From a virus: a stretch of 52,689 nucleotides of DNA. Shown here in pieces: positions 1-52,689 of the stretch. Within the stretch, counting starts at the first letter, position 1; each line of letters begins with the position of its first letter. Position numbers and translations under genes: made by a program. A model generated the notes under the pieces. That model was not told the origin of the DNA. It was given only the letters and a program-made list of their open reading frames with translations, and made no database searches. The stretch is taken from positions 1 through 52,689 of IMG/VR virus record IMGVR_UViG_3300007351_000008; one strand, 5' to 3'.

Positions 1-63
1 AGCCGCAGCCGGAGTTGCCGCAAGTGCTCCCAAGAGAGCGGCGGCGAGCGCTGTTTTGCGCAT
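1..63 (-). CDS. Small secreted protein, N-terminal part (runs off the left edge)
   Basis: Starts at an ATG at 63 on the minus strand behind a purine-rich AGGGGGA. The 21 visible residues are a typical signal peptide: Met-Arg-Lys, a long Ala/Leu core and an Ala-rich end. The mature part lies outside the window. It is the first gene after the Cro-like gene on the same strand. If the right end of the window is joined to the left end, the frame stays open and stops at 52600, giving about 50 residues. Function unknown. Confidence 0.55.
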   Translation of the reverse strand, partial: MRKTALAAALLGALAATPAAA

Positions 64-187
64 GGTGGTTTAGTCCCCCTGTTGTCCCCTGGGATTGAAG
101 ACGCACACGCAACTCGGAAGCGGAAATCCTCACCGCAACTAAAACGCGCGTTGAGAACCGCGACTCTTGCTTGACTAACGACGTTCG

Positions 188-205
188 GTGCGACGTGATT
201 CGCAC
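188..205. promoter_or_regulatory. Operator-like palindrome with 6-nt spacer
   Basis: GTGCGA-N6-TCGCAC, a perfect inverted repeat just downstream of the Cro-like gene. The half-sites match the TGCGA-N3-TCGCA family of the immunity promoters, but the spacer is longer. It may be an auxiliary repressor site for leftward transcription. Confidence 0.4.
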
Positions 206-224
206 GATGTTGGATAGTGAACAC

Positions 225-527
225 TCACGCCGCGACAGACCGACCGCAGCTTTCACGGCTTCGGCTTCGCGGATGAGCACGGACGAAAAAATCTTCTGGC
301 GTCAGTTCGATGTTGTGGGCGCGCGCCCAATCGAGAAGGGGCTGCTGGTGGGTCGAAGGAATGATGCCGCCAGTGCCGCCGTTTTTGGGATTGGCAGGGT
401 TCTTCGGCAGCCGCCATCTGCGGGCGCGGGTGACATGCACACCAGCAGCTTCCGCAGCCTTCTCAGGGCCGCCCAGCTTTTCGATCACCGAGTTGGCGGG
501 CTCAAGGTATTCGGCATCATCGCTCAT
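225..527 (-). CDS. Cro-like / YdaS-type helix-turn-helix regulator
   Basis: 100 residues, divergent from the CI-like repressor. Residues about 11-40 read as a Cro/YdaS-type helix-turn-helix (VIEKLGGPEKAAEAAGVHV, then RARRWRLP), followed by a Pro/Gly loop and a short C-terminal helix. Position and size fit the lytic-side regulator of a lambda-like switch. The ATG lies about where transcription from the promoter at 534-562 should begin and has no Shine-Dalgarno sequence, so the mRNA may be leaderless. Role inferred from fold and context. Confidence 0.75.
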   Translation of the reverse strand: MSDDAEYLEPANSVIEKLGGPEKAAEAAGVHVTRARRWRLPKNPANPKNGGTGGIIPSTHQQPLLDWARAHNIELTPEDFFVRAHPRSRSRESCGRSVAA

Positions 528-533
528 GCGAGC

Positions 534-562
534 AATAGTGCGATAATCGCATGGTTTGTCAA
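534..562 (-). promoter_or_regulatory. Leftward promoter of the Cro-like gene with embedded operator
   Basis: On the minus strand TTGACA (557-562), a 17-nt spacer and ACTATT (534-539). The palindrome TGCGATAATCGCA (539-551) fills the spacer, so a bound repressor would block RNA polymerase. Predicted transcription start is at or next to the ATG at 527. Confidence 0.65.
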
Positions 563-582
563 GAGCGGTTTACGACGCCGTG

Positions 583-611
583 TTGATTTCGCACGATGCG
601 ATTGCTATTTT
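583..611 (+). promoter_or_regulatory. Promoter of the CI-like repressor with embedded operator
   Basis: TTGATT (583-588), 17-nt spacer, TATTTT (606-611). The spacer contains TCGCA-CGA-TGCGA (589-601), the same half-sites in inverted order, suggesting auto- or Cro regulation. It would give a leader of about 35 nt ahead of the repressor ATG at 653. Confidence 0.6.
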
Positions 612-652
612 GGCCATAGCCCCCTGCTGCACTTTGGTGAATACCTGCCTTC

Positions 653-1309
653 ATGCACAGGGAATGGCTCAAGCGGGGTCTGCAGCAACCAGGCAAGTCC
701 AATGCCGGACTTGCCAAAGTGCTCGGCTGTGATCCCTCGATCGTATCGAAAATGGTTACTGGTAAGCGTCAGATTAAGGCCATCGAACTGCCGGTGATCG
801 CCAGTTATTTGGGCGTTCCGGAACCGCGAAGCGTTTACAACGACGACGGGCCACCGCGCCCGGAAGCACACTTGACGACGCTCACCGTCCCGGTGACCAA
901 GATCGCCAGCGGCGGCGTCTGGAGGGAAGTAGGAGCCTTGGCGGTGCACGACCGAGCCATGATCCCATCCGTCCCAAACCCAAAGCTGGCCGGCCTCAAG
1001 CAGTATGCCGTCCGCGTCGAGGGCTCCGACACCAACCGGATTTTCCTTGAGGGTGACTACGCCATCTTCGTTCCTTTCGCCGCCGTGCGCGAATCTCCCC
1101 GCGATGGTGATCTCGTCGAGGTGGAGCGGCGTCGGGGGCAGTTGAAAGAGACGACCATCCGTCGCGTGCGGATCATCGGCCAGGAAATGCAACTCTGGCC
1201 CGAGAGCAATGCCCCTGAATGGCAGCGCCCCGACACCTTCAAGCAGGGCAAGGCGGACACGGAAATCGTCGGCCTCTACGTCGGTCTGTTCCGCCCCAGC
1301 GATATCTAA
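653..1309 (+). CDS. CI-like phage repressor with a degenerate S24 domain
   Basis: 218 residues. An N-terminal helix-turn-helix (about 5-50, KSNAGLAKVLGCDPSIVSKM) binds operators, and a C-terminal LexA/S24-like domain (about 75-215) should dimerise. The segment that normally holds the catalytic serine (G-D/E-S-M) reads VEGSDTNRI, and the segment that normally holds the catalytic lysine reads ETTIRRVRI with Arg in place of Lys. By my alignment by eye the Ser-Lys dyad is lost, so RecA-stimulated self-cleavage is unlikely. It sits divergent to the Cro-like gene with operators between them, which makes it the probable lysogeny repressor. Confidence 0.85.
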   Translation: MHREWLKRGLQQPGKSNAGLAKVLGCDPSIVSKMVTGKRQIKAIELPVIASYLGVPEPRSVYNDDGPPRPEAHLTTLTVPVTKIASGGVWREVGALAVHDRAMIPSVPNPKLAGLKQYAVRVEGSDTNRIFLEGDYAIFVPFAAVRESPRDGDLVEVERRRGQLKETTIRRVRIIGQEMQLWPESNAPEWQRPDTFKQGKADTEIVGLYVGLFRPSDI

Positions 1310-1389
1310 AAGAGCCTAGATCAGACCCCGCCATAGACCTTTTGAACTGTGCATTTCTGCCGCAGGCGGCATGCTTTTGATCGGCGTCG

Positions 1390-1440
1390 TGCGATTTCCG
1401 CACTTTTCCTGTTGACACGTTCGTGCGATTTTCGCATCAT
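1390..1440 (+). promoter_or_regulatory. Rightward early promoter with two operators
   Basis: TTGACA (1412-1417), a 17-nt spacer and CATCAT (1435-1440). Operators TGCGATTTCCGCA (1390-1402) and TGCGATTTTCGCA (1424-1436) flank and overlap it. It faces the early operon and is the candidate pR-like promoter shut by the repressor in lysogeny. Confidence 0.65.
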
Positions 1441-1446
1441 CCAGTC

Positions 1447-1578
1447 ATGACGCAACACCCGAAGCACCGCTCGCAGAACGCGGCTTTAGCGGTAGGTGCT
1501 GAAGGGAGGCGGGGGCCTCGCCCGGACTTTTGGCAAAGAGGGTCTGAGTCCGGGCGAGGCAAGACGGGGGTGCACTGA
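1447..1578 (+). CDS. Possible 43-residue leader ORF
   Basis: ATG at 1447, seven bases after the -10 of the early promoter, reads 43 Gly/Arg-rich codons. Half of it is the long inverted repeat at 1515-1560, so the base sequence is better explained by RNA structure than by coding. If translated it would be from an almost leaderless mRNA. No family recognised. Confidence 0.25.
   Translation: MTQHPKHRSQNAALAVGAEGRRGPRPDFWQRGSESGRGKTGVH
1515..1560 (+). other. 14-bp perfect stem-loop in the early leader
   Basis: Arms GCCTCGCCCGGACT (1515-1528) and AGTCCGGGCGAGGC (1547-1560) pair perfectly around an 18-nt loop. No U-run follows, so it is not a standard intrinsic terminator. Its place right after the early promoter suits an attenuator or a cis-acting antitermination RNA, but that is inference. 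Confidence 0.6.
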
Positions 1579-1620
1579 GCTTACAGCTTTAGCACGCCTC
1601 TACAACGCGAATTTGACGGG

Positions 1621-1902
1621 ATGGTTTCCATGGCGATGCCGATGAGCGAGGTCCACGAGATCAACGAGCGCAAATTGATCGCCCTGTTCACGGCCATGCA
1701 TGCCGCTTCGGATCATGAGACGACCGTCCACGGACGTGTCCTCGCCAACCTCGCCTACTGGCGTTCTCTTTCAAGACTGGATCGTTCGCTCTTGTTCGAA
1801 TTGATGCGAGATCAAGTTCCTCCGCCCGTTCAAAGACCAAAGGCTCCCGGCCACGCAGACGGGCTGAAGCGTGAAGGATCGGCTGATCATAGGAGCATCT
1901 AA
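1621..1902 (+). CDS. Hypothetical early protein
   Basis: 93 residues, no recognised family. The N-terminal 65 residues look helical (EINERKLIALFTAMHAA; RLDRSLLFELMRDQ), with a polar tail. The first ATG follows a weak GACGG; internal ATGs at 1630 and 1636 are alternatives. It would be the first clear gene of the rightward early operon. Confidence 0.5.
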   Translation: MVSMAMPMSEVHEINERKLIALFTAMHAASDHETTVHGRVLANLAYWRSLSRLDRSLLFELMRDQVPPPVQRPKAPGHADGLKREGSADHRSI

Positions 1903-2000
1903 CTCTGAAGGGTTTAGCCGGACTTCACGAAATTTATCACGCAGACGGCAGTCAATTGGAAGCGTCGAGAAAGTCACCCGGATGGGGTGCGGAGGCAGGG

Positions 2001-2276
2001 ATGTGCAAGAGCCGAATGCCGATGTGGGTTGGCGTCACGTACCTGATCTATTGCGCGATGATCCTCATAGTTCTGATCGGTGGCTCCGGCTACGCCGTCT
2101 TCGTTCTCGGCCATAGCGGATGGTGGATACTCGCAGCCTTCGGAATTGCGTGCTGCTCATACCGTCCCGGACGATGGGCCGAGCTTGTAACAGGGGACAC
2201 TGGATACCGAGGCGTCGATGGATTTCGACAGCATGGTGACCGCACCGACGCCAGCGAGGGCACGCCATCTGCGTGA
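2001..2276 (+). CDS. Small membrane protein
   Basis: 91 residues from an ATG placed 5 nt after GGAGG. Two hydrophobic stretches (about 10-32, TYLIYCAMILIVLIGGSGYA, and about 33-50) suggest a hairpin membrane protein; the C-terminal half is polar. Function unknown. An ATG at 1956 in the same frame has poorer ribosome-binding context. Confidence 0.5.
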   Translation: MCKSRMPMWVGVTYLIYCAMILIVLIGGSGYAVFVLGHSGWWILAAFGIACCSYRPGRWAELVTGDTGYRGVDGFRQHGDRTDASEGTPSA

Positions 2277-2282
2277 ACCATC

Positions 2283-2381
2283 ATGGAAGACATGACGACT
2301 AAAGCCATTCTGATGACTGTCGCCTCTTCTCTTCTCGTTGTTCTGCTTGCTGCTGTTTGGGCTAATGGAGGGTTGTTCTGA
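2283..2381 (+). CDS. 32-residue single-span membrane peptide
   Basis: ATG at 2283, then one hydrophobic segment (ILMTVASSLLVVLLAAVW) and stop at 2381. The stop overlaps the next start in a TGATG, so the two are likely translationally coupled. Too short for family assignment. Confidence 0.45.
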   Translation: MEDMTTKAILMTVASSLLVVLLAAVWANGGLF

Positions 2382-3364
2382 TGGAAACTGCAGTCGATCC
2401 ATTCGTGTGGTGGCGCGCTGCCATCGCCGGCAAGCCGGGACCGATCCACGCCGACAAGCCCGAGTGCGGCTTCTTCAAGATGCGTGACGGCAAGGACGGA
2501 CCTTGGCAGCCGGTGGCAATCTGGATTGCCGACGGCAAGATGATCTGCCGCGTCGGCAGCAAGGTGCGCGATGCGCAAGCGGTGTGGACCTACTGCGCCA
2601 AGAACCCGATCCCCAAGGAGGCGGCGAAGATCGCCTTCGACACGGGCAGCTTCCCGGGCGACGCGCCAGAAACACCCGCCATTGGCGACAACAGCGGTGA
2701 CCTATCCCTTGCCGAGCAGATCAAGGAATACGCCGCCATGGCGCTTTCCTGGCTGCGCAAGACGGGCGTCAAGGACGGTACGAGCAAAGACGTCGCGGCG
2801 AACTACCGGGCGAAGCTTCTCGAGTTCCGCAAGCAGGCTGATGCCGAGCGCGAGATTGAGAAGCGCCCTCACCTTGAAGCCTCTCGCGCCGTCGACGCCA
2901 AGTTCAAGCCGCTGATCGAAGAGGCTGACGCTGCCGCCAACGAACTGCGTGACGCGCTCACCGTCTACATGCGCGAGGAAGAGCGCAAGGAGCGTGAAGC
3001 CCGCGAGAAGGCGTGGCGGGAAGAACAAGAGCGCATTGCTGCCGAGCGCAAGCGCATCGAGGACGAACGCTCCAAGCAGATGGCCGACGACCCCATCGCT
3101 GCTCTGACATCGGAAGAGCCTGAACTGCCCATGGCGCCGCCTCCGCCGGAGCCCGTCAAGGTTCAGGCAGGTGGCCAGCGCGGGCGCAAGACCGGACTGC
3201 GCACCGTCACGAAATACGCCGTCACGGATTACGAGGCGGCCCTTGCGCACTGCAAGGATCATCCAACCGTGCGCGAGGCAGTTGAGAAGGTCTGCTGCGC
3301 TCAGGCCAAGGCCGGCGCGGCGGTTCCTGGCGTCAGTAAGACGGAAGAGAAAGTAGCGGCTTAG
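2381..3364 (+). CDS. Coiled-coil early protein next to the RecT-like gene
   Basis: 327 residues. The N-terminal 70 residues are Trp/Cys-rich (VWWRAAIAGK; CGFFKMRDGK). Residues about 130-235 form a highly charged coiled coil (EEERKEREAREKAWREEQER), followed by a Pro-rich linker and a small C-terminal domain (about 275-310). Similar coiled-coil proteins often precede annealing-protein genes in temperate phages, so a recombination-accessory role is possible. No catalytic motif seen. Confidence 0.7.
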   Translation: METAVDPFVWWRAAIAGKPGPIHADKPECGFFKMRDGKDGPWQPVAIWIADGKMICRVGSKVRDAQAVWTYCAKNPIPKEAAKIAFDTGSFPGDAPETPAIGDNSGDLSLAEQIKEYAAMALSWLRKTGVKDGTSKDVAANYRAKLLEFRKQADAEREIEKRPHLEASRAVDAKFKPLIEEADAAANELRDALTVYMREEERKEREAREKAWREEQERIAAERKRIEDERSKQMADDPIAALTSEEPELPMAPPPPEPVKVQAGGQRGRKTGLRTVTKYAVTDYEAALAHCKDHPTVREAVEKVCCAQAKAGAAVPGVSKTEEKVAA

Positions 3365-3366
3365 AT

Positions 3367-4203
3367 ATGACCGACATCCCCAAAGCAACGGCGATCGCGC
3401 CGACCCTTTCCGCAGGCGGGCGCGCGCTCGCCATCGTTCCGCAGTCGTTCGATGACTGCTACCGCATGGGGAAGCTGCTGGCGATCTCCGGTCTTGTTCC
3501 GAACGACTACAAGAACAACCCGGAAGGCTGCACCGTCGCGATCATGCAGGGACTCGAGCTTGGCCTGTCTCCGATGGCCGCCCTGCAATCCATCGCCGTC
3601 ATTAATGGCCGCCCGTCAATCTGGGGTGACGGCGCCCTGGCTGTCGTGCGCGCCAGCGGCCTCCTTGAGTACATCAAGGAATGGACCGACGGGACGACCG
3701 CCTATTGCGAGGTAAAGCGCGCAGGCGAGCCTGAGCCGATCGTGCGGACGTTCTCAGACGATGACGCAAAGGCCGCCGGCCTACTGACCAAGAAGGGGCC
3801 TTGGCAGGAGTACCGACCGCGCATGCGTCAGATGCGCGCTCGGTCATGGGCTCTACGTGACGGCTTTGCCGACGTGCTCAAGGGCCTGCACATCGCCGAA
3901 GAGGCTCAAGACATACCGATGCGCGATGTCACTCCGCAGTCTACGCGCGCCGCTTTGCCTGAAATACCGGACATCCCCGACGTGCCTGATATTTCAACCA
4001 CGGATGAGGCGGAGCCCGTCGATCTGATTGCCGACGAAGACGGCTTCCTTGTCGCCTTCGAGGAACAGATGCGCGAGGCCGGAGGCGACGTCGTGCTCAT
4101 TCAAGAAATCTGGGACAGCAACGAGCACATGCTGGAGCGTCTGAGTGCGGGCGGGCAACGGCGCATGCTCACTCTCAAGCCAATGAGCAAGGCCGCAGAA
4201 TGA
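3367..4203 (+). CDS. RecT-like single-strand annealing protein (probable)
   Basis: 278 residues. The conserved-looking core (about 40-180) contains NPEGCTVAIMQGLELGLSPM, INGRPSIWGDGALAVVRASG and RMRQMRARSWALRDGFADVL, which I recognise from phage RecT/Redbeta-type proteins of alphaproteobacteria. Such proteins anneal complementary strands during recombination-dependent replication. The C-terminal 80 residues are acidic, as often seen where SSB or an exonuclease is contacted. It starts 2 nt after the coiled-coil gene. No partner exonuclease was recognised nearby. Family by recognition; function by family. Confidence 0.7.
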   Translation: MTDIPKATAIAPTLSAGGRALAIVPQSFDDCYRMGKLLAISGLVPNDYKNNPEGCTVAIMQGLELGLSPMAALQSIAVINGRPSIWGDGALAVVRASGLLEYIKEWTDGTTAYCEVKRAGEPEPIVRTFSDDDAKAAGLLTKKGPWQEYRPRMRQMRARSWALRDGFADVLKGLHIAEEAQDIPMRDVTPQSTRAALPEIPDIPDVPDISTTDEAEPVDLIADEDGFLVAFEEQMREAGGDVVLIQEIWDSNEHMLERLSAGGQRRMLTLKPMSKAAE

Positions 4204-4397
4204 AAACCATCGTCCTGCGCTCAGCACTGATCGTGATGACGCCGATTATCCTGACGGTGGCGTTCGTCGGCACTCTCATTCGTGGCATCAGAGACGCCTT
4301 TGTTTATGCGTGGCTCGAAGTCCGCATAGAACTCAGTTCGTTCGCTGATGCGTGGAACTTTCTGGATGAACGCAGGGAAAGGGAGAATGCTGAATGA
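4200..4397 (+). CDS. Small membrane protein
   Basis: 65 residues. One strong transmembrane segment near the N-terminus (SALIVMTPIILTVAFVGTLI), then a polar, Glu/Arg-rich tail. It overlaps both neighbours by 4 nt (ATGA), so it belongs to the same coupled transcript. Function unknown. Confidence 0.6.
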   Translation: MKTIVLRSALIVMTPIILTVAFVGTLIRGIRDAFVYAWLEVRIELSSFADAWNFLDERRERENAE

Positions 4398-4795
4398 GCC
4401 TCTCTCAACGCGCCACGGCGAGCCTCGTGAAGTCTATGCCGACCAACGTCTCCGACCGCGATATCCTGCGTGAGAAATGGCGTCTTGCCGCTGTTGCCTT
4501 TGAGAAGGCCGATGACCTTGCGCAGCGCGCAAAGGAGGACAAGGCGATCTTCTTCGATGCCCTGGTTGAGACACTGATGGATCAGGCTGAGAAGCGCGGC
4601 GACAAGCTCCCCCAGGGCAAGGCGGAGCGCATGGCGCGGACATCACCGGCATACAAGGCTGAGGTCGACAAGGCGTTCGACTTGCGCCTCACCGCGCGTC
4701 TGCTCGCCATCGAGGAGAAGAACGCCGACCGGGAATTTTGGCAGCAGATCTCGCTTGAAAGCCAACAACGGGCCGAGATGAGGATGTCGCGGTGA
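4394..4795 (+). CDS. Helical hypothetical protein (target of HNH insertion)
   Basis: 133 residues, almost wholly alpha-helical and charged, starting after GGGAG. No catalytic motif. Its last residues (R-A-E-M-R-M-S-R) recur, diverged, as the last residues of the HNH protein encoded immediately downstream. This suggests the HNH gene inserted at the 3' end of this gene and supplied a replacement end. Confidence 0.65.
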   Translation: MSLSQRATASLVKSMPTNVSDRDILREKWRLAAVAFEKADDLAQRAKEDKAIFFDALVETLMDQAEKRGDKLPQGKAERMARTSPAYKAEVDKAFDLRLTARLLAIEEKNADREFWQQISLESQQRAEMRMSR

Positions 4796-5448
4796 AAAGG
4801 CGGGGCAACATTACGGGACAGAGGTTTGGCAATCTAACTGCCATCCGCCGTGTTCGCGTCCAAACCAAAAATGCAGTGTGGCTATGCAAGTGCGATTGCG
4901 GGGCCACAAAAGAGGTATTTGCTAACAACCTTCTAATGGGGCGGACGAAATCTTGCGGCTGCGTGTTGGGCGACAGGATAGCGCAGGCTGTAACGACGCA
5001 CGGGCTCAGTCAAACCGCAGAATGGAATGTGTGGTCGAAGATGCGCGCCCGCTGCGAAAAGCCGACTATCAAGGAATACAAATACTATGGAGCGCGGGGC
5101 ATCACGGTCTGCGATCGGTGGCAAGAGTTTGAGAATTTCTACGCCGACATGGGGCCTCGCCCATCGTCGAAACATTGGATAGAGCGCGAAGACACGAACG
5201 GTGATTATGGGCCGGGCAATTGCCGTTGGGCGACTGCAAAGGAACAACAGAATAACCGCAGAAATAATCGCTTCATCGAGCACGCTGGCTTGCGCTTGAC
5301 TGTCGCTCAATGGGCGGAACGCACCGGGGTCAGCGCTGGCATGGTCTATTCCAGGCTATCCAAGGGATGGCCGTCTCAAAAGGCGCTGACAGCTCCGCCA
5401 GGAGCACGCCTTAAAGCGATACGCAAAGAAATGCAGATGTCGAGGTGA
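4792..5448 (+). CDS. HNH/homing-type endonuclease with zinc-ribbon N-terminus
   Basis: 218 residues from a GTG that overlaps the upstream stop (GTGA). Residues about 30-58 carry a zinc-ribbon pattern (CKCDCG ... SCGC). About 78-150 is the phage family with W-N-V-W-S-K-M-R-A-R-C, YYGARGITVCDRW and GNCRWATAKEQQNN, an HNH-related nuclease fold. About 160-195 looks like a small helix-turn-helix for target binding. It interrupts a run of tightly overlapping small genes, as homing endonucleases do. The final residues E-M-Q-M-S-R copy those of the upstream gene. Lower GC than its neighbours also suggests transfer. Confidence 0.8.
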   Translation: MKRRGNITGQRFGNLTAIRRVRVQTKNAVWLCKCDCGATKEVFANNLLMGRTKSCGCVLGDRIAQAVTTHGLSQTAEWNVWSKMRARCEKPTIKEYKYYGARGITVCDRWQEFENFYADMGPRPSSKHWIEREDTNGDYGPGNCRWATAKEQQNNRRNNRFIEHAGLRLTVAQWAERTGVSAGMVYSRLSKGWPSQKALTAPPGARLKAIRKEMQMSR

Positions 5449-5451
5449 GCC

Positions 5452-5625
5452 ATGTCCGACCCCCGCGACAAGATCACCGTAGAGCCAATACCTGGAAGAG
5501 TGGTGATCGCTCTATGTGGTCCTAGTGCTGATCTATCAGTCTCAGAAGCAAGGTTGTTTGCAGCAAGAGTTTGGGAAGCTGCAGATGATGCAGAAGAGAT
5601 TGGAGCGTTGGAACAGATGAGTTGA
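5452..5625 (+). CDS. Small hypothetical protein
   Basis: 57 residues, three bases after the HNH stop. A short beta-like N-terminus (KITVEPIPGRVVIALCG) leads into an acidic helix (SEARLFAARVWEAADDAEEI). It looks like the small helical proteins common in rhizobial phages. No family named. Confidence 0.5.
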   Translation: MSDPRDKITVEPIPGRVVIALCGPSADLSVSEARLFAARVWEAADDAEEIGALEQMS

Positions 5626-5635
5626 GGAGCCGAAC

Positions 5636-5968
5636 ATGATCCCCGTCGATCGCCCTCGCATCCACATCACCGCTCACCTCAAGTGCTTCGGCTTCATCGC
5701 CGCTGAAATCCAAGGCTACGCGTACTCACTGGAGGATAGGCCTCTCCTCGACGTGGTGACGTTCCAGCCCGATGACGGAGATGAGATCGAGATGGCCGGT
5801 CCCTACGGGACGCCGGTCGAGGATGCGATCAGGAATGCACTGAAGCTGGAAGCCGAATCCAACACCAACCGTTCCCGTCTGGAAGAAGCTTTCAACGAGT
5901 TCATGGAAGGCAAAAGAGAAGCAGCACTGGAGAACGTGTATCGGCTGAGAAGTGAAGCAGCGGAGTGA
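5636..5968 (+). CDS. Hypothetical protein
   Basis: 110 residues behind a good TGAGGAG. The N-terminal half is beta-rich (RIHITAHLKCFGFIAAEIQG); residues 65-108 are a charged helix. No recognised domain; part of the rightward early operon. Confidence 0.6.
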   Translation: MIPVDRPRIHITAHLKCFGFIAAEIQGYAYSLEDRPLLDVVTFQPDDGDEIEMAGPYGTPVEDAIRNALKLEAESNTNRSRLEEAFNEFMEGKREAALENVYRLRSEAAE

Positions 5969-5974
5969 GCACTA

Positions 5975-6220
5975 ATGTCTGAGGGACGGGATGAAGAGTT
6001 GACGGCTCGAAGCTCGGCTTCTTCGCCTGCGCTGCGCGCGCAAGGGATGAAGATGCGCCACTGTTTCTATTGCGGCGACGAGTTGGGCGTCTATGCCGAC
6101 CATGACCCACTCGACACTTGCGGCAAGGCCGCGTGCAACCGAGCCGCAAGCGACGCCGCGCAAGAAGAGCGCGAGGAAGCGCACGAGCGTCTCGATCGCG
6201 ACATGGGGTGGGGGCGGTGA
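5975..6220 (+). CDS. Small zinc-ribbon protein
   Basis: 81 residues from an ATG after GGAGTGAG. CFYCGDE and TCGKAAC supply four cysteines in a CxxC...CxxxxC arrangement, expected to bind one zinc. A charged helix follows. Probably nucleic-acid or protein binding. Overlaps the next start (TGATG). Confidence 0.6.
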   Translation: MSEGRDEELTARSSASSPALRAQGMKMRHCFYCGDELGVYADHDPLDTCGKAACNRAASDAAQEEREEAHERLDRDMGWGR

Positions 6221-6357
6221 TGTCAGAAACGCTTCAAGAGCGAATAGACCGTGTTGAGCGGGAACTACGCGAGAGTTTCGACCAGCAAGCGATGGAGAAA
6301 TCTAGATCGCGCGAAGCCCCCACACCCGAAGCTCCAGAAAGCAAGGAGGGGGAGTGA
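6220..6357 (+). CDS. 45-residue coiled-coil peptide
   Basis: ATG overlaps the upstream stop (TGATG). One amphipathic helix (LQERIDRVERELRESFDQQ) and a Pro/Glu tail. Overlaps the next gene by 4 nt. Coding is supported mainly by the gapless overlaps on both sides. Confidence 0.45.
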   Translation: MSETLQERIDRVERELRESFDQQAMEKSRSREAPTPEAPESKEGE

Positions 6358-6770
6358 TGGAATCTGAACTCACCAAAGCGATGCTTGCCCAGATCGAGCG
6401 CAACGACATCGTTGTTCAGCTAGCCAAGATCATCGATCCGGGTCCATTCGCTGATTGGTGGAAGGATTGCTTCGGCAAGGAAAAGCACGAGCCTGATGCC
6501 CGTGCCCGCTACTACCAATCGGTAGCGCTCAACAAAGCGCAAGAAATACTGAAGTTGCTCGCCAATACGCACGACTGGCAGAAGCAGGCTGCGCAAGCAG
6601 AGGTGGACGCATGGCGCGACATGGGCGTGCCTATCGACGACCCGCAATTGCGTTCCATCGTAGACCGCAAGTTCAACGCATCGCATGCCTATGCGATAGC
6701 CGAGCCCCTTGGCGAAGGCGTCAACATCATATCCAAACCCCAGTCCGACACTCCTGAGAGGAAGAGATGA
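6354..6770 (+). CDS. Hypothetical protein
   Basis: 138 residues behind GGAGGGGG. Mostly helical, with paired Trp near the N-terminus (FADWWKDCFGKEK). No domain recognised. Overlaps the following tiny gene (ATGA). Confidence 0.6.
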   Translation: MMESELTKAMLAQIERNDIVVQLAKIIDPGPFADWWKDCFGKEKHEPDARARYYQSVALNKAQEILKLLANTHDWQKQAAQAEVDAWRDMGVPIDDPQLRSIVDRKFNASHAYAIAEPLGEGVNIISKPQSDTPERKR

Positions 6771-6892
6771 GCCTAAGCACGAAATACGCGGTCATTGGTG
6801 CTTTGATCGGCGTGTGGGTCGGCATCGTCGCCTACGAAATCCGGCACGGCGGAATCTTTGCAGCGTTCTTCCGCGGCCTACTTGGAAAGTAA
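6767..6892 (+). CDS. 41-residue membrane peptide
   Basis: ATG overlaps the previous stop after GAGAGGAAGAG. Hydrophobic segment YAVIGALIGVWVGIVAYEI then a short amphipathic tail. A third small membrane peptide in this operon; function unknown. Confidence 0.45.
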   Translation: MSLSTKYAVIGALIGVWVGIVAYEIRHGGIFAAFFRGLLGK

Positions 6893-6896
6893 AGCC

Positions 6897-7115
6897 ATGA
6901 CAGCACAGGGACAGAGCGGGGAAGGCAGTCCGTCGGATCGTTTGCGCAGCGCGCCCATCGGGACCCGCGCGCCGTCTTTCATCGGCGGCTGGTGGACGAA
7001 GACTGAATACGGCTGGAAATCGAACGGTGGCAGCACCTTCCCGCGTCCCGGAGGCGATTGGACGGGAGAATTAATCGCCCCTCCCACACCACCACAGAGG
7101 TGGGGGAGTAAGTGA
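6897..7115 (+). CDS. Gly/Trp-rich small protein
   Basis: 72 residues, rich in Gly, Ser, Trp and Pro (FIGGWWTKTEYGWKSNGG). Low-complexity, probably flexible. Start chosen at the ATG 5 nt after the previous stop; the next gene starts inside its stop (GTGA). Confidence 0.4.
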   Translation: MTAQGQSGEGSPSDRLRSAPIGTRAPSFIGGWWTKTEYGWKSNGGSTFPRPGGDWTGELIAPPTPPQRWGSK

Positions 7116-7234
7116 GCGACGCAGCGAGGCGCCTCGCGCTCGACATTGCCGATCTGGTTGGCGCGTCGGGCCTTAGTCATTCCGACAAACAACTGGCGCT
7201 GATCGCCGTAATAGCGGGGCTAGGTAATCCATGA
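7112..7234 (+). CDS. 40-residue hypothetical protein
   Basis: GTG start overlapping the previous stop, preceded by GGGGGAG; ends in an ATGA overlap with the next gene. Helical (ARRLALDIADLVGASGL). Support comes from tight coupling on both sides. Confidence 0.4.
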   Translation: MSDAARRLALDIADLVGASGLSHSDKQLALIAVIAGLGNP

Positions 7235-8148
7235 CCGATCTCATACGAGACGATGACTTGGTGAAGCGGCTGGACATCATGGACAGCGAAGGCGGTCTCG
7301 GTCACGAAAACCATAAGGTGATCCGTGCCGCCGCCCGTCGTCTCGTCGCTCTGGAAGCAGAGAAGGCGAGGTTTAAAGCGCTTTACCTTTCCGCGTTCGA
7401 CGAGCTTGAACGTCGCATAAGAGACGAGAGGGAGGCGTGTGCTGTTGTGGCTGAGCGCTGCCATGGAGACTTCTGGCGCGACACACCCGGTCGCACAGAA
7501 AGCCTAACCCGGCAGGGGATCGCCGCCGCCATCCGTTCCCGCAGAAACGATCCCGTAGCTCAATTGGTAGAGCCACCTGCTCATAACGGGTTGGTTGTCG
7601 GTTCGAGCCCGGCCGGGATTACCAATTCCTCAGATGTTGAGGTGATCGCATCGGAAGCCCGATTCCTCATCGACCGCCTACGCGAACTCGACTGGAGCGA
7701 TCTTGACGTAACCTTCCGCGACTTCTGCGGTCATGTCGAGCCGTCAATCTCTCGGCTCAAAGGCGCTCTCGACCGCCGTAGCACCAGAGAACAGGTGTCT
7801 GACTCATCGACGGCTTGCAGCACGGCTGCTGCGCCTATCTCGCAAGAGCAGGGCGAGATAGCCGCTACGCGGCTGAGTGAAGGAGAATTGGCGGCTCTGG
7901 ACAGGCTGCGGCTGGCAGCCCGCGTCCTGCTGCAAAACTCAGAAGGGTGCGCGCTCGAACATTACGGGCACGACTACGGACTGCTCGGCATGCCGGGGTG
8001 GCTAGCCGACTGTGAGCGCGACATCAAGCAAGCGGAGGCCGTTCTCTCCCACTTGCGCGCGCAGCGCAGTCCGAGCGCCGTAAGCGAGGACGTAAACCCT
8101 AATGTCTCGATAGCGCCTGAGGCGCTGAGTGAAGGAGAGAAGCCATGA
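7231..8148 (+). CDS. Open frame spanning two hypothetical genes with a tRNA in between
   Basis: 305 codons without a stop. The first ~105 residues (to AAIRSRRN) are a complete-looking helical phage protein. The next 25 codons are the tRNA gene read as protein (DPVAQLVEPPAHNGLVVGSS). The rest, possibly starting at a GTG at 7642 in the same frame, is a second helical protein of about 168 residues. The most likely reading is two genes separated by a tRNA that happens to keep the frame open. A genuine fusion protein cannot be excluded. No function recognised for either part. Confidence 0.5.
   Translation: MTDLIRDDDLVKRLDIMDSEGGLGHENHKVIRAAARRLVALEAEKARFKALYLSAFDELERRIRDEREACAVVAERCHGDFWRDTPGRTESLTRQGIAAAIRSRRNDPVAQLVEPPAHNGLVVGSSPAGITNSSDVEVIASEARFLIDRLRELDWSDLDVTFRDFCGHVEPSISRLKGALDRRSTREQVSDSSTACSTAAAPISQEQGEIAATRLSEGELAALDRLRLAARVLLQNSEGCALEHYGHDYGLLGMPGWLADCERDIKQAEAVLSHLRAQRSPSAVSEDVNPNVSIAPEALSEGEKP
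7549..7624 (+). tRNA. tRNA with CAU anticodon (elongator Met or Ile2)
   Basis: All arms fold: acceptor GATCCCG/CGGGATT (7549-7555/7614-7620), D arm GCTC/GAGC with a GG-containing loop, anticodon stem ACCTG/CGGGT with loop CTCATAA (anticodon CAT at 7582-7584), a 5-nt variable loop, T arm GTCGG/CCGGC with TTCGAGC, discriminator A and encoded CCA. A G-U first pair and no run of three G-C pairs under the anticodon argue against initiator tRNA. Sequence cannot tell Met from lysidine-modified Ile2. It lies in frame inside an open reading frame. Confidence 0.92.
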
Positions 8149-8957
8149 CCGCCGCCGAGGTTGGCAATGTGGTTTTGCACGAAATCGCTCGCCAATTAGG
8201 CGGGCACGCAAGCCGCAATTTTATCGCGCTGGACGAAGGCGGGATCGAGCTGGACGAACACGCCATTGGCGAAGCCGTCCTCACCCACCTCCGCGCACAG
8301 CGCAAGGCGAGCGACGTGGACGAAGGCTTGGCCGAAGTCGCGTCGCGGATCGAAAACTACTTCCTGCTGGCGTCCTGCGGCAGGCGTGATGGCAAGTCGC
8401 CGCTTGAGCTTGTCTACGATGAACTCGTCACACTCGCAGCCACTGGGGCACCCCCACAGACGTGTGCAGCAGGGAGTGTTCCTGAGCTGCTTCGGGAACT
8501 GATGGATGCCACCAACCGCCTCGCATTCTTCGGTGCCAGCGTCGATGCTTCGGACGGCAACGGGTACAACGTAAAGCCGATCTGGCGAGCGATGCTGCGA
8601 GCGTTTGCACGCGAACGTGGCATTGAACTCGACGGCAAGGAGAAGGCCGCCTCCCCCTCACCCCCGGTGATAGAGAGTGGAAAGGGTGGGCTGACATACC
8701 AGCACTATCGCACGCCCGATGAAGTCGCGCGTCGATGGAAGCACGCTCTTGATCTGCATCGGGAGCACGTTGAGCACCTTTTCGCCGAGTACGACAAGGG
8801 AATCATCAGTCTGGATCAAGTAAAGCACAGGGCGATGATGCTGGTATCTCCTATCAGCGATCAGGACTTGCGGTTGGCAACTGATGAAGCAGTAGGAATT
8901 GCAGAAGAACTACACCGTGAGAGTCAGACTGTAGGGGGTGAGAAAACCGATGTCTAA
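8145..8957 (+). CDS. Hypothetical early protein
   Basis: 270 residues behind GAAGGAGAG, overlapping the previous stop. Segmented appearance: helical N-terminus (LDEHAIGEAVLTHLRAQRK), a middle helix region (ENYFLLASCGRRDGKSPLEL), and a C-terminal helical part rich in His/Arg (WKHALDLHREHVEHLFAEY). It may be a mosaic of small phage domains. No catalytic motif recognised. Confidence 0.6.
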   Translation: MTAAEVGNVVLHEIARQLGGHASRNFIALDEGGIELDEHAIGEAVLTHLRAQRKASDVDEGLAEVASRIENYFLLASCGRRDGKSPLELVYDELVTLAATGAPPQTCAAGSVPELLRELMDATNRLAFFGASVDASDGNGYNVKPIWRAMLRAFARERGIELDGKEKAASPSPPVIESGKGGLTYQHYRTPDEVARRWKHALDLHREHVEHLFAEYDKGIISLDQVKHRAMMLVSPISDQDLRLATDEAVGIAEELHRESQTVGGEKTDV

Positions 8958-9924
8958 GCCCTCCCTCATCGAGCAGCGCCAAGGCGTAGAGGCTCTGATC
9001 AACTGCGCAATCTCCGATGAGCAGCCGTCTCCGTATGACGTGGCCGCAGCAAAGCAGGCGCGGATGAGATACGGCAGCGTGTGCAGCGGCATCGAAGCGG
9101 CCTCGGTTGCGTGGGAGCCATTGGGCTGGAGGCCCGCATGGTTCGCCGAGATCGAACCGTTCCCGTCTGCTGTGCTCGCTCATCGCTACCCGACTGTTCC
9201 GAACCTGGGCGACATGACCTTGCTGCCGGAGCGCGTTGCCTCAGGCGAGATCGAGGCGCCCGACGTGCTTGTCGGCGGCACGCCATGCCAGGGCTTCAGC
9301 GTCGCCGGTCTGCGCCTGTCGTTGCGTGACGAGCGTTCCAACCTCGCTTTCAGCTTCGTCAGGATCGCCGATGCAATCGACGCTGTTCGACTTCGTGATG
9401 GACGACCTGCTGCATGGATCACCTGGGAAAACGTCCCCGGCGTGTTCATCCACGACGACAACCCCTTCGGCTGCTTCCTGGGCGCACTGGTCGGCAGCGA
9501 TGCCGCCCTCGTTCCGCCAAAGGGGCGGGGATGGCCTGACGCGGGTGTGGCTCATGGACCCCGCCGCTGCGCCGCATGGCGCTGCCTGGACGCCCAGCAC
9601 TTCCGCTTGGCCCAACGACGGAAGCGGCTCTTCGTCGTCGCTCGCGGATATTTTGGAGGGGCCGGAGAGTGGGACGGACCTGACGCGCTACTTCCTGTCA
9701 TCGAAGGCATGCGCTGGCATCCTGCGCCGCGCCGAGAAGCGTGGGAAGACGTTACCGGTACCCTTAATGCGCGCACTCGCGGCGGTGGCGGGCTTGGAAC
9801 AGACTTCGACTGCGGGGGGGTATCACCGTCGCTCAGAGCCCAGCCGAACCACAGTCACAGAGAGACGGACCCGATCGCCCTCTGTCTCAACGCGAAGGGG
9901 GGGGGTAGGCAGAATGGACGGTGA
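8950..9924 (+). CDS. DNA cytosine-5 methyltransferase, main catalytic part (frame broken)
   Basis: 324 residues from the ATG at 8950, after GGGGGTGAG. The motifs run in order: SAM-binding SVCSGIEAASVAWEPLGW (about 43-60), catalytic GGTPCQGFS with Cys113, ENV at 160-162, QRRKR at 222-226, then the variable/target region. Normal family members end with motifs IX-X, which here lie in another frame (9914-10351). The frame changes at a run of nine G (9897-9905); eight or eleven G would join both parts. It would methylate cytosine in phage DNA as protection against restriction. The break may be phase variation, decay or a base-call error. Confidence 0.8.
   Translation: MSKPSLIEQRQGVEALINCAISDEQPSPYDVAAAKQARMRYGSVCSGIEAASVAWEPLGWRPAWFAEIEPFPSAVLAHRYPTVPNLGDMTLLPERVASGEIEAPDVLVGGTPCQGFSVAGLRLSLRDERSNLAFSFVRIADAIDAVRLRDGRPAAWITWENVPGVFIHDDNPFGCFLGALVGSDAALVPPKGRGWPDAGVAHGPRRCAAWRCLDAQHFRLAQRRKRLFVVARGYFGGAGEWDGPDALLPVIEGMRWHPAPRREAWEDVTGTLNARTRGGGGLGTDFDCGGVSPSLRAQPNHSHRETDPIALCLNAKGGGRQNGR
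9897..9905 (+). repeat. Homopolymeric G9 tract at the methyltransferase frame break
   Basis: Nine consecutive G inside the codons after LNAK. The upstream frame runs into TGA at 9924; changing the tract length by -1 or +2 would restore the reading frame into the C-terminal motifs. Such tracts slip during replication and are also prone to sequencing error. Confidence 0.75.
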
Positions 9925-10351
9925 GAGCGAGACGCTGATCGCATTCGACACGACGCAGATCACGTCGAAGGAAAACCGTTGCCAGCCGCGAGCGGGTGCC
10001 CCGTGTCACCCGCTCGCGGCTGGAGCTCATGCGCCGGCGATAGCCTTTCACGCGAGGCAAGACCCCGACAGCGGCGAGGTTACGCATCCCCTGGATACCG
10101 ATGCTGAACGCATCGGTATCCAGCAGGAATGGGCCGTGCGCCGCATCACGCCGACGGAGGCAGAGCGCCTGCAAGGCTTCCCCGATGGATGGACGCTCGT
10201 TCCGATCCGACGCAAGCCGGCGAAGGACGGGCCTCGATACAAGGCCATCGGGAATTCTATGGCGACGACGGTCATGCGCGCCATCGGCGAGGGCATCGAT
10301 GCTGTCGAGCGCCGCAGACAGCAGGAGGCCGCCTTCGGGCGTCAGCAATGA
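9914..10351 (+). CDS. Cytosine-5 methyltransferase, C-terminal part
   Basis: 145 residues from an internal ATG. It carries the ends of the methyltransferase fold: RRITPTEAERLQGFPDGWT (motif IX region) and KDGPRYKAIGNSMATTVM (motif X). Alone it lacks the cofactor and catalytic motifs. It is meaningful only if joined to the upstream frame by slippage at the G9 tract. Confidence 0.7.
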   Translation: MDGESETLIAFDTTQITSKENRCQPRAGAPCHPLAAGAHAPAIAFHARQDPDSGEVTHPLDTDAERIGIQQEWAVRRITPTEAERLQGFPDGWTLVPIRRKPAKDGPRYKAIGNSMATTVMRAIGEGIDAVERRRQQEAAFGRQQ

Positions 10352-10363
10352 AGGGGATGACAC

Positions 10364-10771
10364 GTGAGTGAACATTCCGTCGCTGAGCGACGCGCCCAAC
10401 TCCACGCGCTTCTTAAGCGCATTGAAGCCTGGACGCCGCAAGACTGGCCGTTCGGCGATAGCAATTATGCACTCGAAGATGACGTAATGGCGGCGACGCT
10501 CGTGCACTGCAAGGAGCAAAGCTTCCGTGGCTTCAAGATGTACTGGGTCGGCGAGGGGACGACAAACAGTCTTTCTCTCTCAACGAGATTTGAGGGCGTT
10601 GTTGCGCTCCTGAATGAAAGGCTCCCTGGCGAACCCGTATCCCTGAGGCGCGGCCCCAGCGGGATATGGGAGGCGACGGTGTGCTCCGAAACAGCCGAGC
10701 ACGCCTCGCCCCACTTAGCCCTCCTGGCGGCAATCATGAAGGCGCTGATCGTGGAGGCTGGCCGTGGCTGA
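10364..10771 (+). CDS. Hypothetical protein
   Basis: 135 residues from a GTG after AAGGGG. Contains FKMYWVGEGTTNSLSLSTRF and a C-terminal helix (HLALLAAIMKALIVEAG), reminiscent of small alpha/beta phage sandwich domains that sit in early operons, but I am not certain. Overlaps the HNH gene that follows. Confidence 0.55.
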   Translation: MSEHSVAERRAQLHALLKRIEAWTPQDWPFGDSNYALEDDVMAATLVHCKEQSFRGFKMYWVGEGTTNSLSLSTRFEGVVALLNERLPGEPVSLRRGPSGIWEATVCSETAEHASPHLALLAAIMKALIVEAGRG

Positions 10772-11156
10772 CCTCCCCAGCCCCTACTCCGTCACGCCTA
10801 GGAAGCCTTTGACGGACCGACAGCGCTTGGAGCTTTTCTTGTCCGAGAAGGGTCGATGCTGCATCTGCGGCCTCCCCATTCGAGCGGCGAGCGAAGCGTG
10901 GGATGAGCACATCCTGCCTCTCGCCGATAACGGCTCGAACGAAATCGTGAACCGCGGGGTCGCGCACGAAAAATGCGCCCGCTCCAAATCGGCCAAGGAG
11001 GCCAAGGAGCGGGCGCACCTGAGGAGGGCGGCGGAGAAACATTTCGGCGCCAAGCGCCCCAAGAAGATCATGCCAGGCTCGAGACGCCATCACCTGAAGA
11101 AAAAGCTCGACGGCTCTGTCGTGCGACGCTGGGGACCGGAGGAAGACGATGGCTGA
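10764..11156 (+). CDS. HNH endonuclease-like protein (phage HNH with CxxC)
   Basis: 130 residues from a GTG behind GGAGG. CCICGLPI supplies a CxxC knuckle, then WDEHILPLADNGSNEIVN and AHEKCARSK complete an HNH/zinc core (about 30-75). A basic, Lys/Arg-rich tail follows (SRRHHLKKKL). Proteins like this in alphaproteobacterial phages sit between early genes and integrase. Unlike the other two HNH genes it shows no copy of the upstream gene's end. It may nick or resolve DNA. Confidence 0.75.
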   Translation: MADLPSPYSVTPRKPLTDRQRLELFLSEKGRCCICGLPIRAASEAWDEHILPLADNGSNEIVNRGVAHEKCARSKSAKEAKERAHLRRAAEKHFGAKRPKKIMPGSRRHHLKKKLDGSVVRRWGPEEDDG

Positions 11157-11484
11157 TCTTTTCAAAGTGATGCTTCGCGCCTCCGACCTTTCCCAGCGCA
11201 CAGGGCTATCTGAACGCTTCTTCCAGAAGCTTGCCAAAAGCGGCAAGATAGACTGGGCGCGCCAGCCAGGCGGTGATCATTCTGCGGTGCTGTTCGAGGA
11301 GGATGGCTTCCTTGCTTGGTGGGAGGCCGGTCGCAAGAAGGCTCAGACATGGCAACGATCTACTGGCGCAACGGGTGGGCGTGGGCGCGCGCGCAAGTCA
11401 AGGGCGAGCCAATCCGCGAGCCCCTTGGCACTCGTAATAAAGGAGAGGCTCAAGAGCGTTTCCAGCAGTTCCTCGCGCGCATAG
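11149..11484 (+). CDS. Excisionase-like helix-turn-helix protein
   Basis: 111 residues. The first 65 carry a winged helix-turn-helix of MerR/excisionase type (ASDLSQRTGLSERFFQKLAK, then a wing with PGGDHSAVLF). The rest is a Ser/Arg-rich low-complexity extension read out of frame over the start of the integrase, so the useful part may end near residue 65. It is directly upstream of and overlapping int, the classical place for Xis, which bends attachment-site DNA and favours excision. Confidence 0.6.
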   Translation: MADLFKVMLRASDLSQRTGLSERFFQKLAKSGKIDWARQPGGDHSAVLFEEDGFLAWWEAGRKKAQTWQRSTGATGGRGRARKSRASQSASPLALVIKERLKSVSSSSSRA

Positions 11485-12518
11485 AGGCCGACAAGAACTC
11501 CAAGTGGGTGAAGCGCGAGACGACATTCGACGCTGCCGCCCGCGTGTTCATGGATGAGCACCTGCCGACGCTTAAGAAATCTTCGCATTCCCGCTATCTG
11601 CAGAGCCTCGGCAAGCTGACACCCCATTTTGAAGCGCTGACGTTGCAGCGGATATCACGAGCAGACCTGACCAAGTACGTCGCCTCCGAGCGGCGGCGGG
11701 GCGTGTCCGATAGCACCATCCGCCGCGACCTAGCGTGCCTATCCAGCCTCTTCACCGTCGCCGCCGATTACGAGCTCTGCGACGCCAACCCGGTGCTGTC
11801 GTTCCTGCACGCAAAGAAGAAGGCAAAGCAGCTCAACGAGGCCGACTTCCGCACCCGCTACCTGAGCCACCTAGAGGAGCTGGCTTTGCTCAGACAGGCT
11901 CGCAGTGAAGCCGACGCGATGAAGCACGGCTCCCCGCGCTGGCATGAGAAGTTCATGATCCTCTGCGCCTTCGCGCTCTACATCGATACGGGTCTGCGCG
12001 CCCAGGAGCTGCTGCTGGCCGAGCGCTCATGGCTCAACTACGACGGGCCGGAGATCATCGTTCCCGGTTCCGTCGCCAAGAACGGCAAGGAGAGGCGCGT
12101 GCCCCTCACCGATCGCGCGCTGGCCATTCTCCAGCAGATCCCCGAGCACAAGCCGAAGACCGGCAAGCCGTCGCCTTACATCCTATGGCGCTGCTCGACC
12201 GGCAAGCGGTTCAAGGACCTCAACAAGACGCTGCAGCGCATCGCCGGAAAGGTCGGCATCAAGGACATCACCATCCACGACCTGCGCCGCACCTGCGGTT
12301 GCCGCCTGTTGCAGGACCGCCGGATGGCCATGGTGCAGGTGTCGCAATGGCTCGGTCATGCGAGCACCGACATCACCGAGAAGCGCTACGCCTTCCTCAA
12401 GGTTGAGAACCTGCAGGAGGCCCTTGGGCGGAAGCTTAATCCTGAGGTCAAGTTGCAGGTGGGATCATTCTTCGACAAGCCCCAGAAGTTGCTGGAACAG
12501 GGAGGCAGCGGTGCATAG
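11349..12518 (+). CDS. int: Tyrosine recombinase (phage integrase)
   Basis: 389 residues from the ATG after AAGAAGG; an earlier in-frame start at 11316 lacks a site. N-terminal arm-binding/SAM-like part to about 160, then the catalytic domain with Arg217 (DTGLRAQEL), Lys244 (VAKNGKERR), His310 and Arg313 (HDLRRTCG), His337 (LGHAST) and nucleophile Tyr347 (EKRYAF). All six active-site residues are present. It reads toward the attachment core at 12985-13028 and should recombine it with the 3' part of a host tRNA(CAU) gene. Confidence 0.95.
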   Translation: MATIYWRNGWAWARAQVKGEPIREPLGTRNKGEAQERFQQFLARIEADKNSKWVKRETTFDAAARVFMDEHLPTLKKSSHSRYLQSLGKLTPHFEALTLQRISRADLTKYVASERRRGVSDSTIRRDLACLSSLFTVAADYELCDANPVLSFLHAKKKAKQLNEADFRTRYLSHLEELALLRQARSEADAMKHGSPRWHEKFMILCAFALYIDTGLRAQELLLAERSWLNYDGPEIIVPGSVAKNGKERRVPLTDRALAILQQIPEHKPKTGKPSPYILWRCSTGKRFKDLNKTLQRIAGKVGIKDITIHDLRRTCGCRLLQDRRMAMVQVSQWLGHASTDITEKRYAFLKVENLQEALGRKLNPEVKLQVGSFFDKPQKLLEQGGSGA

Positions 12519-12963
12519 GAAAGATCGCGAGAGTTTTGAAGAGCGTCTGGAGCGTCGGGCAGCAAATTGGCGCCGCCGGCCAGAGCCAACAGATGATTAC
12601 GTCTACTTCCTTAGATGTGGAGACTTCGTCAAGATTGGCCGGTCCCGCGATCCAAAGAAGCGTCTCGCGAACCTGTCAACAATGGTGCCCTACCAATGCG
12701 AACTCTTACTGGTCATCAGTGGGCCGCCGAGTCTCGAGGGAGCGATGCACCGCTACTTTCACGATTGCCGGGAACGATACGAGTGGTTCGCGCTCAACGA
12801 GAAGATGACAATCTTTATTGCAAAGCAAAAAGAGCGCTGTTTGGCGGCTAGGTTCCTTGTTCCAGGCGCCGACGTGCGCACAAGGGCGGGCACATTGAGG
12901 TCCATGGCCGACAAGCAGAGGTTCAAGAAAACAACGACAAAACAACAAGTTACGATGGAGTGA
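12511..12963 (+). CDS. GIY-YIG / T5orf172-type protein
   Basis: 150 residues from a GTG after GGGAGG, overlapping int by 8 nt. Residues about 30-100 match the T5orf172/Mug113 branch of GIY-YIG nucleases: YVYFLRCGDFVKIGRSRDP, KRLANLS, SLEGAMHRYFHDCRERYEWF. A basic C-terminal tail follows. It lies between int and attP, so any nuclease role near the attachment site is speculative. A second, shorter protein of the same type is at 13910-14149. Confidence 0.75.
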   Translation: MHRKDRESFEERLERRAANWRRRPEPTDDYVYFLRCGDFVKIGRSRDPKKRLANLSTMVPYQCELLLVISGPPSLEGAMHRYFHDCRERYEWFALNEKMTIFIAKQKERCLAARFLVPGADVRTRAGTLRSMADKQRFKKTTTKQQVTME

Positions 12964-12984
12964 AAGATTTGTCGTCTCTAGGTC

Positions 12985-13028
12985 TCATAATCCTTAGGTC
13001 GGCGGTTCGAGTCCGCCTCCCGCTACCA
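12985..13028 (+). other. attP: Phage attachment site core (attP) = 3' half of a tRNA(CAU) gene
   Basis: TCATAATCC at 12985 starts inside an anticodon loop with CAT. The T arm GGCGG/CCGCC with TTCGAGT (13001-13017), acceptor strand TCCCGCT, A and CCA follow to 13028. No matching 5' half lies upstream (an AGCGGGA-like strand and D arm are absent). Such a half tRNA next to int is the standard identity segment that restores a host tRNA after integration. The crossover limits are my estimate. Confidence 0.85.
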
Positions 13029-13152
13029 GATTTTCTCTATATATTCTGGGCTTATGCGTCGGCGCTCGGGTTCCCATGACGCAGTACGTTGGGCGAACGA
13101 ATCGACAAAACCGAACAGGCCGCCGCACAAATGTGGGCACACGCGGTTGCCG

Positions 13153-13560
13153 TTACGTTCCCTCATACCCATCCAGTACGTCGGATATCTCTTGAAGCTC
13201 TTTCTCTTCCTCAGATCCTTCCAGGCATCCAACAAGAGCGTCAGCACGTTTCTTCAGGAGGGAGATCGCAGGCTCTGCCTTGATTCGCTCTGCTTTAGCA
13301 GCTCGAGCGACATCCTCGATGGTGAAGAGCTTCATGGGGTCGCGGGCTATGCCCATCCGGGCCTCCTTATTTGCCCCGGCCGCAATGAGCCGGTCTACGA
13401 TTTCACTTCTCAGCGGGTCGTCGCCAAGCTTGAGGTTGAGAAGGTCGTCAATCTCTGTGATCGAAAGACGCGCGTAGCGTTCGCGCACCCGTTCGTCGCG
13501 ACGTTCGGCAAGCGTCATTTGTGCGTACCCGCGGATTTCGTCTGCCCCGTGTTGGCACAT
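13153..13560 (-). CDS. Hypothetical helical protein
   Basis: 135 residues from the ATG 7 nt after GGAG; a TTG 12 bases earlier is the alternative. Charged helices with an Ile/Asp-rich middle (ITEIDDLLNLKLGDDPLRSE). It is last in a leftward cassette that points at attP. No family recognised. Confidence 0.55.
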   Translation of the reverse strand: MCQHGADEIRGYAQMTLAERRDERVRERYARLSITEIDDLLNLKLGDDPLRSEIVDRLIAAGANKEARMGIARDPMKLFTIEDVARAAKAERIKAEPAISLLKKRADALVGCLEGSEEEKELQEISDVLDGYEGT

Positions 13561-13576
13561 GGTCGGCTCCAATTCT

Positions 13577-13828
13577 TCACTTAGTTTCTAGTATGATGGT
13601 GACGCCGCGGTGATCGTGCGGGTCGCCGTACTCGTAATTCTGACAACCAAGCTCAAGGCGTCCGCCGTTCCTGATCGCTTCGGCCAAGTCATCGTCAGTC
13701 ACGTCGTGCTCGTAGAGGGCGGCGTGCCAGCTACAGCTTCCGCAATACCCCTCGCCATCCCAACGGCGCTCAAGTTCAGCGCGAGCCTTCGCGATGGTTT
13801 CGGGCGCTATCGGTGTCGGCTCGCTCAT
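13577..13828 (-). CDS. Small CxxC protein
   Basis: 83 residues behind AGGAG. GYCGSCSW gives a CxxC pair, with a further Cys and His residues (LGCQNYEYGDPHDH) that could finish a zinc site. Member of the leftward cassette after attP. Function unknown. Confidence 0.6.
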   Translation of the reverse strand: MSEPTPIAPETIAKARAELERRWDGEGYCGSCSWHAALYEHDVTDDDLAEAIRNGGRLELGCQNYEYGDPHDHRGVTIILETK

Positions 13829-13836
13829 CGTTGCTC

Positions 13837-13935
13837 CTATTGCTCTTCCGAATTGCGTGGCCCGTACTTCTGCCACAGGTCTTTCGTGGTCATGCCTGCC
13901 GGCAGCTTCTCAGCGACGGCCGCCCACGTCTTCAG
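13837..13935 (-). CDS. Short ORF or displaced C-terminus
   Basis: A frame reads KTWAAVAEKLPAGMTTKDLW then QKYGPRNSEEQ. Its only ATG (13893) gives 18 residues; a CTG at 13935 gives 32. Composition looks coding and its stop is followed by a good site for the next gene. It may be a separate peptide or a tail split from the GIY-YIG-like gene by a frameshift. Confidence 0.3.
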   Translation of the reverse strand: MKTWAAVAEKLPAGMTTKDLWQKYGPRNSEEQ

Positions 13936-14149
13936 CTAACGCCAGCATTTCGGCATGCGCGGCTTTTTCCACGGTCGGAGCGGAGCGCCCCAGATCATAC
14001 GCGCGCACCAGCCCGATTGGCCGCAACTCAGCTTTAGTGTTTCGCGACAACACCCGGCGCCGCTGCTCCGCGTCATAGGTGACGCCGATCTTGTGGAAAC
14101 CGTCTACGCGGGACACGACATAGACGGTGTGCATTGACTGGCCTCTCAT
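13910..14149 (-). CDS. Short GIY-YIG / T5orf172-like protein
   Basis: 79 residues behind GGAGCG, overlapping the previous stop (ATGA). HTVYVVSRVDGFHKIGVTYD and TVEKAAHAEMLALAEDVGG match the start and the Glu-containing helix of the T5orf172 fold. The family normally continues with a G-E-W-F type strand, absent here, so this copy may be truncated or frameshifted. The full-length relative is at 12511-12963. Confidence 0.5.
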   Translation of the reverse strand: MRGQSMHTVYVVSRVDGFHKIGVTYDAEQRRRVLSRNTKAELRPIGLVRAYDLGRSAPTVEKAAHAEMLALAEDVGGRR

Positions 14150-14313
14150 TTGCGACGCTCCCTTTTCTCAAGGAACTCCCGCAAAGCGGCCTCATGAACA
14201 GCGGTCTTAGACGGCGGCACGTCTTGCGCCGCGATCCACTTTTCAAGCCGTCGCAGCAGCTCGGGGTCCAGCGCGAGGCTGGTCATCTTTTTGAGTCGTG
14301 CCATTGTGGTCAT
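14146..14313 (-). CDS. Ribbon-helix-helix regulator or antitoxin-like protein
   Basis: 55 residues from the ATG at 14313. A short strand (KKMTSLALDPELLRRLEKWI) and two helices (SKTAVHEAALREFLEKRE) fit the CopG/Arc ribbon-helix-helix fold. No toxin gene is recognisable next to it. The promoter at 14322-14349 places the transcription start at the ATG, so the mRNA is probably leaderless. Likely controls its own cassette through the palindrome at 14367-14384. Confidence 0.65.
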   Translation of the reverse strand: MTTMARLKKMTSLALDPELLRRLEKWIAAQDVPPSKTAVHEAALREFLEKRERRK

Positions 14314-14321
14314 GGGGTGAC

Positions 14322-14349
14322 ACAATACAGACTTCTGCACAAGTGTCAA
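14322..14349 (-). promoter_or_regulatory. Leftward promoter of the ribbon-helix-helix cassette
   Basis: On the minus strand TTGACA (14344-14349), 16-nt spacer, TATTGT (14322-14327). The start codon of the ribbon-helix-helix gene lies about 9 nt downstream of the -10, leaving little or no leader. Confidence 0.65.
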
Positions 14350-14366
14350 GACACGTCAATAAACGT

Positions 14367-14384
14367 ACTTGCACGAATGCAAGT
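14367..14384. promoter_or_regulatory. Palindrome upstream of the cassette promoter
   Basis: ACTTGCA-CGAA-TGCAAGT, perfect 7-bp arms, 17 bp upstream of the -35 box. The inner TGCACGAATGC occurs again at 14468-14478. Candidate operator. Confidence 0.5.
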
Positions 14385-14394
14385 GCTATGTTAG

Positions 14395-14660
14395 GTTCTG
14401 CATCGTGAGCTTATGACGCCGACGCTGAGGCGCGAGCCTGGGCAGAGAGGTCCGCAAGGAAACCGACTGCACGAATGCCGCCATATCTCCCTAGAGGTCG
14501 GATCATGGGGAGAGCATCGAACCCGTAGGTGCAATGACGAGGGCGAACGTCGGCCTCCAGAGGTACGGGGGTAACAGACTGATAGAGGGCTAGACCGCGA
14601 GGCGCGGCCCTGATCAGCCGGAGACGTGACAGGGCGGAGAGACGCTCACCTGAATTCGTT
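14395..14660 (+). other. Non-coding region, possible structured RNA
   Basis: About 265 bases between divergent gene groups with no convincing ORF (the best, at 14413, is 27 codons). It is purine-rich with several GAGG, AGAGGT and GGAGAG blocks and short complementary runs (for example GACGAGGGCGAACGTCGG). It could be a leader or a small RNA; I recognise no known RNA family. Confidence 0.3.
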
Positions 14661-14676
14661 CAAATGAGGCCCGAGC

Positions 14677-14955
14677 ATGGCGCACGCAAGCTACGTCAGC
14701 ACAGACTACCGCCACGACATACCGTTCAAAGGCAACGGACGGGTCTACGGCGCCACGCCGGACGGCTGGCGCTCGCCCGTCAACCTCTTGCCGGAGCACG
14801 GGCACGTCAAATGCCTGCTCGCCAATGGCGCCATCGTGAAGGGCTGGGCCACACAGAACGGGACGCGTCGCGAGTTTTGGTTCTGGACCTTCAATAAGAA
14901 ACCGGGCGCCGGCCACGCACGCATCGCGCCCATAGGCTGGAAGCCACTTATCTGA
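14677..14955 (+). CDS. Hypothetical protein
   Basis: 92 residues. First of the tiny-gene array; its ATG follows AAATGAGGCCCGAGC. Contains several aromatic/basic stretches (TRREFWFWTFNKKPGAGHAR) and looks beta-rich. No family recognised. Confidence 0.5.
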   Translation: MAHASYVSTDYRHDIPFKGNGRVYGATPDGWRSPVNLLPEHGHVKCLLANGAIVKGWATQNGTRREFWFWTFNKKPGAGHARIAPIGWKPLI

Positions 14956-14977
14956 AACGCAGAAAAGGCCCGGGCAC

Positions 14978-15181
14978 ATGGCTTACGACGTGATGAAAGA
15001 TGTTGTGATCAAGGCGGCAATCCGTGACCGGATGATCAACGATATGTGCCAAGCGTTGACCGACATTGCCGGCTGGACGAAGTACGCGAAAGAGCACGAA
15101 CTCAGCCGCGGGGCGAAGGGCGCCGAGGAACACGCCAATCAGGCGCTCAAGCGCTTCCGTGACGCCTGGAAACAACTCTGA
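14978..15181 (+). CDS. Small helical protein, paralog of 16012-16215
   Basis: 67 residues starting MAYDVMKDVVIKAAIRDRMI. The gene at 16012 encodes a protein of the same length with the same start and the same GAKGAEEhA...ALKRFRdaWKqL end, so the two are duplicates. Preceded by the AAAAGGCCCGGGCAC junction. Function unknown. Confidence 0.6.
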   Translation: MAYDVMKDVVIKAAIRDRMINDMCQALTDIAGWTKYAKEHELSRGAKGAEEHANQALKRFRDAWKQL

Positions 15182-15197
15182 GGAAAAGGCCGGAGAC

Positions 15198-15386
15198 ATG
15201 GGCGAGGGATTGAAACGAGTAGCGAAGCAGTGTGGCGGCCTAATCGCGACAGACGGCAAGACAACTGTGCGCTACGCAGCCTGCGCTTGTGCTCACGATG
15301 ATGCCCTCGGCTGCGCGCATGCGCGCCATGGCGATACGGACGAGCCGTGTGAGTGCCAATGCCACGACGAATATGATGAGGGATGA
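15198..15386 (+). CDS. Cys/His-rich small protein
   Basis: 62 residues with CGG, CACAH, CAHARH and CECQCH, a dense set of possible metal ligands. ATG follows AAAAGGCCGGAGAC. Overlaps the next start. Possibly a zinc-binding peptide. Confidence 0.5.
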   Translation: MGEGLKRVAKQCGGLIATDGKTTVRYAACACAHDDALGCAHARHGDTDEPCECQCHDEYDEG

Positions 15387-15580
15387 CCATGAGGCGCACT
15401 TGGAAACCTTGGAAGCGGTGGCAGGTCTACCGGACACACAGCGGAAAGCTTGTGCAATGCGGGCAGGTTGCAGCCGTCAACCATCCGCTAGCTCTCCGGA
15501 AGGCGCGGGAGAAGTGGTCCGTTTACGCGAACACTCTTTGCGTGAAGCCGATACAGGAATCCCAACATGGCGAAGTATGA
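15383..15580 (+). CDS. Basic small protein
   Basis: 65 residues, N-terminus Trp/Arg/Lys-rich (MRRTWKPWKRWQVYRTHSGK), overlapping both neighbours. Charge suggests nucleic-acid contact; nothing more can be said. Confidence 0.45.
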   Translation: MTMRRTWKPWKRWQVYRTHSGKLVQCGQVAAVNHPLALRKAREKWSVYANTLCVKPIQESQHGEV

Positions 15581-15764
15581 TCCGGAAATGCATGATGTCT
15601 GCGAATGCGGCGACTATCGGTTCCAGCATCGGCGGGGCACGGGGGCGTGCATCTTCAACAAGGATGACCCGGTTGCGCCAGGATTGGGCCATGTAGGAGC
15701 CCATGACTGCTACGAATTCAGGCTCGCAATACCGCACACTGAGGCTATGAAAGAGCGCGAGTGA
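15567..15764 (+). CDS. Small Cys/His protein
   Basis: 65 residues. CECGDYRFQHRRGTGAC combines Cys and His in a knuckle-like spacing, then a His-containing second half. Overlaps the upstream gene by 14 nt. Function unknown. Confidence 0.45.
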   Translation: MAKYDPEMHDVCECGDYRFQHRRGTGACIFNKDDPVAPGLGHVGAHDCYEFRLAIPHTEAMKERE

Positions 15765-15782
15765 AGGAAATAGCCGCTTCCG

Positions 15783-15816
15783 TGAAAAACAATTACAGCG
15801 CATGAAAAACAATTAC
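15783..15816 (+). repeat. Two direct repeats of 14 bp, 20-nt period
   Basis: TGAAAAACAATTAC at 15783-15796 and again at 15803-15816, separated by AGCGCA. AT-rich in a GC-rich setting and lying between ORFs; could bind a protein. Confidence 0.6.
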
Positions 15817-15835
15817 GCCGAGAGGGTTAGGGGCA

Positions 15836-16003
15836 ATGACATTCACAACTGAGAACGCAGCTAAAGACTTCTCCCACAGTGAGCAAACTATGATCCCTGC
15901 TCTGCGCGGTCGGCTTCGCGTGGTTCGCCGCAACGTCACGCTATGGGACCGCAAGACCGGTGAGCCGAGCACGGCGCTGCGGTATGCTGTCGTGATGAAG
16001 TGA
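15836..16003 (+). CDS. Hypothetical small protein
   Basis: 55 residues, basic central strand pair (LRGRLRVVRRNVTLWDRKTG). ATG after GTTAGGGGCA. Ends just before the second MAYDVM-type gene. No family. Confidence 0.4.
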   Translation: MTFTTENAAKDFSHSEQTMIPALRGRLRVVRRNVTLWDRKTGEPSTALRYAVVMK

Positions 16004-16011
16004 TGTCCGCC

Positions 16012-16215
16012 ATGGCTTACGACGTGATGAACGACATCGTGGTCAAGCAGGGCATCCGGTCCTCAATGATCGAGGACATGCGGAGCGCTCTGGAGGAACT
16101 GGCCAACTGGCGCAAGGTTGCCAAGCAACAAGGCTTCAGCCAAGGCGCGAAGGGTGCTGAGGAACGTGCGCAACGTGCGCTGAAACGCTTCCGCGAGACG
16201 TGGAAGAAGCTCTGA
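16012..16215 (+). CDS. Small helical protein, paralog of 14978-15181
   Basis: 67 residues, MAYDVMNDIVVKQGIRSSMI at the start and GAKGAEERAQRALKRFRETW near the end, parallel to the gene 1 kb upstream. Start chosen at the ATG matching the paralog; in-frame GTG (16000) and ATG (16003) lie slightly upstream. Lacks the AAAGGCC junction. Confidence 0.6.
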   Translation: MAYDVMNDIVVKQGIRSSMIEDMRSALEELANWRKVAKQQGFSQGAKGAEERAQRALKRFRETWKKL

Positions 16216-16231
16216 GATAAAGGCCCGACCT

Positions 16232-16408
16232 ATGGCGCTCAAAGACCTGATCATCAAAGGCGAGGAAGGCAAGCTATTCGCGGCCCTCTTGCGCCTGCGC
16301 AAAGCTGGCTGGTCGGTCGCCCCGGGCGACAAGCCGGGGCTTACCTACGTCGGCGGCCGGCAGCTAACGGTGCCGCAGATTTACAACCTCGTCGCCAACC
16401 TCAAATAA
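16232..16408 (+). CDS. Small hypothetical protein
   Basis: 58 residues. Helix (LIIKGEEGKLFAALLRLRKA) then a beta part (GLTYVGGRQLTVPQIYNLV). ATG after ATAAAGGCCCGACCT. Looks like a compact folded domain; no family recognised. Confidence 0.5.
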   Translation: MALKDLIIKGEEGKLFAALLRLRKAGWSVAPGDKPGLTYVGGRQLTVPQIYNLVANLK

Positions 16409-16419
16409 AGGCCGGAACC

Positions 16420-16644
16420 ATGATCAAACTCGATAGCGACGTTCTCAAGCGCGTCATCGACAAACGGGAGAAGGCGCTGGCGTCGGCGGTTGCCGACATC
16501 GTGCATCCCGACGAGGGCGAGCGGCGTACCCTGCCGCCCGGCTACATCGCCCACAGCGTTGCCGACTTGCGGGCGTTGCACGACGCGCTCCAGATGGCGC
16601 TCTACAAGGAGCGGGCCGCGCGCGAAGACAGCGAAGCCGCTTAG
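16420..16644 (+). CDS. Small helical protein
   Basis: 74 residues, two charged helices (VLKRVIDKREKALASAVADI; ADLRALHDALQMALYKERAA). ATG after AATAAAGGCCGGAACC. Function unknown. Confidence 0.5.
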   Translation: MIKLDSDVLKRVIDKREKALASAVADIVHPDEGERRTLPPGYIAHSVADLRALHDALQMALYKERAAREDSEAA

Positions 16645-16663
16645 ATCACGAAAGGCCCGAGGC

Positions 16664-16891
16664 ATGAAACTTCCGCCGCATGATCCAGATGGACAATGCC
16701 CGAAGTGCAAAGGCGAAGCTGCGCGCACTATCTACGAGCCGAGGATCGAAGACGATCCGTGCTGGTATGATCGGAAGTACAACCCACCCGGCAAGTGGCC
16801 GGAGCATGAGTTCCTGCGCCGCAAATGTGAGCGCTGCGGCTATGACTGGCCTGAGGCGTGCGCCGACACGAAAAAGACGGAAGCTGCTTAG
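16664..16891 (+). CDS. Zinc-ribbon protein
   Basis: 75 residues. CPKCKGE near the N-terminus and CERCGYDW near the C-terminus form a two-knuckle zinc ribbon. ATG after AAAGGCCCGAGGC. Probably DNA, RNA or protein binding. Confidence 0.6.
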   Translation: MKLPPHDPDGQCPKCKGEAARTIYEPRIEDDPCWYDRKYNPPGKWPEHEFLRRKCERCGYDWPEACADTKKTEAA

Positions 16892-16918
16892 AGAACGAAA
16901 GGCCCAAAAACAAAAACA

Positions 16919-16940
16919 CCCCCACCACTGATGGCGGGGG
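16919..16940 (+). terminator. Hairpin after the tiny-gene array
   Basis: CCCCCACC-ACTGAT-GGCGGGGG with one mismatch, preceded by an A-rich run and followed by a weak T-rich stretch (AATGGTTTATA). Reasonable but not strong intrinsic terminator for the genes to its left. Confidence 0.45.
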
Positions 16941-17003
16941 AATGGTTTATAGTATTGGATCACGCAGACGGATTTAGGCTCGCGAACGTTGGAGAAAGTC
17001 AAC

Positions 17004-17165
17004 ATGGCCGAAGAGGAAGGGCCTATGAAGATTGAGGGGGCAACCTTCATCTGCGAGGTACCAGCCGAACTCGGAGCCGTGACAGAGCTCGAGGTCAAGA
17101 ACGGCAAGGTGGTGGCGGAAACCGAAAGCGGCGTTCAGATGATCGTGCCTACGGCAAAGCGCTAG
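17004..17165 (+). CDS. Small acidic protein
   Basis: 53 residues, beta-rich (ATFICEVPAELGAVTELEVK). ATG follows GGAGAAAG. No family recognised. Confidence 0.45.
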   Translation: MAEEEGPMKIEGATFICEVPAELGAVTELEVKNGKVVAETESGVQMIVPTAKR

Positions 17166-17177
17166 AGTGACCGCACC

Positions 17178-17185
17178 GTAATCAC
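17178..17185. promoter_or_regulatory. GTAATCAC half-palindrome
   Basis: Same 8-mer as the sites around the ribbon-helix-helix gene at 47.5-47.8 kb, here between two + strand genes and upstream of 17246. May put this gene under the same regulator. Confidence 0.3.
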
Positions 17186-17245
17186 AACGTCAGCTTGAAC
17201 CAAACTGCTTCGGCTATTCGCTGCGCGAATGAAAGGGGAAGGAAG

Positions 17246-17503
17246 ATGGCAATCAACACGAGCGCCGCAGAAATCGCAGCAAAGTGGGTCACTCCCGACA
17301 AGGTGGAGGGCCTCGAACTCGATATTGTGCGACTCGTGATCGACCACTCTGAGCAAGTTCGAACCGCATCCCTTACCAAGATGGCCATAGAGGTTGAGAA
17401 AATGCTGTGCGGGCTTCTCAACAAAGATTGGAGCCCGAGTGGAATGAGCATTGAGACGCTGGTCGAAGACTTGCGCGCACGCCACGCCCTTCAGTCTCGA
17501 TAG
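17246..17503 (+). CDS. Hypothetical helical protein
   Basis: 85 residues behind GGGGAAGGAAG, a strong site that decides the start over an upstream TTG. Helical, one Cys, no motif recognised (AAEIAAKWVTPDKVEGLELD). Confidence 0.55.
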   Translation: MAINTSAAEIAAKWVTPDKVEGLELDIVRLVIDHSEQVRTASLTKMAIEVEKMLCGLLNKDWSPSGMSIETLVEDLRARHALQSR

Positions 17504-17519
17504 AGTGAGGACAAGGAAG

Positions 17520-17732
17520 ATGAAACTACCCGCTCCTATTTACGGACTCCCGCGCCGCGACTGGCCCAAGAACGTGGCAGATGCGCCGAATGAGTTGATA
17601 GCGCTTGTCGCGGACGCCATGGTCGATTTCGGCCCAGACGCACATAGCGATGGAGCCGATGTGATCGCAGCTCTTGTCATGCAATGGGTACGCGAAGAGT
17701 ATCTTTCGGCTGCCTACGACAGAGAGTTTTAG
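17520..17732 (+). CDS. Hypothetical protein
   Basis: 70 residues behind GAGGACAAGGAAG. Pro-rich start then an acidic helical part (GADVIAALVMQWVREEYLSA). Last rightward gene before the convergent late operon. Confidence 0.55.
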   Translation: MKLPAPIYGLPRRDWPKNVADAPNELIALVADAMVDFGPDAHSDGADVIAALVMQWVREEYLSAAYDREF

Positions 17733-17745
17733 CGCGTGCAGCGCA

Positions 17746-17778
17746 GGGGTGAGGCTCGTTAGGCGGGCCCGTCACCCC
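17746..17778. terminator. Inverted repeat between convergent operons
   Basis: GGGGTGA (17746-17752) pairs with TCACCCC (17772-17778) around a GC-rich loop. It sits exactly where rightward and leftward transcripts meet. No clear U-run, so termination is tentative. Confidence 0.3.
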
Positions 17779-17876
17779 ATAAAGAACTTCATCGACCCCA
17801 CTACCAGCACCGCAAACGCCAGCCCTACTATCACCCTGTCGATCACCTTTACCCGTGCACCGTACCGCTTTTCCAA
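17772..17876 (-). CDS. Short membrane peptide at the end of the lysis cassette
   Basis: 34 residues if started at TTG 17876; the core VIDRVIVGLAFAVLVVGSMK is one transmembrane helix. Overlaps the upstream gene's end. The start is uncertain because no ATG precedes the helix in this frame. Confidence 0.35.
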   Translation of the reverse strand: MEKRYGARVKVIDRVIVGLAFAVLVVGSMKFFMG

Positions 17877-18193
17877 ACGGCGAAGACAATTGCCGACAGG
17901 GCTGACAGTAGCCCGCCTATGGCCCACATGCCGACCCTGATGATGAGCGCCATGCGGTCGGCTCGCATCTCGTCCATCTCGTGCTCTATGGTGCGTCTCT
18001 CTTCCCGCGCCTTCTCCAACTCCCGCGCGATCCAGTCGAAGTCGTCTTGCAGATTCTTCGAGACTGCCTCTCTGGCTTTCGCCTCGTGCCAAAGATGCGC
18101 TTCGATCGCTGCCAGTCTGGCTTCGATGCTGCTCGATCCATTGCTCGATGTCTGTGGCGCCCCGTAGCGAGGCGGTTCGTAGAAATTCCCCAT
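17849..18193 (-). CDS. Coiled-coil protein with C-terminal membrane anchor
   Basis: 114 residues. A long charged helix (about 25-85; ARELEKAREERRTIEHEMDE) leads to one transmembrane segment near the C-terminus (IIRVGMWAIGGLLSALSAIV). Located at the end of the lysis region, it may be a tail-anchored lysis or superinfection accessory, but no family is certain. Confidence 0.6.
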   Translation of the reverse strand: MGNFYEPPRYGAPQTSSNGSSSIEARLAAIEAHLWHEAKAREAVSKNLQDDFDWIARELEKAREERRTIEHEMDEMRADRMALIIRVGMWAIGGLLSALSAIVFAVWKSGTVHG

Positions 18194-18220
18194 TCATGTC
18201 GGCTCCCGCCCCCATGTTCG

Positions 18221-18460
18221 TCATTGACTGACAGCATTGGCATACCTACGCAGGCACCGGTTCTTCGCGCGCTCGAGCGAGTTTGCTTCCTTCAGGTCGG
18301 CGTGCTTCTGGATGAGATCGTCGCCGGATTTCAGCTCTTGCGGCTTGGAGCTTTGAGCGGTGCACCACTTGGGAGGGGCGTTGAGTTGACCCATGGGAGT
18401 TGCACAGCCGGGAAGGAAACATGAGGTCGCAAAAAGCGACCACAAGATCGTGGACCGCAT
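18221..18460 (-). CDS. o-spanin-like outer-membrane lipoprotein (Rz1-type)
   Basis: 79 residues. Signal peptide with lipobox FLPGC (Cys near residue 19), then a Pro-containing periplasmic stretch and a charged helix (SGDDLIQKHADLKEANSLER). It follows the i-spanin-like gene by 2 nt. In Gram-negative phages the pair bridges the two membranes and fuses them at the last step of lysis. Role inferred from lipobox, size and pairing. Confidence 0.7.
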   Translation of the reverse strand: MRSTILWSLFATSCFLPGCATPMGQLNAPPKWCTAQSSKPQELKSGDDLIQKHADLKEANSLERAKNRCLRRYANAVSQ

Positions 18461-18462
18461 CA

Positions 18463-18771
18463 CTACTCCCCTATCCCATTCAGAGCTGCCGCCTGATCTC
18501 CGGTGAGAAGGCATTGACCTATGCCCTTGGAGGCTTTGTCGAAGGTGGCGCGATCCGCAGCACGCTTTGCTTCCTCTTCGGCATGCAGCTTGGTCTCGTC
18601 CGCGTTGACGGCAGAAACAGCGGCATTCCGGCGCTCGGTCTCGCTCTTGCAGGCCGCGTAGTTGCTGGCGTTGAAGCCGTACCTGTCACCGGCAAAGAAA
18701 GCGGCAGCGAGCACGGCGAGAATTACCGCACCTCCAGCTACATAGCGGTTGAGCAGTAAGCTCCAGATCAT
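18463..18771 (-). CDS. i-spanin-like inner-membrane protein (Rz-type)
   Basis: 102 residues. N-terminal transmembrane helix (VAGGAVILAVLAAAFFAG), then an Ala/Glu/Arg-rich coiled coil (DETKLHAEEEAKRAADRATF) and a short Cys-containing tail ending LTGDQAAALNGIG. Partner of the lipoprotein that follows. ATG overlaps the end of the preceding gene. Confidence 0.7.
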   Translation of the reverse strand: MIWSLLLNRYVAGGAVILAVLAAAFFAGDRYGFNASNYAACKSETERRNAAVSAVNADETKLHAEEEAKRAADRATFDKASKGIGQCLLTGDQAAALNGIGE

Positions 18772-19382
18772 CGCGCCAGCGTCTCCCGAAGATCCTCACG
18801 CGCCGATGTAGACACAGGCTTACGCTTGCGGCGCCAGGTGCCAACATCCTTGCCAGCCTCTGCCTTCAGCTTGGCAACCTCTGCCTCGAGAGTGACGACA
18901 CGCTCTGCCTTACCCTTGGCAATGGCTGTCATGTCGAAGAGGAGAGTGCGGAGATTGTCGACCTCACCGGCATTGGAGCATTGAGGAATCGTTGCCAGAG
19001 GCAGCATGGCGAAGCGATCGGCGGCAGGAATGGTCACATGTGGGTGGCGGATGACCCAGGCCGCCCATCCGACGAGGCCGACGGTCAGGACAAGCGCGAC
19101 AACGCGGATGTATGGCTCGAGCCAATCGACGGTGATCCTGCGGAACAGCCGGTAGGCCAGAAGCAGACCCGTATCGGTGATGCGCACGAAGGTGCGGACG
19201 CGGGCAATGAGCCAATCCCACGCTTTGCCGAGAAAACTGCGCTCACGCTCCGGAAGGGATGTATCGGCCTTCGACGGCGTCTTTGACAGAGCGGCTCTCA
19301 ATGTATTTCGCAATGAGCCATACAGCGACACCAGCAGCGACCATAATCCAGAGAGCATTGCTCCAGGCGATATCTTTGACAT
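18768..19382 (-). CDS. Membrane protein with coiled coil in the lysis cassette
   Basis: About 204 residues; the start is uncertain. The frame overlaps the endolysin end by about 140 nt, and I chose the ATG at 19382 behind AGGGG (19358 and a GTG at 19187 are alternatives). The clear part has basic amphipathic helices (LGKAWDWLIARVRTFVRITD), one transmembrane segment (VVALVLTVGLVGWAAWVI) and a coiled coil (AERVVTLEAEVAKLKAEAG). It could be another spanin-like or holin-accessory protein. Confidence 0.5.
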   Translation of the reverse strand: MSKISPGAMLSGLWSLLVSLYGSLRNTLRAALSKTPSKADTSLPERERSFLGKAWDWLIARVRTFVRITDTGLLLAYRLFRRITVDWLEPYIRVVALVLTVGLVGWAAWVIRHPHVTIPAADRFAMLPLATIPQCSNAGEVDNLRTLLFDMTAIAKGKAERVVTLEAEVAKLKAEAGKDVGTWRRKRKPVSTSAREDLRETLAR

Positions 19383-20160
19383 CGGTGATGAACCCCTTGG
19401 CGACCTCGAAATTATCGGCCGTGAACAGCGCGGCAATCGAGGTGAAGCAGAAGACGATGAACTGGCGCACGCGCACGAGAAAGGACAGCTTGCGGGACGC
19501 CGCGACGACAGCGCTTGTCGTGGTCGGAACCGCCGGCAGCGATTTCACTTCCTCGGGTACTGCAGGCGCCGCGCCGCCGAGGACGATGGAGTGGTCAAGC
19601 TCTGCCAGCTTCACCAGAAGAGGAATGGCGCCGGTCTGCTGCGACACGGCGGTCGATGACCACTTGCCGTCGGCGACGTACTTGCCTTTGACGTAGTGCG
19701 TCGATCCGGACCACAGATACGGGGAAAGGGTGCCCGGGTGATAGGTGCGGTAGCCGAAACCGTTATAGCGTTCGAGCTCGAAGCAGATGCGCGCTGCAGA
19801 CCAGTCCTTCACCTTGTCGAGTGACTTCATCATCAACGCGTCGCAGGCGCTTTCTTCCCAGGTAAAGGGAGGTGATCCGGTTACTGGACGTCCCGCGGGA
19901 ACCCGCCACGTCTTGGCCTTGAGGCTGTCGCCGTTGTGCAGGTGCTTGGAGAACGACAGCCCGCACTCGAGCGAATGGATCACGCCGATGAAGAACCACG
20001 GCACGCCCGTCTTGGCGGAGACAGCCTGATAGCGCGGCTTGTTGGCGATGATCGCCCGCGCCCGCCGCTCCAGTGGAGCATGCCAGGAGGAGCGGATTTC
20101 CATGGAAGCCCATAGCCGGTTATATTCCGGCTCCAGGCTGGGCCAGTCGGTCTTAGCCAT
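19243..20160 (-). CDS. Endolysin (lysozyme-like) with C-terminal membrane segments
   Basis: 305 residues. The N-terminal ~190 residues match a phage peptidoglycan-hydrolase family: GVPWFFIGVIHSLECGLSF with a probable catalytic Glu, SKHLHNGDSLKAKT, PPFTWEESACDAL, YNGFGYRTYHP and SPYLWSGS. An Ala/Pro/Val linker follows, then two hydrophobic segments (about 233-252 and 272-292). The extra membrane part may anchor or export the enzyme or act like a holin. Next to the spanin pair, so part of the lysis module. Confidence 0.75.
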   Translation of the reverse strand: MAKTDWPSLEPEYNRLWASMEIRSSWHAPLERRARAIIANKPRYQAVSAKTGVPWFFIGVIHSLECGLSFSKHLHNGDSLKAKTWRVPAGRPVTGSPPFTWEESACDALMMKSLDKVKDWSAARICFELERYNGFGYRTYHPGTLSPYLWSGSTHYVKGKYVADGKWSSTAVSQQTGAIPLLVKLAELDHSIVLGGAAPAVPEEVKSLPAVPTTTSAVVAASRKLSFLVRVRQFIVFCFTSIAALFTADNFEVAKGFITDVKDIAWSNALWIMVAAGVAVWLIAKYIESRSVKDAVEGRYIPSGA

Positions 20161-20238
20161 GCTCTGTCCTTGTGCTTCTCTTCATCGCGCAAAAGCGCGA
20201 TAGCCCGTCAGTCCCGTGGACTGCGGGCGTCAACATGA

Positions 20239-20694
20239 TCAGTTGTTCGACGGCCAGTTGCCACCGTTGATCTGGTTGGTAGTAGTGATGACGCCGGAGT
20301 TGATCGCGGACACGATTTCTGCCTCGGTGGCAAAAGCCTGCTGCACGAAGCTCAAAGCAGCGAGCGCCATAGTCTGGATTCCAGCCGCATCGAGGGGATA
20401 GAAATTGCCGTCCCTGCCCTTCCATGTCGTGGCTATCTGCGGATCGAGTTGAGCGGCAAGCATCAATTCCTGCATGGAGGAGCGGCTCTCCGAGTCAGTC
20501 CATACGGGTACGGCCGTCTGACCGATCGTCACCACCATGCCGGCATCGATCACATCTCTGCGCTTCTGGTACGCATAGGTTAGGAGCGCGATCTTTGGGT
20601 CCGGCAGAGACGCGTTGTGGGCGGCGATTTCCTCGGCCGTAAACGGGATGATGCTGGTTTGCCCGTTCGCGGCGTTGAATACGATGTGGTCCAT
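20239..20694 (-). CDS. DUF4376-like tail-fiber accessory protein
   Basis: 151 residues. The middle and end (YAYQKRRDVIDAGMVVTIG; RSSMQELMLAAQL; WKGRDGNFYPLDAAGIQTMA) resemble the DUF4376 domain found at the end of phage tail-fiber or fiber-assembly proteins. It directly follows the fiber gene. May cap or help assemble the fiber. Confidence 0.65.
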   Translation of the reverse strand: MDHIVFNAANGQTSIIPFTAEEIAAHNASLPDPKIALLTYAYQKRRDVIDAGMVVTIGQTAVPVWTDSESRSSMQELMLAAQLDPQIATTWKGRDGNFYPLDAAGIQTMALAALSFVQQAFATEAEIVSAINSGVITTTNQINGGNWPSNN

Positions 20695-20704
20695 ATCAAC
20701 CCTC

Positions 20705-22756
20705 TTAGCTCAAGCCGTAGACGTAGATGGTGCCGGCATCGAAATTGTATCCACCATCCCAAGAGAACCGGATGGCGTTGATCACACCCGTGACCGTGCT
20801 TTCTACTCCTGGCGTGATGTAGATAGCCCCAGTGCTTGGAAGAACGATGGGCGTGATAACCTTGTTCTGGGTCGCGCCTGTTCCGAGAATTTGCACAATA
20901 CCCTGATGAGCGACGCCATCGTTGCCGATGGTGGATATCAACTTCGCCGTGCTGTAGCTTGATCCTCCGTTGGAGGAAATCGCAACCTGAAGCGAGGCGC
21001 TTCCACCGCCGCTGTGCGATACACCAGTCAGTGCGATCAGAAACATCTCGGATTGCGATAGTCCCGTCACCGACTGGGTTGTTCCTGATGTGGTGCTCAC
21101 GGTTGCCAAGAGATCAACATTGGCGCCAGCATTGATGGCCTGAAACGTCGGCAGCGCGCCGGCACCGTTCGATGTCAGGACGTGGCCAGATGTCCCCACA
21201 GATGCAATCGATTGAAATGCCCCTGTTGACGTCGTCCCGCCGCACAGCACCGCATAAGCCGTCGCTGACGACAGGCCAGTTCCGCCATCCGCCACGGCAA
21301 CATCGGTTCCGCCCGACCTGTAGATGCCCGCGTCGAGCGACAGCGTAGGATTTCCGGCGACACCGTCGCCATTGGTGACGGTGATTTGACTCGCGGTTCC
21401 GGTAATGGTTCGCGCCGCGGCGGCTCCGTCGGCTGTACGTGCGACAAGACCCGTTGCGGCCAGACCCTCATAGGCCGCCAGGTCATTGGCCAGGACTAGT
21501 GTTGGATCACCCGCCACGCCGGCGGGATTGGTGATGGTGATGCCGGCCGCCGGCGCCTGGATGGTCCGCTGCGCCCATGTGTTGGCTGCGGTTCGCGCCA
21601 GGAGGCCGGTGGAGTTCAGAACGGCGATGGCGGCAAGGTCAGCATCGTATGCCTGCACGTCGGAACCGATAGCAACACCCAGATTGGTTCTGGATGTCGG
21701 CTTATCGACGAGGTCGCTCAAGTTGTTGGCGGCCAACATGTCGCCGGAACCAGAACCGTTCTGGCCCTGGTCCCCCGTGCGGGCGAAGCCAAACACAAGC
21801 GTGTCTCCGCCCACGAATGTGCCGTTCGATACCAGATGCGTGACAGCGAGCTGGGTCCATCCGGTGTTATCGGTCGAGGCTCCGGAAATATAATACTGGG
21901 CGAAGTTTTCTGGTGCTGTCGCTTTGCGCAGCGTCACCGTTCCCCGGTTGGCCGTGGAGGTAGAATCATCCATCGCCAGGATCGAGACCGAGACGTCCGG
22001 ATTACCCGTGTTGGCGGAGTTATCGGCAACGGCAATGGCTGTCACCGAGGCAAAGGTGCTGTTGTTGAGCCGCACATCTCCGGTTCCCGGGTCCGCCATG
22101 GTGGTCGAAGAATCGAAGGTGTAGAGGAACCCGGCGGCGTTGATGGCCTGGGTGGCCGAGGTGGAGGCGGAGGTCGCACTGGTGGATGCCGCAGAAGCGC
22201 TCGATGCTGAAGCCGAAGCGGACGCCGCCGCATTGGTCGCGGCCGTGCCGCCGTAGTTTGCATCGCCATACGACTTGTTCACCGCATCGGTCGATGCCGT
22301 CGGATCAGCGACGTTGCGGATGATGTAGCTCTCCGCATCCCAGTAATCCGGGTCACCAGAGGTGACGAGCTGCATGTAGCCGTCGAGCTCTGTCCCCTCC
22401 TGGGCGATGAGGATCTGCTTGTCTAAGGCTGCTTCGATGGTCTTCTGCGGGAAGGCGTCGTTCTCGCCCCAGGTCGAGGCTTGTGTCTTGGGAGTGGTGC
22501 GCTCGATGCGCCATTGCACCGTCGAGGCCGGGGCCGAGTTGGCGACCACCGTTCCCGTTGCGGGCAGACCATCGTCGTCCGTTCCTCCGGTCACCGTGTA
22601 GTGCGTGTTGATGGTCTTGACAGTCTCCACGCCCGTGGCAATGACGATCTCCGTCACCACCAGCGTTCCGTCGAAGAACGGCCAGGTCACGGAGAAGTTG
22701 GTCGTTGACCCGTTGCCCGTGTACGTGAGGGGGGTGTAACTGGTTGAGACGGTCAT
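20705..22756 (-). CDS. Tail fiber protein with T7 gp17-like N-terminus
   Basis: 683 residues. The first ~150 residues (YTPLTYTGNGSTTNFSVTWP; HYTVTGGTDDDG; TIEAALDKQILIAQEGTELD) are the T7-type fiber domain that attaches to the tail. An Ala/Ser repeat region (about 180-205) forms a stalk. Then come repeating units with ITVTNGDGVAGNPTL and ITNPAGVAGDPTLVL, typical of trimeric phage fibers, and a receptor-binding end. It decides host range. A terminator lies just upstream. Confidence 0.85.
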   Translation of the reverse strand: MTVSTSYTPLTYTGNGSTTNFSVTWPFFDGTLVVTEIVIATGVETVKTINTHYTVTGGTDDDGLPATGTVVANSAPASTVQWRIERTTPKTQASTWGENDAFPQKTIEAALDKQILIAQEGTELDGYMQLVTSGDPDYWDAESYIIRNVADPTASTDAVNKSYGDANYGGTAATNAAASASASASSASAASTSATSASTSATQAINAAGFLYTFDSSTTMADPGTGDVRLNNSTFASVTAIAVADNSANTGNPDVSVSILAMDDSTSTANRGTVTLRKATAPENFAQYYISGASTDNTGWTQLAVTHLVSNGTFVGGDTLVFGFARTGDQGQNGSGSGDMLAANNLSDLVDKPTSRTNLGVAIGSDVQAYDADLAAIAVLNSTGLLARTAANTWAQRTIQAPAAGITITNPAGVAGDPTLVLANDLAAYEGLAATGLVARTADGAAAARTITGTASQITVTNGDGVAGNPTLSLDAGIYRSGGTDVAVADGGTGLSSATAYAVLCGGTTSTGAFQSIASVGTSGHVLTSNGAGALPTFQAINAGANVDLLATVSTTSGTTQSVTGLSQSEMFLIALTGVSHSGGGSASLQVAISSNGGSSYSTAKLISTIGNDGVAHQGIVQILGTGATQNKVITPIVLPSTGAIYITPGVESTVTGVINAIRFSWDGGYNFDAGTIYVYGLS

Positions 22757-22782
22757 CGTTTGCGGCCTTGTGTCCTTTCAGG

Positions 22783-22810
22783 CAACAAAAAACCCGCCGG
22801 GAGGGCGGGT
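22783..22810 (-). terminator. Intrinsic terminator upstream of the fiber gene
   Basis: On the minus strand ACCCGCC-CTCCC-GGCGGGT followed by TTTTTTGTTG. A 7-bp GC stem and a U-run: a standard terminator ending the ejection-protein transcript, so the fiber gene may be read by leakage or its own promoter. Confidence 0.75.
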
Positions 22811-22835
22811 CGCTCAGGTCGAATTGTCTAGGCCG

Positions 22836-23228
22836 TCAACGGCCGGGGCGAGGCTTTCTAAAGCGTGTGTCGCGCACGTAGAGGTAATGGGCGCGGATCA
22901 GTTTTTTCCACGCCCACCATGCAAAGAGGATCAAGGCGATACCTGTCACCTGCGGCCCCGCCCACGCCACCGTGTTCATCACCACGACAAAGTGGGCGTA
23001 GCGGGCGGATTCACGCCCCAATGGAACGTAGTCGGCGACTTCCCATGGCGGCTGCACAAGCACGACGCAGCCGAGCAAGGCAATGGTCATCACCGCCGCA
23101 ACACCCAGCAGCATCTCGACCACGCCGAGCCAGGAATTCATGCGCAGCTTGTGGTCATAGACGATGTTGCTGACGATGCCCCAGACGGCCGCAAGAACAA
23201 ACGAGGCGATGATCAGAATGGCGATCAT
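22836..23228 (-). CDS. Multi-span membrane protein (holin candidate)
   Basis: 130 residues, three hydrophobic segments (about 1-24 IAILIIASFVLAAVWGIVSN, 38-60 VEMLLGVAAVMTIALLGCVV, 88-108), basic C-terminus (FRKPRPGR). Size and topology fit a class I holin, but it is separated from the endolysin by the fiber gene. Overlaps the upstream gene (ATGA). Confidence 0.6.
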   Translation of the reverse strand: MIAILIIASFVLAAVWGIVSNIVYDHKLRMNSWLGVVEMLLGVAAVMTIALLGCVVLVQPPWEVADYVPLGRESARYAHFVVVMNTVAWAGPQVTGIALILFAWWAWKKLIRAHYLYVRDTRFRKPRPGR

Positions 23229-23404
23229 TTGCTCTGGCGCCGCTGAAGCCGCTCGGAAATTTCCTGGGCGGTAAATGGCGGCTTGCCACGAAGGATGCGC
23301 AGTAGACGAAATGGTCCGACGACTACGGCCAGAAGCATGCCTGTCACGGCGAGCGAGGCAAAGACCTCAAGCCATGGGATCGATTCCGAGTACTCCACGG
23401 ACAC
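23225..23404 (-). CDS. Small single-span membrane protein
   Basis: 59 residues from GTG 23404, or 57 from GTG 23398 behind AGGGG. One transmembrane helix (LEVFASLAVTGMLLAVVVGP) and a basic cytoplasmic tail. Coupled to the three-span protein by ATGA; the two may act together. Confidence 0.55.
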   Translation of the reverse strand: MSVEYSESIPWLEVFASLAVTGMLLAVVVGPFRLLRILRGKPPFTAQEISERLQRRQSK

Positions 23405-23407
23405 CCC

Positions 23408-26400
23408 CTAGAATGGCGCCTCTATTCCGAGGTCAGACCGCTCCGGCAGGTTGTCCCTGATCTCTCTGATCTTCGGGAACTCCCGCAGCACCTGAACCCG
23501 AGCCGCCTGCTCATATTTCGACTTCACGTCGCTGATGAGCTGGCCCTTTTCCTCATCGTCCGCCTCGAGGTACTTGTCCCCGAACGGGCCTTCGCCTTTT
23601 ATCATCTCGCTCAGGGCTTCGACAAGCGATCGGTCCTCGAACGCTTCCAGGGCGCGGATCACGTGCTGCTTGCGATTGTCCGCTAGGTCGTTCAGGTTTT
23701 CGTCCGACAGCAGGGCGGATGCCTTGGCGTTCATCAACGTCACGAGCCGGTTCTGCGCCTCGGGGAGGTTGTCCAGGGGGATGTTGCGGCCCTTGATCGG
23801 GATGTAGGACGGATAGCGCAAGGCCCTGTTGAGACGCAGCAATTCCCGGTCAACTGGCAACGCTTTGCCGGTCGACGACATGCGTGAAGGGATCAGCGCC
23901 TCCCACGGCTGCCCCAGCATTCCCTCGGCAGAAAGCTCCCGCCCCCAGATATCGAGGCGCGGGGGGAGGGTTTCCGACAGGTACGGCGTTCGCTCCTTGG
24001 CGGCGGCCCACAGGCTCCAGGTCTGGCGCAATACAGGATCCTTGATTTCCTCGATCCAGGCGACGCCGGCGGGCACGAACGAGCGAGCAGCGCTTTTCAT
24101 GTAGCGATCGGCGAACTGTGACGGCTCGCTCATGGCCTGTACCAGATTGGCAAAGCCAATCATCGTCGTTTTCTGCATCATCACGTCGGCGAGCGACATT
24201 GTGGACGCAGCCCAGATTTCATCCCACTCTCGATTGACCTTGCCGCCCTGGTAGCGGGTGATTTCCGCAAGCGCCGCGCCCATGAGCAGCGGCATGGCGC
24301 CGGGATCGAAGCGGCTGATCGGCACATAGACGAAGGTCGGCATTCCGTCCTTGCCGATCCCGTCTGGGACCTTGATGGACCACGGGCGCCAGCCGCCGCG
24401 CATCATGGCTTGGCGCTTGTTGTCGTTCTTCGCCGGACCCGGGCCCGTCACCCAGCCGTCCATGGCGAGATCATAGCCGACACCGAGGGCAATCGTCCCT
24501 ACTCCCATCTTGGCCAGCGCAATGTCGCGTTTGGCGCCGCCGGCCGCGAGATCTGCGCGCATCTGATTGGACACAAGCCCGATCGGAGAGCGGTCGGTGA
24601 AGAAGTTGAGGATCTTGCCCGGCGTATTGGTGAAGGGCATGACGAAGTTGCCGAGGAACCGCAGTCCTGCATGATCGGCGTTGCGGAGCTGGTTGATGGC
24701 CGTGAGGATGCGCCCCGGCTCGCTGGTGAAGGTGTTGACGCCGGCGAAGTCCCGCGCGCCGGCGCGGATGGCCTCGGTCGGGTTGTCGAGCAACTCCTGC
24801 AAGCGAATGGGGAATTGATCCGCAGGGATCTTTCCCCGAGCTACCTCCTCGGACGCCGCGCGCAAGGCCGAGGCTTTGAGCTCGGCCCCGTAGTGCAGCT
24901 CCTTGAAGAAAGCGTCGGACGCTCCCAGAGCCCGGAACGGCAGGTTGGTGACGCTGCCCATCATATCGAGCCCCTTGCCCATGAAGCTCTCGGGGTTTAC
25001 GCCCCAATGCTCTGAGGACATGCGCTGCACGTAGGGAAGCTCTGCCTGTGCCCCGCCCCATTGCTGCTGATTGGTCTTGAAGGTCTTGGCCATGGCGCGG
25101 AAGGCATCGCGCAGGTGCTGCTTCATCCCCCAGGCGAGATAACCGGCCTCCTGCGCCTTGACGCCGGAGATGGGGTCGAGAACCTCGCCGATCATGCCGG
25201 CAATCTTCCGCTCGCCGACGACGAGACCAAGCACCTGGGCGTTGGAAGCGAAGTTGACGATGTGCGTCTTCGGCCCGCTGAGCAATCCCGCCTTCCATAG
25301 CTCGATCACGGTATCGAGCGACTTGGCGGTCACGGACTTCTGGATGACCGAGGGGGGCAGCTTGTCCGGGCCGCGCTGCAACAGGTCGGAGATGGCTGCC
25401 GCCTTGGCGCGCAACACGTCCTCCCCGCCCATGGCGGAAACCATGCGCCGCAGCTCCTGGGTATAGAGTGCGGATTCGCCCTTGGTCTTGCGCAGGATGT
25501 TCAAGGCGCGGCCGGCTTCGGCCTGGGCCGGGACATAGAGGTTCTGCGCCATGCGGAACACGCGCAGCATGTGATCCCAGGCCATCAGGTCTTCCGGCCC
25601 AGCGTTTGGAGACGTGGCGATCTGGGTGACGCGCTTTAAATCTTTCAGCGCCGACACGTAGATGTTGCCAGCCGCTTCCAACTGCACGGCATCGAGTGCC
25701 TTGCCTTTGACAGCCCCTTCCTCGACCAGCATTTCGATGGCGGAGAGGGCGTTGGCTTTCTGGGCGGTCTCCTGCCACGTCTGCACAACGCCCTTACCGC
25801 GGGCTTTGAGCTCTGGCGCGTAGGCATCCATGACCTGACCGGCCATGGCCTTCATGTCGGCGTCGGTCTCGATCTTAGACCAGTTGAATTTGAACTCCTC
25901 TGAAAAGGCTGATGCTGGCGGCGCGCCATCGGCAGCTTGAGCTAGTCCCTTCGGGTCGACATTTGATGTCGTCGCATCGAGCGCCTTCGCCGCGAACTGG
26001 TCCGGCACACCAAGATCATTGGGTCCGATCTTCTGCTCGATCCGGGAAATCAGCGGCTCATCTACCGTTCCAATGACAGCTTCCGCTGGCGTGGCAGGGA
26101 CAGGGCGGACGCCGTTATCAATGGCACCGTCAGCTTGGCCGATCTTCGGAACGTCGGCGTTGTCTGCGAGTTCCGCTGCCGCCCGTGCCGCCCGGATACG
26201 CCGCGCGCCGGCGACCACCACCGGAATGAGCACGTTGGGGACGACACCAACCAAGGCATTGCGCAGCCGACCTTCGGCATTGGCATCGCCGGGCTTGGCC
26301 GCCAGAGCATCAACCTTGAGGTAATCGTTGACCGGCTTCATCACGCCGGGGAACACCTGCTCTGCTGCCTGCAAGAGGTTGGCGAAGTTCGGCTCGTTGC

Positions 26401-27253
26401 CCTGCTGTGAGGCGTAATCAGCGATGAAACCCTTGGTGAGCGCCCCGCCGAAACTGTTGCCGATTCCCGTTGCCCGTCCTGCCACGCCATAGCCAGTGGC
26501 GAACTGCGTCAGCCCCTGCAGGATGCTAGCCGTCACCGTCTCTGGGACGTTTCTCACCCCGCCGGGATTGGGGAGGTTGATGTCGATTTCCTTGATGCCC
26601 TTGGCCTCATCGCCGAACAGGGCTTTCGGTTTGAAGGTTCCGTCCTTGTCATAGATCTGAATGGCGAAGGGGATTTCGCCGACGTTCTCGTTCATCCACG
26701 TGGCAGTGTCGCGCGCCGAATCGATGATGGCTTCCGCACCCCGCAGCGGCCCGCCGATGGCCCAATGACCCGCTTCAGTGAAGGCGCCGGACAAATCTTT
26801 GCCCACAGTAAGAGCCCCAGACCCGATGCTCTTGGCCGTGTCCCACCACGAGCTTTGCTGCGGTTGAATCGCGGATGGTCCGACGAGATTGGAGAGGTAG
26901 TCATCGCCTTCCGCCTGGTCGCGGGCCTCGAGGTTCTTGCGGTAGTCCTCATCCAGCGGCGTGTTGAACAGGGTGTTGAAATCGGCCGGCGGCTGCGCTT
27001 CGGAGACCTGCACATCGGCAATGTTGTGGACGAGCGGACGCAGGGTATCGACGTTGTTCTCGGGGCGTTGCAGGTCCTCGAAGCCATATACGCGGCGCGG
27101 ATCGATCTGACGCATATTGGGATCGATGTCGGGCTCCGGCGCTGGAACAACCATGGCGCCGTCGACTGGCGAATCCGGCGTGTCGCCAGTCGACGGCGGC
27201 CCCCACTCGTCATATGGAGGGATGTAGTTGCCCGGCAGTTTCGGGATTGGCAT
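23408..27253 (-). CDS. Large internal virion/ejection protein (T7 gp16-like position)
   Basis: 1281 residues. Pro-rich N-terminus, scattered hydrophobic helices (for example FATGYGVAGRATGIGNSFGG and VVPNVLIPVVVAGA), and long helical regions. The order after gp11, gp12 and gp14-like genes, the size and the mix of amphipathic and membrane-like helices fit the ejection proteins that form a channel across the cell envelope. A LWKAGLLSGPKTHIVNFASN segment and AFTNTPGKILNFFTD-like segment resemble large phage polyvalent-type proteins. No catalytic residues identified. Confidence 0.75.
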   Translation of the reverse strand: MPIPKLPGNYIPPYDEWGPPSTGDTPDSPVDGAMVVPAPEPDIDPNMRQIDPRRVYGFEDLQRPENNVDTLRPLVHNIADVQVSEAQPPADFNTLFNTPLDEDYRKNLEARDQAEGDDYLSNLVGPSAIQPQQSSWWDTAKSIGSGALTVGKDLSGAFTEAGHWAIGGPLRGAEAIIDSARDTATWMNENVGEIPFAIQIYDKDGTFKPKALFGDEAKGIKEIDINLPNPGGVRNVPETVTASILQGLTQFATGYGVAGRATGIGNSFGGALTKGFIADYASQQGNEPNFANLLQAAEQVFPGVMKPVNDYLKVDALAAKPGDANAEGRLRNALVGVVPNVLIPVVVAGARRIRAARAAAELADNADVPKIGQADGAIDNGVRPVPATPAEAVIGTVDEPLISRIEQKIGPNDLGVPDQFAAKALDATTSNVDPKGLAQAADGAPPASAFSEEFKFNWSKIETDADMKAMAGQVMDAYAPELKARGKGVVQTWQETAQKANALSAIEMLVEEGAVKGKALDAVQLEAAGNIYVSALKDLKRVTQIATSPNAGPEDLMAWDHMLRVFRMAQNLYVPAQAEAGRALNILRKTKGESALYTQELRRMVSAMGGEDVLRAKAAAISDLLQRGPDKLPPSVIQKSVTAKSLDTVIELWKAGLLSGPKTHIVNFASNAQVLGLVVGERKIAGMIGEVLDPISGVKAQEAGYLAWGMKQHLRDAFRAMAKTFKTNQQQWGGAQAELPYVQRMSSEHWGVNPESFMGKGLDMMGSVTNLPFRALGASDAFFKELHYGAELKASALRAASEEVARGKIPADQFPIRLQELLDNPTEAIRAGARDFAGVNTFTSEPGRILTAINQLRNADHAGLRFLGNFVMPFTNTPGKILNFFTDRSPIGLVSNQMRADLAAGGAKRDIALAKMGVGTIALGVGYDLAMDGWVTGPGPAKNDNKRQAMMRGGWRPWSIKVPDGIGKDGMPTFVYVPISRFDPGAMPLLMGAALAEITRYQGGKVNREWDEIWAASTMSLADVMMQKTTMIGFANLVQAMSEPSQFADRYMKSAARSFVPAGVAWIEEIKDPVLRQTWSLWAAAKERTPYLSETLPPRLDIWGRELSAEGMLGQPWEALIPSRMSSTGKALPVDRELLRLNRALRYPSYIPIKGRNIPLDNLPEAQNRLVTLMNAKASALLSDENLNDLADNRKQHVIRALEAFEDRSLVEALSEMIKGEGPFGDKYLEADDEEKGQLISDVKSKYEQAARVQVLREFPKIREIRDNLPERSDLGIEAPF

Positions 27254-27340
27254 TCAATCGCTCTCGTGGATATGGGCTTTTTGTTGCCGCATTTGACGTG
27301 AAACCATGCGGCCAAAGTGTCTCAGCGCGGAGATGCACCG

Positions 27341-27589
27341 ATGAACTTTGCCGCCATGCTGCTGATCGCTACGCTTGGGAACGGCCCGCTGCTGCACAAA
27401 GTCGGCGACTGCACGCAGCTTGAGCAATCTGAAGAGGGCGCAAAGGTCTACATGGACGCCCTACTCGTTCGCCTGAATCAACTGGCGGCAGAAGGTCTTT
27501 CCCCCAGTGAGGCGATCAAGCGCGCACAACAGGAACCGGAACTGAACGAGCTGTGGCGCCAGTCCATGAAGGCGTCATCGTGCTATTAG
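27341..27589 (+). CDS. Lone + strand gene inside the late operon (moron-like)
   Basis: 82 residues from ATG 27341 behind GGAG (27329-27332). Short hydrophobic N-terminus (FAAMLLIATLGNGPLL), then acidic helices (LEQSEEGAKVYMDALLVRLN; SPSEAIKRAQQEPELNELWR). It is opposite to all late genes around it and fills the 320-bp gap between the two giant ejection genes, overlapping the end of one by 15 nt. Independent expression in lysogeny is plausible. Function unknown. Confidence 0.55.
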   Translation: MNFAAMLLIATLGNGPLLHKVGDCTQLEQSEEGAKVYMDALLVRLNQLAAEGLSPSEAIKRAQQEPELNELWRQSMKASSCY

Positions 27590-30500
27590 CGGCTGCATAT
27601 CGCCTGGCGGCTGCTTCGGTCCATTCTTCAAAAGACGCTCCCGCGCCGCTTTGACGTCTGGATGTTCGCGCGCCATCTCGCGCGCCTTGTCCTTCGGCAC
27701 CCCTTGGGCGATCAACTCGTCTTCTTTGCCAAACCAAATTCGCGCGTACTCATCGAGCATTTCGGGCGTCCAAGTCTCTTGCTCTGACACGGGCGGCGCA
27801 ACCTTATCGGTATAGCCCTTATCACGCAGCTTCGTCTTGGCATTAGGCACCTCGTCTTCAGCGACGAACTTGCCTTCCTCATCGCGTGGTTGTACCTGCG
27901 AATGGTGTTCTTGCTTGTCACCGCTTGCAGCAGTAACGCCGCCGGCGGCAGCGCCTTCCTTGGGATTGGCTGCAAGCTGCTCGTCGTTGTCGATGGTCCA
28001 GTTCGCGCGTGTGTCCTCGGCGAGCTTTGAATGCTCGCGGGCGAACTTGTCGAACTCGGCAAACGCTTCCGGCGCCTTGTAATGCCTGAGGAGATTGGCG
28101 GCTTGCCCGTCAATGCTAGGCTCCTTGCCCTTGGCCAAATCCTCGGTCGCCTGCATGAGCTGGGTTGGTGTCAGATCGGAGCGGTAGGAAAGAACGCTCT
28201 CGATCGCATCTGTGACCTTGTTCTGCTTCTCGTCCCATAGAGCGTCCTTCTTGCGCAGCTCAAAGCGGCGCTCGGCGAACTGGCGCAGGGGATGATCTTC
28301 GGGGAGAGCGAGAAGCATCCCAGCAGGAGCTGCTTCCTTGGGGTTGGAGAAGAGGGTTTCTCCGGTGGTGGAAGATTTGACGGTGCCGGGCTTGATGGCA
28401 ATATACGACCAGCCGTCGCCCTCGGTGCCGAAATTCCGGTATCTGATTCCATCGTAGCCCGCGTCAATCAGTCGGTCTCTGATGGCTTTGAAAGCCCGTG
28501 GCTTATCCCCTAGCAGCGGCGTGATTTGATCTGTTATGCCCGACAGCGCTGGCTCTGTCGCTTCGAGATGCCTAGCAATTTCGTCAGGCCATGACCACCG
28601 CATATCAGGAAGCGTGACGACCTTGTTGACGTCAAGCGTGACCGGGATCGTGCGTGCTGGTTCGCCACTGGCTTCCGATGATCTGGCGACTTGGTTAGCT
28701 CTGGTAAGCGCCTGCTGCTCAGTGCCGAAGTGAGTACCTATGTCGGCGCTGCGGTTGATGTCGAAGCGTCTGAAGCTGCGATCTGTTCCGTGGTACGCGG
28801 ATACCGGGCCAGGATGCGGCGCATCTGCACTGATCCCCTCCAGGGCCACAGGTGAAGAGGTGAGAGGGCGGGAGGCTTCAACGTGTGCCGGAGCTTTGCC
28901 TGAAACGGTTCTCGCGGCGCCAGCAACAGGCGCTCGCATTGCTCCGGTTCCTGCCACCGCCAGCCCAGGAAGCACGACATCCTCTGGCCGTGGGAACGTC
29001 TCTTCGGGTGTGTATTGTGCCTGGCCGGTCGCCTGCTCGACTGAGCGGCCGAAGCGGCCCAGCGCTTCCCTGGCGTCGACAACCGCCCCCGGCATGGCAA
29101 ATGCCGGACCATCTCCCCATGAGCCTATCGGCAGCATGGAGGCCCGCTCCTGCGGAACGTCCCCGCGCATTTCATGGCCATAGCCACGTTGCATCATCTG
29201 CGACAGGTACGGATATGGCCCGACGGGGCGTGGCTGGCCTGCGGAGTCCTGATCCTTCGGCCCGCCAAGCCGCATCATCCCCGGCGGGCGATCACCTTCC
29301 GCCGGTTCCTCGACGAGACCGTCGCCGGATTGCTTTGCTCCCTTGCCTTGTGCCGGCTGCTGCACCTGAGGCGGGGTCTGCGGGGGGATTTTCTCGCCCT
29401 TCGCTGCCGCCTCTTCCTCAAGCACCTTGCGCCAGCGCTTCAGCGTCTTGGCGTCCTCGGCATACTTGGACCTCAAGGATTGATAGGCAACGGGGTCATC
29501 GAGAACGCCAGTGGCTTCCTTCTGGAACTCCGTCGCCAATCTCTGCTCGGCCGCCGTCAGTTCGTCAAAGCTCATCGTCTCGTTGGTCGCCTTGCTCCAC
29601 CGCTCGGGCAGAGGAAGCGATGACCGGCGATCGCGCGACTTGCGCAGCTTATAGTCGTCGATCATCTCCTTGGCGCGCTTCGACACCTTGGCGTATTCCA
29701 GCGAGCCCTTCTGTGATTCCTGATCGACGTAGTCGCGGAACTCCTTCATCACTCGCTGCGAGCGCTCAATGCGGTCCCAGCTATCCCCCTGGTGCGTTGC
29801 CACTTGCTCGCGCACTTCCCCGACCCAGTCCTTGGCCCACTGCGGGGTCCGGGTCTCGGGGTTCAACTCCTTCTGCACCGAGCGGCGGATTTCGTCGAAC
29901 TGAGAACGAGAGATGCGATTGCCGAGGAAGTATTCCGTCGCCTGCTCCAGCCCTTCCTGGGGCTTTTCATCGACGAGTTTCAACAGGCTCAGGTGCTCTT
30001 CCGGCTCCAAGGGAAGCACCGAATCCGACTTGTACGCCTTCAGCAGCGCCTCGGTGTTTTGCGGGCCGAGGCGAGCTTCGTTCTGCTCGATCCATTCCAG
30101 CGTCAGCGTGCCGTCCATCTTGTGCTTGATGCCTTCGAGGCGCGCGTAGGCGGATTCTTCCTTGAAGGCTCGCTCCTCCATCTGCTCGCGCTGACGCTCG
30201 GCGGTCAGCGCCATGGAGCGAAGCTGGGGGAGCTTGTCGATCAGCTTCTCTCTCAGGTGGGACTGCACCGGGCGCCAGCCGCGGCGCAGCGCCGGGACGG
30301 GGAACTTGCCGGAAGCATCGGCTACCTGATATGGGGCATCTGGACCGACGGACTCCTGCGGCCCGCCTTCCTGTCCTACAGCCTGCGCGTTCTCTCCTTG
30401 TGGACCGCCAAGCCCGGCATAGGTCGTTAGCCCGCGCTGCGCCAGCGGCGTCTCTTTGCCTGCATCGACGGGAAGCAGCGCGATCTCCTGCTTTGAGAAC

Positions 30501-32281
30501 GGCTGGGTGTTGATCGCACCCTGAGGGAGGTCATGGTCGACGGCGATGTCGACGCGGCCGGAGCCTTTGCCCTTGAACGCCGATCCGGTGTCATGCACCA
30601 CGCCCTTGACGTTGGTGAGGGTGATGGTCTTCCCCGACGCGTCCTTGAAGGTGATCTCGGGGATGATGTAGGTCTTGCCGAATTCCGACTTGTCGCCGGC
30701 GAGGGTGACGTACTCGGAGCGCTTGGCTGCCACATCGACAAGCGTCCTCACCTCGGCCTTGCCGTCGGGACCTTTTCTCGCCGCCGCATAGCCGCCTTCC
30801 ATGGCGTCCCCGCCCTTCTGGGGGGAATAGGCCGTCGCAACCGCCTTGAGGCCCTGTGTGGCCTGCTGCTGGGCAATGGCCGATTGCGGGATGGTTCCGG
30901 GCTTGCGCTGCGGCGCCTGACCGGGACGTGGAATGTCCTCGCCGGTGATGTCCTCGACCTGTGCGACGTTGCGGTTCTGCGGCTCGTTCTCGAGGTAGGC
31001 CAGCACCTCCTTGCGCCATGCGGCCTCGAGCGGGTTCTTGCCTGAGCGCGTTGCCGAGCGTCCGGCCCCGGGATGCGTCAGGATACGCTCCGGTGTGATA
31101 CCAAACTGCTGCGCCACAGCCTTCACCGCGGCCGCGCCATTGGCGATGGCCTGTGGGGAGAGCTTGTCCCCCTCGAACCCGCGATAGGCAATGCCGATGG
31201 CGTGCTTGTTGAACGCTCTGGCGTGCGGCGCCTGCACGTTCAAAGGCATCTCCTGATAGACGCCCTTGTCGTCGAAGGTGATGTGATAGTTGGGGATGTT
31301 TCCCGGAGCAGGAAGCGCGCGTGTCTTCGGGTTTCCGGAGACGTCGTGCAGGATGATGTAGCGCACCTGATTGGACGCCAGCGGCCGGCCCGATCTTCCG
31401 TTGGAGAAGTCGCGGAAGTTGATGTCCGAGCGGCGCTGCGGGTTGGCACCCCCTGACAAGCCTTGCCCCGATGGGGTGCCTGGCAGCCCCTGCCGTGGGA
31501 TTTGTCCCTGTTGGGCGTTGGGAAGGATGCCCTGCTGGGGCTGGATAGCGCCCTGCGGCTCGGGGGGCAGAATTTCTTGCTGCGGGACCTCTTCCAACTG
31601 GTCGATGAAGCGCATCGCCCGCGGCACCATCTCCTGCACGAGGTCAGGATCCCGCACGCTGGTCATGACGTCGATGGCCCGCCCGGCGGCCCTGGCCGAC
31701 AACTCGTCTTTCAGCGTGTCGGGAAGTGGTGCCGTCTTGATGATGGCGTTGACGCCTTCCAGCGTCGTCTGCAGCGTCTGGTCGAGTTCCTCCGGGGGAA
31801 CCGTCGCCACCTTGCCGAACTCCGTCGCCACCGTCTCGTCGATGGAGGAGATCAGCGTATCCTGCCGCACCTTGCCGCCGAAGCGGGCGGCGCTCTCGAG
31901 CTTCGGGCCACGGCGCTGCTCGAAGAACAATTTCGCCTGGTTCTGGTTCTTGGCGCTGATGCTGCCCAGAGCTTCCGACGTGCGCTGGTCGTAGAAGTCG
32001 GAGCGCTGCGTCAGGTAATCGTCGCCCGTTCCCTGGTAGGTATTCTGCGCCTCGATGTTGGCAAGATCGATGTCCGTGTCTGTGCGGAGCATCGTCATCT
32101 TGTCGTTGAAGTCCTGCTCCTTGGAGTTGCCCATGTCGCCAAAGGCGTCACCGAGAGAGGCGATAGAGCTGCCGAGCTGCTGCAAGGCACGCCCGGGCGC
32201 GCCCCATCCCGAGCCGGCAAGGTCCGGCTGATGGGCAATGCGGGGCTCCAGTTGGGGTTCGGCGCGGGGAATGCGTACTAT
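27575..32281 (-). CDS. Giant ejection protein with amidase, 3D and ADP-ribosyltransferase-like regions
   Basis: 1568 residues if started at an AUA at 32281, placed 6 nt after a perfect AGGAGG. The next usable start (TTG 32185) has no site and loses a conserved-looking N-terminus (VRIPRAEPQ). Helical N-terminus; about 306-410 an N-acetylmuramoyl-L-alanine amidase-like region (VRYIILHDVSG, NYHITFDDKG, LTHPGAG, zinc-ligand histidines); about 475-585 a 3D/MltA-type region (ATAYSPQKGGDAMEGG, VVHDTGSAFKGKGSGRVDIAVD split by motif); about 1160-1310 an ART-like region (SAYHGTDRSFRRFD, GTHFGTEQQA, GYDGIRYRNFG). Expected to be packaged, injected, to cut peptidoglycan and perhaps modify host proteins. 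Confidence 0.8.
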   Translation of the reverse strand: MVRIPRAEPQLEPRIAHQPDLAGSGWGAPGRALQQLGSSIASLGDAFGDMGNSKEQDFNDKMTMLRTDTDIDLANIEAQNTYQGTGDDYLTQRSDFYDQRTSEALGSISAKNQNQAKLFFEQRRGPKLESAARFGGKVRQDTLISSIDETVATEFGKVATVPPEELDQTLQTTLEGVNAIIKTAPLPDTLKDELSARAAGRAIDVMTSVRDPDLVQEMVPRAMRFIDQLEEVPQQEILPPEPQGAIQPQQGILPNAQQGQIPRQGLPGTPSGQGLSGGANPQRRSDINFRDFSNGRSGRPLASNQVRYIILHDVSGNPKTRALPAPGNIPNYHITFDDKGVYQEMPLNVQAPHARAFNKHAIGIAYRGFEGDKLSPQAIANGAAAVKAVAQQFGITPERILTHPGAGRSATRSGKNPLEAAWRKEVLAYLENEPQNRNVAQVEDITGEDIPRPGQAPQRKPGTIPQSAIAQQQATQGLKAVATAYSPQKGGDAMEGGYAAARKGPDGKAEVRTLVDVAAKRSEYVTLAGDKSEFGKTYIIPEITFKDASGKTITLTNVKGVVHDTGSAFKGKGSGRVDIAVDHDLPQGAINTQPFSKQEIALLPVDAGKETPLAQRGLTTYAGLGGPQGENAQAVGQEGGPQESVGPDAPYQVADASGKFPVPALRRGWRPVQSHLREKLIDKLPQLRSMALTAERQREQMEERAFKEESAYARLEGIKHKMDGTLTLEWIEQNEARLGPQNTEALLKAYKSDSVLPLEPEEHLSLLKLVDEKPQEGLEQATEYFLGNRISRSQFDEIRRSVQKELNPETRTPQWAKDWVGEVREQVATHQGDSWDRIERSQRVMKEFRDYVDQESQKGSLEYAKVSKRAKEMIDDYKLRKSRDRRSSLPLPERWSKATNETMSFDELTAAEQRLATEFQKEATGVLDDPVAYQSLRSKYAEDAKTLKRWRKVLEEEAAAKGEKIPPQTPPQVQQPAQGKGAKQSGDGLVEEPAEGDRPPGMMRLGGPKDQDSAGQPRPVGPYPYLSQMMQRGYGHEMRGDVPQERASMLPIGSWGDGPAFAMPGAVVDAREALGRFGRSVEQATGQAQYTPEETFPRPEDVVLPGLAVAGTGAMRAPVAGAARTVSGKAPAHVEASRPLTSSPVALEGISADAPHPGPVSAYHGTDRSFRRFDINRSADIGTHFGTEQQALTRANQVARSSEASGEPARTIPVTLDVNKVVTLPDMRWSWPDEIARHLEATEPALSGITDQITPLLGDKPRAFKAIRDRLIDAGYDGIRYRNFGTEGDGWSYIAIKPGTVKSSTTGETLFSNPKEAAPAGMLLALPEDHPLRQFAERRFELRKKDALWDEKQNKVTDAIESVLSYRSDLTPTQLMQATEDLAKGKEPSIDGQAANLLRHYKAPEAFAEFDKFAREHSKLAEDTRANWTIDNDEQLAANPKEGAAAGGVTAASGDKQEHHSQVQPRDEEGKFVAEDEVPNAKTKLRDKGYTDKVAPPVSEQETWTPEMLDEYARIWFGKEDELIAQGVPKDKAREMAREHPDVKAARERLLKNGPKQPPGDMQPLIAR

Positions 32282-32291
32282 GGCACGCCTC

Positions 32292-32774
32292 CTAGCTGTT
32301 GATCATGAATGGGCTACCACCCCCGCCGCCCATGCCCTTGGCTGCTCCGCCAAGGCCGGACAGGAACGAGGATGCGGCAGCGATTTTTCCGGCAGTGCGA
32401 TGGTTGGCGGCGGAGGCTTCGAGTGCGCGGGCGCGGTTCTCTTCCGCAATCGCCTTGCTCTCGCCTTCAACGTACTGGCGGCCCTTATCGGTGGACTCGG
32501 CAAAGGCATTCTCGCCGAAGATCACCAGGGCCGCAGAGCCATAGGAAGGATCGACATTCGCCTTTGCGGATAGGGCGATGCCTTCCGCCTGCTGCTTCTG
32601 ATACTTGCGGGCGATGTCTTCCTGCTTGGCATAGGACGTCTGACGCTCCGAGCGCGCATTGATGCGCGCCACCTTGGCGTTGTATTCGTCCTGCTGCGCT
32701 TGCGCCTTCGACTGCTGCATGGCGCCGATACCCGACACCACCGCGCCGACCACGCCGAGAAGGGGTCCGCACAT
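32292..32774 (-). CDS. Internal virion protein, T7 gp14-like
   Basis: 160 residues. MCGPLLGVVGAVVSGIGAMQ, a hydrophobic/Gly N-terminus starting Met-Cys as in T7 gp14, then a long helix (QAQQDEYNAKVARINARSER) and a Gly-rich end. Position between gp12 and the giant ejection proteins supports the gp14 role of forming the outer-membrane part of the ejection channel. An upstream in-frame start at 32813 overlaps the tail gene and is less likely. Confidence 0.75.
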   Translation of the reverse strand: MCGPLLGVVGAVVSGIGAMQQSKAQAQQDEYNAKVARINARSERQTSYAKQEDIARKYQKQQAEGIALSAKANVDPSYGSAALVIFGENAFAESTDKGRQYVEGESKAIAEENRARALEASAANHRTAGKIAAASSFLSGLGGAAKGMGGGGGSPFMINS

Positions 32775-32784
32775 ATGTTTGCTA

Positions 32785-35376
32785 TCACCCCGAAACGTTG
32801 ATCTCTGAGACAATCCCCGTGACGTGAAACGGCAAGGGGTCGGAATGCTCGATCCTTACCCGCGCGTAGCGCTCCCAGCCGCCGTCGAAGTCCAATTCCT
32901 TGAGCCCGGAATAGAGCGATGGCGATGATCCGTGCGCCATCGAGCCGGTGCGATAGCTGATGGTGCGCAGATTGGAGGAATCAGGGCCGATCGACCCACC
33001 AAGGGAGTTGAGCAAGCGCAGATAGACTTGGCTGATGCGCTTGGCTCTGGATTGCGCCGTACCCGCCTGGGCACCAGCCTCGAAATCTTGTGTCTCGAGC
33101 TTTGAGGTATAGGAGAAGCCCACATGAGCCCGCGTCGTCGGCTGGCTCAAGGTGATCTTTCCCGTCGCCGATACCGTTGCCGATTCCACGTTGCCGTTGT
33201 TCAGCACCTTGACGTTCTGGTTCCTCAAGTGCCACAGCCCGGAAAGCGTCGAGGTGAGGTTGCCGGTGTAGGTCAGGCCGCTGTCGAGGAAGAAGGCGTC
33301 CTCCTTGTCCTCATCGTCGCGGAACGCCGGCGCCATGACTTCCACGTAGCGCACCGTCTCGGTGTCCTCGGTGACGAAATCCAACTCATCCTCGGTGGTG
33401 AAGCGCGTCCCGTCCTCGGCCTGCAGATAGCCGATGTCGTCGGGATCGCCGACAAAGCGCGTCACCGACAGCCACAGCTCGTCCCCGTCCACACCGGGAA
33501 TGACGCCGATGGTGTTCACCCGCGCGCCCTCCCCACCCATCTGGTGGCGGTGCCAGGCGACGACCTCCTGCATGCGTTCATAGGTGCACGCAGCCAAAAG
33601 CCCATCTGTTCGCCTCACCCAGATCAGGCTGTCCGGCTCCACCTGGTAGGCGAGGCGCGTCGCTCCATTACCCAGGATGTGCTCGGAGAACACGGTGATG
33701 TCGGTGGAGTTGAAGCTGTCGGATTCGTAGGCGTAGGCGAACTCGCGCAGCTTGCGTGCGGGGTTGGACGGATCACCTTGCCGCTGCGGATAGAGCACCG
33801 TCTGGTTGACGCGCACAGGCGGGCAATCAGACGTCCCGTATGAGGTCTGCGGGTTGGCCTTGAAGTTCGATGGGGTCAGCGCCTCGTTCTGCGACGAGGC
33901 GGCGATGGCGTATTCACCATTGGAGGACCCGGCCGTCAGCACGCGCCCCGAGGCCAGCCAGCGGATGGTGTCGGCAAGACCTGATGTGATGCGATAGATC
34001 AGGGCGTCATCGTCGTCAGCGCCGTCCTCGAAATCCTCATAGGCGGCGGAGCGGGAGGACCACAGCACCGACGGATCGGACTCCGAGCCGGCGAGGAACA
34101 GCCGCTGCTCGTAGAAGGCGATGGCTCGCGGATAGCCGCGATAGTCGCTCCACGCCCCCTCTTCCCAGAACGTCGTCCCTGAGGTGACGATAGAGGCCGG
34201 CATCTGGTAGCGGACGATCTGCACCGTCACTTGCGTCGAGGAAGTGAAGGCGGTGACGCGGACCACGCAGTAAGCCGGATGCAGGAAATCAGCGTCGAAA
34301 TAGTGGCCGGATTTGCCAGTGACGCGCACCGTTCCGGCATCGTGATCTGGCACTCGGGTGAAGGATGACCAGTCGGTTGCGCCGGACACCGCGAACACGC
34401 CGTAAACCTTGCCGGAGTTGGTATATAGCTGGTTGGCGGCAATCGATGCGGTCGAATCTCCGACCGGTGCCGAGGTGATGCCGGTGCCGCCGCCTTCCTC
34501 GTTGAGCCGGAAGAGCGCGCCAACCATGTCTGCATCGAATGTCCCCGAGTTGGCCGCCGTCATAGTGCAGGTCGTCCCGACGATGTGCGTGCCATAGGAA
34601 GAGGCAGAAGCAGAGAACGAGGAGAACGTGAATTCGTTGGTCCGGTCCGAGTTTATGGTGCGGAATGGACCGGTGTTGATGGTCGGCTCGACCAAGGACC
34701 AGGAGGTGTGCGATGAGCGCGTAACCTTGCGCAACGGATGGTTCTTGTGGGCGATGTAGAGCGTATCCGCCGACTGGGCGAACGACAGCGTTGCCAGATC
34801 ATCTGCTGTGTAGGTGGTAGTAAGCTCGACGATCTCGGCCACCGTGCCGCCCGACGTGTAGGTGGTGTAGGCGGAGGAATCGACAGCCGTCACGCCATCG
34901 ACATCGGCAAGGGTAAAAGAGTTGGCCCCGGTCACCGTGACGACAAACTGCCGGTTGTTGACCTCGGTCATCCCCGAGACGTTCTGGATGATGACGCGAT
35001 CCCCGGTGGAGTACCCGTGCGCCGGTGCCGTAACGCTTGCAGGGTTGGCCTTGCTGATGGCGGTGATGGTCACCGCCGAATGGGTGATGATGCCCTGGTC
35101 CTTGAGGAACCAGATGTAGCTCGGCCCGAACAGCAGCACGTAGCTCTGCTCGACGTTGTACTGGAATGGCACCAAGACGACTTCGTCGGTGGCGCTCTTC
35201 TGCTGCACGACGAACTTGGTGCCCGAGCGCTTGCGCACCCCGCCATGGGGCAGAACGATGAAGTTCTCGCACAGGCGCAAGCCATTTTTGAACTTGGTTA
35301 CATCTACGCGCCCGTCGAGGCGCGGCGACAGTTCCCCGCCGGTGAAATTGCTTTGGAGCGCTTGGACCTTTGCCAA
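32785..35376 (-). CDS. Tail tubular protein B (T7 gp12-like)
   Basis: 863 residues. The N-terminus (ALQSNFTGGELSPRLDGRVD, then CENFIVLPHGGVRKRSGTKF) is diagnostic of gp12-like tail nozzle proteins. Beta-rich throughout, as expected for the propeller-shaped nozzle; LYPQRQGDPSNPARKLREFA and SFNSTDITVFSEHI are further family-like stretches. It closes the tail and holds the fibers. Confidence 0.92.
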   Translation of the reverse strand: MAKVQALQSNFTGGELSPRLDGRVDVTKFKNGLRLCENFIVLPHGGVRKRSGTKFVVQQKSATDEVVLVPFQYNVEQSYVLLFGPSYIWFLKDQGIITHSAVTITAISKANPASVTAPAHGYSTGDRVIIQNVSGMTEVNNRQFVVTVTGANSFTLADVDGVTAVDSSAYTTYTSGGTVAEIVELTTTYTADDLATLSFAQSADTLYIAHKNHPLRKVTRSSHTSWSLVEPTINTGPFRTINSDRTNEFTFSSFSASASSYGTHIVGTTCTMTAANSGTFDADMVGALFRLNEEGGGTGITSAPVGDSTASIAANQLYTNSGKVYGVFAVSGATDWSSFTRVPDHDAGTVRVTGKSGHYFDADFLHPAYCVVRVTAFTSSTQVTVQIVRYQMPASIVTSGTTFWEEGAWSDYRGYPRAIAFYEQRLFLAGSESDPSVLWSSRSAAYEDFEDGADDDDALIYRITSGLADTIRWLASGRVLTAGSSNGEYAIAASSQNEALTPSNFKANPQTSYGTSDCPPVRVNQTVLYPQRQGDPSNPARKLREFAYAYESDSFNSTDITVFSEHILGNGATRLAYQVEPDSLIWVRRTDGLLAACTYERMQEVVAWHRHQMGGEGARVNTIGVIPGVDGDELWLSVTRFVGDPDDIGYLQAEDGTRFTTEDELDFVTEDTETVRYVEVMAPAFRDDEDKEDAFFLDSGLTYTGNLTSTLSGLWHLRNQNVKVLNNGNVESATVSATGKITLSQPTTRAHVGFSYTSKLETQDFEAGAQAGTAQSRAKRISQVYLRLLNSLGGSIGPDSSNLRTISYRTGSMAHGSSPSLYSGLKELDFDGGWERYARVRIEHSDPLPFHVTGIVSEINVSG

Positions 35377-35379
35377 CGA

Positions 35380-36018
35380 TCAGGCCCTCGCTCTGATCCA
35401 CGGAGACAGGTCCGCCACCTCGCGCGGCGTGCCCTCCTGGGCGTCGGTGGTGCGGGCTTCCATGAGCTTGTTCTGGTAGATTTCCCACATCGCCTTGGCG
35501 ACGGTCTGCGTATCGGTCAAGGGGACCGCCAGCTCCGCCGCGAGACGTTGGGCCAATACGTCGATGAATAGGTCATCGAACAGCGTCGGATCATCGATGC
35601 GGGCGATGTACTCGATGGAGCAGGTGGATTCGTTGGTGGCCAGCACCTTGCCAAGGCTGGAATGACTCTCGAGCCGATACGGCACCGATTCCCCGGCGTA
35701 TCCGTTCATGCCCGGGTATCCATAGACAGCCGTCGATGTCAGGCCATCGGCTTCCCAGTCGGTGCGGATGACCTTGAGGCAGTCGTTGGGGAGCGCGAAG
35801 TAGTAGTCGAACTCGTGATTGGGCGCCGTGGCGGAGGCTGCCAACTCCTGGCGGCGGATGGCAAAATTCCACGGGTGCGCGCGCAAGGTCGCGTCACGGC
35901 ATAGAGGGTAATGCAGCGTGCACAGGTCGCCCGCCTTCGAGCCCTCGTCCAGCGAGGCAATCATGCCGTGACCGAGGCGGGTCAGCGCCAGATTGCAGAT
36001 ATCAACCTCTGAGGTCAT
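35380..36018 (-). CDS. Tail tubular protein A (T7 gp11-like)
   Basis: 212 residues. EVDICNLALTRLGHGMIASL at the start, then C-x-L-H-Y-P-L-C-R-D-A-T-L-R-A-H-P-W-N-F, the family signature, and FIDVLAQRLAAELAVPLTDT near the end. Forms the gatekeeper ring between portal and nozzle. Three bases separate it from gp12. Confidence 0.92.
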   Translation of the reverse strand: MTSEVDICNLALTRLGHGMIASLDEGSKAGDLCTLHYPLCRDATLRAHPWNFAIRRQELAASATAPNHEFDYYFALPNDCLKVIRTDWEADGLTSTAVYGYPGMNGYAGESVPYRLESHSSLGKVLATNESTCSIEYIARIDDPTLFDDLFIDVLAQRLAAELAVPLTDTQTVAKAMWEIYQNKLMEARTTDAQEGTPREVADLSPWIRARA

Positions 36019-36027
36019 CGCGCGCCC

Positions 36028-36672
36028 TTATGCGACGGTGCAGCCGTTGTTCGACACGATCCACCAGTCCGTGCCGACGAAGACGAGGCACACGGCATCG
36101 CCGACATCGTTGAAGGTGATGGTGGTGCCGTTGCCGAAGTTGGTCGGGGTCAGCGTTCCATCACCACCATCGGCAATCATGACGATGATCTTTACCTGCC
36201 CTGCCGTGCCGTCGGCCAAGGTCAAGGCGTTGGCGCCTGTCGTTGTGAGTTCGGTGGCAAGCGTCGTGGTGGAGATCGCGCCGGCGCCGGTGAGCGCCTG
36301 CACAGAGCCGATGATGGTTGTTCCGGTCAGGCTGCCGGTGGTCGAAACTGCCGCATCGAACGAATACCCTGAACCACCGCCCGTAAACGCCAGCGCATTG
36401 GCGGAATGCGTGATGCGCACATCGCCGCCGTTGAAGTCGATCATGCCCCCTGACGCGATGTATGCCGCATTCCACCGAAGCGACGCAGAGCCGAAATCAT
36501 AGGTGGCATCGACGGCCGGGGTAATGGTTTGGCTGGTGTGGGCCGGAAGCGCCGACGCGGTGTTGGCGATCGCCGATGCCGTGGTGCGTACCGACGACCC
36601 GGACTGAACAACGGCAATGACTTCCGTTCCCGCCAGCGTTCCGGCGGCGTTGAGCTCGGAATATTTGGGCAT
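36028..36672 (-). CDS. Structural protein, fiber/decoration-like
   Basis: 214 residues, Thr/Ala/Gly-rich beta repeats (GSLTGTTIIGSVQALTGAGA; GNGTTITFNDVGDAVCLVFV), similar in style to fiber or head-decoration proteins. Lies between capsid-side proteins and gp11. Exact role not assignable. Confidence 0.6.
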   Translation of the reverse strand: MPKYSELNAAGTLAGTEVIAVVQSGSSVRTTASAIANTASALPAHTSQTITPAVDATYDFGSASLRWNAAYIASGGMIDFNGGDVRITHSANALAFTGGGSGYSFDAAVSTTGSLTGTTIIGSVQALTGAGAISTTTLATELTTTGANALTLADGTAGQVKIIVMIADGGDGTLTPTNFGNGTTITFNDVGDAVCLVFVGTDWWIVSNNGCTVA

Positions 36673-36674
36673 CT

Positions 36675-37154
36675 CTAGACGACCTCGGCCTCGATGGTGA
36701 CGGTGATCACCTCGGCGTTGCCGGGCGTGTAAGCCCCACGCGCTTCCAAGAGGCCATAAAGCGTCGGCGCCGCCGCGACATTGGCGGCCATCTCAGCGCC
36801 GATCGTCGCCGCGCCCCACCCGGCCGCTGCGGCGGCAAAGGCAAGACCGACTACGACCTCGATGTAGCCGAGATAGGTCGCGTGCTGGTTGGTGACGAAG
36901 GCGCCATTATCTCCGTTGGAGACGGTCGGCGAAGCGGTGTAAAGGTGCAGGCGGAAGGTCGAGTTGGTGACGCCGGTGTTGGTCTTGTAGATGTAGGCGC
37001 GGCGCACCTTGAGGACACCGCCTGCATTCATCGTCGGCGCGAATGACAGCGGCGTAACCGAGCCTGCGGTCGTCGAGTTGGCGACGAGATCGCCTGAGGC
37101 ATAGGCGGTCGTATCGGCGGGGCGGGTGAAGTTGGCGGAAGCGGTGACAATCAT
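36675..37154 (-). CDS. Structural protein (virion-associated, beta-rich)
   Basis: 159 residues starting MIVTASANFTRPADTTAYAS. Beta-rich with a small hydrophobic Ala-rich segment (VVGLAFAAAAAGWGAATIG). The motif YASGDLVANS is common in phage head/tail decoration proteins. Two bases from the next gene. Confidence 0.6.
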   Translation of the reverse strand: MIVTASANFTRPADTTAYASGDLVANSTTAGSVTPLSFAPTMNAGGVLKVRRAYIYKTNTGVTNSTFRLHLYTASPTVSNGDNGAFVTNQHATYLGYIEVVVGLAFAAAAAGWGAATIGAEMAANVAAAPTLYGLLEARGAYTPGNAEVITVTIEAEVV

Positions 37155-37157
37155 GGC

Positions 37158-37838
37158 TCAGTCATCCCCCAGCATGACACCGACGACGGTAATCGTGCCG
37201 GTCACGGTGATGGTAGAATTGGCGTCGATGGTTGCTGCCGTGCCGGACCAGTTGAGATTGAGGTCAATGGCTGTTGCCGTGCCATCGAGGGCCGTGGTCT
37301 TGGCGCCGTCAACCGCCGTTCCCGTGCCGGTTCCGCCAGAGAGCGTGACGGCAACGGCCTGGCCGACGTTCTCATTGACGCCATTGCCTAGCGTTCCGTC
37401 GGCCGCAGCAGAAATCGCCGTGGTACCTAGGCCGATCTCGAAGGAAGCATCTCCCGCTGCGCCAGTAAGAGCCGCTCCCTCGGCAAATGCCGTGTAGTCC
37501 TGGCGGCACCCGAGGAAGGACACCGCGCCGGCGGCGAAGTCGAACAGCTTGGTTGATCCATAGGAGCCAGAGACGCCAGCGTCCGTGACAGAGATCGACA
37601 CCGCCGTCAGCGTGAAATCGATGCGGAAGTAAGACCCGATCCGCGTGATGCTGGTTGCCAAGGTTCCGGTGACCGTTGCCGCGGCGCCAATATTGGTGGC
37701 GTTGTTGGCCTGATCGAGCTGATTGACCTCGGCTTCCGTCAGGGTCGATGAGCCTATGACCATCGACGTGTTGACGGTTATGGTGTCGACGGTAGGATTG
37801 TCGTTGGGACCGTTTACGTCCCGAATGCGGCGCGTCAT
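37158..37838 (-). CDS. Structural protein (Thr/Ala/Gly-rich)
   Basis: 226 residues, strongly beta-repeat in character (AATVTGTLATSITRIGSYFR; TITVTGTITVVGVMLGDD). Belongs to the block of four virion proteins after the capsid gene. No family named. Confidence 0.55.
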   Translation of the reverse strand: MTRRIRDVNGPNDNPTVDTITVNTSMVIGSSTLTEAEVNQLDQANNATNIGAAATVTGTLATSITRIGSYFRIDFTLTAVSISVTDAGVSGSYGSTKLFDFAAGAVSFLGCRQDYTAFAEGAALTGAAGDASFEIGLGTTAISAAADGTLGNGVNENVGQAVAVTLSGGTGTGTAVDGAKTTALDGTATAIDLNLNWSGTAATIDANSTITVTGTITVVGVMLGDD

Positions 37839-37906
37839 GGGATTGGTCCCTCAGAGGGTTGAAAGCGAGAAAGGCGGGGCTCTGGCCCCGCCTTTCCTTG
37901 TGCGTG

Positions 37907-38410
37907 TCAGTCGACGACGTAGAGCAAGTAGCCGACGAGATCATCACCGTCGGCAATCGCCGTGTCCTGAGAGGTGGCGCGAATGACTACGCCATCCTTG
38001 CTCTCGAAGAGCTTCGTGCCGCCCGTCGCCTGGATGGCGGCGAGGGTCACCAGGTCTTCGCCGGAGCGCAGGCCCACCGTGTCGACGTCGATGCCGTCGG
38101 CAAGGCCGTTGGGATCTGCGGCGGTCGTCGTGCCGTCCATCGCCGTGTAGGCGTCCCAGCCGAGATCGAGCGTCGCCGACGCCGTGGTCCAGTTCACATA
38201 GAAGAAACTGGAGCCCAGGAGGAGGCGGACGCGGCCCGGGGGAAGCTTGCATAGGGCAACGGACGAGGTAGCATCGCCAGCGCCCGACTGGGCGTGGGTG
38301 ATGTAGGCGACGCGGACGCGCCCATGCAGCTCGGTCGTGTTGAGCAGCGTGGGCGGAACATCCACGTAAGCCTGATCGTACTCGGTGGAGTACTGAGTGG
38401 TAACTGCCAT
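37907..38410 (-). CDS. Capsid-adjacent virion protein
   Basis: 167 residues immediately after the capsid gene. Contains CKLPPGRVRLLLGSSFFYVN and DLGWDAYTAMDG, a pattern I have seen after capsid genes in podoviruses. A head decoration or head-completion role is likely but inferred from order. A small inverted GGCGGGGC/GCCCCGCC at 37875-37893, followed on the minus strand by weak T's, could be a terminator-like site after it. Confidence 0.6.
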   Translation of the reverse strand: MAVTTQYSTEYDQAYVDVPPTLLNTTELHGRVRVAYITHAQSGAGDATSSVALCKLPPGRVRLLLGSSFFYVNWTTASATLDLGWDAYTAMDGTTTAADPNGLADGIDVDTVGLRSGEDLVTLAAIQATGGTKLFESKDGVVIRATSQDTAIADGDDLVGYLLYVVD

Positions 38411-38424
38411 GGTTCAGTCCTCCA

Positions 38425-39339
38425 TTAATCCAGGTTGCCTTCGGGGCCGCCGTCCGGATCGCACTCGATGTAGCCAACACGAGCCTCCTCCATGCGGGTG
38501 GCGCCGATCGACATAGAAGCAAACACCTGCGTGGCGTAGTTCTTGTCTGGCCGCTCGGAGATCTTGGTGGCGATGTCCTTGCCGATGCCGAGCAGCATGC
38601 CGCCCTTGGCCCAGAAGAGCACCTTGTCGTCGGAGTTCGAGTCCGTTCCGATGCGCTCGGTGGGGATCATGTTGAACCCGCCGAACTGCGTGACCTGACC
38701 CGAAACGAGCGGCTTGATCGCGTTGTAGTCATGGGACGAAACGCGCGTATCCATGAGCAGCGACTTGATCTGCCGTGCGTTGAGGATCATCCACTTCTCT
38801 TCGTCGGGATCGACGTTCTGCGCTCCGAGAAGCTTGGCAGCCTCCAGGATCTTCGCCACGTTGAGCCCGCAGTCGTCGGCCGTGACGCCCGGCCAGCGCA
38901 CCTGCACGTCCACGACCATGTTGGTATCGAAGGCAGTCGAAGTGCCTCCGGCAACACCCGTGTAGGCCGTGCCGTCCGCCGCCGTGATGATGGCGTCGTC
39001 GATCGCGCGTCCCATGGCCATCGATGCCGCCTCCGCATAGGGAGACGTCGGGTCGATGAGCATGCGGACCTGGTCTTCGCTGTCGACGATGTCTGCCCAA
39101 TCGTAATCTGACAGGGAGACACGCCGACGGGAGTGTGGGGTATCCATGCGCGGCGTGTCCGAGTGGCGCGAGGTGCGCACGCGGGCCGTGGTGGAGCCCA
39201 ACTGCTCGAAATACGCATTCTTGCCCGTCACCTGCTCGGTGCGGACCGCCCGGCGCAGCTTCGAGCCTTTCTGCTGCGTCAGGTGGTAGACGTTCGCCTT
39301 GTACTGCTCGACGAACGCCGTAGTGATTTGGGTGGACAT
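38425..39339 (-). CDS. Major capsid protein
   Basis: 304 residues behind TTGAGGAGGA, the strongest ribosome site in the late operon. Starts TTAFVEQYKANVYHLTQQKG, then KNAYFEQLGSTTARVRTSRH and DYDWADIVDSEDQ, ending with MSIGATRMEEARVGYIECD, a pattern of podoviral capsid proteins of the HK97-like Phage_capsid_2 type. Position directly after the scaffold gene confirms it. Confidence 0.85.
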   Translation of the reverse strand: MSTQITTAFVEQYKANVYHLTQQKGSKLRRAVRTEQVTGKNAYFEQLGSTTARVRTSRHSDTPRMDTPHSRRRVSLSDYDWADIVDSEDQVRMLIDPTSPYAEAASMAMGRAIDDAIITAADGTAYTGVAGGTSTAFDTNMVVDVQVRWPGVTADDCGLNVAKILEAAKLLGAQNVDPDEEKWMILNARQIKSLLMDTRVSSHDYNAIKPLVSGQVTQFGGFNMIPTERIGTDSNSDDKVLFWAKGGMLLGIGKDIATKISERPDKNYATQVFASMSIGATRMEEARVGYIECDPDGGPEGNLD

Positions 39340-39577
39340 GGTCCATCCTCCTCAATCCGGTTGATGTTCTGGGGTTCGTCGAACGCTGGGTATCCGCCGA
39401 GCGGCGGGCCTTGTTCTCGCGATCAGCTCGCGTGGGCTACACATCTGCGACGCTATGCCGGGTTCGCATATGAGCGAGGTGTCCGGACTTTGAGAGCAGC
39501 AAGGTGGGGCTTTTACGCGGGGCCTTTTGGGAGTGTCCGCAGCCACGAACGCTTGCCACTCGCCAGACGACTGACGA
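39340..39577 (-). other. Non-coding gap between scaffold and capsid genes
   Basis: 238 bases without a convincing gene. It holds the palindrome CCGCCG-AG-CGGCGG (39394-39407) and a near-direct repeat GGGGCTTTT / GGGGCCTTTT (39506-39530). In a packed late operon such a gap suggests regulation of capsid expression, by promoter or RNA structure; I see no consensus promoter. Confidence 0.4.
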
Positions 39578-40450
39578 TCACTGATCGCCGTAGCGCGCCT
39601 GGAAAAGCTTGTTATATTCCTTGACCCGCAGGTCGTGGTCTGGGTGCTCCTTCTTCCACAGAGCATCCTTGTGCTTCTCGCGGAAGTCGGCGATGGCCCG
39701 GTCGAGATCGGCCGGCTGGGCCGCCTGGGGCGCGTTGCCCTTCAGCTTGGTCTCGCCCATCATCTTCTCGCCGACGCGAATCCAGGCGCGGATGGCGCGC
39801 GGATCGTTGCCGGTGCCGGATTCATCCAGCCAGCGCAGATAATCTGGGTCGGCGTACTGGCGGATGGCCTGGCGGGCGAGATCGACCTTGGCCTCGTACT
39901 GGTTGCCGTACTCGCGGCGAAGATCGCCTTCGATCTTGGCGCGCGCCTGCTTCTGGCCGGTGTGCCATGCGGAATGACGGTCGACCTGCGTCTTGACGTA
40001 GGCCTCATAAAGGTTGTTCGCCTGGCGCTTGTTGAGGCCGTTGAGGTGTGCCCAAGTGCGGAAGTTCGTCTCCGCTTCCTCATCGTAGGGAAGATCGGAG
40101 GGGAGCTCGGGGCGCTTGAACTCGTATTTGTCCGGTGCCTCTGGGCGGCCAGAGGCGGCGTACCAGCGCTGCCAGCCCTCCTCATCCTCCTCCGAGGTGG
40201 GGACGGGAACCTTCTCGCGGCCCAGAAGCTTTTCCAGGTTTTTGTAGGAGCGGCCAAGATCCTCGATCTTCGGGGCCTTGGTGTTGCGGTCCCAGAACTT
40301 CTCCGGGATGTATTCGGGGATTTCGTTTGCCTCCTGGGCGTCGGCGAGCGCCTGCTGGGCGCCGTTGAGAGGTGCGGACCCCGGTTGGGGATTGCCGCCA
40401 CCGCCTGCCGGGTTTTCCGTCAGGAGCGACGATCCTTGTGCTTCAGACAT
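39578..40450 (-). CDS. Scaffolding protein
   Basis: 290 residues, acidic, Pro/Gly-rich N-terminus, then helical. YIPEKFWDRNTKAPKIEDLG and KNLEKLLGREKV are typical of podoviral capsid-assembly scaffolds, as is the basic helical end (KKEHPDHDLRVKEYNKLFQA). Guides capsid shell assembly and then leaves. Confidence 0.85.
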   Translation of the reverse strand: MSEAQGSSLLTENPAGGGGNPQPGSAPLNGAQQALADAQEANEIPEYIPEKFWDRNTKAPKIEDLGRSYKNLEKLLGREKVPVPTSEEDEEGWQRWYAASGRPEAPDKYEFKRPELPSDLPYDEEAETNFRTWAHLNGLNKRQANNLYEAYVKTQVDRHSAWHTGQKQARAKIEGDLRREYGNQYEAKVDLARQAIRQYADPDYLRWLDESGTGNDPRAIRAWIRVGEKMMGETKLKGNAPQAAQPADLDRAIADFREKHKDALWKKEHPDHDLRVKEYNKLFQARYGDQ

Positions 40451-40476
40451 TCATGCTTCCTTGGTTTGAAACGCGC

Positions 40477-40836
40477 TCACGAATTGAGTAATCCCGCCGG
40501 CGGCCGGAAGTAGGCGGCCATCTGCTCGCGGTATTCGTTCTCGCCCATCCATTCGGCGACAGCCTCGTCGTTCTGGCGCATCGCCGCTGCGAACACCGTG
40601 GCATCGAGGTTGAGATAGCGGGCGACACGCAGAGCGAAGTTGCGCTCGCCGTTGTGGCGGGCCAACTCCATCGGATCGTTGTCCTCGAGCGGCTGAAACA
40701 CCCAGCCCCAGCCGAACAGATCGGCGATAATGCGCCGCCCCTCGGGGGTCCTGGCTATGGCCTGCCAGTCGGTGGCAAGCTGTGCGTCGCGCTGCAGGCG
40801 GCGCTTTCTATCGGCTTCCGTCTTTGGCTTGCTCAT
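40477..40836 (-). CDS. Bbp19-like phage protein
   Basis: 119 residues with RTPEGRRIIADLFGWGWVF and HNGERNFALRVARYL, the pattern of the Bbp19 family found between portal and scaffold genes of podoviruses. Role in the virion or assembly is unknown. Overlaps the upstream membrane peptide (ATGA). Confidence 0.65.
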   Translation of the reverse strand: MSKPKTEADRKRRLQRDAQLATDWQAIARTPEGRRIIADLFGWGWVFQPLEDNDPMELARHNGERNFALRVARYLNLDATVFAAAMRQNDEAVAEWMGENEYREQMAAYFRPPAGLLNS

Positions 40837-40997
40837 CTAAAGACCGCTAGGAAAAAAAGAGTTGCGGCGTTAAGGACACAAGCAAAGCTTAGCAAATAGA
40901 TGCACGTCCACTGCGCAGGACGTGGCATCACAATCGGAGGCGGCGCGCTCATTTTTTGTAGACGCTCAATCTTGCTCTTGAGCGGATCGCTGGTCAT
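40833..40997 (-). CDS. Small single-span membrane protein
   Basis: 54 residues from ATG 40997 behind AGGAGAT. A C-terminal transmembrane helix (WTCIYLLSFACVLNAATLFF). Lies between portal and Bbp19-like genes. Function unknown; the hydrophobic end is AT-rich DNA compared with its surroundings. Confidence 0.55.
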   Translation of the reverse strand: MTSDPLKSKIERLQKMSAPPPIVMPRPAQWTCIYLLSFACVLNAATLFFLAVFR

Positions 40998-41009
40998 CTA
41001 GCGGATCTC

Positions 41010-42827
41010 CTATTGCGGGGTGCCGACTTCGGCCATCATCTCGGTATCTGCGCCGGCATTGGCGGCCATGTCCTGCATGCCCTGCATGGCGCGGGGCGAG
41101 CCTTGCACCTGCGTGGCGAGGCGTCCGAGCAATCCCTGAATATCGAGGCCCTGGGCTGTGGCGGCATCGGTGATGGACTTGATCGCCTTGCCGCCGCGCT
41201 CGGCGATCTGCGCCGCGGGAACACCCATGTTTAGCGCCTGCTGACCTTGCGCCACCTGCATCGCCTGCTCGATCCCCTCATCGTCCTTGAGCAGATCGGG
41301 ATCGTTGTTGAACAGATCCCACAGCCAGGCAAAGAGTTTGTTGATGTCGACGTTTGCCTGCACGATCTGCGCTGCCACATCAGGCCCGAACATGCCGATG
41401 AGCTGCATCACCTGCACGATGCCGTTGGCCGACTGCTGCTTCTGTGCCGTGGCGATGGGTGACACGTACTCGACGGTGAACTCCTGGCCCTGGATTTCCT
41501 GCGGCGGCTGCGGCAGCAGACCTTGACGCGAGAGGATGCCGAACACGCGCTCGACCAGAGGACCGAGCATCTCGCTCTCGAGGCGGCCGATAAGCGGGCC
41601 GAAGAGGCGCATCTGCTCGGTTGTGCGCTGGATGACCTCGGTTGCCGTCATATTGGCACGGTCGGTCATCCTGAGCAGGTCGGCGTAGAAGGTGCGCAGC
41701 ACCTGCTCGCGCAATGCCTGGATGTCCTCGACGACCATCTGCACGCCCTGCAGCGACACGGGCTGCAGCATCACGCCGTCGTTGGGATTGCCGCGCCAGT
41801 AGTTTATGCCGCCGGGCTGGGTGCGGGTCTGGCCGACGACACCATCATCGCGCAGCCACATCGGAGGATCGGCCGCCTTCTGCAGCAGCTTGATCTTGGT
41901 CAAGGCCATGGCCTGCAGCATCTTCACATCGGGAAGCGCCACCATGCCCGGGCCGCGGCCGTAGATTTCGCCGGCGTACTTCGACCAGCGGGGAATGAGG
42001 TAGGGGAACTCGGGGAAGCCCGAGGTCTCGAGTTCCTCGCAGGTCTCATGCTCAAAATAGCACGAGGCCCAGGGCATGTTCTCGGTGTCCTTCTTGCCGT
42101 ACTCGCGCTCCTCGCGGGGGAACACGGCATGCACGACAACGACCATCTCGTCGTACTTCTTGTCCTCGTAGAGATCCTTGACGCGGTCGGAGATTTCCCA
42201 GCCGTGCGCCTGCTTCATCTGCATCATCTGGCGCACGGTGTAGGTGGTCTTGCGGAACACTGTGTCGACACGGCCCTCGCCGTTCTCGGCGAAAACGATT
42301 TCCGACAGCGGGCGGGCTTCGAACATCAGCCCGCCGTCATCGCGTTGCCCGACGAACAGCGCCGCAGTCCCGAACGACCCAAGATCCAGGTAGACCTCGT
42401 GCAAAGCGGTGGTGAAGTTGGTCCCCGGCTGATAGAGCCGCTGCCACATCACCTCCTCGACGTCCGCCAGGTACTTCTGCACCATGGGGCTTTCGTTGAG
42501 ATCGAGGGTTTCCCCGTTCTCGCCCAACTGGACGCCGACCATACGCAGCGAAAACCATTTCGAGGCGGGGTTGGTCGCCATGCCATGCAGGCCGGCCGCT
42601 AGCATCTCGTTGGCCATGATGCCGGTGGGGTCGAAGACCTTGGTCATCTTCTTTTCGCCGGCCGTGCGCATGCCGACGAAATCGATCTTGCGCGGGGAGA
42701 TGACCTCGCCGATCTCCTGCCAGTGCGCCTCGACGTTGGTGCGCTCGGAAGAGCCCTTCAAATCGTCAAAGCGGCGCTTCAGCCGCTCGATGAGCTCGTC
42801 GGCTTTCTTCCCCTCGGATTTTGCCAT
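41010..42827 (-). CDS. Portal (head-tail connector) protein, T7 gp8-like
   Basis: 605 residues, the normal length or slightly longer. Contains WQEIGEVISPRKIDFVGMRT, FDPTGIMANEMLAAGLHGMA, PASKWFSLRM, YLDLGSFGTAALFVGQRDDG and MTATEVIQRTTEQMRLFGPL, all typical of the head-tail connector family. Twelve copies form the DNA gateway at one capsid vertex. Starts 6 nt after the last gene of the MCG array. Confidence 0.95.
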   Translation of the reverse strand: MAKSEGKKADELIERLKRRFDDLKGSSERTNVEAHWQEIGEVISPRKIDFVGMRTAGEKKMTKVFDPTGIMANEMLAAGLHGMATNPASKWFSLRMVGVQLGENGETLDLNESPMVQKYLADVEEVMWQRLYQPGTNFTTALHEVYLDLGSFGTAALFVGQRDDGGLMFEARPLSEIVFAENGEGRVDTVFRKTTYTVRQMMQMKQAHGWEISDRVKDLYEDKKYDEMVVVVHAVFPREEREYGKKDTENMPWASCYFEHETCEELETSGFPEFPYLIPRWSKYAGEIYGRGPGMVALPDVKMLQAMALTKIKLLQKAADPPMWLRDDGVVGQTRTQPGGINYWRGNPNDGVMLQPVSLQGVQMVVEDIQALREQVLRTFYADLLRMTDRANMTATEVIQRTTEQMRLFGPLIGRLESEMLGPLVERVFGILSRQGLLPQPPQEIQGQEFTVEYVSPIATAQKQQSANGIVQVMQLIGMFGPDVAAQIVQANVDINKLFAWLWDLFNNDPDLLKDDEGIEQAMQVAQGQQALNMGVPAAQIAERGGKAIKSITDAATAQGLDIQGLLGRLATQVQGSPRAMQGMQDMAANAGADTEMMAEVGTPQ

Positions 42828-42833
42828 TGAGGC

Positions 42834-43031
42834 TTACCCGCCCAATACTGGGGCAGTTGTAGGAGCAGCGTCGGTCACGCCGCCGGCGCCTGTGAGCATG
42901 GTCGCCGAGTATCCAGAGGTGCTGGCACGGCGAGCCGCGGTCTGGCGCTCGCGCGTGGCGTCGATCTTGGAATCCCGTTCGGGGATGGGGGCTGGGGGAG
43001 CCTGGGGTTGGGGAGGCTTGCTGCCGCACAT
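42834..43031 (-). CDS. MCG-array protein 7 (VLGG-tail type)
   Basis: 65 residues from an ATG after GGGAG. MCGSKPPQPQAPPAPIPERD, then RRASTSGYSATMLTGAGGV and a TTAPVLGG end. Unlike most of the array it lacks SFGSELG; its A-T-M-L-T-G part resembles small podoviral proteins found beside the portal gene. Last gene before portal (gap 6). Confidence 0.7.
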   Translation of the reverse strand: MCGSKPPQPQAPPAPIPERDSKIDATRERQTAARRASTSGYSATMLTGAGGVTDAAPTTAPVLGG

Positions 43032-43036
43032 TCGTG

Positions 43037-43216
43037 TCAACTCCCGCTGGTTCCGCCGAGCTCGGATCCGAAGCTCGATGCGGTTGAGGTGTTTGTCTGC
43101 GGCGCCGTGGTGGTGGTGAACATGCCCGCCTGCTCCCGCCGCGAGGGCGTCGCCTGCGTCTTGACGTCGACGGCAGCCGGTGGTGTTGAGCTTTTCGAGC
43201 CTCCGCCTCCACACAT
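43037..43216 (-). CDS. MCG-array protein 6
   Basis: 59 residues from an ATG after GGAGG. Starts MCGGGGSKSSTPPAAV, has a Thr-rich middle and ends SSFGSELGGTSGS. Same N-terminal Cys and C-terminal tail as the neighbouring copies. Confidence 0.75.
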   Translation of the reverse strand: MCGGGGSKSSTPPAAVDVKTQATPSRREQAGMFTTTTAPQTNTSTASSFGSELGGTSGS

Positions 43217-43218
43217 AT

Positions 43219-43419
43219 TCAGCCTCCAAGAACGCTTGCCGTGACGCCGCCAGGCGCCGGGTTGCCGCTGCCGCCGAGCGTCTGCGGATCGACAGAGCCG
43301 TCGGCCACACGCCGCTGCGTGGCACCCGACGCTTCCGCTGCCGTATCCGCCCCACGGGTGGCGATGGTCGGATCTGGCTTGGGAGCCGGCGGGGGCGTTT
43401 GTTTCTTTCCGCCACACAT
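43219..43419 (-). CDS. MCG-array protein 5 (VLGG-tail type)
   Basis: 66 residues. MCGGKKQTPPPAPKPDP, Ala/Gly/Thr-rich middle, ending VTASVLGG instead of SFGSELG. Start overlaps the previous stop (TGATG), after GGAGG. Confidence 0.7.
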   Translation of the reverse strand: MCGGKKQTPPPAPKPDPTIATRGADTAAEASGATQRRVADGSVDPQTLGGSGNPAPGGVTASVLGG

Positions 43420-43586
43420 CAGTTCTGTCCTCCGAGCTCGGAGCCAAAGGAAGCCTGCTGGCCCTCGGGGCTCATGGTTGCAGCATTACGCACGACGCCA
43501 TCCTGATCGACGCCATAGCCCGGCTTCGCGGGCGGTGCCGGAGCAGGAGCCGGGGCGGGCGCTGCCGATTTCTTGCCGCCGCACAT
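43419..43586 (-). CDS. MCG-array protein 4
   Basis: 55 residues: MCGGKKSAAPAPAPAPAPPA, then GVDQDGVVRNAATMS and the tail ASFGSELGGQN. TGATG overlap with the previous gene and with the next. Pro-Ala repeat forms a probable extended linker. Confidence 0.75.
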   Translation of the reverse strand: MCGGKKSAAPAPAPAPAPPAKPGYGVDQDGVVRNAATMSPEGQQASFGSELGGQN

Positions 43587-43756
43587 CAGCCGGTTGCCCC
43601 CAGCTCAGAGCCGAACGAGGTCTGCGTCTGCGAATTTGTTGTCGCGGCGAGCTTCTGCTGCCCGCTCATGTCGTTCGACTTGTCGGCAACCGCAAACGGG
43701 TTGGCCTGCGGCACCACGGGAGCGGGCGTTGGGGCTTTCTTCTTGCCACCACACAT
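43586..43756 (-). CDS. MCG-array protein 3
   Basis: 56 residues: MCGGKKKAPTPAPVVPQ, polar Gln/Asn-rich middle and tail TSFGSELGATG. An upstream in-frame start would add residues read from the neighbour; the ATG after AAGGGTGA is preferred because all copies begin with Met-Cys. Confidence 0.75.
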   Translation of the reverse strand: MCGGKKKAPTPAPVVPQANPFAVADKSNDMSGQQKLAATTNSQTQTSFGSELGATG

Positions 43757-43760
43757 GGGA

Positions 43761-43952
43761 TCACCCTTGGCTAGTTCCGAGCTCGGCTCCAAAAGAAGCC
43801 GGCTTCTGGTCATCGGTGGATGAGATCACGTTGGCAGCCGCTGCCCGACGCGCCGCTTCATCGGCAGCGGCCTGGGAAGCCCGTGACGTCGACATGTCAG
43901 TGACTGGCGCCGGCGCGGGGGCAGGAGCGGATTTCTTCTTACCTCCGCACAT
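43761..43952 (-). CDS. MCG-array protein 2
   Basis: 63 residues: MCGGKKKSAPAPAPAPV, an Ala/Arg helix (ASQAAADEAARRAAAANVIS) and tail ASFGAELGTSQG. Very strong site AGGAGGTG. TGATG overlap with copy 1. Confidence 0.75.
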   Translation of the reverse strand: MCGGKKKSAPAPAPAPVTDMSTSRASQAAADEAARRAAAANVISSTDDQKPASFGAELGTSQG

Positions 43953-44158
43953 CAGGCACCTCCTGGTGTGGCAGTGGCTGATGTCGTGCCGGAAAGCTCC
44001 GAGCCGAACGACGCCTGCGAGGTCGAGACTGGGTTCTGCGCTGCCGCCAACTGCTGCTGGCTCGCCGTGCTGCCGCGATCTGCGGCGTCATAGTCGAACG
44101 TCGTCGGCGGCGTGGGCGGCGGGGGTCTCTGCTCTTTGGCCTTCGATCCGAAACACAT
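43952..44158 (-). CDS. MCG-array protein 1
   Basis: 68 residues: MCFGSKAKEQRPPPPTPPTT, a middle with DYDAADRGSTASQQQLAAAQ and tail ASFGSELSG plus 12 residues. First and most divergent N-terminus of the array (Phe for Gly). Lies 16 nt after the gp13-like gene. Confidence 0.75.
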   Translation of the reverse strand: MCFGSKAKEQRPPPPTPPTTFDYDAADRGSTASQQQLAAAQNPVSTSQASFGSELSGTTSATATPGGA

Positions 44159-44174
44159 CTCTTCGCACCCTTGC

Positions 44175-44696
44175 TCAAGCAGCGCTCTTGTCGGCGCGCA
44201 CGAAATGCGGCTCGAGAATGGCGCTGTCCTCCTCGCGCAACCAGATGAAGCGCGTGAAATCTTCCCCGTCCTTGCCGTAACGGCGCATGGTGAACTCTCG
44301 CTTGCCGCCAGCAGCCTCGATCAGCTTGTGCGCTTCCTCATAGTCGGACTTGGAATCGCAATGGATGCGATGGCCCTTGCACACCTTGAGAATCTCGTTG
44401 GCTTCCTTGCGCGCCCAGCGGACCAGCTCTATGGCGACGTTTTTGAAGTCGTCGGTGCCGAACATCCAGATGGACCACACGCCGGGCCAATCCTCGGTGA
44501 AGGCGAGAGCCGCAGCGGGCTTGCCCTTCCACCAGGCGACCTGGCCGCGGCCTAGGTTCCTGATCTGCGCATGCGCTTCCATCGCCAACTGCAAGGGATT
44601 GTCATGCGGGCGCAGGGCGTAGATCTCCGCCTTGTCGCGCTCGCGCATGTTCATGATGATGAATTCTAGGTCGTTGTAGGTGATATCGGTGAGCAT
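44175..44696 (-). CDS. T7 gp13-like / GNAT-fold virion protein
   Basis: 173 residues. LAFTEDWPGVWSIWMFGTDD, then KVCKGHRIHCDSKSDYEEAH and KDGEDFTRFIWL follow the order of an acetyltransferase-like fold, as in T7 gp13 (DUF2833), an internal virion-assembly factor. Enzymatic activity is not implied. T7 gp13 is about 138 residues, so this is longer. Confidence 0.65.
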   Translation of the reverse strand: MLTDITYNDLEFIIMNMRERDKAEIYALRPHDNPLQLAMEAHAQIRNLGRGQVAWWKGKPAAALAFTEDWPGVWSIWMFGTDDFKNVAIELVRWARKEANEILKVCKGHRIHCDSKSDYEEAHKLIEAAGGKREFTMRRYGKDGEDFTRFIWLREEDSAILEPHFVRADKSAA

Positions 44697-44746
44697 TCAG
44701 ACAGGCTCTAGCTCCGCTGGTATCCCATCCCAAAGTGTGTCGATGG

Positions 44747-46198
44747 TCAGAATGGGTTGTAATCCAGACCCGCCGATGTCTGCCTGACCTCCCGCTCGTA
44801 GGCTTCCGGGTCGTTGATCTTGAACGGGTCGTAGCTCATGTGGGCTGTGTGGCGGTGAAGATCCATCTTCATCTCGCCGCCGGCGAACGTGAGGCATAGC
44901 GCATCCGCTTTGTTGGGGCTCTTGATGCCCCGCTTCTTCATCTCGTCCTTGGACTCGATCTTCAGCTTGCCTGAGGATTCTAGCTTGTACTTTGGGGAGA
45001 CAAGCTCGCCCTTGAGAGCCAGATCCTTGGGCATGGTGACGGCGCGGGATTCAAACCACTCGCGCACCTGCCACCAGAGTTCATCCCTCAGGCGCAGATA
45101 GCGCTGCGGGTCAGCCGATGGCGCCTCGCCGACGTTGATGCCGCGTACCGGTAGACCTAATTCACGCAGGCGATCGACGACACCGCCGCCCATGCCGATC
45201 ACGTCGACATTGATGGCGGATGGCTTCATCTCCAGCGGCGTCTCGCGGTACTCGCGCACGATGACGCCGGCGGTCTGCATCAGGTCGAACTTCTTCCACT
45301 CGCGCACCGGCTCGATTAGCGTATTGCCGCGGCGTTTGGCGAGTGCGGTGGAGTCATCTCCGAACCTTGCAACGTCTAGCCCCCACACCACGGCGGACTC
45401 TGAGGGCGATACGTCGCGGTCAATGGCCGCCTCGATGAGACCAAGCGGAATGACGGCGTTGTCTTCGGAGAGCGGGAAGTTGCCTTCCACGCGCACCCGG
45501 TAGACGTTTGAATCGGCGCCGTACTCGCGTTTGATCTCTTCGACGTAGGCCGCCATGCCGGGCAGGGCAACCGAGGTGCAGGGAACGTGGAACGGCTCCC
45601 AGCTCGCGGCATTCTCATGGAACGCGCGGTAGAAGTACCCTTCCGGCCGCGTCGGGTTCCCGCACATGACAACCATGGCGTTGGCGCCGGTGAGGGCGCC
45701 GCCTGCGGTCTCGAAGATGATGTCCTCGATGCCCGAGGCCTCTTCGATCACGAACAGCAGGTTTTCAGAGTGGAACCCCTGCAATGCCTCCGGCCGCTCC
45801 GGACGAGCGGTACGCGCGACCGCGAACGCGCCCTCCGGGTCGGCCTTGATGGAAACGCGCTCCACCGAGACTTCGATCATGTCCTTGAGGAAGTCGGGGA
45901 GCTCGCGCCACCATTTGGCGACCTCGGCCCACACGACATCCCGCAACTGGTCTTGAGAGTTGGCGGTAACAGGGATCTTACACGGACGGTGGAACAACAG
46001 GAACCACAGGATCAGCCAGGCTTCGAAGGCCGACTTGCCGACACCATGGCCGGCGCGGATGGCGATGCGGCGTTTGCCGTTGCCGATCGCCTCGAGCACA
46101 TCTTCCTGCCAGGGCTGCGGCTTAGCCCTCAGAGCCTCTTTCACGAACAGGAGCGGGGATAGCTTCCACGCGCGGACCTTCTGTTGCCAGAGCTCCAT
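44747..46198 (-). CDS. terL: Terminase large subunit
   Basis: 483 residues. ATPase with Walker A AGHGVGKS (49-56), Walker B LLFVIEEAS (about 147-155) and a coupling motif with VVMCGNPTRPEG. The nuclease domain has acidic residues in WGLDVARFGDD, INVDVIGMGGG and NKADAL, an RNase H-like set. Drives DNA into the capsid and cuts it. Overlaps the small subunit by 77 nt. Confidence 0.95.
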   Translation of the reverse strand: MELWQQKVRAWKLSPLLFVKEALRAKPQPWQEDVLEAIGNGKRRIAIRAGHGVGKSAFEAWLILWFLLFHRPCKIPVTANSQDQLRDVVWAEVAKWWRELPDFLKDMIEVSVERVSIKADPEGAFAVARTARPERPEALQGFHSENLLFVIEEASGIEDIIFETAGGALTGANAMVVMCGNPTRPEGYFYRAFHENAASWEPFHVPCTSVALPGMAAYVEEIKREYGADSNVYRVRVEGNFPLSEDNAVIPLGLIEAAIDRDVSPSESAVVWGLDVARFGDDSTALAKRRGNTLIEPVREWKKFDLMQTAGVIVREYRETPLEMKPSAINVDVIGMGGGVVDRLRELGLPVRGINVGEAPSADPQRYLRLRDELWWQVREWFESRAVTMPKDLALKGELVSPKYKLESSGKLKIESKDEMKKRGIKSPNKADALCLTFAGGEMKMDLHRHTAHMSYDPFKINDPEAYEREVRQTSAGLDYNPF

Positions 46199-46622
46199 CG
46201 ATCACCTTGTGCTCGGTTGCCTCGGCGAGAGACCGGATGTAATCCTCGAACGCCACGTTGATGGTCACCGTCTGGTTGATGTCGGTGGTGGTGCGCTCGC
46301 CGTAGGTCTTGGGCTTCTCTTTGCCCATCTGCCATTTCTCGGCGTCGATCATCACCCGGGCAGCGGCTGGGTCTAAAGCGCCGAGCCGCACCTGGTCGCT
46401 GATCCAATCGATGTAGTCTTGTCTTGCATCAGCACGCTCTTCGCGCGCGCGCGCGAAATTGTCGCTGAAATCACGATAAACACGCTTCCAGCGGTACAGC
46501 GTCGACTTGTCCGGCATTCCCTCCATGGCGCATATCTCGGCCACAGGGACGCGGTTGGCGACGAGTTCGCAGATTTGCTCGCCGAGTTCTGCGCTGTAGA
46601 TAGACGGACGCCCACGAGACAT
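46122..46622 (-). CDS. terS: Terminase small subunit
   Basis: 166 residues. N-terminal helix-turn-helix (AELGEQICELVANRVPVAEI, then GMPDKSTLYRWKRVY) for DNA recognition, a charged central helix for oligomerisation and a C-terminal part. Directly upstream of and overlapping terL. Its start overlaps the previous stop (TGATG). Confidence 0.9.
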   Translation of the reverse strand: MSRGRPSIYSAELGEQICELVANRVPVAEICAMEGMPDKSTLYRWKRVYRDFSDNFARAREERADARQDYIDWISDQVRLGALDPAAARVMIDAEKWQMGKEKPKTYGERTTTDINQTVTINVAFEDYIRSLAEATEHKVIDGALATEGPRVEAIPAPVRERGSEG

Positions 46623-46864
46623 CAGTGCACCCGGTCCTTCTTGGCATACACAAAGGAAGCACTATCGAGGAACGTGAAGCCGCCGTAGCAGAAGGCGGCC
46701 CATGTCTCCATGATCTCGTGATGGCTTTCCTTGCGGACCTCATCGCGCCAGCGGGTGAAGTCTTCTCTTGGCATGAGGATGCCGATGGCACCGGGGTCTA
46801 TGCCCTCTTCGGCGAGACGCTCATGGAAGGAGCGCAGGGCTTCGCAGATGCTAGTTGTTCGCGC
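46622..46864 (-). CDS. Hypothetical late protein
   Basis: 80 residues: helix SICEALRSFHERLAEEG, LMPREDFTRWRDEVRKESHH, and aromatic end. Start at ATG 46864 inside the end of the previous gene. No family recognised; possible packaging accessory from its place ahead of terS. Confidence 0.55.
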   Translation of the reverse strand, partial: ARTTSICEALRSFHERLAEEGIDPGAIGILMPREDFTRWRDEVRKESHHEIMETWAAFCYGGFTFLDSASFVYAKKDRVH

Positions 46865-47027
46865 CATGGACGATGCGTTGCCAGCGGTTGGCGTTGATGG
46901 GGACCACCTTGTCACCGGGTGACAGGTCTTCGGGGCGGGCGATGTCGACCTCCTTACGCTCCTTGTCGAAGCGCATGGCGTAGTCCTCGACACCTGAGAG
47001 CGCGATGAGGATATCCCAGACGGTCAT
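46851..47027 (-). CDS. Small late protein, first gene of the late operon
   Basis: 58 residues from ATG 47027 behind AAGGAAA. MTVWDILIALSGVEDYAMRF, then acidic/basic residues with DLSPGDKVVPINANRWQRIV. Compact small domain; no family recognised. Confidence 0.55.
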   Translation of the reverse strand: MTVWDILIALSGVEDYAMRFDKERKEVDIARPEDLSPGDKVVPINANRWQRIVHGANN

Positions 47028-47055
47028 CGTGGGTTTCCTTTTTGCGAGCGTGGTC

Positions 47056-47100
47056 GAAGGGCGATGCCCCGGAGGTGCCCCATGTCGGGCATCGCCCTTC
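47056..47100. other. 14-bp perfect stem-loop at the head of the late operon
   Basis: GAAGGGCGATGCCC (47056-47069) and GGGCATCGCCCTTC (47087-47100) around a 17-nt loop, just upstream of the first late gene. No U-run in either direction. Could be part of the packaging recognition site or an RNA regulator. Confidence 0.6.
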
Positions 47101-47205
47101 TATTCGCGGTGTCGACGGCCACGAATGGAATTTGGCTTTGTCAGCAGGTGCCAATGTTCCCGTTCAGGCGCTTTTGGCCTTTGGCAGGGGGTGACAGACG
47201 GAATT

Positions 47206-47221
47206 GTTCCCGTTCGGGAAC
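47206..47221. promoter_or_regulatory. Palindrome GTTCCCG-TT-CGGGAAC
   Basis: Perfect 7-bp arms. TGTTCCCGTTC occurs both at 47155-47165 and 47205-47215, 50 bp apart, as expected for two binding sites on one face of the helix. Regulator unknown. Confidence 0.5.
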
Positions 47222-47399
47222 TGGACTCCATCTCGTCGCAAAGTCGGAAAACGAACAGTGCTGCGCTTTGGTATTTCCAGTCTACCTGGGGCATCTTTCC
47301 TCCGGCCCATCGTTTTTCCATGCAGCAACAGCCCTTCAGCGTCGAATAAGGGTGCGGGGCTTTGCTGATTTGGGAGGTTCGAATTGGGCTAGAAATGCA

Positions 47400-47437
47400 A
47401 ATTGCCTCACGGGCTTTTTGAGGCTCCGGAGGCAATT
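47400..47437. other. Stem-loop AATTGCCTC / GAGGCAATT
   Basis: 9-bp perfect arms (47400-47408, 47429-47437), 20-nt loop, just downstream of the late promoter on the minus strand, so it would be in the early part of the late leader RNA. Confidence 0.5.
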
Positions 47438-47455
47438 CAACAGCTAACAATCAAA

Positions 47456-47484
47456 TCAATACCGTGTAATCACGGGAAAGTCAA
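47456..47484 (-). promoter_or_regulatory. Candidate late/terminase promoter with operator in spacer
   Basis: On the minus strand TTGACT (47479-47484), 17-nt spacer, TATTGA (47456-47461). The spacer contains CCGTG-TAAT-CACGG (47462-47475), including GTAATCAC, the motif repeated around the ribbon-helix-helix gene. A bound regulator would block late transcription. Confidence 0.6.
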
Positions 47485-47523
47485 TAATATACCGGGGATT
47501 GCCGGAAAATTCTTCGACCCTGA

Positions 47524-47703
47524 TCATTGTTCGGCGGCTACCTTGCGCTTTGCCCGTTTGTCGGCATCGAAGACCAGGCGCTTGACCATCCCCGTGCGGT
47601 CGAGTTGCGGGCGCTCGGCGAACCGCAGCCGGTCCAGGGCGGCAAGGAACTCCTCGCCTTCGTCGCTGTCGGTTCGGATGGAGAAAAGCTTCTGTCTGGG
47701 CAT
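47524..47703 (-). CDS. Ribbon-helix-helix (Arc-like) regulator
   Basis: 59 residues from ATG 47703. KLFSIRTDSDEGEEFLAALD and QLDRTGMVKRLVFDADKRAK give a short strand and two helices in Arc/CopG order, with a basic tail. No Shine-Dalgarno sequence; the promoter at 47711-47739 starts near the ATG, so probably leaderless. GTAATYAC sites on both sides suggest it is the factor that binds them. A TTG at 47739 is an alternative start. Confidence 0.65.
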   Translation of the reverse strand: MPRQKLFSIRTDSDEGEEFLAALDRLRFAERPQLDRTGMVKRLVFDADKRAKRKVAAEQ

Positions 47704-47710
47704 GACCGGG

Positions 47711-47739
47711 AGACTAATCCAGCCCGTGTCAAGCGTCAA
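47711..47739 (-). promoter_or_regulatory. Promoter of the Arc-like regulator
   Basis: TTGACG (47734-47739), 17-nt spacer, TAGTCT (47711-47716) on the minus strand. Two GTAATYA-type sites (47746-47753, 47757-47764) lie directly upstream of the -35. Confidence 0.5.
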
Positions 47740-47756
47740 TCTGTGGTAATTAGGCC

Positions 47757-47764
47757 GTAATCAC
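47757..47764. promoter_or_regulatory. GTAATCAC operator-like site
   Basis: Part of GCCGTAATCACGA. With GGTAATTAG (47746-47754) it lies between the divergent promoters of the Arc-like gene and the + strand membrane-protein gene. Confidence 0.45.
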
Positions 47765-47796
47765 GAAAAATTGATCGCCCAAGTGTTAATTTTGTA

Positions 47797-47825
47797 TTGA
47801 CGCCGTAATTACAGAGCCCTAATAT
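47797..47825 (+). promoter_or_regulatory. Rightward promoter with GTAATTAC in spacer
   Basis: TTGACG (47797-47802), 17-nt spacer, TAATAT (47820-47825). GTAATTAC (47805-47812), a perfect 8-bp palindrome, sits in the spacer. Drives the membrane-protein gene at 47900. Confidence 0.7.
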
Positions 47826-47830
47826 GCAAA

Positions 47831-47862
47831 AGCCCGGCAGCGGCTGCAACCGCTGCCGGGCT
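47831..47862. terminator. 13-bp perfect hairpin
   Basis: AGCCCGGCAGCGG (47831-47843), loop CTGCAA, CCGCTGCCGGGCT (47850-47862). Read leftward it is followed by TTTTGCATATT, so it can end minus-strand transcripts; read rightward it lies in the leader of the 47900 gene, right after the promoter. Confidence 0.6.
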
Positions 47863-47899
47863 CAATCAACCTCACCTTCCGCAAAGAAAGGAAGTCGCC

Positions 47900-48685
47900 A
47901 TGGGTAAGTACACCCCTTGGCGGATAATGGCAATAGCCGCCGGTCTCGTTCTTACCGGCATCGAGGTCTACGGGGCTTTCGAATACCTCGTCAAACAGGA
48001 AGGTCGTCTGTCCTACCTCGTTGCTGGCGGTGCCGTCGTCACTGCCACGTCCGCCCTCCTCCCCATCCTTGCCGAGCGCCAATGGCGGGATGGTCACAAA
48101 CTTCAGGCCCTGCTTTTGTGGGCCGCGCTGCTCCCAGCGTTGTCCCTCATTCTCTCAGCCGCCATTGAGCGTACTGGCGGGGCAAGAGATAGAGCCGGAC
48201 AGGAGCGGCAAGCCATCGAAACCCGCATCAAGCTTGCCAAGGATGCGGTCGACGATGCCAAGTCCCGGCTCGCCAGCGCAGAAGCTGGCGTGTTGGCAGA
48301 GACCAAGGACAAAGGCTGCGGCCCCGTCTGCAAGGGTCTTAAGAAGGGAGCCGAGGAAGCCCGCAAGCAGCTTTCCGAGGCTCGGGGCGCACCGGACTTG
48401 AAGCTGGTCGTCCCGCGTGATCCTCAAGCAGTGCGGCTTGCCGCCATGCTGCCGGTCACGGAAGCCCAGGTCGCGCTCTACCAGCCGGTGATCCTGCCTG
48501 TCACCGTCTCACTCCTGGGGATCTTGCTGTTGGGCACTGGCCTCGCCGAGACGAAGCGGAAACGCCGCGTCCAGAAGGGCAAGAAGAAACAGGTAAAGCG
48601 CAAGCGTAAGCCTGCCAAGCCGAAGATGCCGGAGCCGATCCGGCGCAAGAAGCACCTAGCCCTCGTGGCCAGCAACGAGAACTAA
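47900..48685 (+). CDS. Membrane protein with coiled coil and basic C-terminus
   Basis: 261 residues behind AAAGGAAG. Hydrophobic segments at about 9-28 (IMAIAAGLVLTGIEVYGAFE), 40-57, 69-88 and 197-215 (VILPVTVSLLGILLLGTG). Residues about 98-165 form a coiled coil (ETRIKLAKDAVDDAKSRLAS), and the last 45 are very Lys/Arg-rich. Only rightward gene in this part, with its own promoter and terminator, so probably expressed independently. Family not identified. Confidence 0.65.
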   Translation: MGKYTPWRIMAIAAGLVLTGIEVYGAFEYLVKQEGRLSYLVAGGAVVTATSALLPILAERQWRDGHKLQALLLWAALLPALSLILSAAIERTGGARDRAGQERQAIETRIKLAKDAVDDAKSRLASAEAGVLAETKDKGCGPVCKGLKKGAEEARKQLSEARGAPDLKLVVPRDPQAVRLAAMLPVTEAQVALYQPVILPVTVSLLGILLLGTGLAETKRKRRVQKGKKKQVKRKRKPAKPKMPEPIRRKKHLALVASNEN

Positions 48686-48690
48686 GCATC

Positions 48691-48719
48691 AGCCCCGGCT
48701 CGAAAGAGACCGGGGCTTT
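48691..48719. terminator. Intrinsic terminator
   Basis: AGCCCCGG-CTCGAAAGAGA-CCGGGGCT followed by TTTGTTTT. An 8-bp GC stem with extra inner pairing and a U-run; ends the 47900 gene and may also act against leftward reading. Confidence 0.8.
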
Positions 48720-48728
48720 TGTTTTGGG

Positions 48729-48872
48729 CTATTTCCCGCCTGGGCGGATAGTCGAGGCGCGATCACCGCACTTGCTGCCGTCTGCAGCGCGGTCTGTCGG
48801 ATAGGTGCACGGGCCGGCCAGAGCCGGAAGGGCAAGGCTGGTGAGCAAAGCGGCGAGAATGAAAGTCTTCAT
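48729..48872 (-). CDS. Small secreted protein
   Basis: 47 residues from ATG 48872 behind GGGAG. Signal peptide (MKTFILAALLTSLALPALAG), then a 26-residue mature part with two Cys (CTYPTDRAADGSKCGDRAAS-like). I recognise the Gly-Ser-Lys-Cys-Gly-Asp-Arg-Ala-Ser pattern in small exported alphaproteobacterial proteins. Role unknown. Confidence 0.6.
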   Translation of the reverse strand: MKTFILAALLTSLALPALAGPCTYPTDRAADGSKCGDRASTIRPGGK

Positions 48873-48907
48873 GGAAAATCTCCCTTGCAAAGACTCGCGA
48901 GACTAAA

Positions 48908-49549
48908 TCACCTCTCCCTGTACTGGAAGTGCAAAGCAAGCCGCTGCAGGCACTCCTGAATGATCGTTCCCCCAGCCGCGCTCTGCTGCACACGGTTTTT
49001 ATAGGAGGATCGAGCGCCGATCGCCACCTGCGTCACCTCTTTGCTGTCGTCAATCACAGCGCGGATGAATAGCTCCCGCAGTTGCTCGTCCTCTGTCACC
49101 CTTCCGTCCTTGCGCCTGACGCCGACGACAGCCTCGAGAGCTAGCTTGTATTCCCTCGATGCCAAGAGCTGGCGCTGTGAGGCCGGGAGGCGCTGAGAAG
49201 CTTCGGTGGCCTGGGAATATTCCCCGTAGGAGGAGACGCCGGCGCTCGAGCCCTGGGCTGCGAAGTAGAGCTCGCGGATTTTCTCCGCCGCTCGGTGGAG
49301 CTCCATCGACAGCAGCCCGTCCCGGTGCATGATGTCGACCAAGGTAACCGCCCTTTTGGCGCGCTCTACCGTGTGAACTTCGCCGGTGTCCGGGTCCACA
49401 TGCTCAGCGGCGAGAATGGTTTCCATGTGCCGTTTATGGGCGGCGAGCTTTTCCAGGGCGTTGCCTTCCCGCCCTTTGCGCATGCGGGCGATGTCGGCAT
49501 CCATGGCTTTGTTCTCGCGCTCTTTCTGACGTTTCAACGGCGTCGTCAA
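48908..49549 (-). CDS. Hypothetical protein, possible regulator
   Basis: 213 residues from a TTG overlapping the stop of the upstream tiny ORF. Basic helical N-terminus (PLKRQKERENKAMDADIARM), middle with DIMHRDGLLSMELHRAAEKI, C-terminal VTEDEQLRELFIRAVIDDSK. The middle reminds me of DUF6456-type regulatory proteins of alphaproteobacteria, but this is a weak match by eye. Last gene of the right-hand leftward operon before the terminator region. Confidence 0.6.
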   Translation of the reverse strand: MTTPLKRQKERENKAMDADIARMRKGREGNALEKLAAHKRHMETILAAEHVDPDTGEVHTVERAKRAVTLVDIMHRDGLLSMELHRAAEKIRELYFAAQGSSAGVSSYGEYSQATEASQRLPASQRQLLASREYKLALEAVVGVRRKDGRVTEDEQLRELFIRAVIDDSKEVTQVAIGARSSYKNRVQQSAAGGTIIQECLQRLALHFQYRER

Positions 49550-49638
49550 ACAGGGGGTGTCCTATTTCGAGTTGTATGGGGTTTCACGTGAAACGCTGGA
49601 GCGCTTGCGCCGTTGGTTGCGGCGTTTCTCGAGCTCAT
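49546..49638 (-). CDS. 30-residue ORF across the parS-like site
   Basis: ATG overlaps the previous stop (ATGA) and its stop overlaps the next TTG. The peptide is basic and Asn/Thr/Pro-rich. Half of it is the parS-like palindrome read as AFHVKP, so DNA function may explain the sequence better than coding. Confidence 0.3.
   Translation of the reverse strand: MSSRNAATNGASAPAFHVKPHTTRNRTPPV
49581..49594. other. parS-like centromere site
   Basis: GTTTCACGTGAAAC, a perfect 14-bp palindrome equal to the core of the widely conserved chromosomal parS site TGTTTCACGTGAAACA (only the outermost bases, G and G here, differ). No parA or parB gene is recognisable in the window, so host ParB would be the binder. 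Confidence 0.7.
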
Positions 49639-49832
49639 TTTTGGCCTGACACTCCGGACAATATTTCCTTGGTCCTTTCCCTTTGAGAAGGGGAGTGCCA
49701 CAGGGGCATTTTCTTTCCGGTGATGCGTTCTGCTTCATGTTTCCACTGCGCGACGATCTGAACTTCTTGAGGAGACAGAGCTAACCCTGCTCCATTACCG
49801 ACTGCGGTTTGAAGACGGGTGTCGAGGTTCAT
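49635..49832 (-). CDS. Small hypothetical protein
   Basis: 65 residues: ALSPQEVQIVAQWKHEAERI, then basic GKKMPLWHSPSQRERTKEI. Helical. Its ATG overlaps the stop of the broken HNH gene, and before the HNH insertion it would have overlapped the methyltransferase stop in the same ATGA way. Confidence 0.55.
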   Translation of the reverse strand: MNLDTRLQTAVGNGAGLALSPQEVQIVAQWKHEAERITGKKMPLWHSPSQRERTKEILSGVSGQK

Positions 49833-50223
49833 GGGCCATACGCCAGCGTAGGCGCCCCTTCGTGCTTCCAGTGCCCGTGGTATTTGTCTTCAGCCGCCTT
49901 CCGAGCAGTTATCGCCTCTTCCTTGGTGGCGAAGTAGCCGAGCACGATGGACCGCTTGTTGACGCATATCTGCGCCTTCCACTTCTGCTGGGGCTTGAAC
50001 CAATAGACGCCCTTCACGCCCGATGTGCTGTTGCGCTGCGCCCCGCGGTTAGCGTGGTTCTGTTGGTTTGTCGCTTCGCGCAGATTGCAGACGCGGTTGT
50101 CCGCTTTGTCGCCGTTGATGTGGTCAAAGCGATTTCGCCGCGCGCGGCCTTGCCGCGCGTTACCAGCCACCGGAACTCGCCGGACGTGGCATTGTAGGAC
50201 AGGGCGTCTCTAATCTGCTTCAT
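49829..50223 (-). pseudogene. HNH/AP2 homing endonuclease, frame broken, with methyltransferase-like tail
   Basis: The first frame (from 50223) reads MKQIRDALSYNATSGEFRWL and VTRGKAARG, the N-terminus of AP2-type HNH endonucleases. The second frame (stop 49829, ORF from 50170) continues FDHINGDKADNRVCNLREAT, STSGVKGVYWFKPQQKWKAQ and an AP2-type end. The usual segment with the first catalytic His (A-H-R-L-A-W) is missing between them, so an internal deletion of very roughly 70-90 bp both shifted the frame and removed a catalytic residue. The last 13 residues (WKHEGAPTLAYGP) copy the end of the upstream methyltransferase. Confidence 0.75.
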
Positions 50224-50765
50224 GGCGCGTACGCTATGGTTGGAGGGCCTTCATGTTTCCAATCCCAAATCATCCAGCAGTGATTGAAGCTCGGGCTGGC
50301 TTTCGGTTTGCCGTTCTCTTCGACGAACCACGCGATGCGCTTCATCAGCACGAGCTTTTTCGAGAACGCCGGGCAATCGCGGAAGAGATAGGCCCGGCCT
50401 TTCGCGTGGTCGAAATCGGTGCGCAACAGCATCGCGACGAGGCCACCAACCGGCTCCATCAATCGCAGCGCGTGCTCGCAGAACTCGGTAGCCAGTTCGT
50501 ATGGCGGGTTGGTGATGATCCAATCCACTGGCCACGGAGGCCTTTGCTCAAGGAGAAAATCTGTCCCGAGTGCAATATCTGACGCCATCACGTCGAATGA
50601 TTTCATCAGAGCGTCCCGCATCTTCCCACTGCCGCAGGCTGGCTCCCACACCGCGAGGCGTGACGATGGCAACGGCAGATGCGGGATCAGCGCCTCCGTC
50701 ACCCACTCTGGGGTTTCGTACAGGTCGCGCTCCTTGCGCGCGTAGCCGCTTTCTCTCTGGCTCAT
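50220..50765 (-). CDS. DNA adenine N6-methyltransferase
   Basis: 181 residues from ATG 50765 behind GGGAAGTGAG. SAM motif EPACGSGKM (about 41-49), catalytic NPPY (about 85-88, in DWIITNPPYELATEF) and an N-terminal DLYETPEWV typical of phage adenine methyltransferases. Would mark phage DNA against restriction or alter regulation. Its C-terminus WKHEGPPTIAYAP is repeated in the HNH pseudogene downstream. Confidence 0.85.
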   Translation of the reverse strand: MSQRESGYARKERDLYETPEWVTEALIPHLPLPSSRLAVWEPACGSGKMRDALMKSFDVMASDIALGTDFLLEQRPPWPVDWIITNPPYELATEFCEHALRLMEPVGGLVAMLLRTDFDHAKGRAYLFRDCPAFSKKLVLMKRIAWFVEENGKPKASPSFNHCWMIWDWKHEGPPTIAYAP

Positions 50766-50766
50766 C

Positions 50767-51282
50767 TCACTTCCCCGTCGCTGCGCCTTCAACGAACTTT
50801 GCCTTGCAAGGTCTGGCGATGATCTCGCATCGATACATCACCTGACCCATGGTTTCCCCGATGGATGTCCTCCCACACCGCGAGATGAAATCCTTCGCAT
50901 GCGACAGATCGAGGAACGCTTCGCCGTAGTCGTAACGGACACGCTCCATAAAATCTTTCTTGGCTGCGTCGAGAGCGCCTTCCGTCCCGATCCATTGTGT
51001 CCCTAGACCACGCACTTTGCCGACACAGACGACGCCCTCTTCCTCCATACTGCGATAGAGGCGGACGGTTTCCTTGTCAGGCTCTCGTTTGACGTGGCGA
51101 CGGGTTTTCTTGATCTTCCTCGGCTGGTGATAGCCATCCCCTGACAAGGACCAGTCTAGGTCTGTGGCAGATGCTGGCAAGGAGATGGTAGTGAGTGACA
51201 AGGTCATGATCACGCAGACGGCAGCGCGCCCGCATGCGTTGAGAAAGTCACCCCGTCGTTGCGTGAAGGCCATGATCGTCAT
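50767..51282 (-). CDS. Exported protein
   Basis: 171 residues. Signal peptide (ACGRAAVCVIMTLSLTTISL, cleavage after ASA), basic stretch (RKIKKTRRHVKREPDKE) and a C-terminal domain with four Cys (VCVGK, SRCGR, YRCEI, RPCKA) that could form two disulfides. Probably periplasmic; an envelope or exclusion role is only a guess. ATG 51282 overlaps the previous stop; 51273 is an alternative. Confidence 0.6.
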   Translation of the reverse strand: MTIMAFTQRRGDFLNACGRAAVCVIMTLSLTTISLPASATDLDWSLSGDGYHQPRKIKKTRRHVKREPDKETVRLYRSMEEEGVVCVGKVRGLGTQWIGTEGALDAAKKDFMERVRYDYGEAFLDLSHAKDFISRCGRTSIGETMGQVMYRCEIIARPCKAKFVEGAATGK

Positions 51283-51635
51283 CCCCCAACCCTGCTCAAC
51301 ACTGGATGCTGCTCTTCGTGTATCTCTTGTGCGATACGGGCGATCCTGTCATCTGCTTCCAGTGCTGGTCTGATCTCGACTTCTGCTTCGATGGGATCGG
51401 CACTTGCCACCATCAGCCCGATCGCGTGACGCTCCCACGCCCTCCTGCACTGGATGGCTTTCTCGGTGCGCTGCAATTCTTCGATGCAGGCGGCGTTGGC
51501 ATCGTTGAAGCGTCTCAGCACATCGATCTTATGCTCCACCTCCTCAGTGCTCTGCCTAGTCATGGCGTTGACGGATTCTTCCTCTGCTCTGCGGAGGAGT
51601 TCTCTTAGACCTGGTTGTTGAGAGTAGTCGTCCAT
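51279..51635 (-). CDS. Helical hypothetical protein
   Basis: 118 residues, almost all charged helix (LRELLRRAEEESVNAMTRQS; ALEADDRIARIAQEIHEEQH). No motif recognised. Part of the right-hand leftward operon. Confidence 0.55.
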   Translation of the reverse strand: MDDYSQQPGLRELLRRAEEESVNAMTRQSTEEVEHKIDVLRRFNDANAACIEELQRTEKAIQCRRAWERHAIGLMVASADPIEAEVEIRPALEADDRIARIAQEIHEEQHPVLSRVGG

Positions 51636-51647
51636 GGGGTTGTTCCT

Positions 51648-51794
51648 TCAGTTCATTGCCTTGTAGCTCACGCGCGCCACTTCAGGTCCGCGCCCCGAAA
51701 CGACACGGACAACAACCGTTAGCCACCGCCAGCCTTTGTCCGTGTGCACTGGGTGCCACGCAAACCACGGCCCGCCGATTTCCCACCATGCCAT
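51648..51794 (-). CDS. Small Trp-rich protein
   Basis: 48 residues from ATG 51794 behind GGAG. MAWWEIGGPWFAWHPVHTDK and a basic beta-like end (WLTVVVRVVSGRGPEVARVS). Looks like a small beta-barrel; function unknown. Confidence 0.5.
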   Translation of the reverse strand: MAWWEIGGPWFAWHPVHTDKGWRWLTVVVRVVSGRGPEVARVSYKAMN

Positions 51795-51824
51795 ATCTCG
51801 GCTCCTTGATATTGACGCCTCGCC

Positions 51825-52187
51825 TTACGTCGGCTCGGCTACGCTGCGCGTGCTGGCTTCATGCACATACTTATGGACGGTCGACGGCGACTTGAGGCCG
51901 AACAACCTCGCTACCTCGCGATAGCTTTTTCCTGCCACTACTAAGCCAGCCATGGCTTTCTTCTCATCGTCGGTCACATCTCTTCTGTTCCCGACGCCAG
52001 CGACCAGTTTTAGGTTGGCTATCTCATCGTCCCGCACAGCCACCTGCGCCCTAAGCTCTTCTCTCCATGCGTCGTCACTCTCACGGAAGGCATGAGCAAT
52101 CATCTCGATCTCGTCGCAAAAACCATTTCGCCGTTCCTCGTCGAGCAAGGCAACCAGCTCCCTAGATCGTTGTTCCGGCGTCTTCAT
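51825..52187 (-). CDS. Protein with C-terminal helix-turn-helix
   Basis: 120 residues. Charged N-terminal helices, then a resolvase/Xre-like helix-turn-helix in the last 45 residues (TDDEKKAMAGLVVAGKSYRE, VARLFGLKSPSTVHKYVHEA). Likely DNA-binding; may regulate the leftward operon. Confidence 0.65.
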   Translation of the reverse strand: MKTPEQRSRELVALLDEERRNGFCDEIEMIAHAFRESDDAWREELRAQVAVRDDEIANLKLVAGVGNRRDVTDDEKKAMAGLVVAGKSYREVARLFGLKSPSTVHKYVHEASTRSVAEPT

Positions 52188-52230
52188 CTTCTCTTCCCTT
52201 CATCGAGCGTTAGCGAGATAGCCGAAAGGG

Positions 52231-52563
52231 TTACATGGCTGCGTCAGCCTTCCCTCGTGCGTACATGGCGTAGCGGCTGTCGTACTCGCTCTCAACAGCG
52301 GCGGCGTACTTGTCTGGGGCACTAGCGTTGCAGCTCACAGTGAACGAAGACACAGACCCGCCATTCGATGAGAGATATTGATAGTACGGCCGCGTTTCCC
52401 ACCAACGCGGCCAATACCGCTCAAGGTAGACAGGATACGTCACTGGTTTGCCGTCGATCTCAGCGACGCGCGCCTTGATGCGCTTCCACTGGTCGTCGGT
52501 TGGCGTGCCTTCGAGTGCTTCGGTGAAGCCATCGAACCATGCTTTGAACTCTTGCGGTGTCAT
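52231..52563 (-). CDS. Conserved phage hypothetical protein
   Basis: 110 residues behind AAGGAGAAAG. Start MTPQEFKAWFDGFTEALEGT and QWKRIKARVAEIDGKPV match a small protein repeatedly found in rhizobial phages and prophages. C-terminus Trp/Tyr-rich then polar. Function unknown. First gene at the right edge on the leftward transcript. Confidence 0.7.
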   Translation of the reverse strand: MTPQEFKAWFDGFTEALEGTPTDDQWKRIKARVAEIDGKPVTYPVYLERYWPRWWETRPYYQYLSSNGGSVSSFTVSCNASAPDKYAAAVESEYDSRYAMYARGKADAAM

Positions 52564-52689
52564 GCTCTTTCTCCTTGTTTGCCTTCATCGCGAAGCGATC
52601 TAGTGAGGGCTGGCGGGGCCTGCCAACAAACCCCGCAAAGCGCTCCGAGGGGTTACGGGTGCCGCCTTATCCTTGCGGTCCGGTCCTCG

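Follow-up and report, generated by a model that had tools for sequence, protein, structure and literature searches.

We report an array of seven consecutive minus-strand genes, encoding proteins of 55-68 residues, that lies at positions 42834-44158 between the gp13-like and portal genes of a podovirus-type genome. We propose with moderate confidence, on the basis of sequence comparison and of analogy with T7, that the array encodes small, mostly extended virion peptides of the portal and ejection apparatus that have multiplied by tandem duplication and become sub-functionalised. We favor this reading because the array precedes the portal gene, as gp6.7 and gp7.3 do in T7; because a profile of its last copy ranks these two T7 proteins at the top beyond the level reached by shuffled controls; because its proteins share a Met-Cys start with a gp14-like protein in a genome carrying an ejectosome gene set; and because its copies are under purifying selection, six of them have one-to-one orthologues in a relative, and AlphaFold predicts a helix between extended ends. 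Most likely, the peptides would tether the internal core to portal and tail parts and be ejected at infection, with their presence in the virion, their docking and their ejection all postulated by analogy. Small portal-side virion peptides are easily overlooked by annotation and cryo-EM, and the locus described here, generated by stepwise duplication (1, 2, 3, 6 and 7 copies) with each copy distinct, constitutes a natural series for studying the roles of docking ends and centre. The link to T7 gp6.7 and gp7.3 also suggests a function, open to testing, for the widespread podovirus family phrog_831.

The window, that is, the whole stretch of DNA analyzed here (52,689 nucleotides), is an entire contig (C23) of a 5.4-Mb assembly in which the array has no second copy. 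The contig encodes podovirus-type terminase, portal, major head protein, tail tube, gp14-like and amidase-bearing large proteins and another large internal virion protein, with repressor-like, RecT-like, exonuclease, HNH and methyltransferase genes at its opposite end. Matches to phrog_332, phrog_376, phrog_418 and phrog_6651, together with the amidase-bearing protein, supply the portal, nozzle, gp14-like and large internal virion proteins of an ejectosome-type podovirus, as in T7. The genes of most relevance to the array are the following:

41010-42827, minus strand: portal (head-tail connector) gene, directly downstream of the array; phrog_332 (E 3e-133) and PF12236 (E 1e-132)
44175-44696, minus strand: gp13-like internal virion protein/acetyltransferase-like gene, directly upstream of the array; phrog_308 (E 1e-11)
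32292-32774, minus strand: gp14-like internal virion (core) protein, starting MCGPLLG; phrog_418 (E 1e-15)
27575-32185, minus strand: candidate large internal virion/ejection protein of 1536 aa with an amidase domain (PF01510, E 2e-11), positioned after the gp14-like gene
23408-27253, minus strand: large internal virion protein of 1281 aa; phrog_6651 (E 8e-18)

The listed reading frame of the amidase-bearing protein starts with TTG, and PF18760, an ADP-ribosyltransferase domain of polyvalent proteins, matches its residues ~1127-1273 at a sub-threshold level (E 8e-4, short of the curated cut-off).

An earlier note, made from the letters of the window, had described seven consecutive reading frames of 55-68 residues, each with its own ribosome site. 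All seven were re-found, each with a plausible site that mostly falls within the end of the preceding frame. Adjacent frames overlap by 1 nt at three junctions and are spaced by 2-5 nt at the others, and 6 nt separate the end of copy 7 from the portal start, an arrangement that recurs in relatives. In gene order, and with types (A, B, C) assigned from the comparison with relatives, the copies are:

43952-44158, minus strand: copy 1, A type, first gene, 68 aa; MCFGSK, PPPPTPPTTFDY, SFGSELS; orthologue L028 175-372 (sister support 0.96)
43761-43952, minus strand: copy 2, B type, 63 aa; MCGGKKK, SFGAELG; phrog_831 (E 7e-4); best match L028 469-645
43586-43756, minus strand: copy 3, B type, 56 aa; MCGGKKK, SFGSELG; orthologue L028 650-817 (sister support 0.88)
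43419-43586, minus strand: copy 4, B type, 55 aa; SFGSELG; lacks a one-to-one orthologue in L028 and clusters with copy 2
43219-43419, minus strand: copy 5, divergent, 66 aa; VLGG end, no FGSELG; orthologue L028 817-1020 (sister support 0.97)
43037-43216, minus strand: copy 6, 59 aa; MCGGGGSK, SFGSELG; best match L028 1023-1205
42834-43031, minus strand: copy 7, C type, portal-proximal, 65 aa; APPAPIPERD, GYSATMLTG, VLGG; phrog_831 (E 2e-7); orthologue L028 1208-1411, 80% identical (sister support 0.86)

As noted previously, every copy opens with Met-Cys-Gly or Met-Cys-Phe, and copies 5 and 7 finish with VLGG. The SFG(S/A)EL(G/S) motif attributed to the other five is present in copies 1-4 and 6, although it is not always terminal as had been stated, since copy 1 has residues beyond it.

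Comparative analysis was built on IMG/VR contigs (80 loci obtained from portal scans), because bacterial genomes, when searched with the portal, yielded hardly any relatives; a DNA-level similarity search of the phage collection returned no match, and a tblastn search with copy 7 was also empty, probably owing to the low-complexity filter. The nearest relative, the independent contig L028, has a portal 73% identical to that of the window and carries six such genes at the same place, which pair one-to-one and in order, by alignment score, with window copies 1, 2, 3, 5, 6 and 7. A tree of 67 copies recovers four of these six window-L028 pairs as sisters, with support of 0.86-0.97, and places copy 4 with copy 2. 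Over 351 codons, the six pairs show a dN of 0.35 and a dS of 1.79 (dN/dS about 0.2), the portal yields 0.20 and 0.98, respectively, and copy 7 alone has a dN of 0.20, like the portal. The array copies are thus under purifying selection, and the array is more than a product of chance, disposing of the concern, raised by the earlier note, that selection might be absent. The same note had considered that the array might stem from an assembly error or from one broken long gene; both explanations are rejected, since an independent contig holds six ordered orthologues. We also regard it as very improbable that the middle copies produced by duplication are neutral and being lost: their number does vary among relatives, but six copies have orthologues in unchanged order in L028, and dN is much lower than dS. 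Within the searches made, only the window and L028 hold an array this large whose copies are each distinct and maintained.

Copies in the relatives were identified with two profiles, one for the first and middle (A/B) type and one for the last (C) type, and the additional copies in L038 and L013, which had escaped the profiles, were read by eye. Copy number falls with portal distance, from seven in the window and six in L028 to two to four at portal identities of 54-69% and to one in nearly all loci below about 50%, and the copy sets observed among relatives comprise a single copy, A+C, A+B+C and six. An array-type gene stands directly before the portal in all relatives where it can be placed. 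The single-copy protein is of the C type, begins with MC or MGG and usually has a tail of the form G..STILTG...KK.LLG; a C-type gene precedes the portal also in phiV10 (L012) and Carin1 (L010). In the tree, the last copy forms one clade apart from the FGSELG copies. The phrog_831 profile matches copy 7 (E 2.4e-7) and copy 2, leaves copies 1, 3, 4, 5 and 6 without a match at E 0.001, and extends to single-copy proteins elsewhere, namely that of Cobetia phage Carin1 (E 4e-16) and those of distant relatives in IMG/VR. Among 379 genomes of the phylum, only three contain phrog_831, one of them the window's own.

Judged from these profile matches, copy 7 is a member of phrog_831, a family of proteins of ~70 aa with no annotated function that it resembles in sequence and in placement before the portal, and the array appears as a tandem expansion of that lineage. 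The C type is single-copy in distant relatives other than L086, which has two, whereas in the window it is the last of seven. Because what single-copy relatives carry is a C-type protein that matches phrog_831, the last gene is the ancestral one, and duplication gave rise to the FGSELG genes as well as to the divergent copy 5. A and C formed the first pair, B came next, and the larger arrays of L028 and the window followed. The repeated duplication put forward in the earlier note is hence borne out by the copy series and by the separate clade of the last copy.

The conservation of ends and centers depends on what is compared. Between paralogues in the window, identity is 57% at the N-terminus, 34% in the middle and 45% at the C-terminus; between window and L028 orthologues the corresponding values are 69%, 65% and 52%, so that orthologous centers are kept about as well as N-termini and better than C-termini. 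The proposal that ends are conserved while centers diversify therefore holds between paralogues, but free diversification of the centers is wrong between orthologues. Since centers are 34% identical between paralogues and 65% between orthologues, each copy is a distinct, maintained gene with its own center, which is the unusual feature of this array. This pattern could also be accommodated if the shared ends were packaging tags and the centers small effectors delivered to the host envelope or cytoplasm, with duplication widening the payload repertoire, and gp6.7 and gp7.3 are indeed ejected in T7 (PMC11784390). We deem such a cargo role unlikely, given that the centers span 20-30 residues, are mostly rich in Pro, Ala and Gln and have no accepted domain match in a Pfam search, and that this analysis gave no pointer to a host target.

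At the C-terminal ends, the ribosome site of the next gene falls within the last codons of many copies and may constrain the LGG endings. It does not explain the conserved C-terminal ends as a whole, because FGSELG, which precedes the stop by a median of 10 residues, is left uncovered. One might extend this argument and view the small frames as a translational-coupling leader that sets portal dosage through re-initiation, with LGG ends kept for the ribosome sites they encode, in keeping with the tight junctions between frames. The low dN/dS and copy-specific amino acid conservation, the distance of FGSELG from the stop, too great for a ribosome site, and the retention of the last copy even when alone make this a highly unlikely account.

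The closest described parallels to peptides of this kind come from T7, where twelve peptides of the core protein gp6.7 surround the portal barrel via residues 2-15 and contact the gp15 ring via residues 34-50, and the tail-channel protein gp7.3 has six copies of its C-terminal peptide at the adaptor-nozzle junction (PMC11784390). Both are docked peptides linking portal, core and nozzle, both are found in the virion and ejected at infection, and gp6.7 makes with gp14 an extended channel at the outer membrane (PMC11784390). In T7, the genes for gp6.7 and gp7.3 both lie shortly before the portal gene. T7 gp6.7 (PF17570, phrog_1391) starts with MCFSPK and has PAP and FGG motifs, and its N-terminal features, MC(F/G)..K and PAP, are present in the array; unlike the array proteins, it occurs as one copy per genome and has 88 aa and a Lys-rich C-terminal part. 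T7 gp7.3 (PF11653, phrog_1320) has at its C-terminus a conserved basic/Gly/Ser peptide, with which the G-x-x-S-T-x-L-T-G stretch of the last copy may be compared, but has an amphipathic Lys-rich N-terminal region that is absent from the array proteins. T7 gp14, represented in the window by its phrog_418 protein, shares the Met-Cys start of the array proteins but differs from them in length (160-196 aa), in being encoded after the nozzle gene and in lacking overall similarity. The Met-Cys start common to gp6.7, gp14 and the array proteins may characterize ejection proteins of the portal and core. Across the T7 (L175) and ICP3 (L176) proteomes, Met-Cys starts occur only in gp6.7 and gp14 homologues (2/56 and 2/50 proteins, respectively).

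To relate the array to these proteins we relied on profile comparisons. For sequences that are short, disordered and compositionally biased, hhalign alignments of the C or A/B type with the N-terminus of gp6.7 gave probabilities of 47% and 44%, which are suggestive and not significant; the C type against the C-terminal stretch of gp7.3 gave 23% (P 9e-4), a weak score, and the A/B against the C type 95%. A C-type profile built without any T7-like sequence ranked gp6.7 first (E 0.095) and gp7.3 second (E 0.16) among 56 T7 proteins, and the two were again at the top among 874 six-frame T7 reading frames. In 18 further diverse T7-like loci, which are related to one another and for which most per-locus E-values exceed 0.01, gp6.7 or gp7.3 came top in 16, against a mean of 2.5 and a maximum of 8 for 60 column-shuffled profiles, and mean scores over these loci were well above the shuffled distribution. 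The N-terminal half alone placed gp6.7 first in 16/18 loci, and controls with Met-Cys kept and the remainder shuffled reached a mean of 2.7 and a maximum of 11. Because controls with Met-Cys-Phe kept reached a maximum of 15/18, sometimes close to the real profile, the start motif carries much of the gp6.7 signal, though not all of it. The C-terminal half alone did not find gp7.3, and by these comparisons the match of the last copy to gp6.7 is firmer than that to gp7.3. Of 177,635 distinct PDB chain sequences only two reached E<10, one of them the gp6.7 homologue 9vvp_S (E 4.1), and the FGSELG profile had no match among solved structures. We do not claim membership in the gp6.7 or gp7.3 families, because the curated profiles do not match: PF17570 and PF11653 yielded nothing for copies 1, 3 and 7 at the curated cut-off, nor did phrog_1391 and phrog_1320 for any of the seven. 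In position and end motif, the last copy would correspond to gp6.7 through its N-terminal MCF..K..P..PAP arm and, more weakly, to gp7.3 through its C-terminal K/R..AG..S...G peptide. An equivalence between FGSELG and loop II of gp6.7 (residues 34-50; PMC11784390), which in T7 begins, at residue 34, with the FGG motif, was considered and is retained as no more than a guess, the profile of FGSELG copies scoring only marginally above shuffled profiles for gp6.7.

AlphaFold predicts, with low-to-moderate confidence, one helix between extended ends (residues 18-38 in copy 7 and 25-40 in copy 1). In the portal/ejection model that we favor, the Met-Cys arm would bind the portal barrel or core and the short, copy-specific central helix would bridge the two ends; the C-terminal peptide would dock at the tail-channel junction in the last copy and on an internal core ring in the FGSELG copies. 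At infection, the peptides would exit together with core proteins and contribute to forming the envelope channel, and the duplicated copies would presumably divide the docking work among themselves. The virion or assembly peptide with two docking ends envisaged in the earlier note is plausible, with the proteins that the last-copy profile ranks first both docked in T7 (PMC11784390), while the FGSELG end is without a demonstrated counterpart.

Instead of acting in the mature ejection machine, the peptides might bind the portal during procapsid assembly, in nucleation or in scaffold or terminase contact, as capsid- or scaffold-side factors. The location of the array between terminase/gp13-like and portal/scaffold genes would suit such a role, as would work cited in PMC11784390 according to which gp7.3 is needed for infective T7 assembly yet absent from the mature virion. 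We consider assembly factors possible but doubtful, since the best sequence links are to proteins present in the virion and ejected (PMC11784390) and the Met-Cys start is shared with the gp14-like core protein. A preprint on Vibrio phage Peru-2 reports a small protein, encoded at the same genomic place and likened to the array proteins by that place alone, in virions at low abundance by mass spectrometry (PMC13320782), offering by analogy an independent hint of virion presence. The paralogues treated in the available part of the report on Sulfitobacter phage PhiGT1 (PMC10386132) are tubular tail proteins and not of the array family. As a tentative extension of the portal/ejection model, a heterotypic set of seven ejectable peptides could take the place of the one-peptide homo-oligomer of T7, with shared ends docking on portal and core and conserved, copy-specific centers giving each copy a different partner or a different delivered activity; if true, the ejection apparatus would have diversified through tandem duplication.

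Several relatives depart from the general pattern. The distant relative L086 has two adjacent C-type copies (2264-2663), apparently an independent duplication of the last gene, and the first copy of L032 (5100-5405) carries a long Gly-rich tail instead of FGSELG, for a total of 101 aa. In L035 (5336-5570) and L029 (5256-5572), unrelated small reading frames interrupt the series, separating the middle from the last copy or the first from the middle one; one, in L035, is membrane-protein-like. Longer pre-portal proteins in Bordetella, Caulobacter and Pelagibacter phages (L007 3101-3508, L008 2061-2579 and L005 2807-3397) have a similar tail, T.LTG..GV...LLG or near to it, attached to differing N-terminal portions, so that the C-terminal peptide looks as though it could move between proteins as a docking module.
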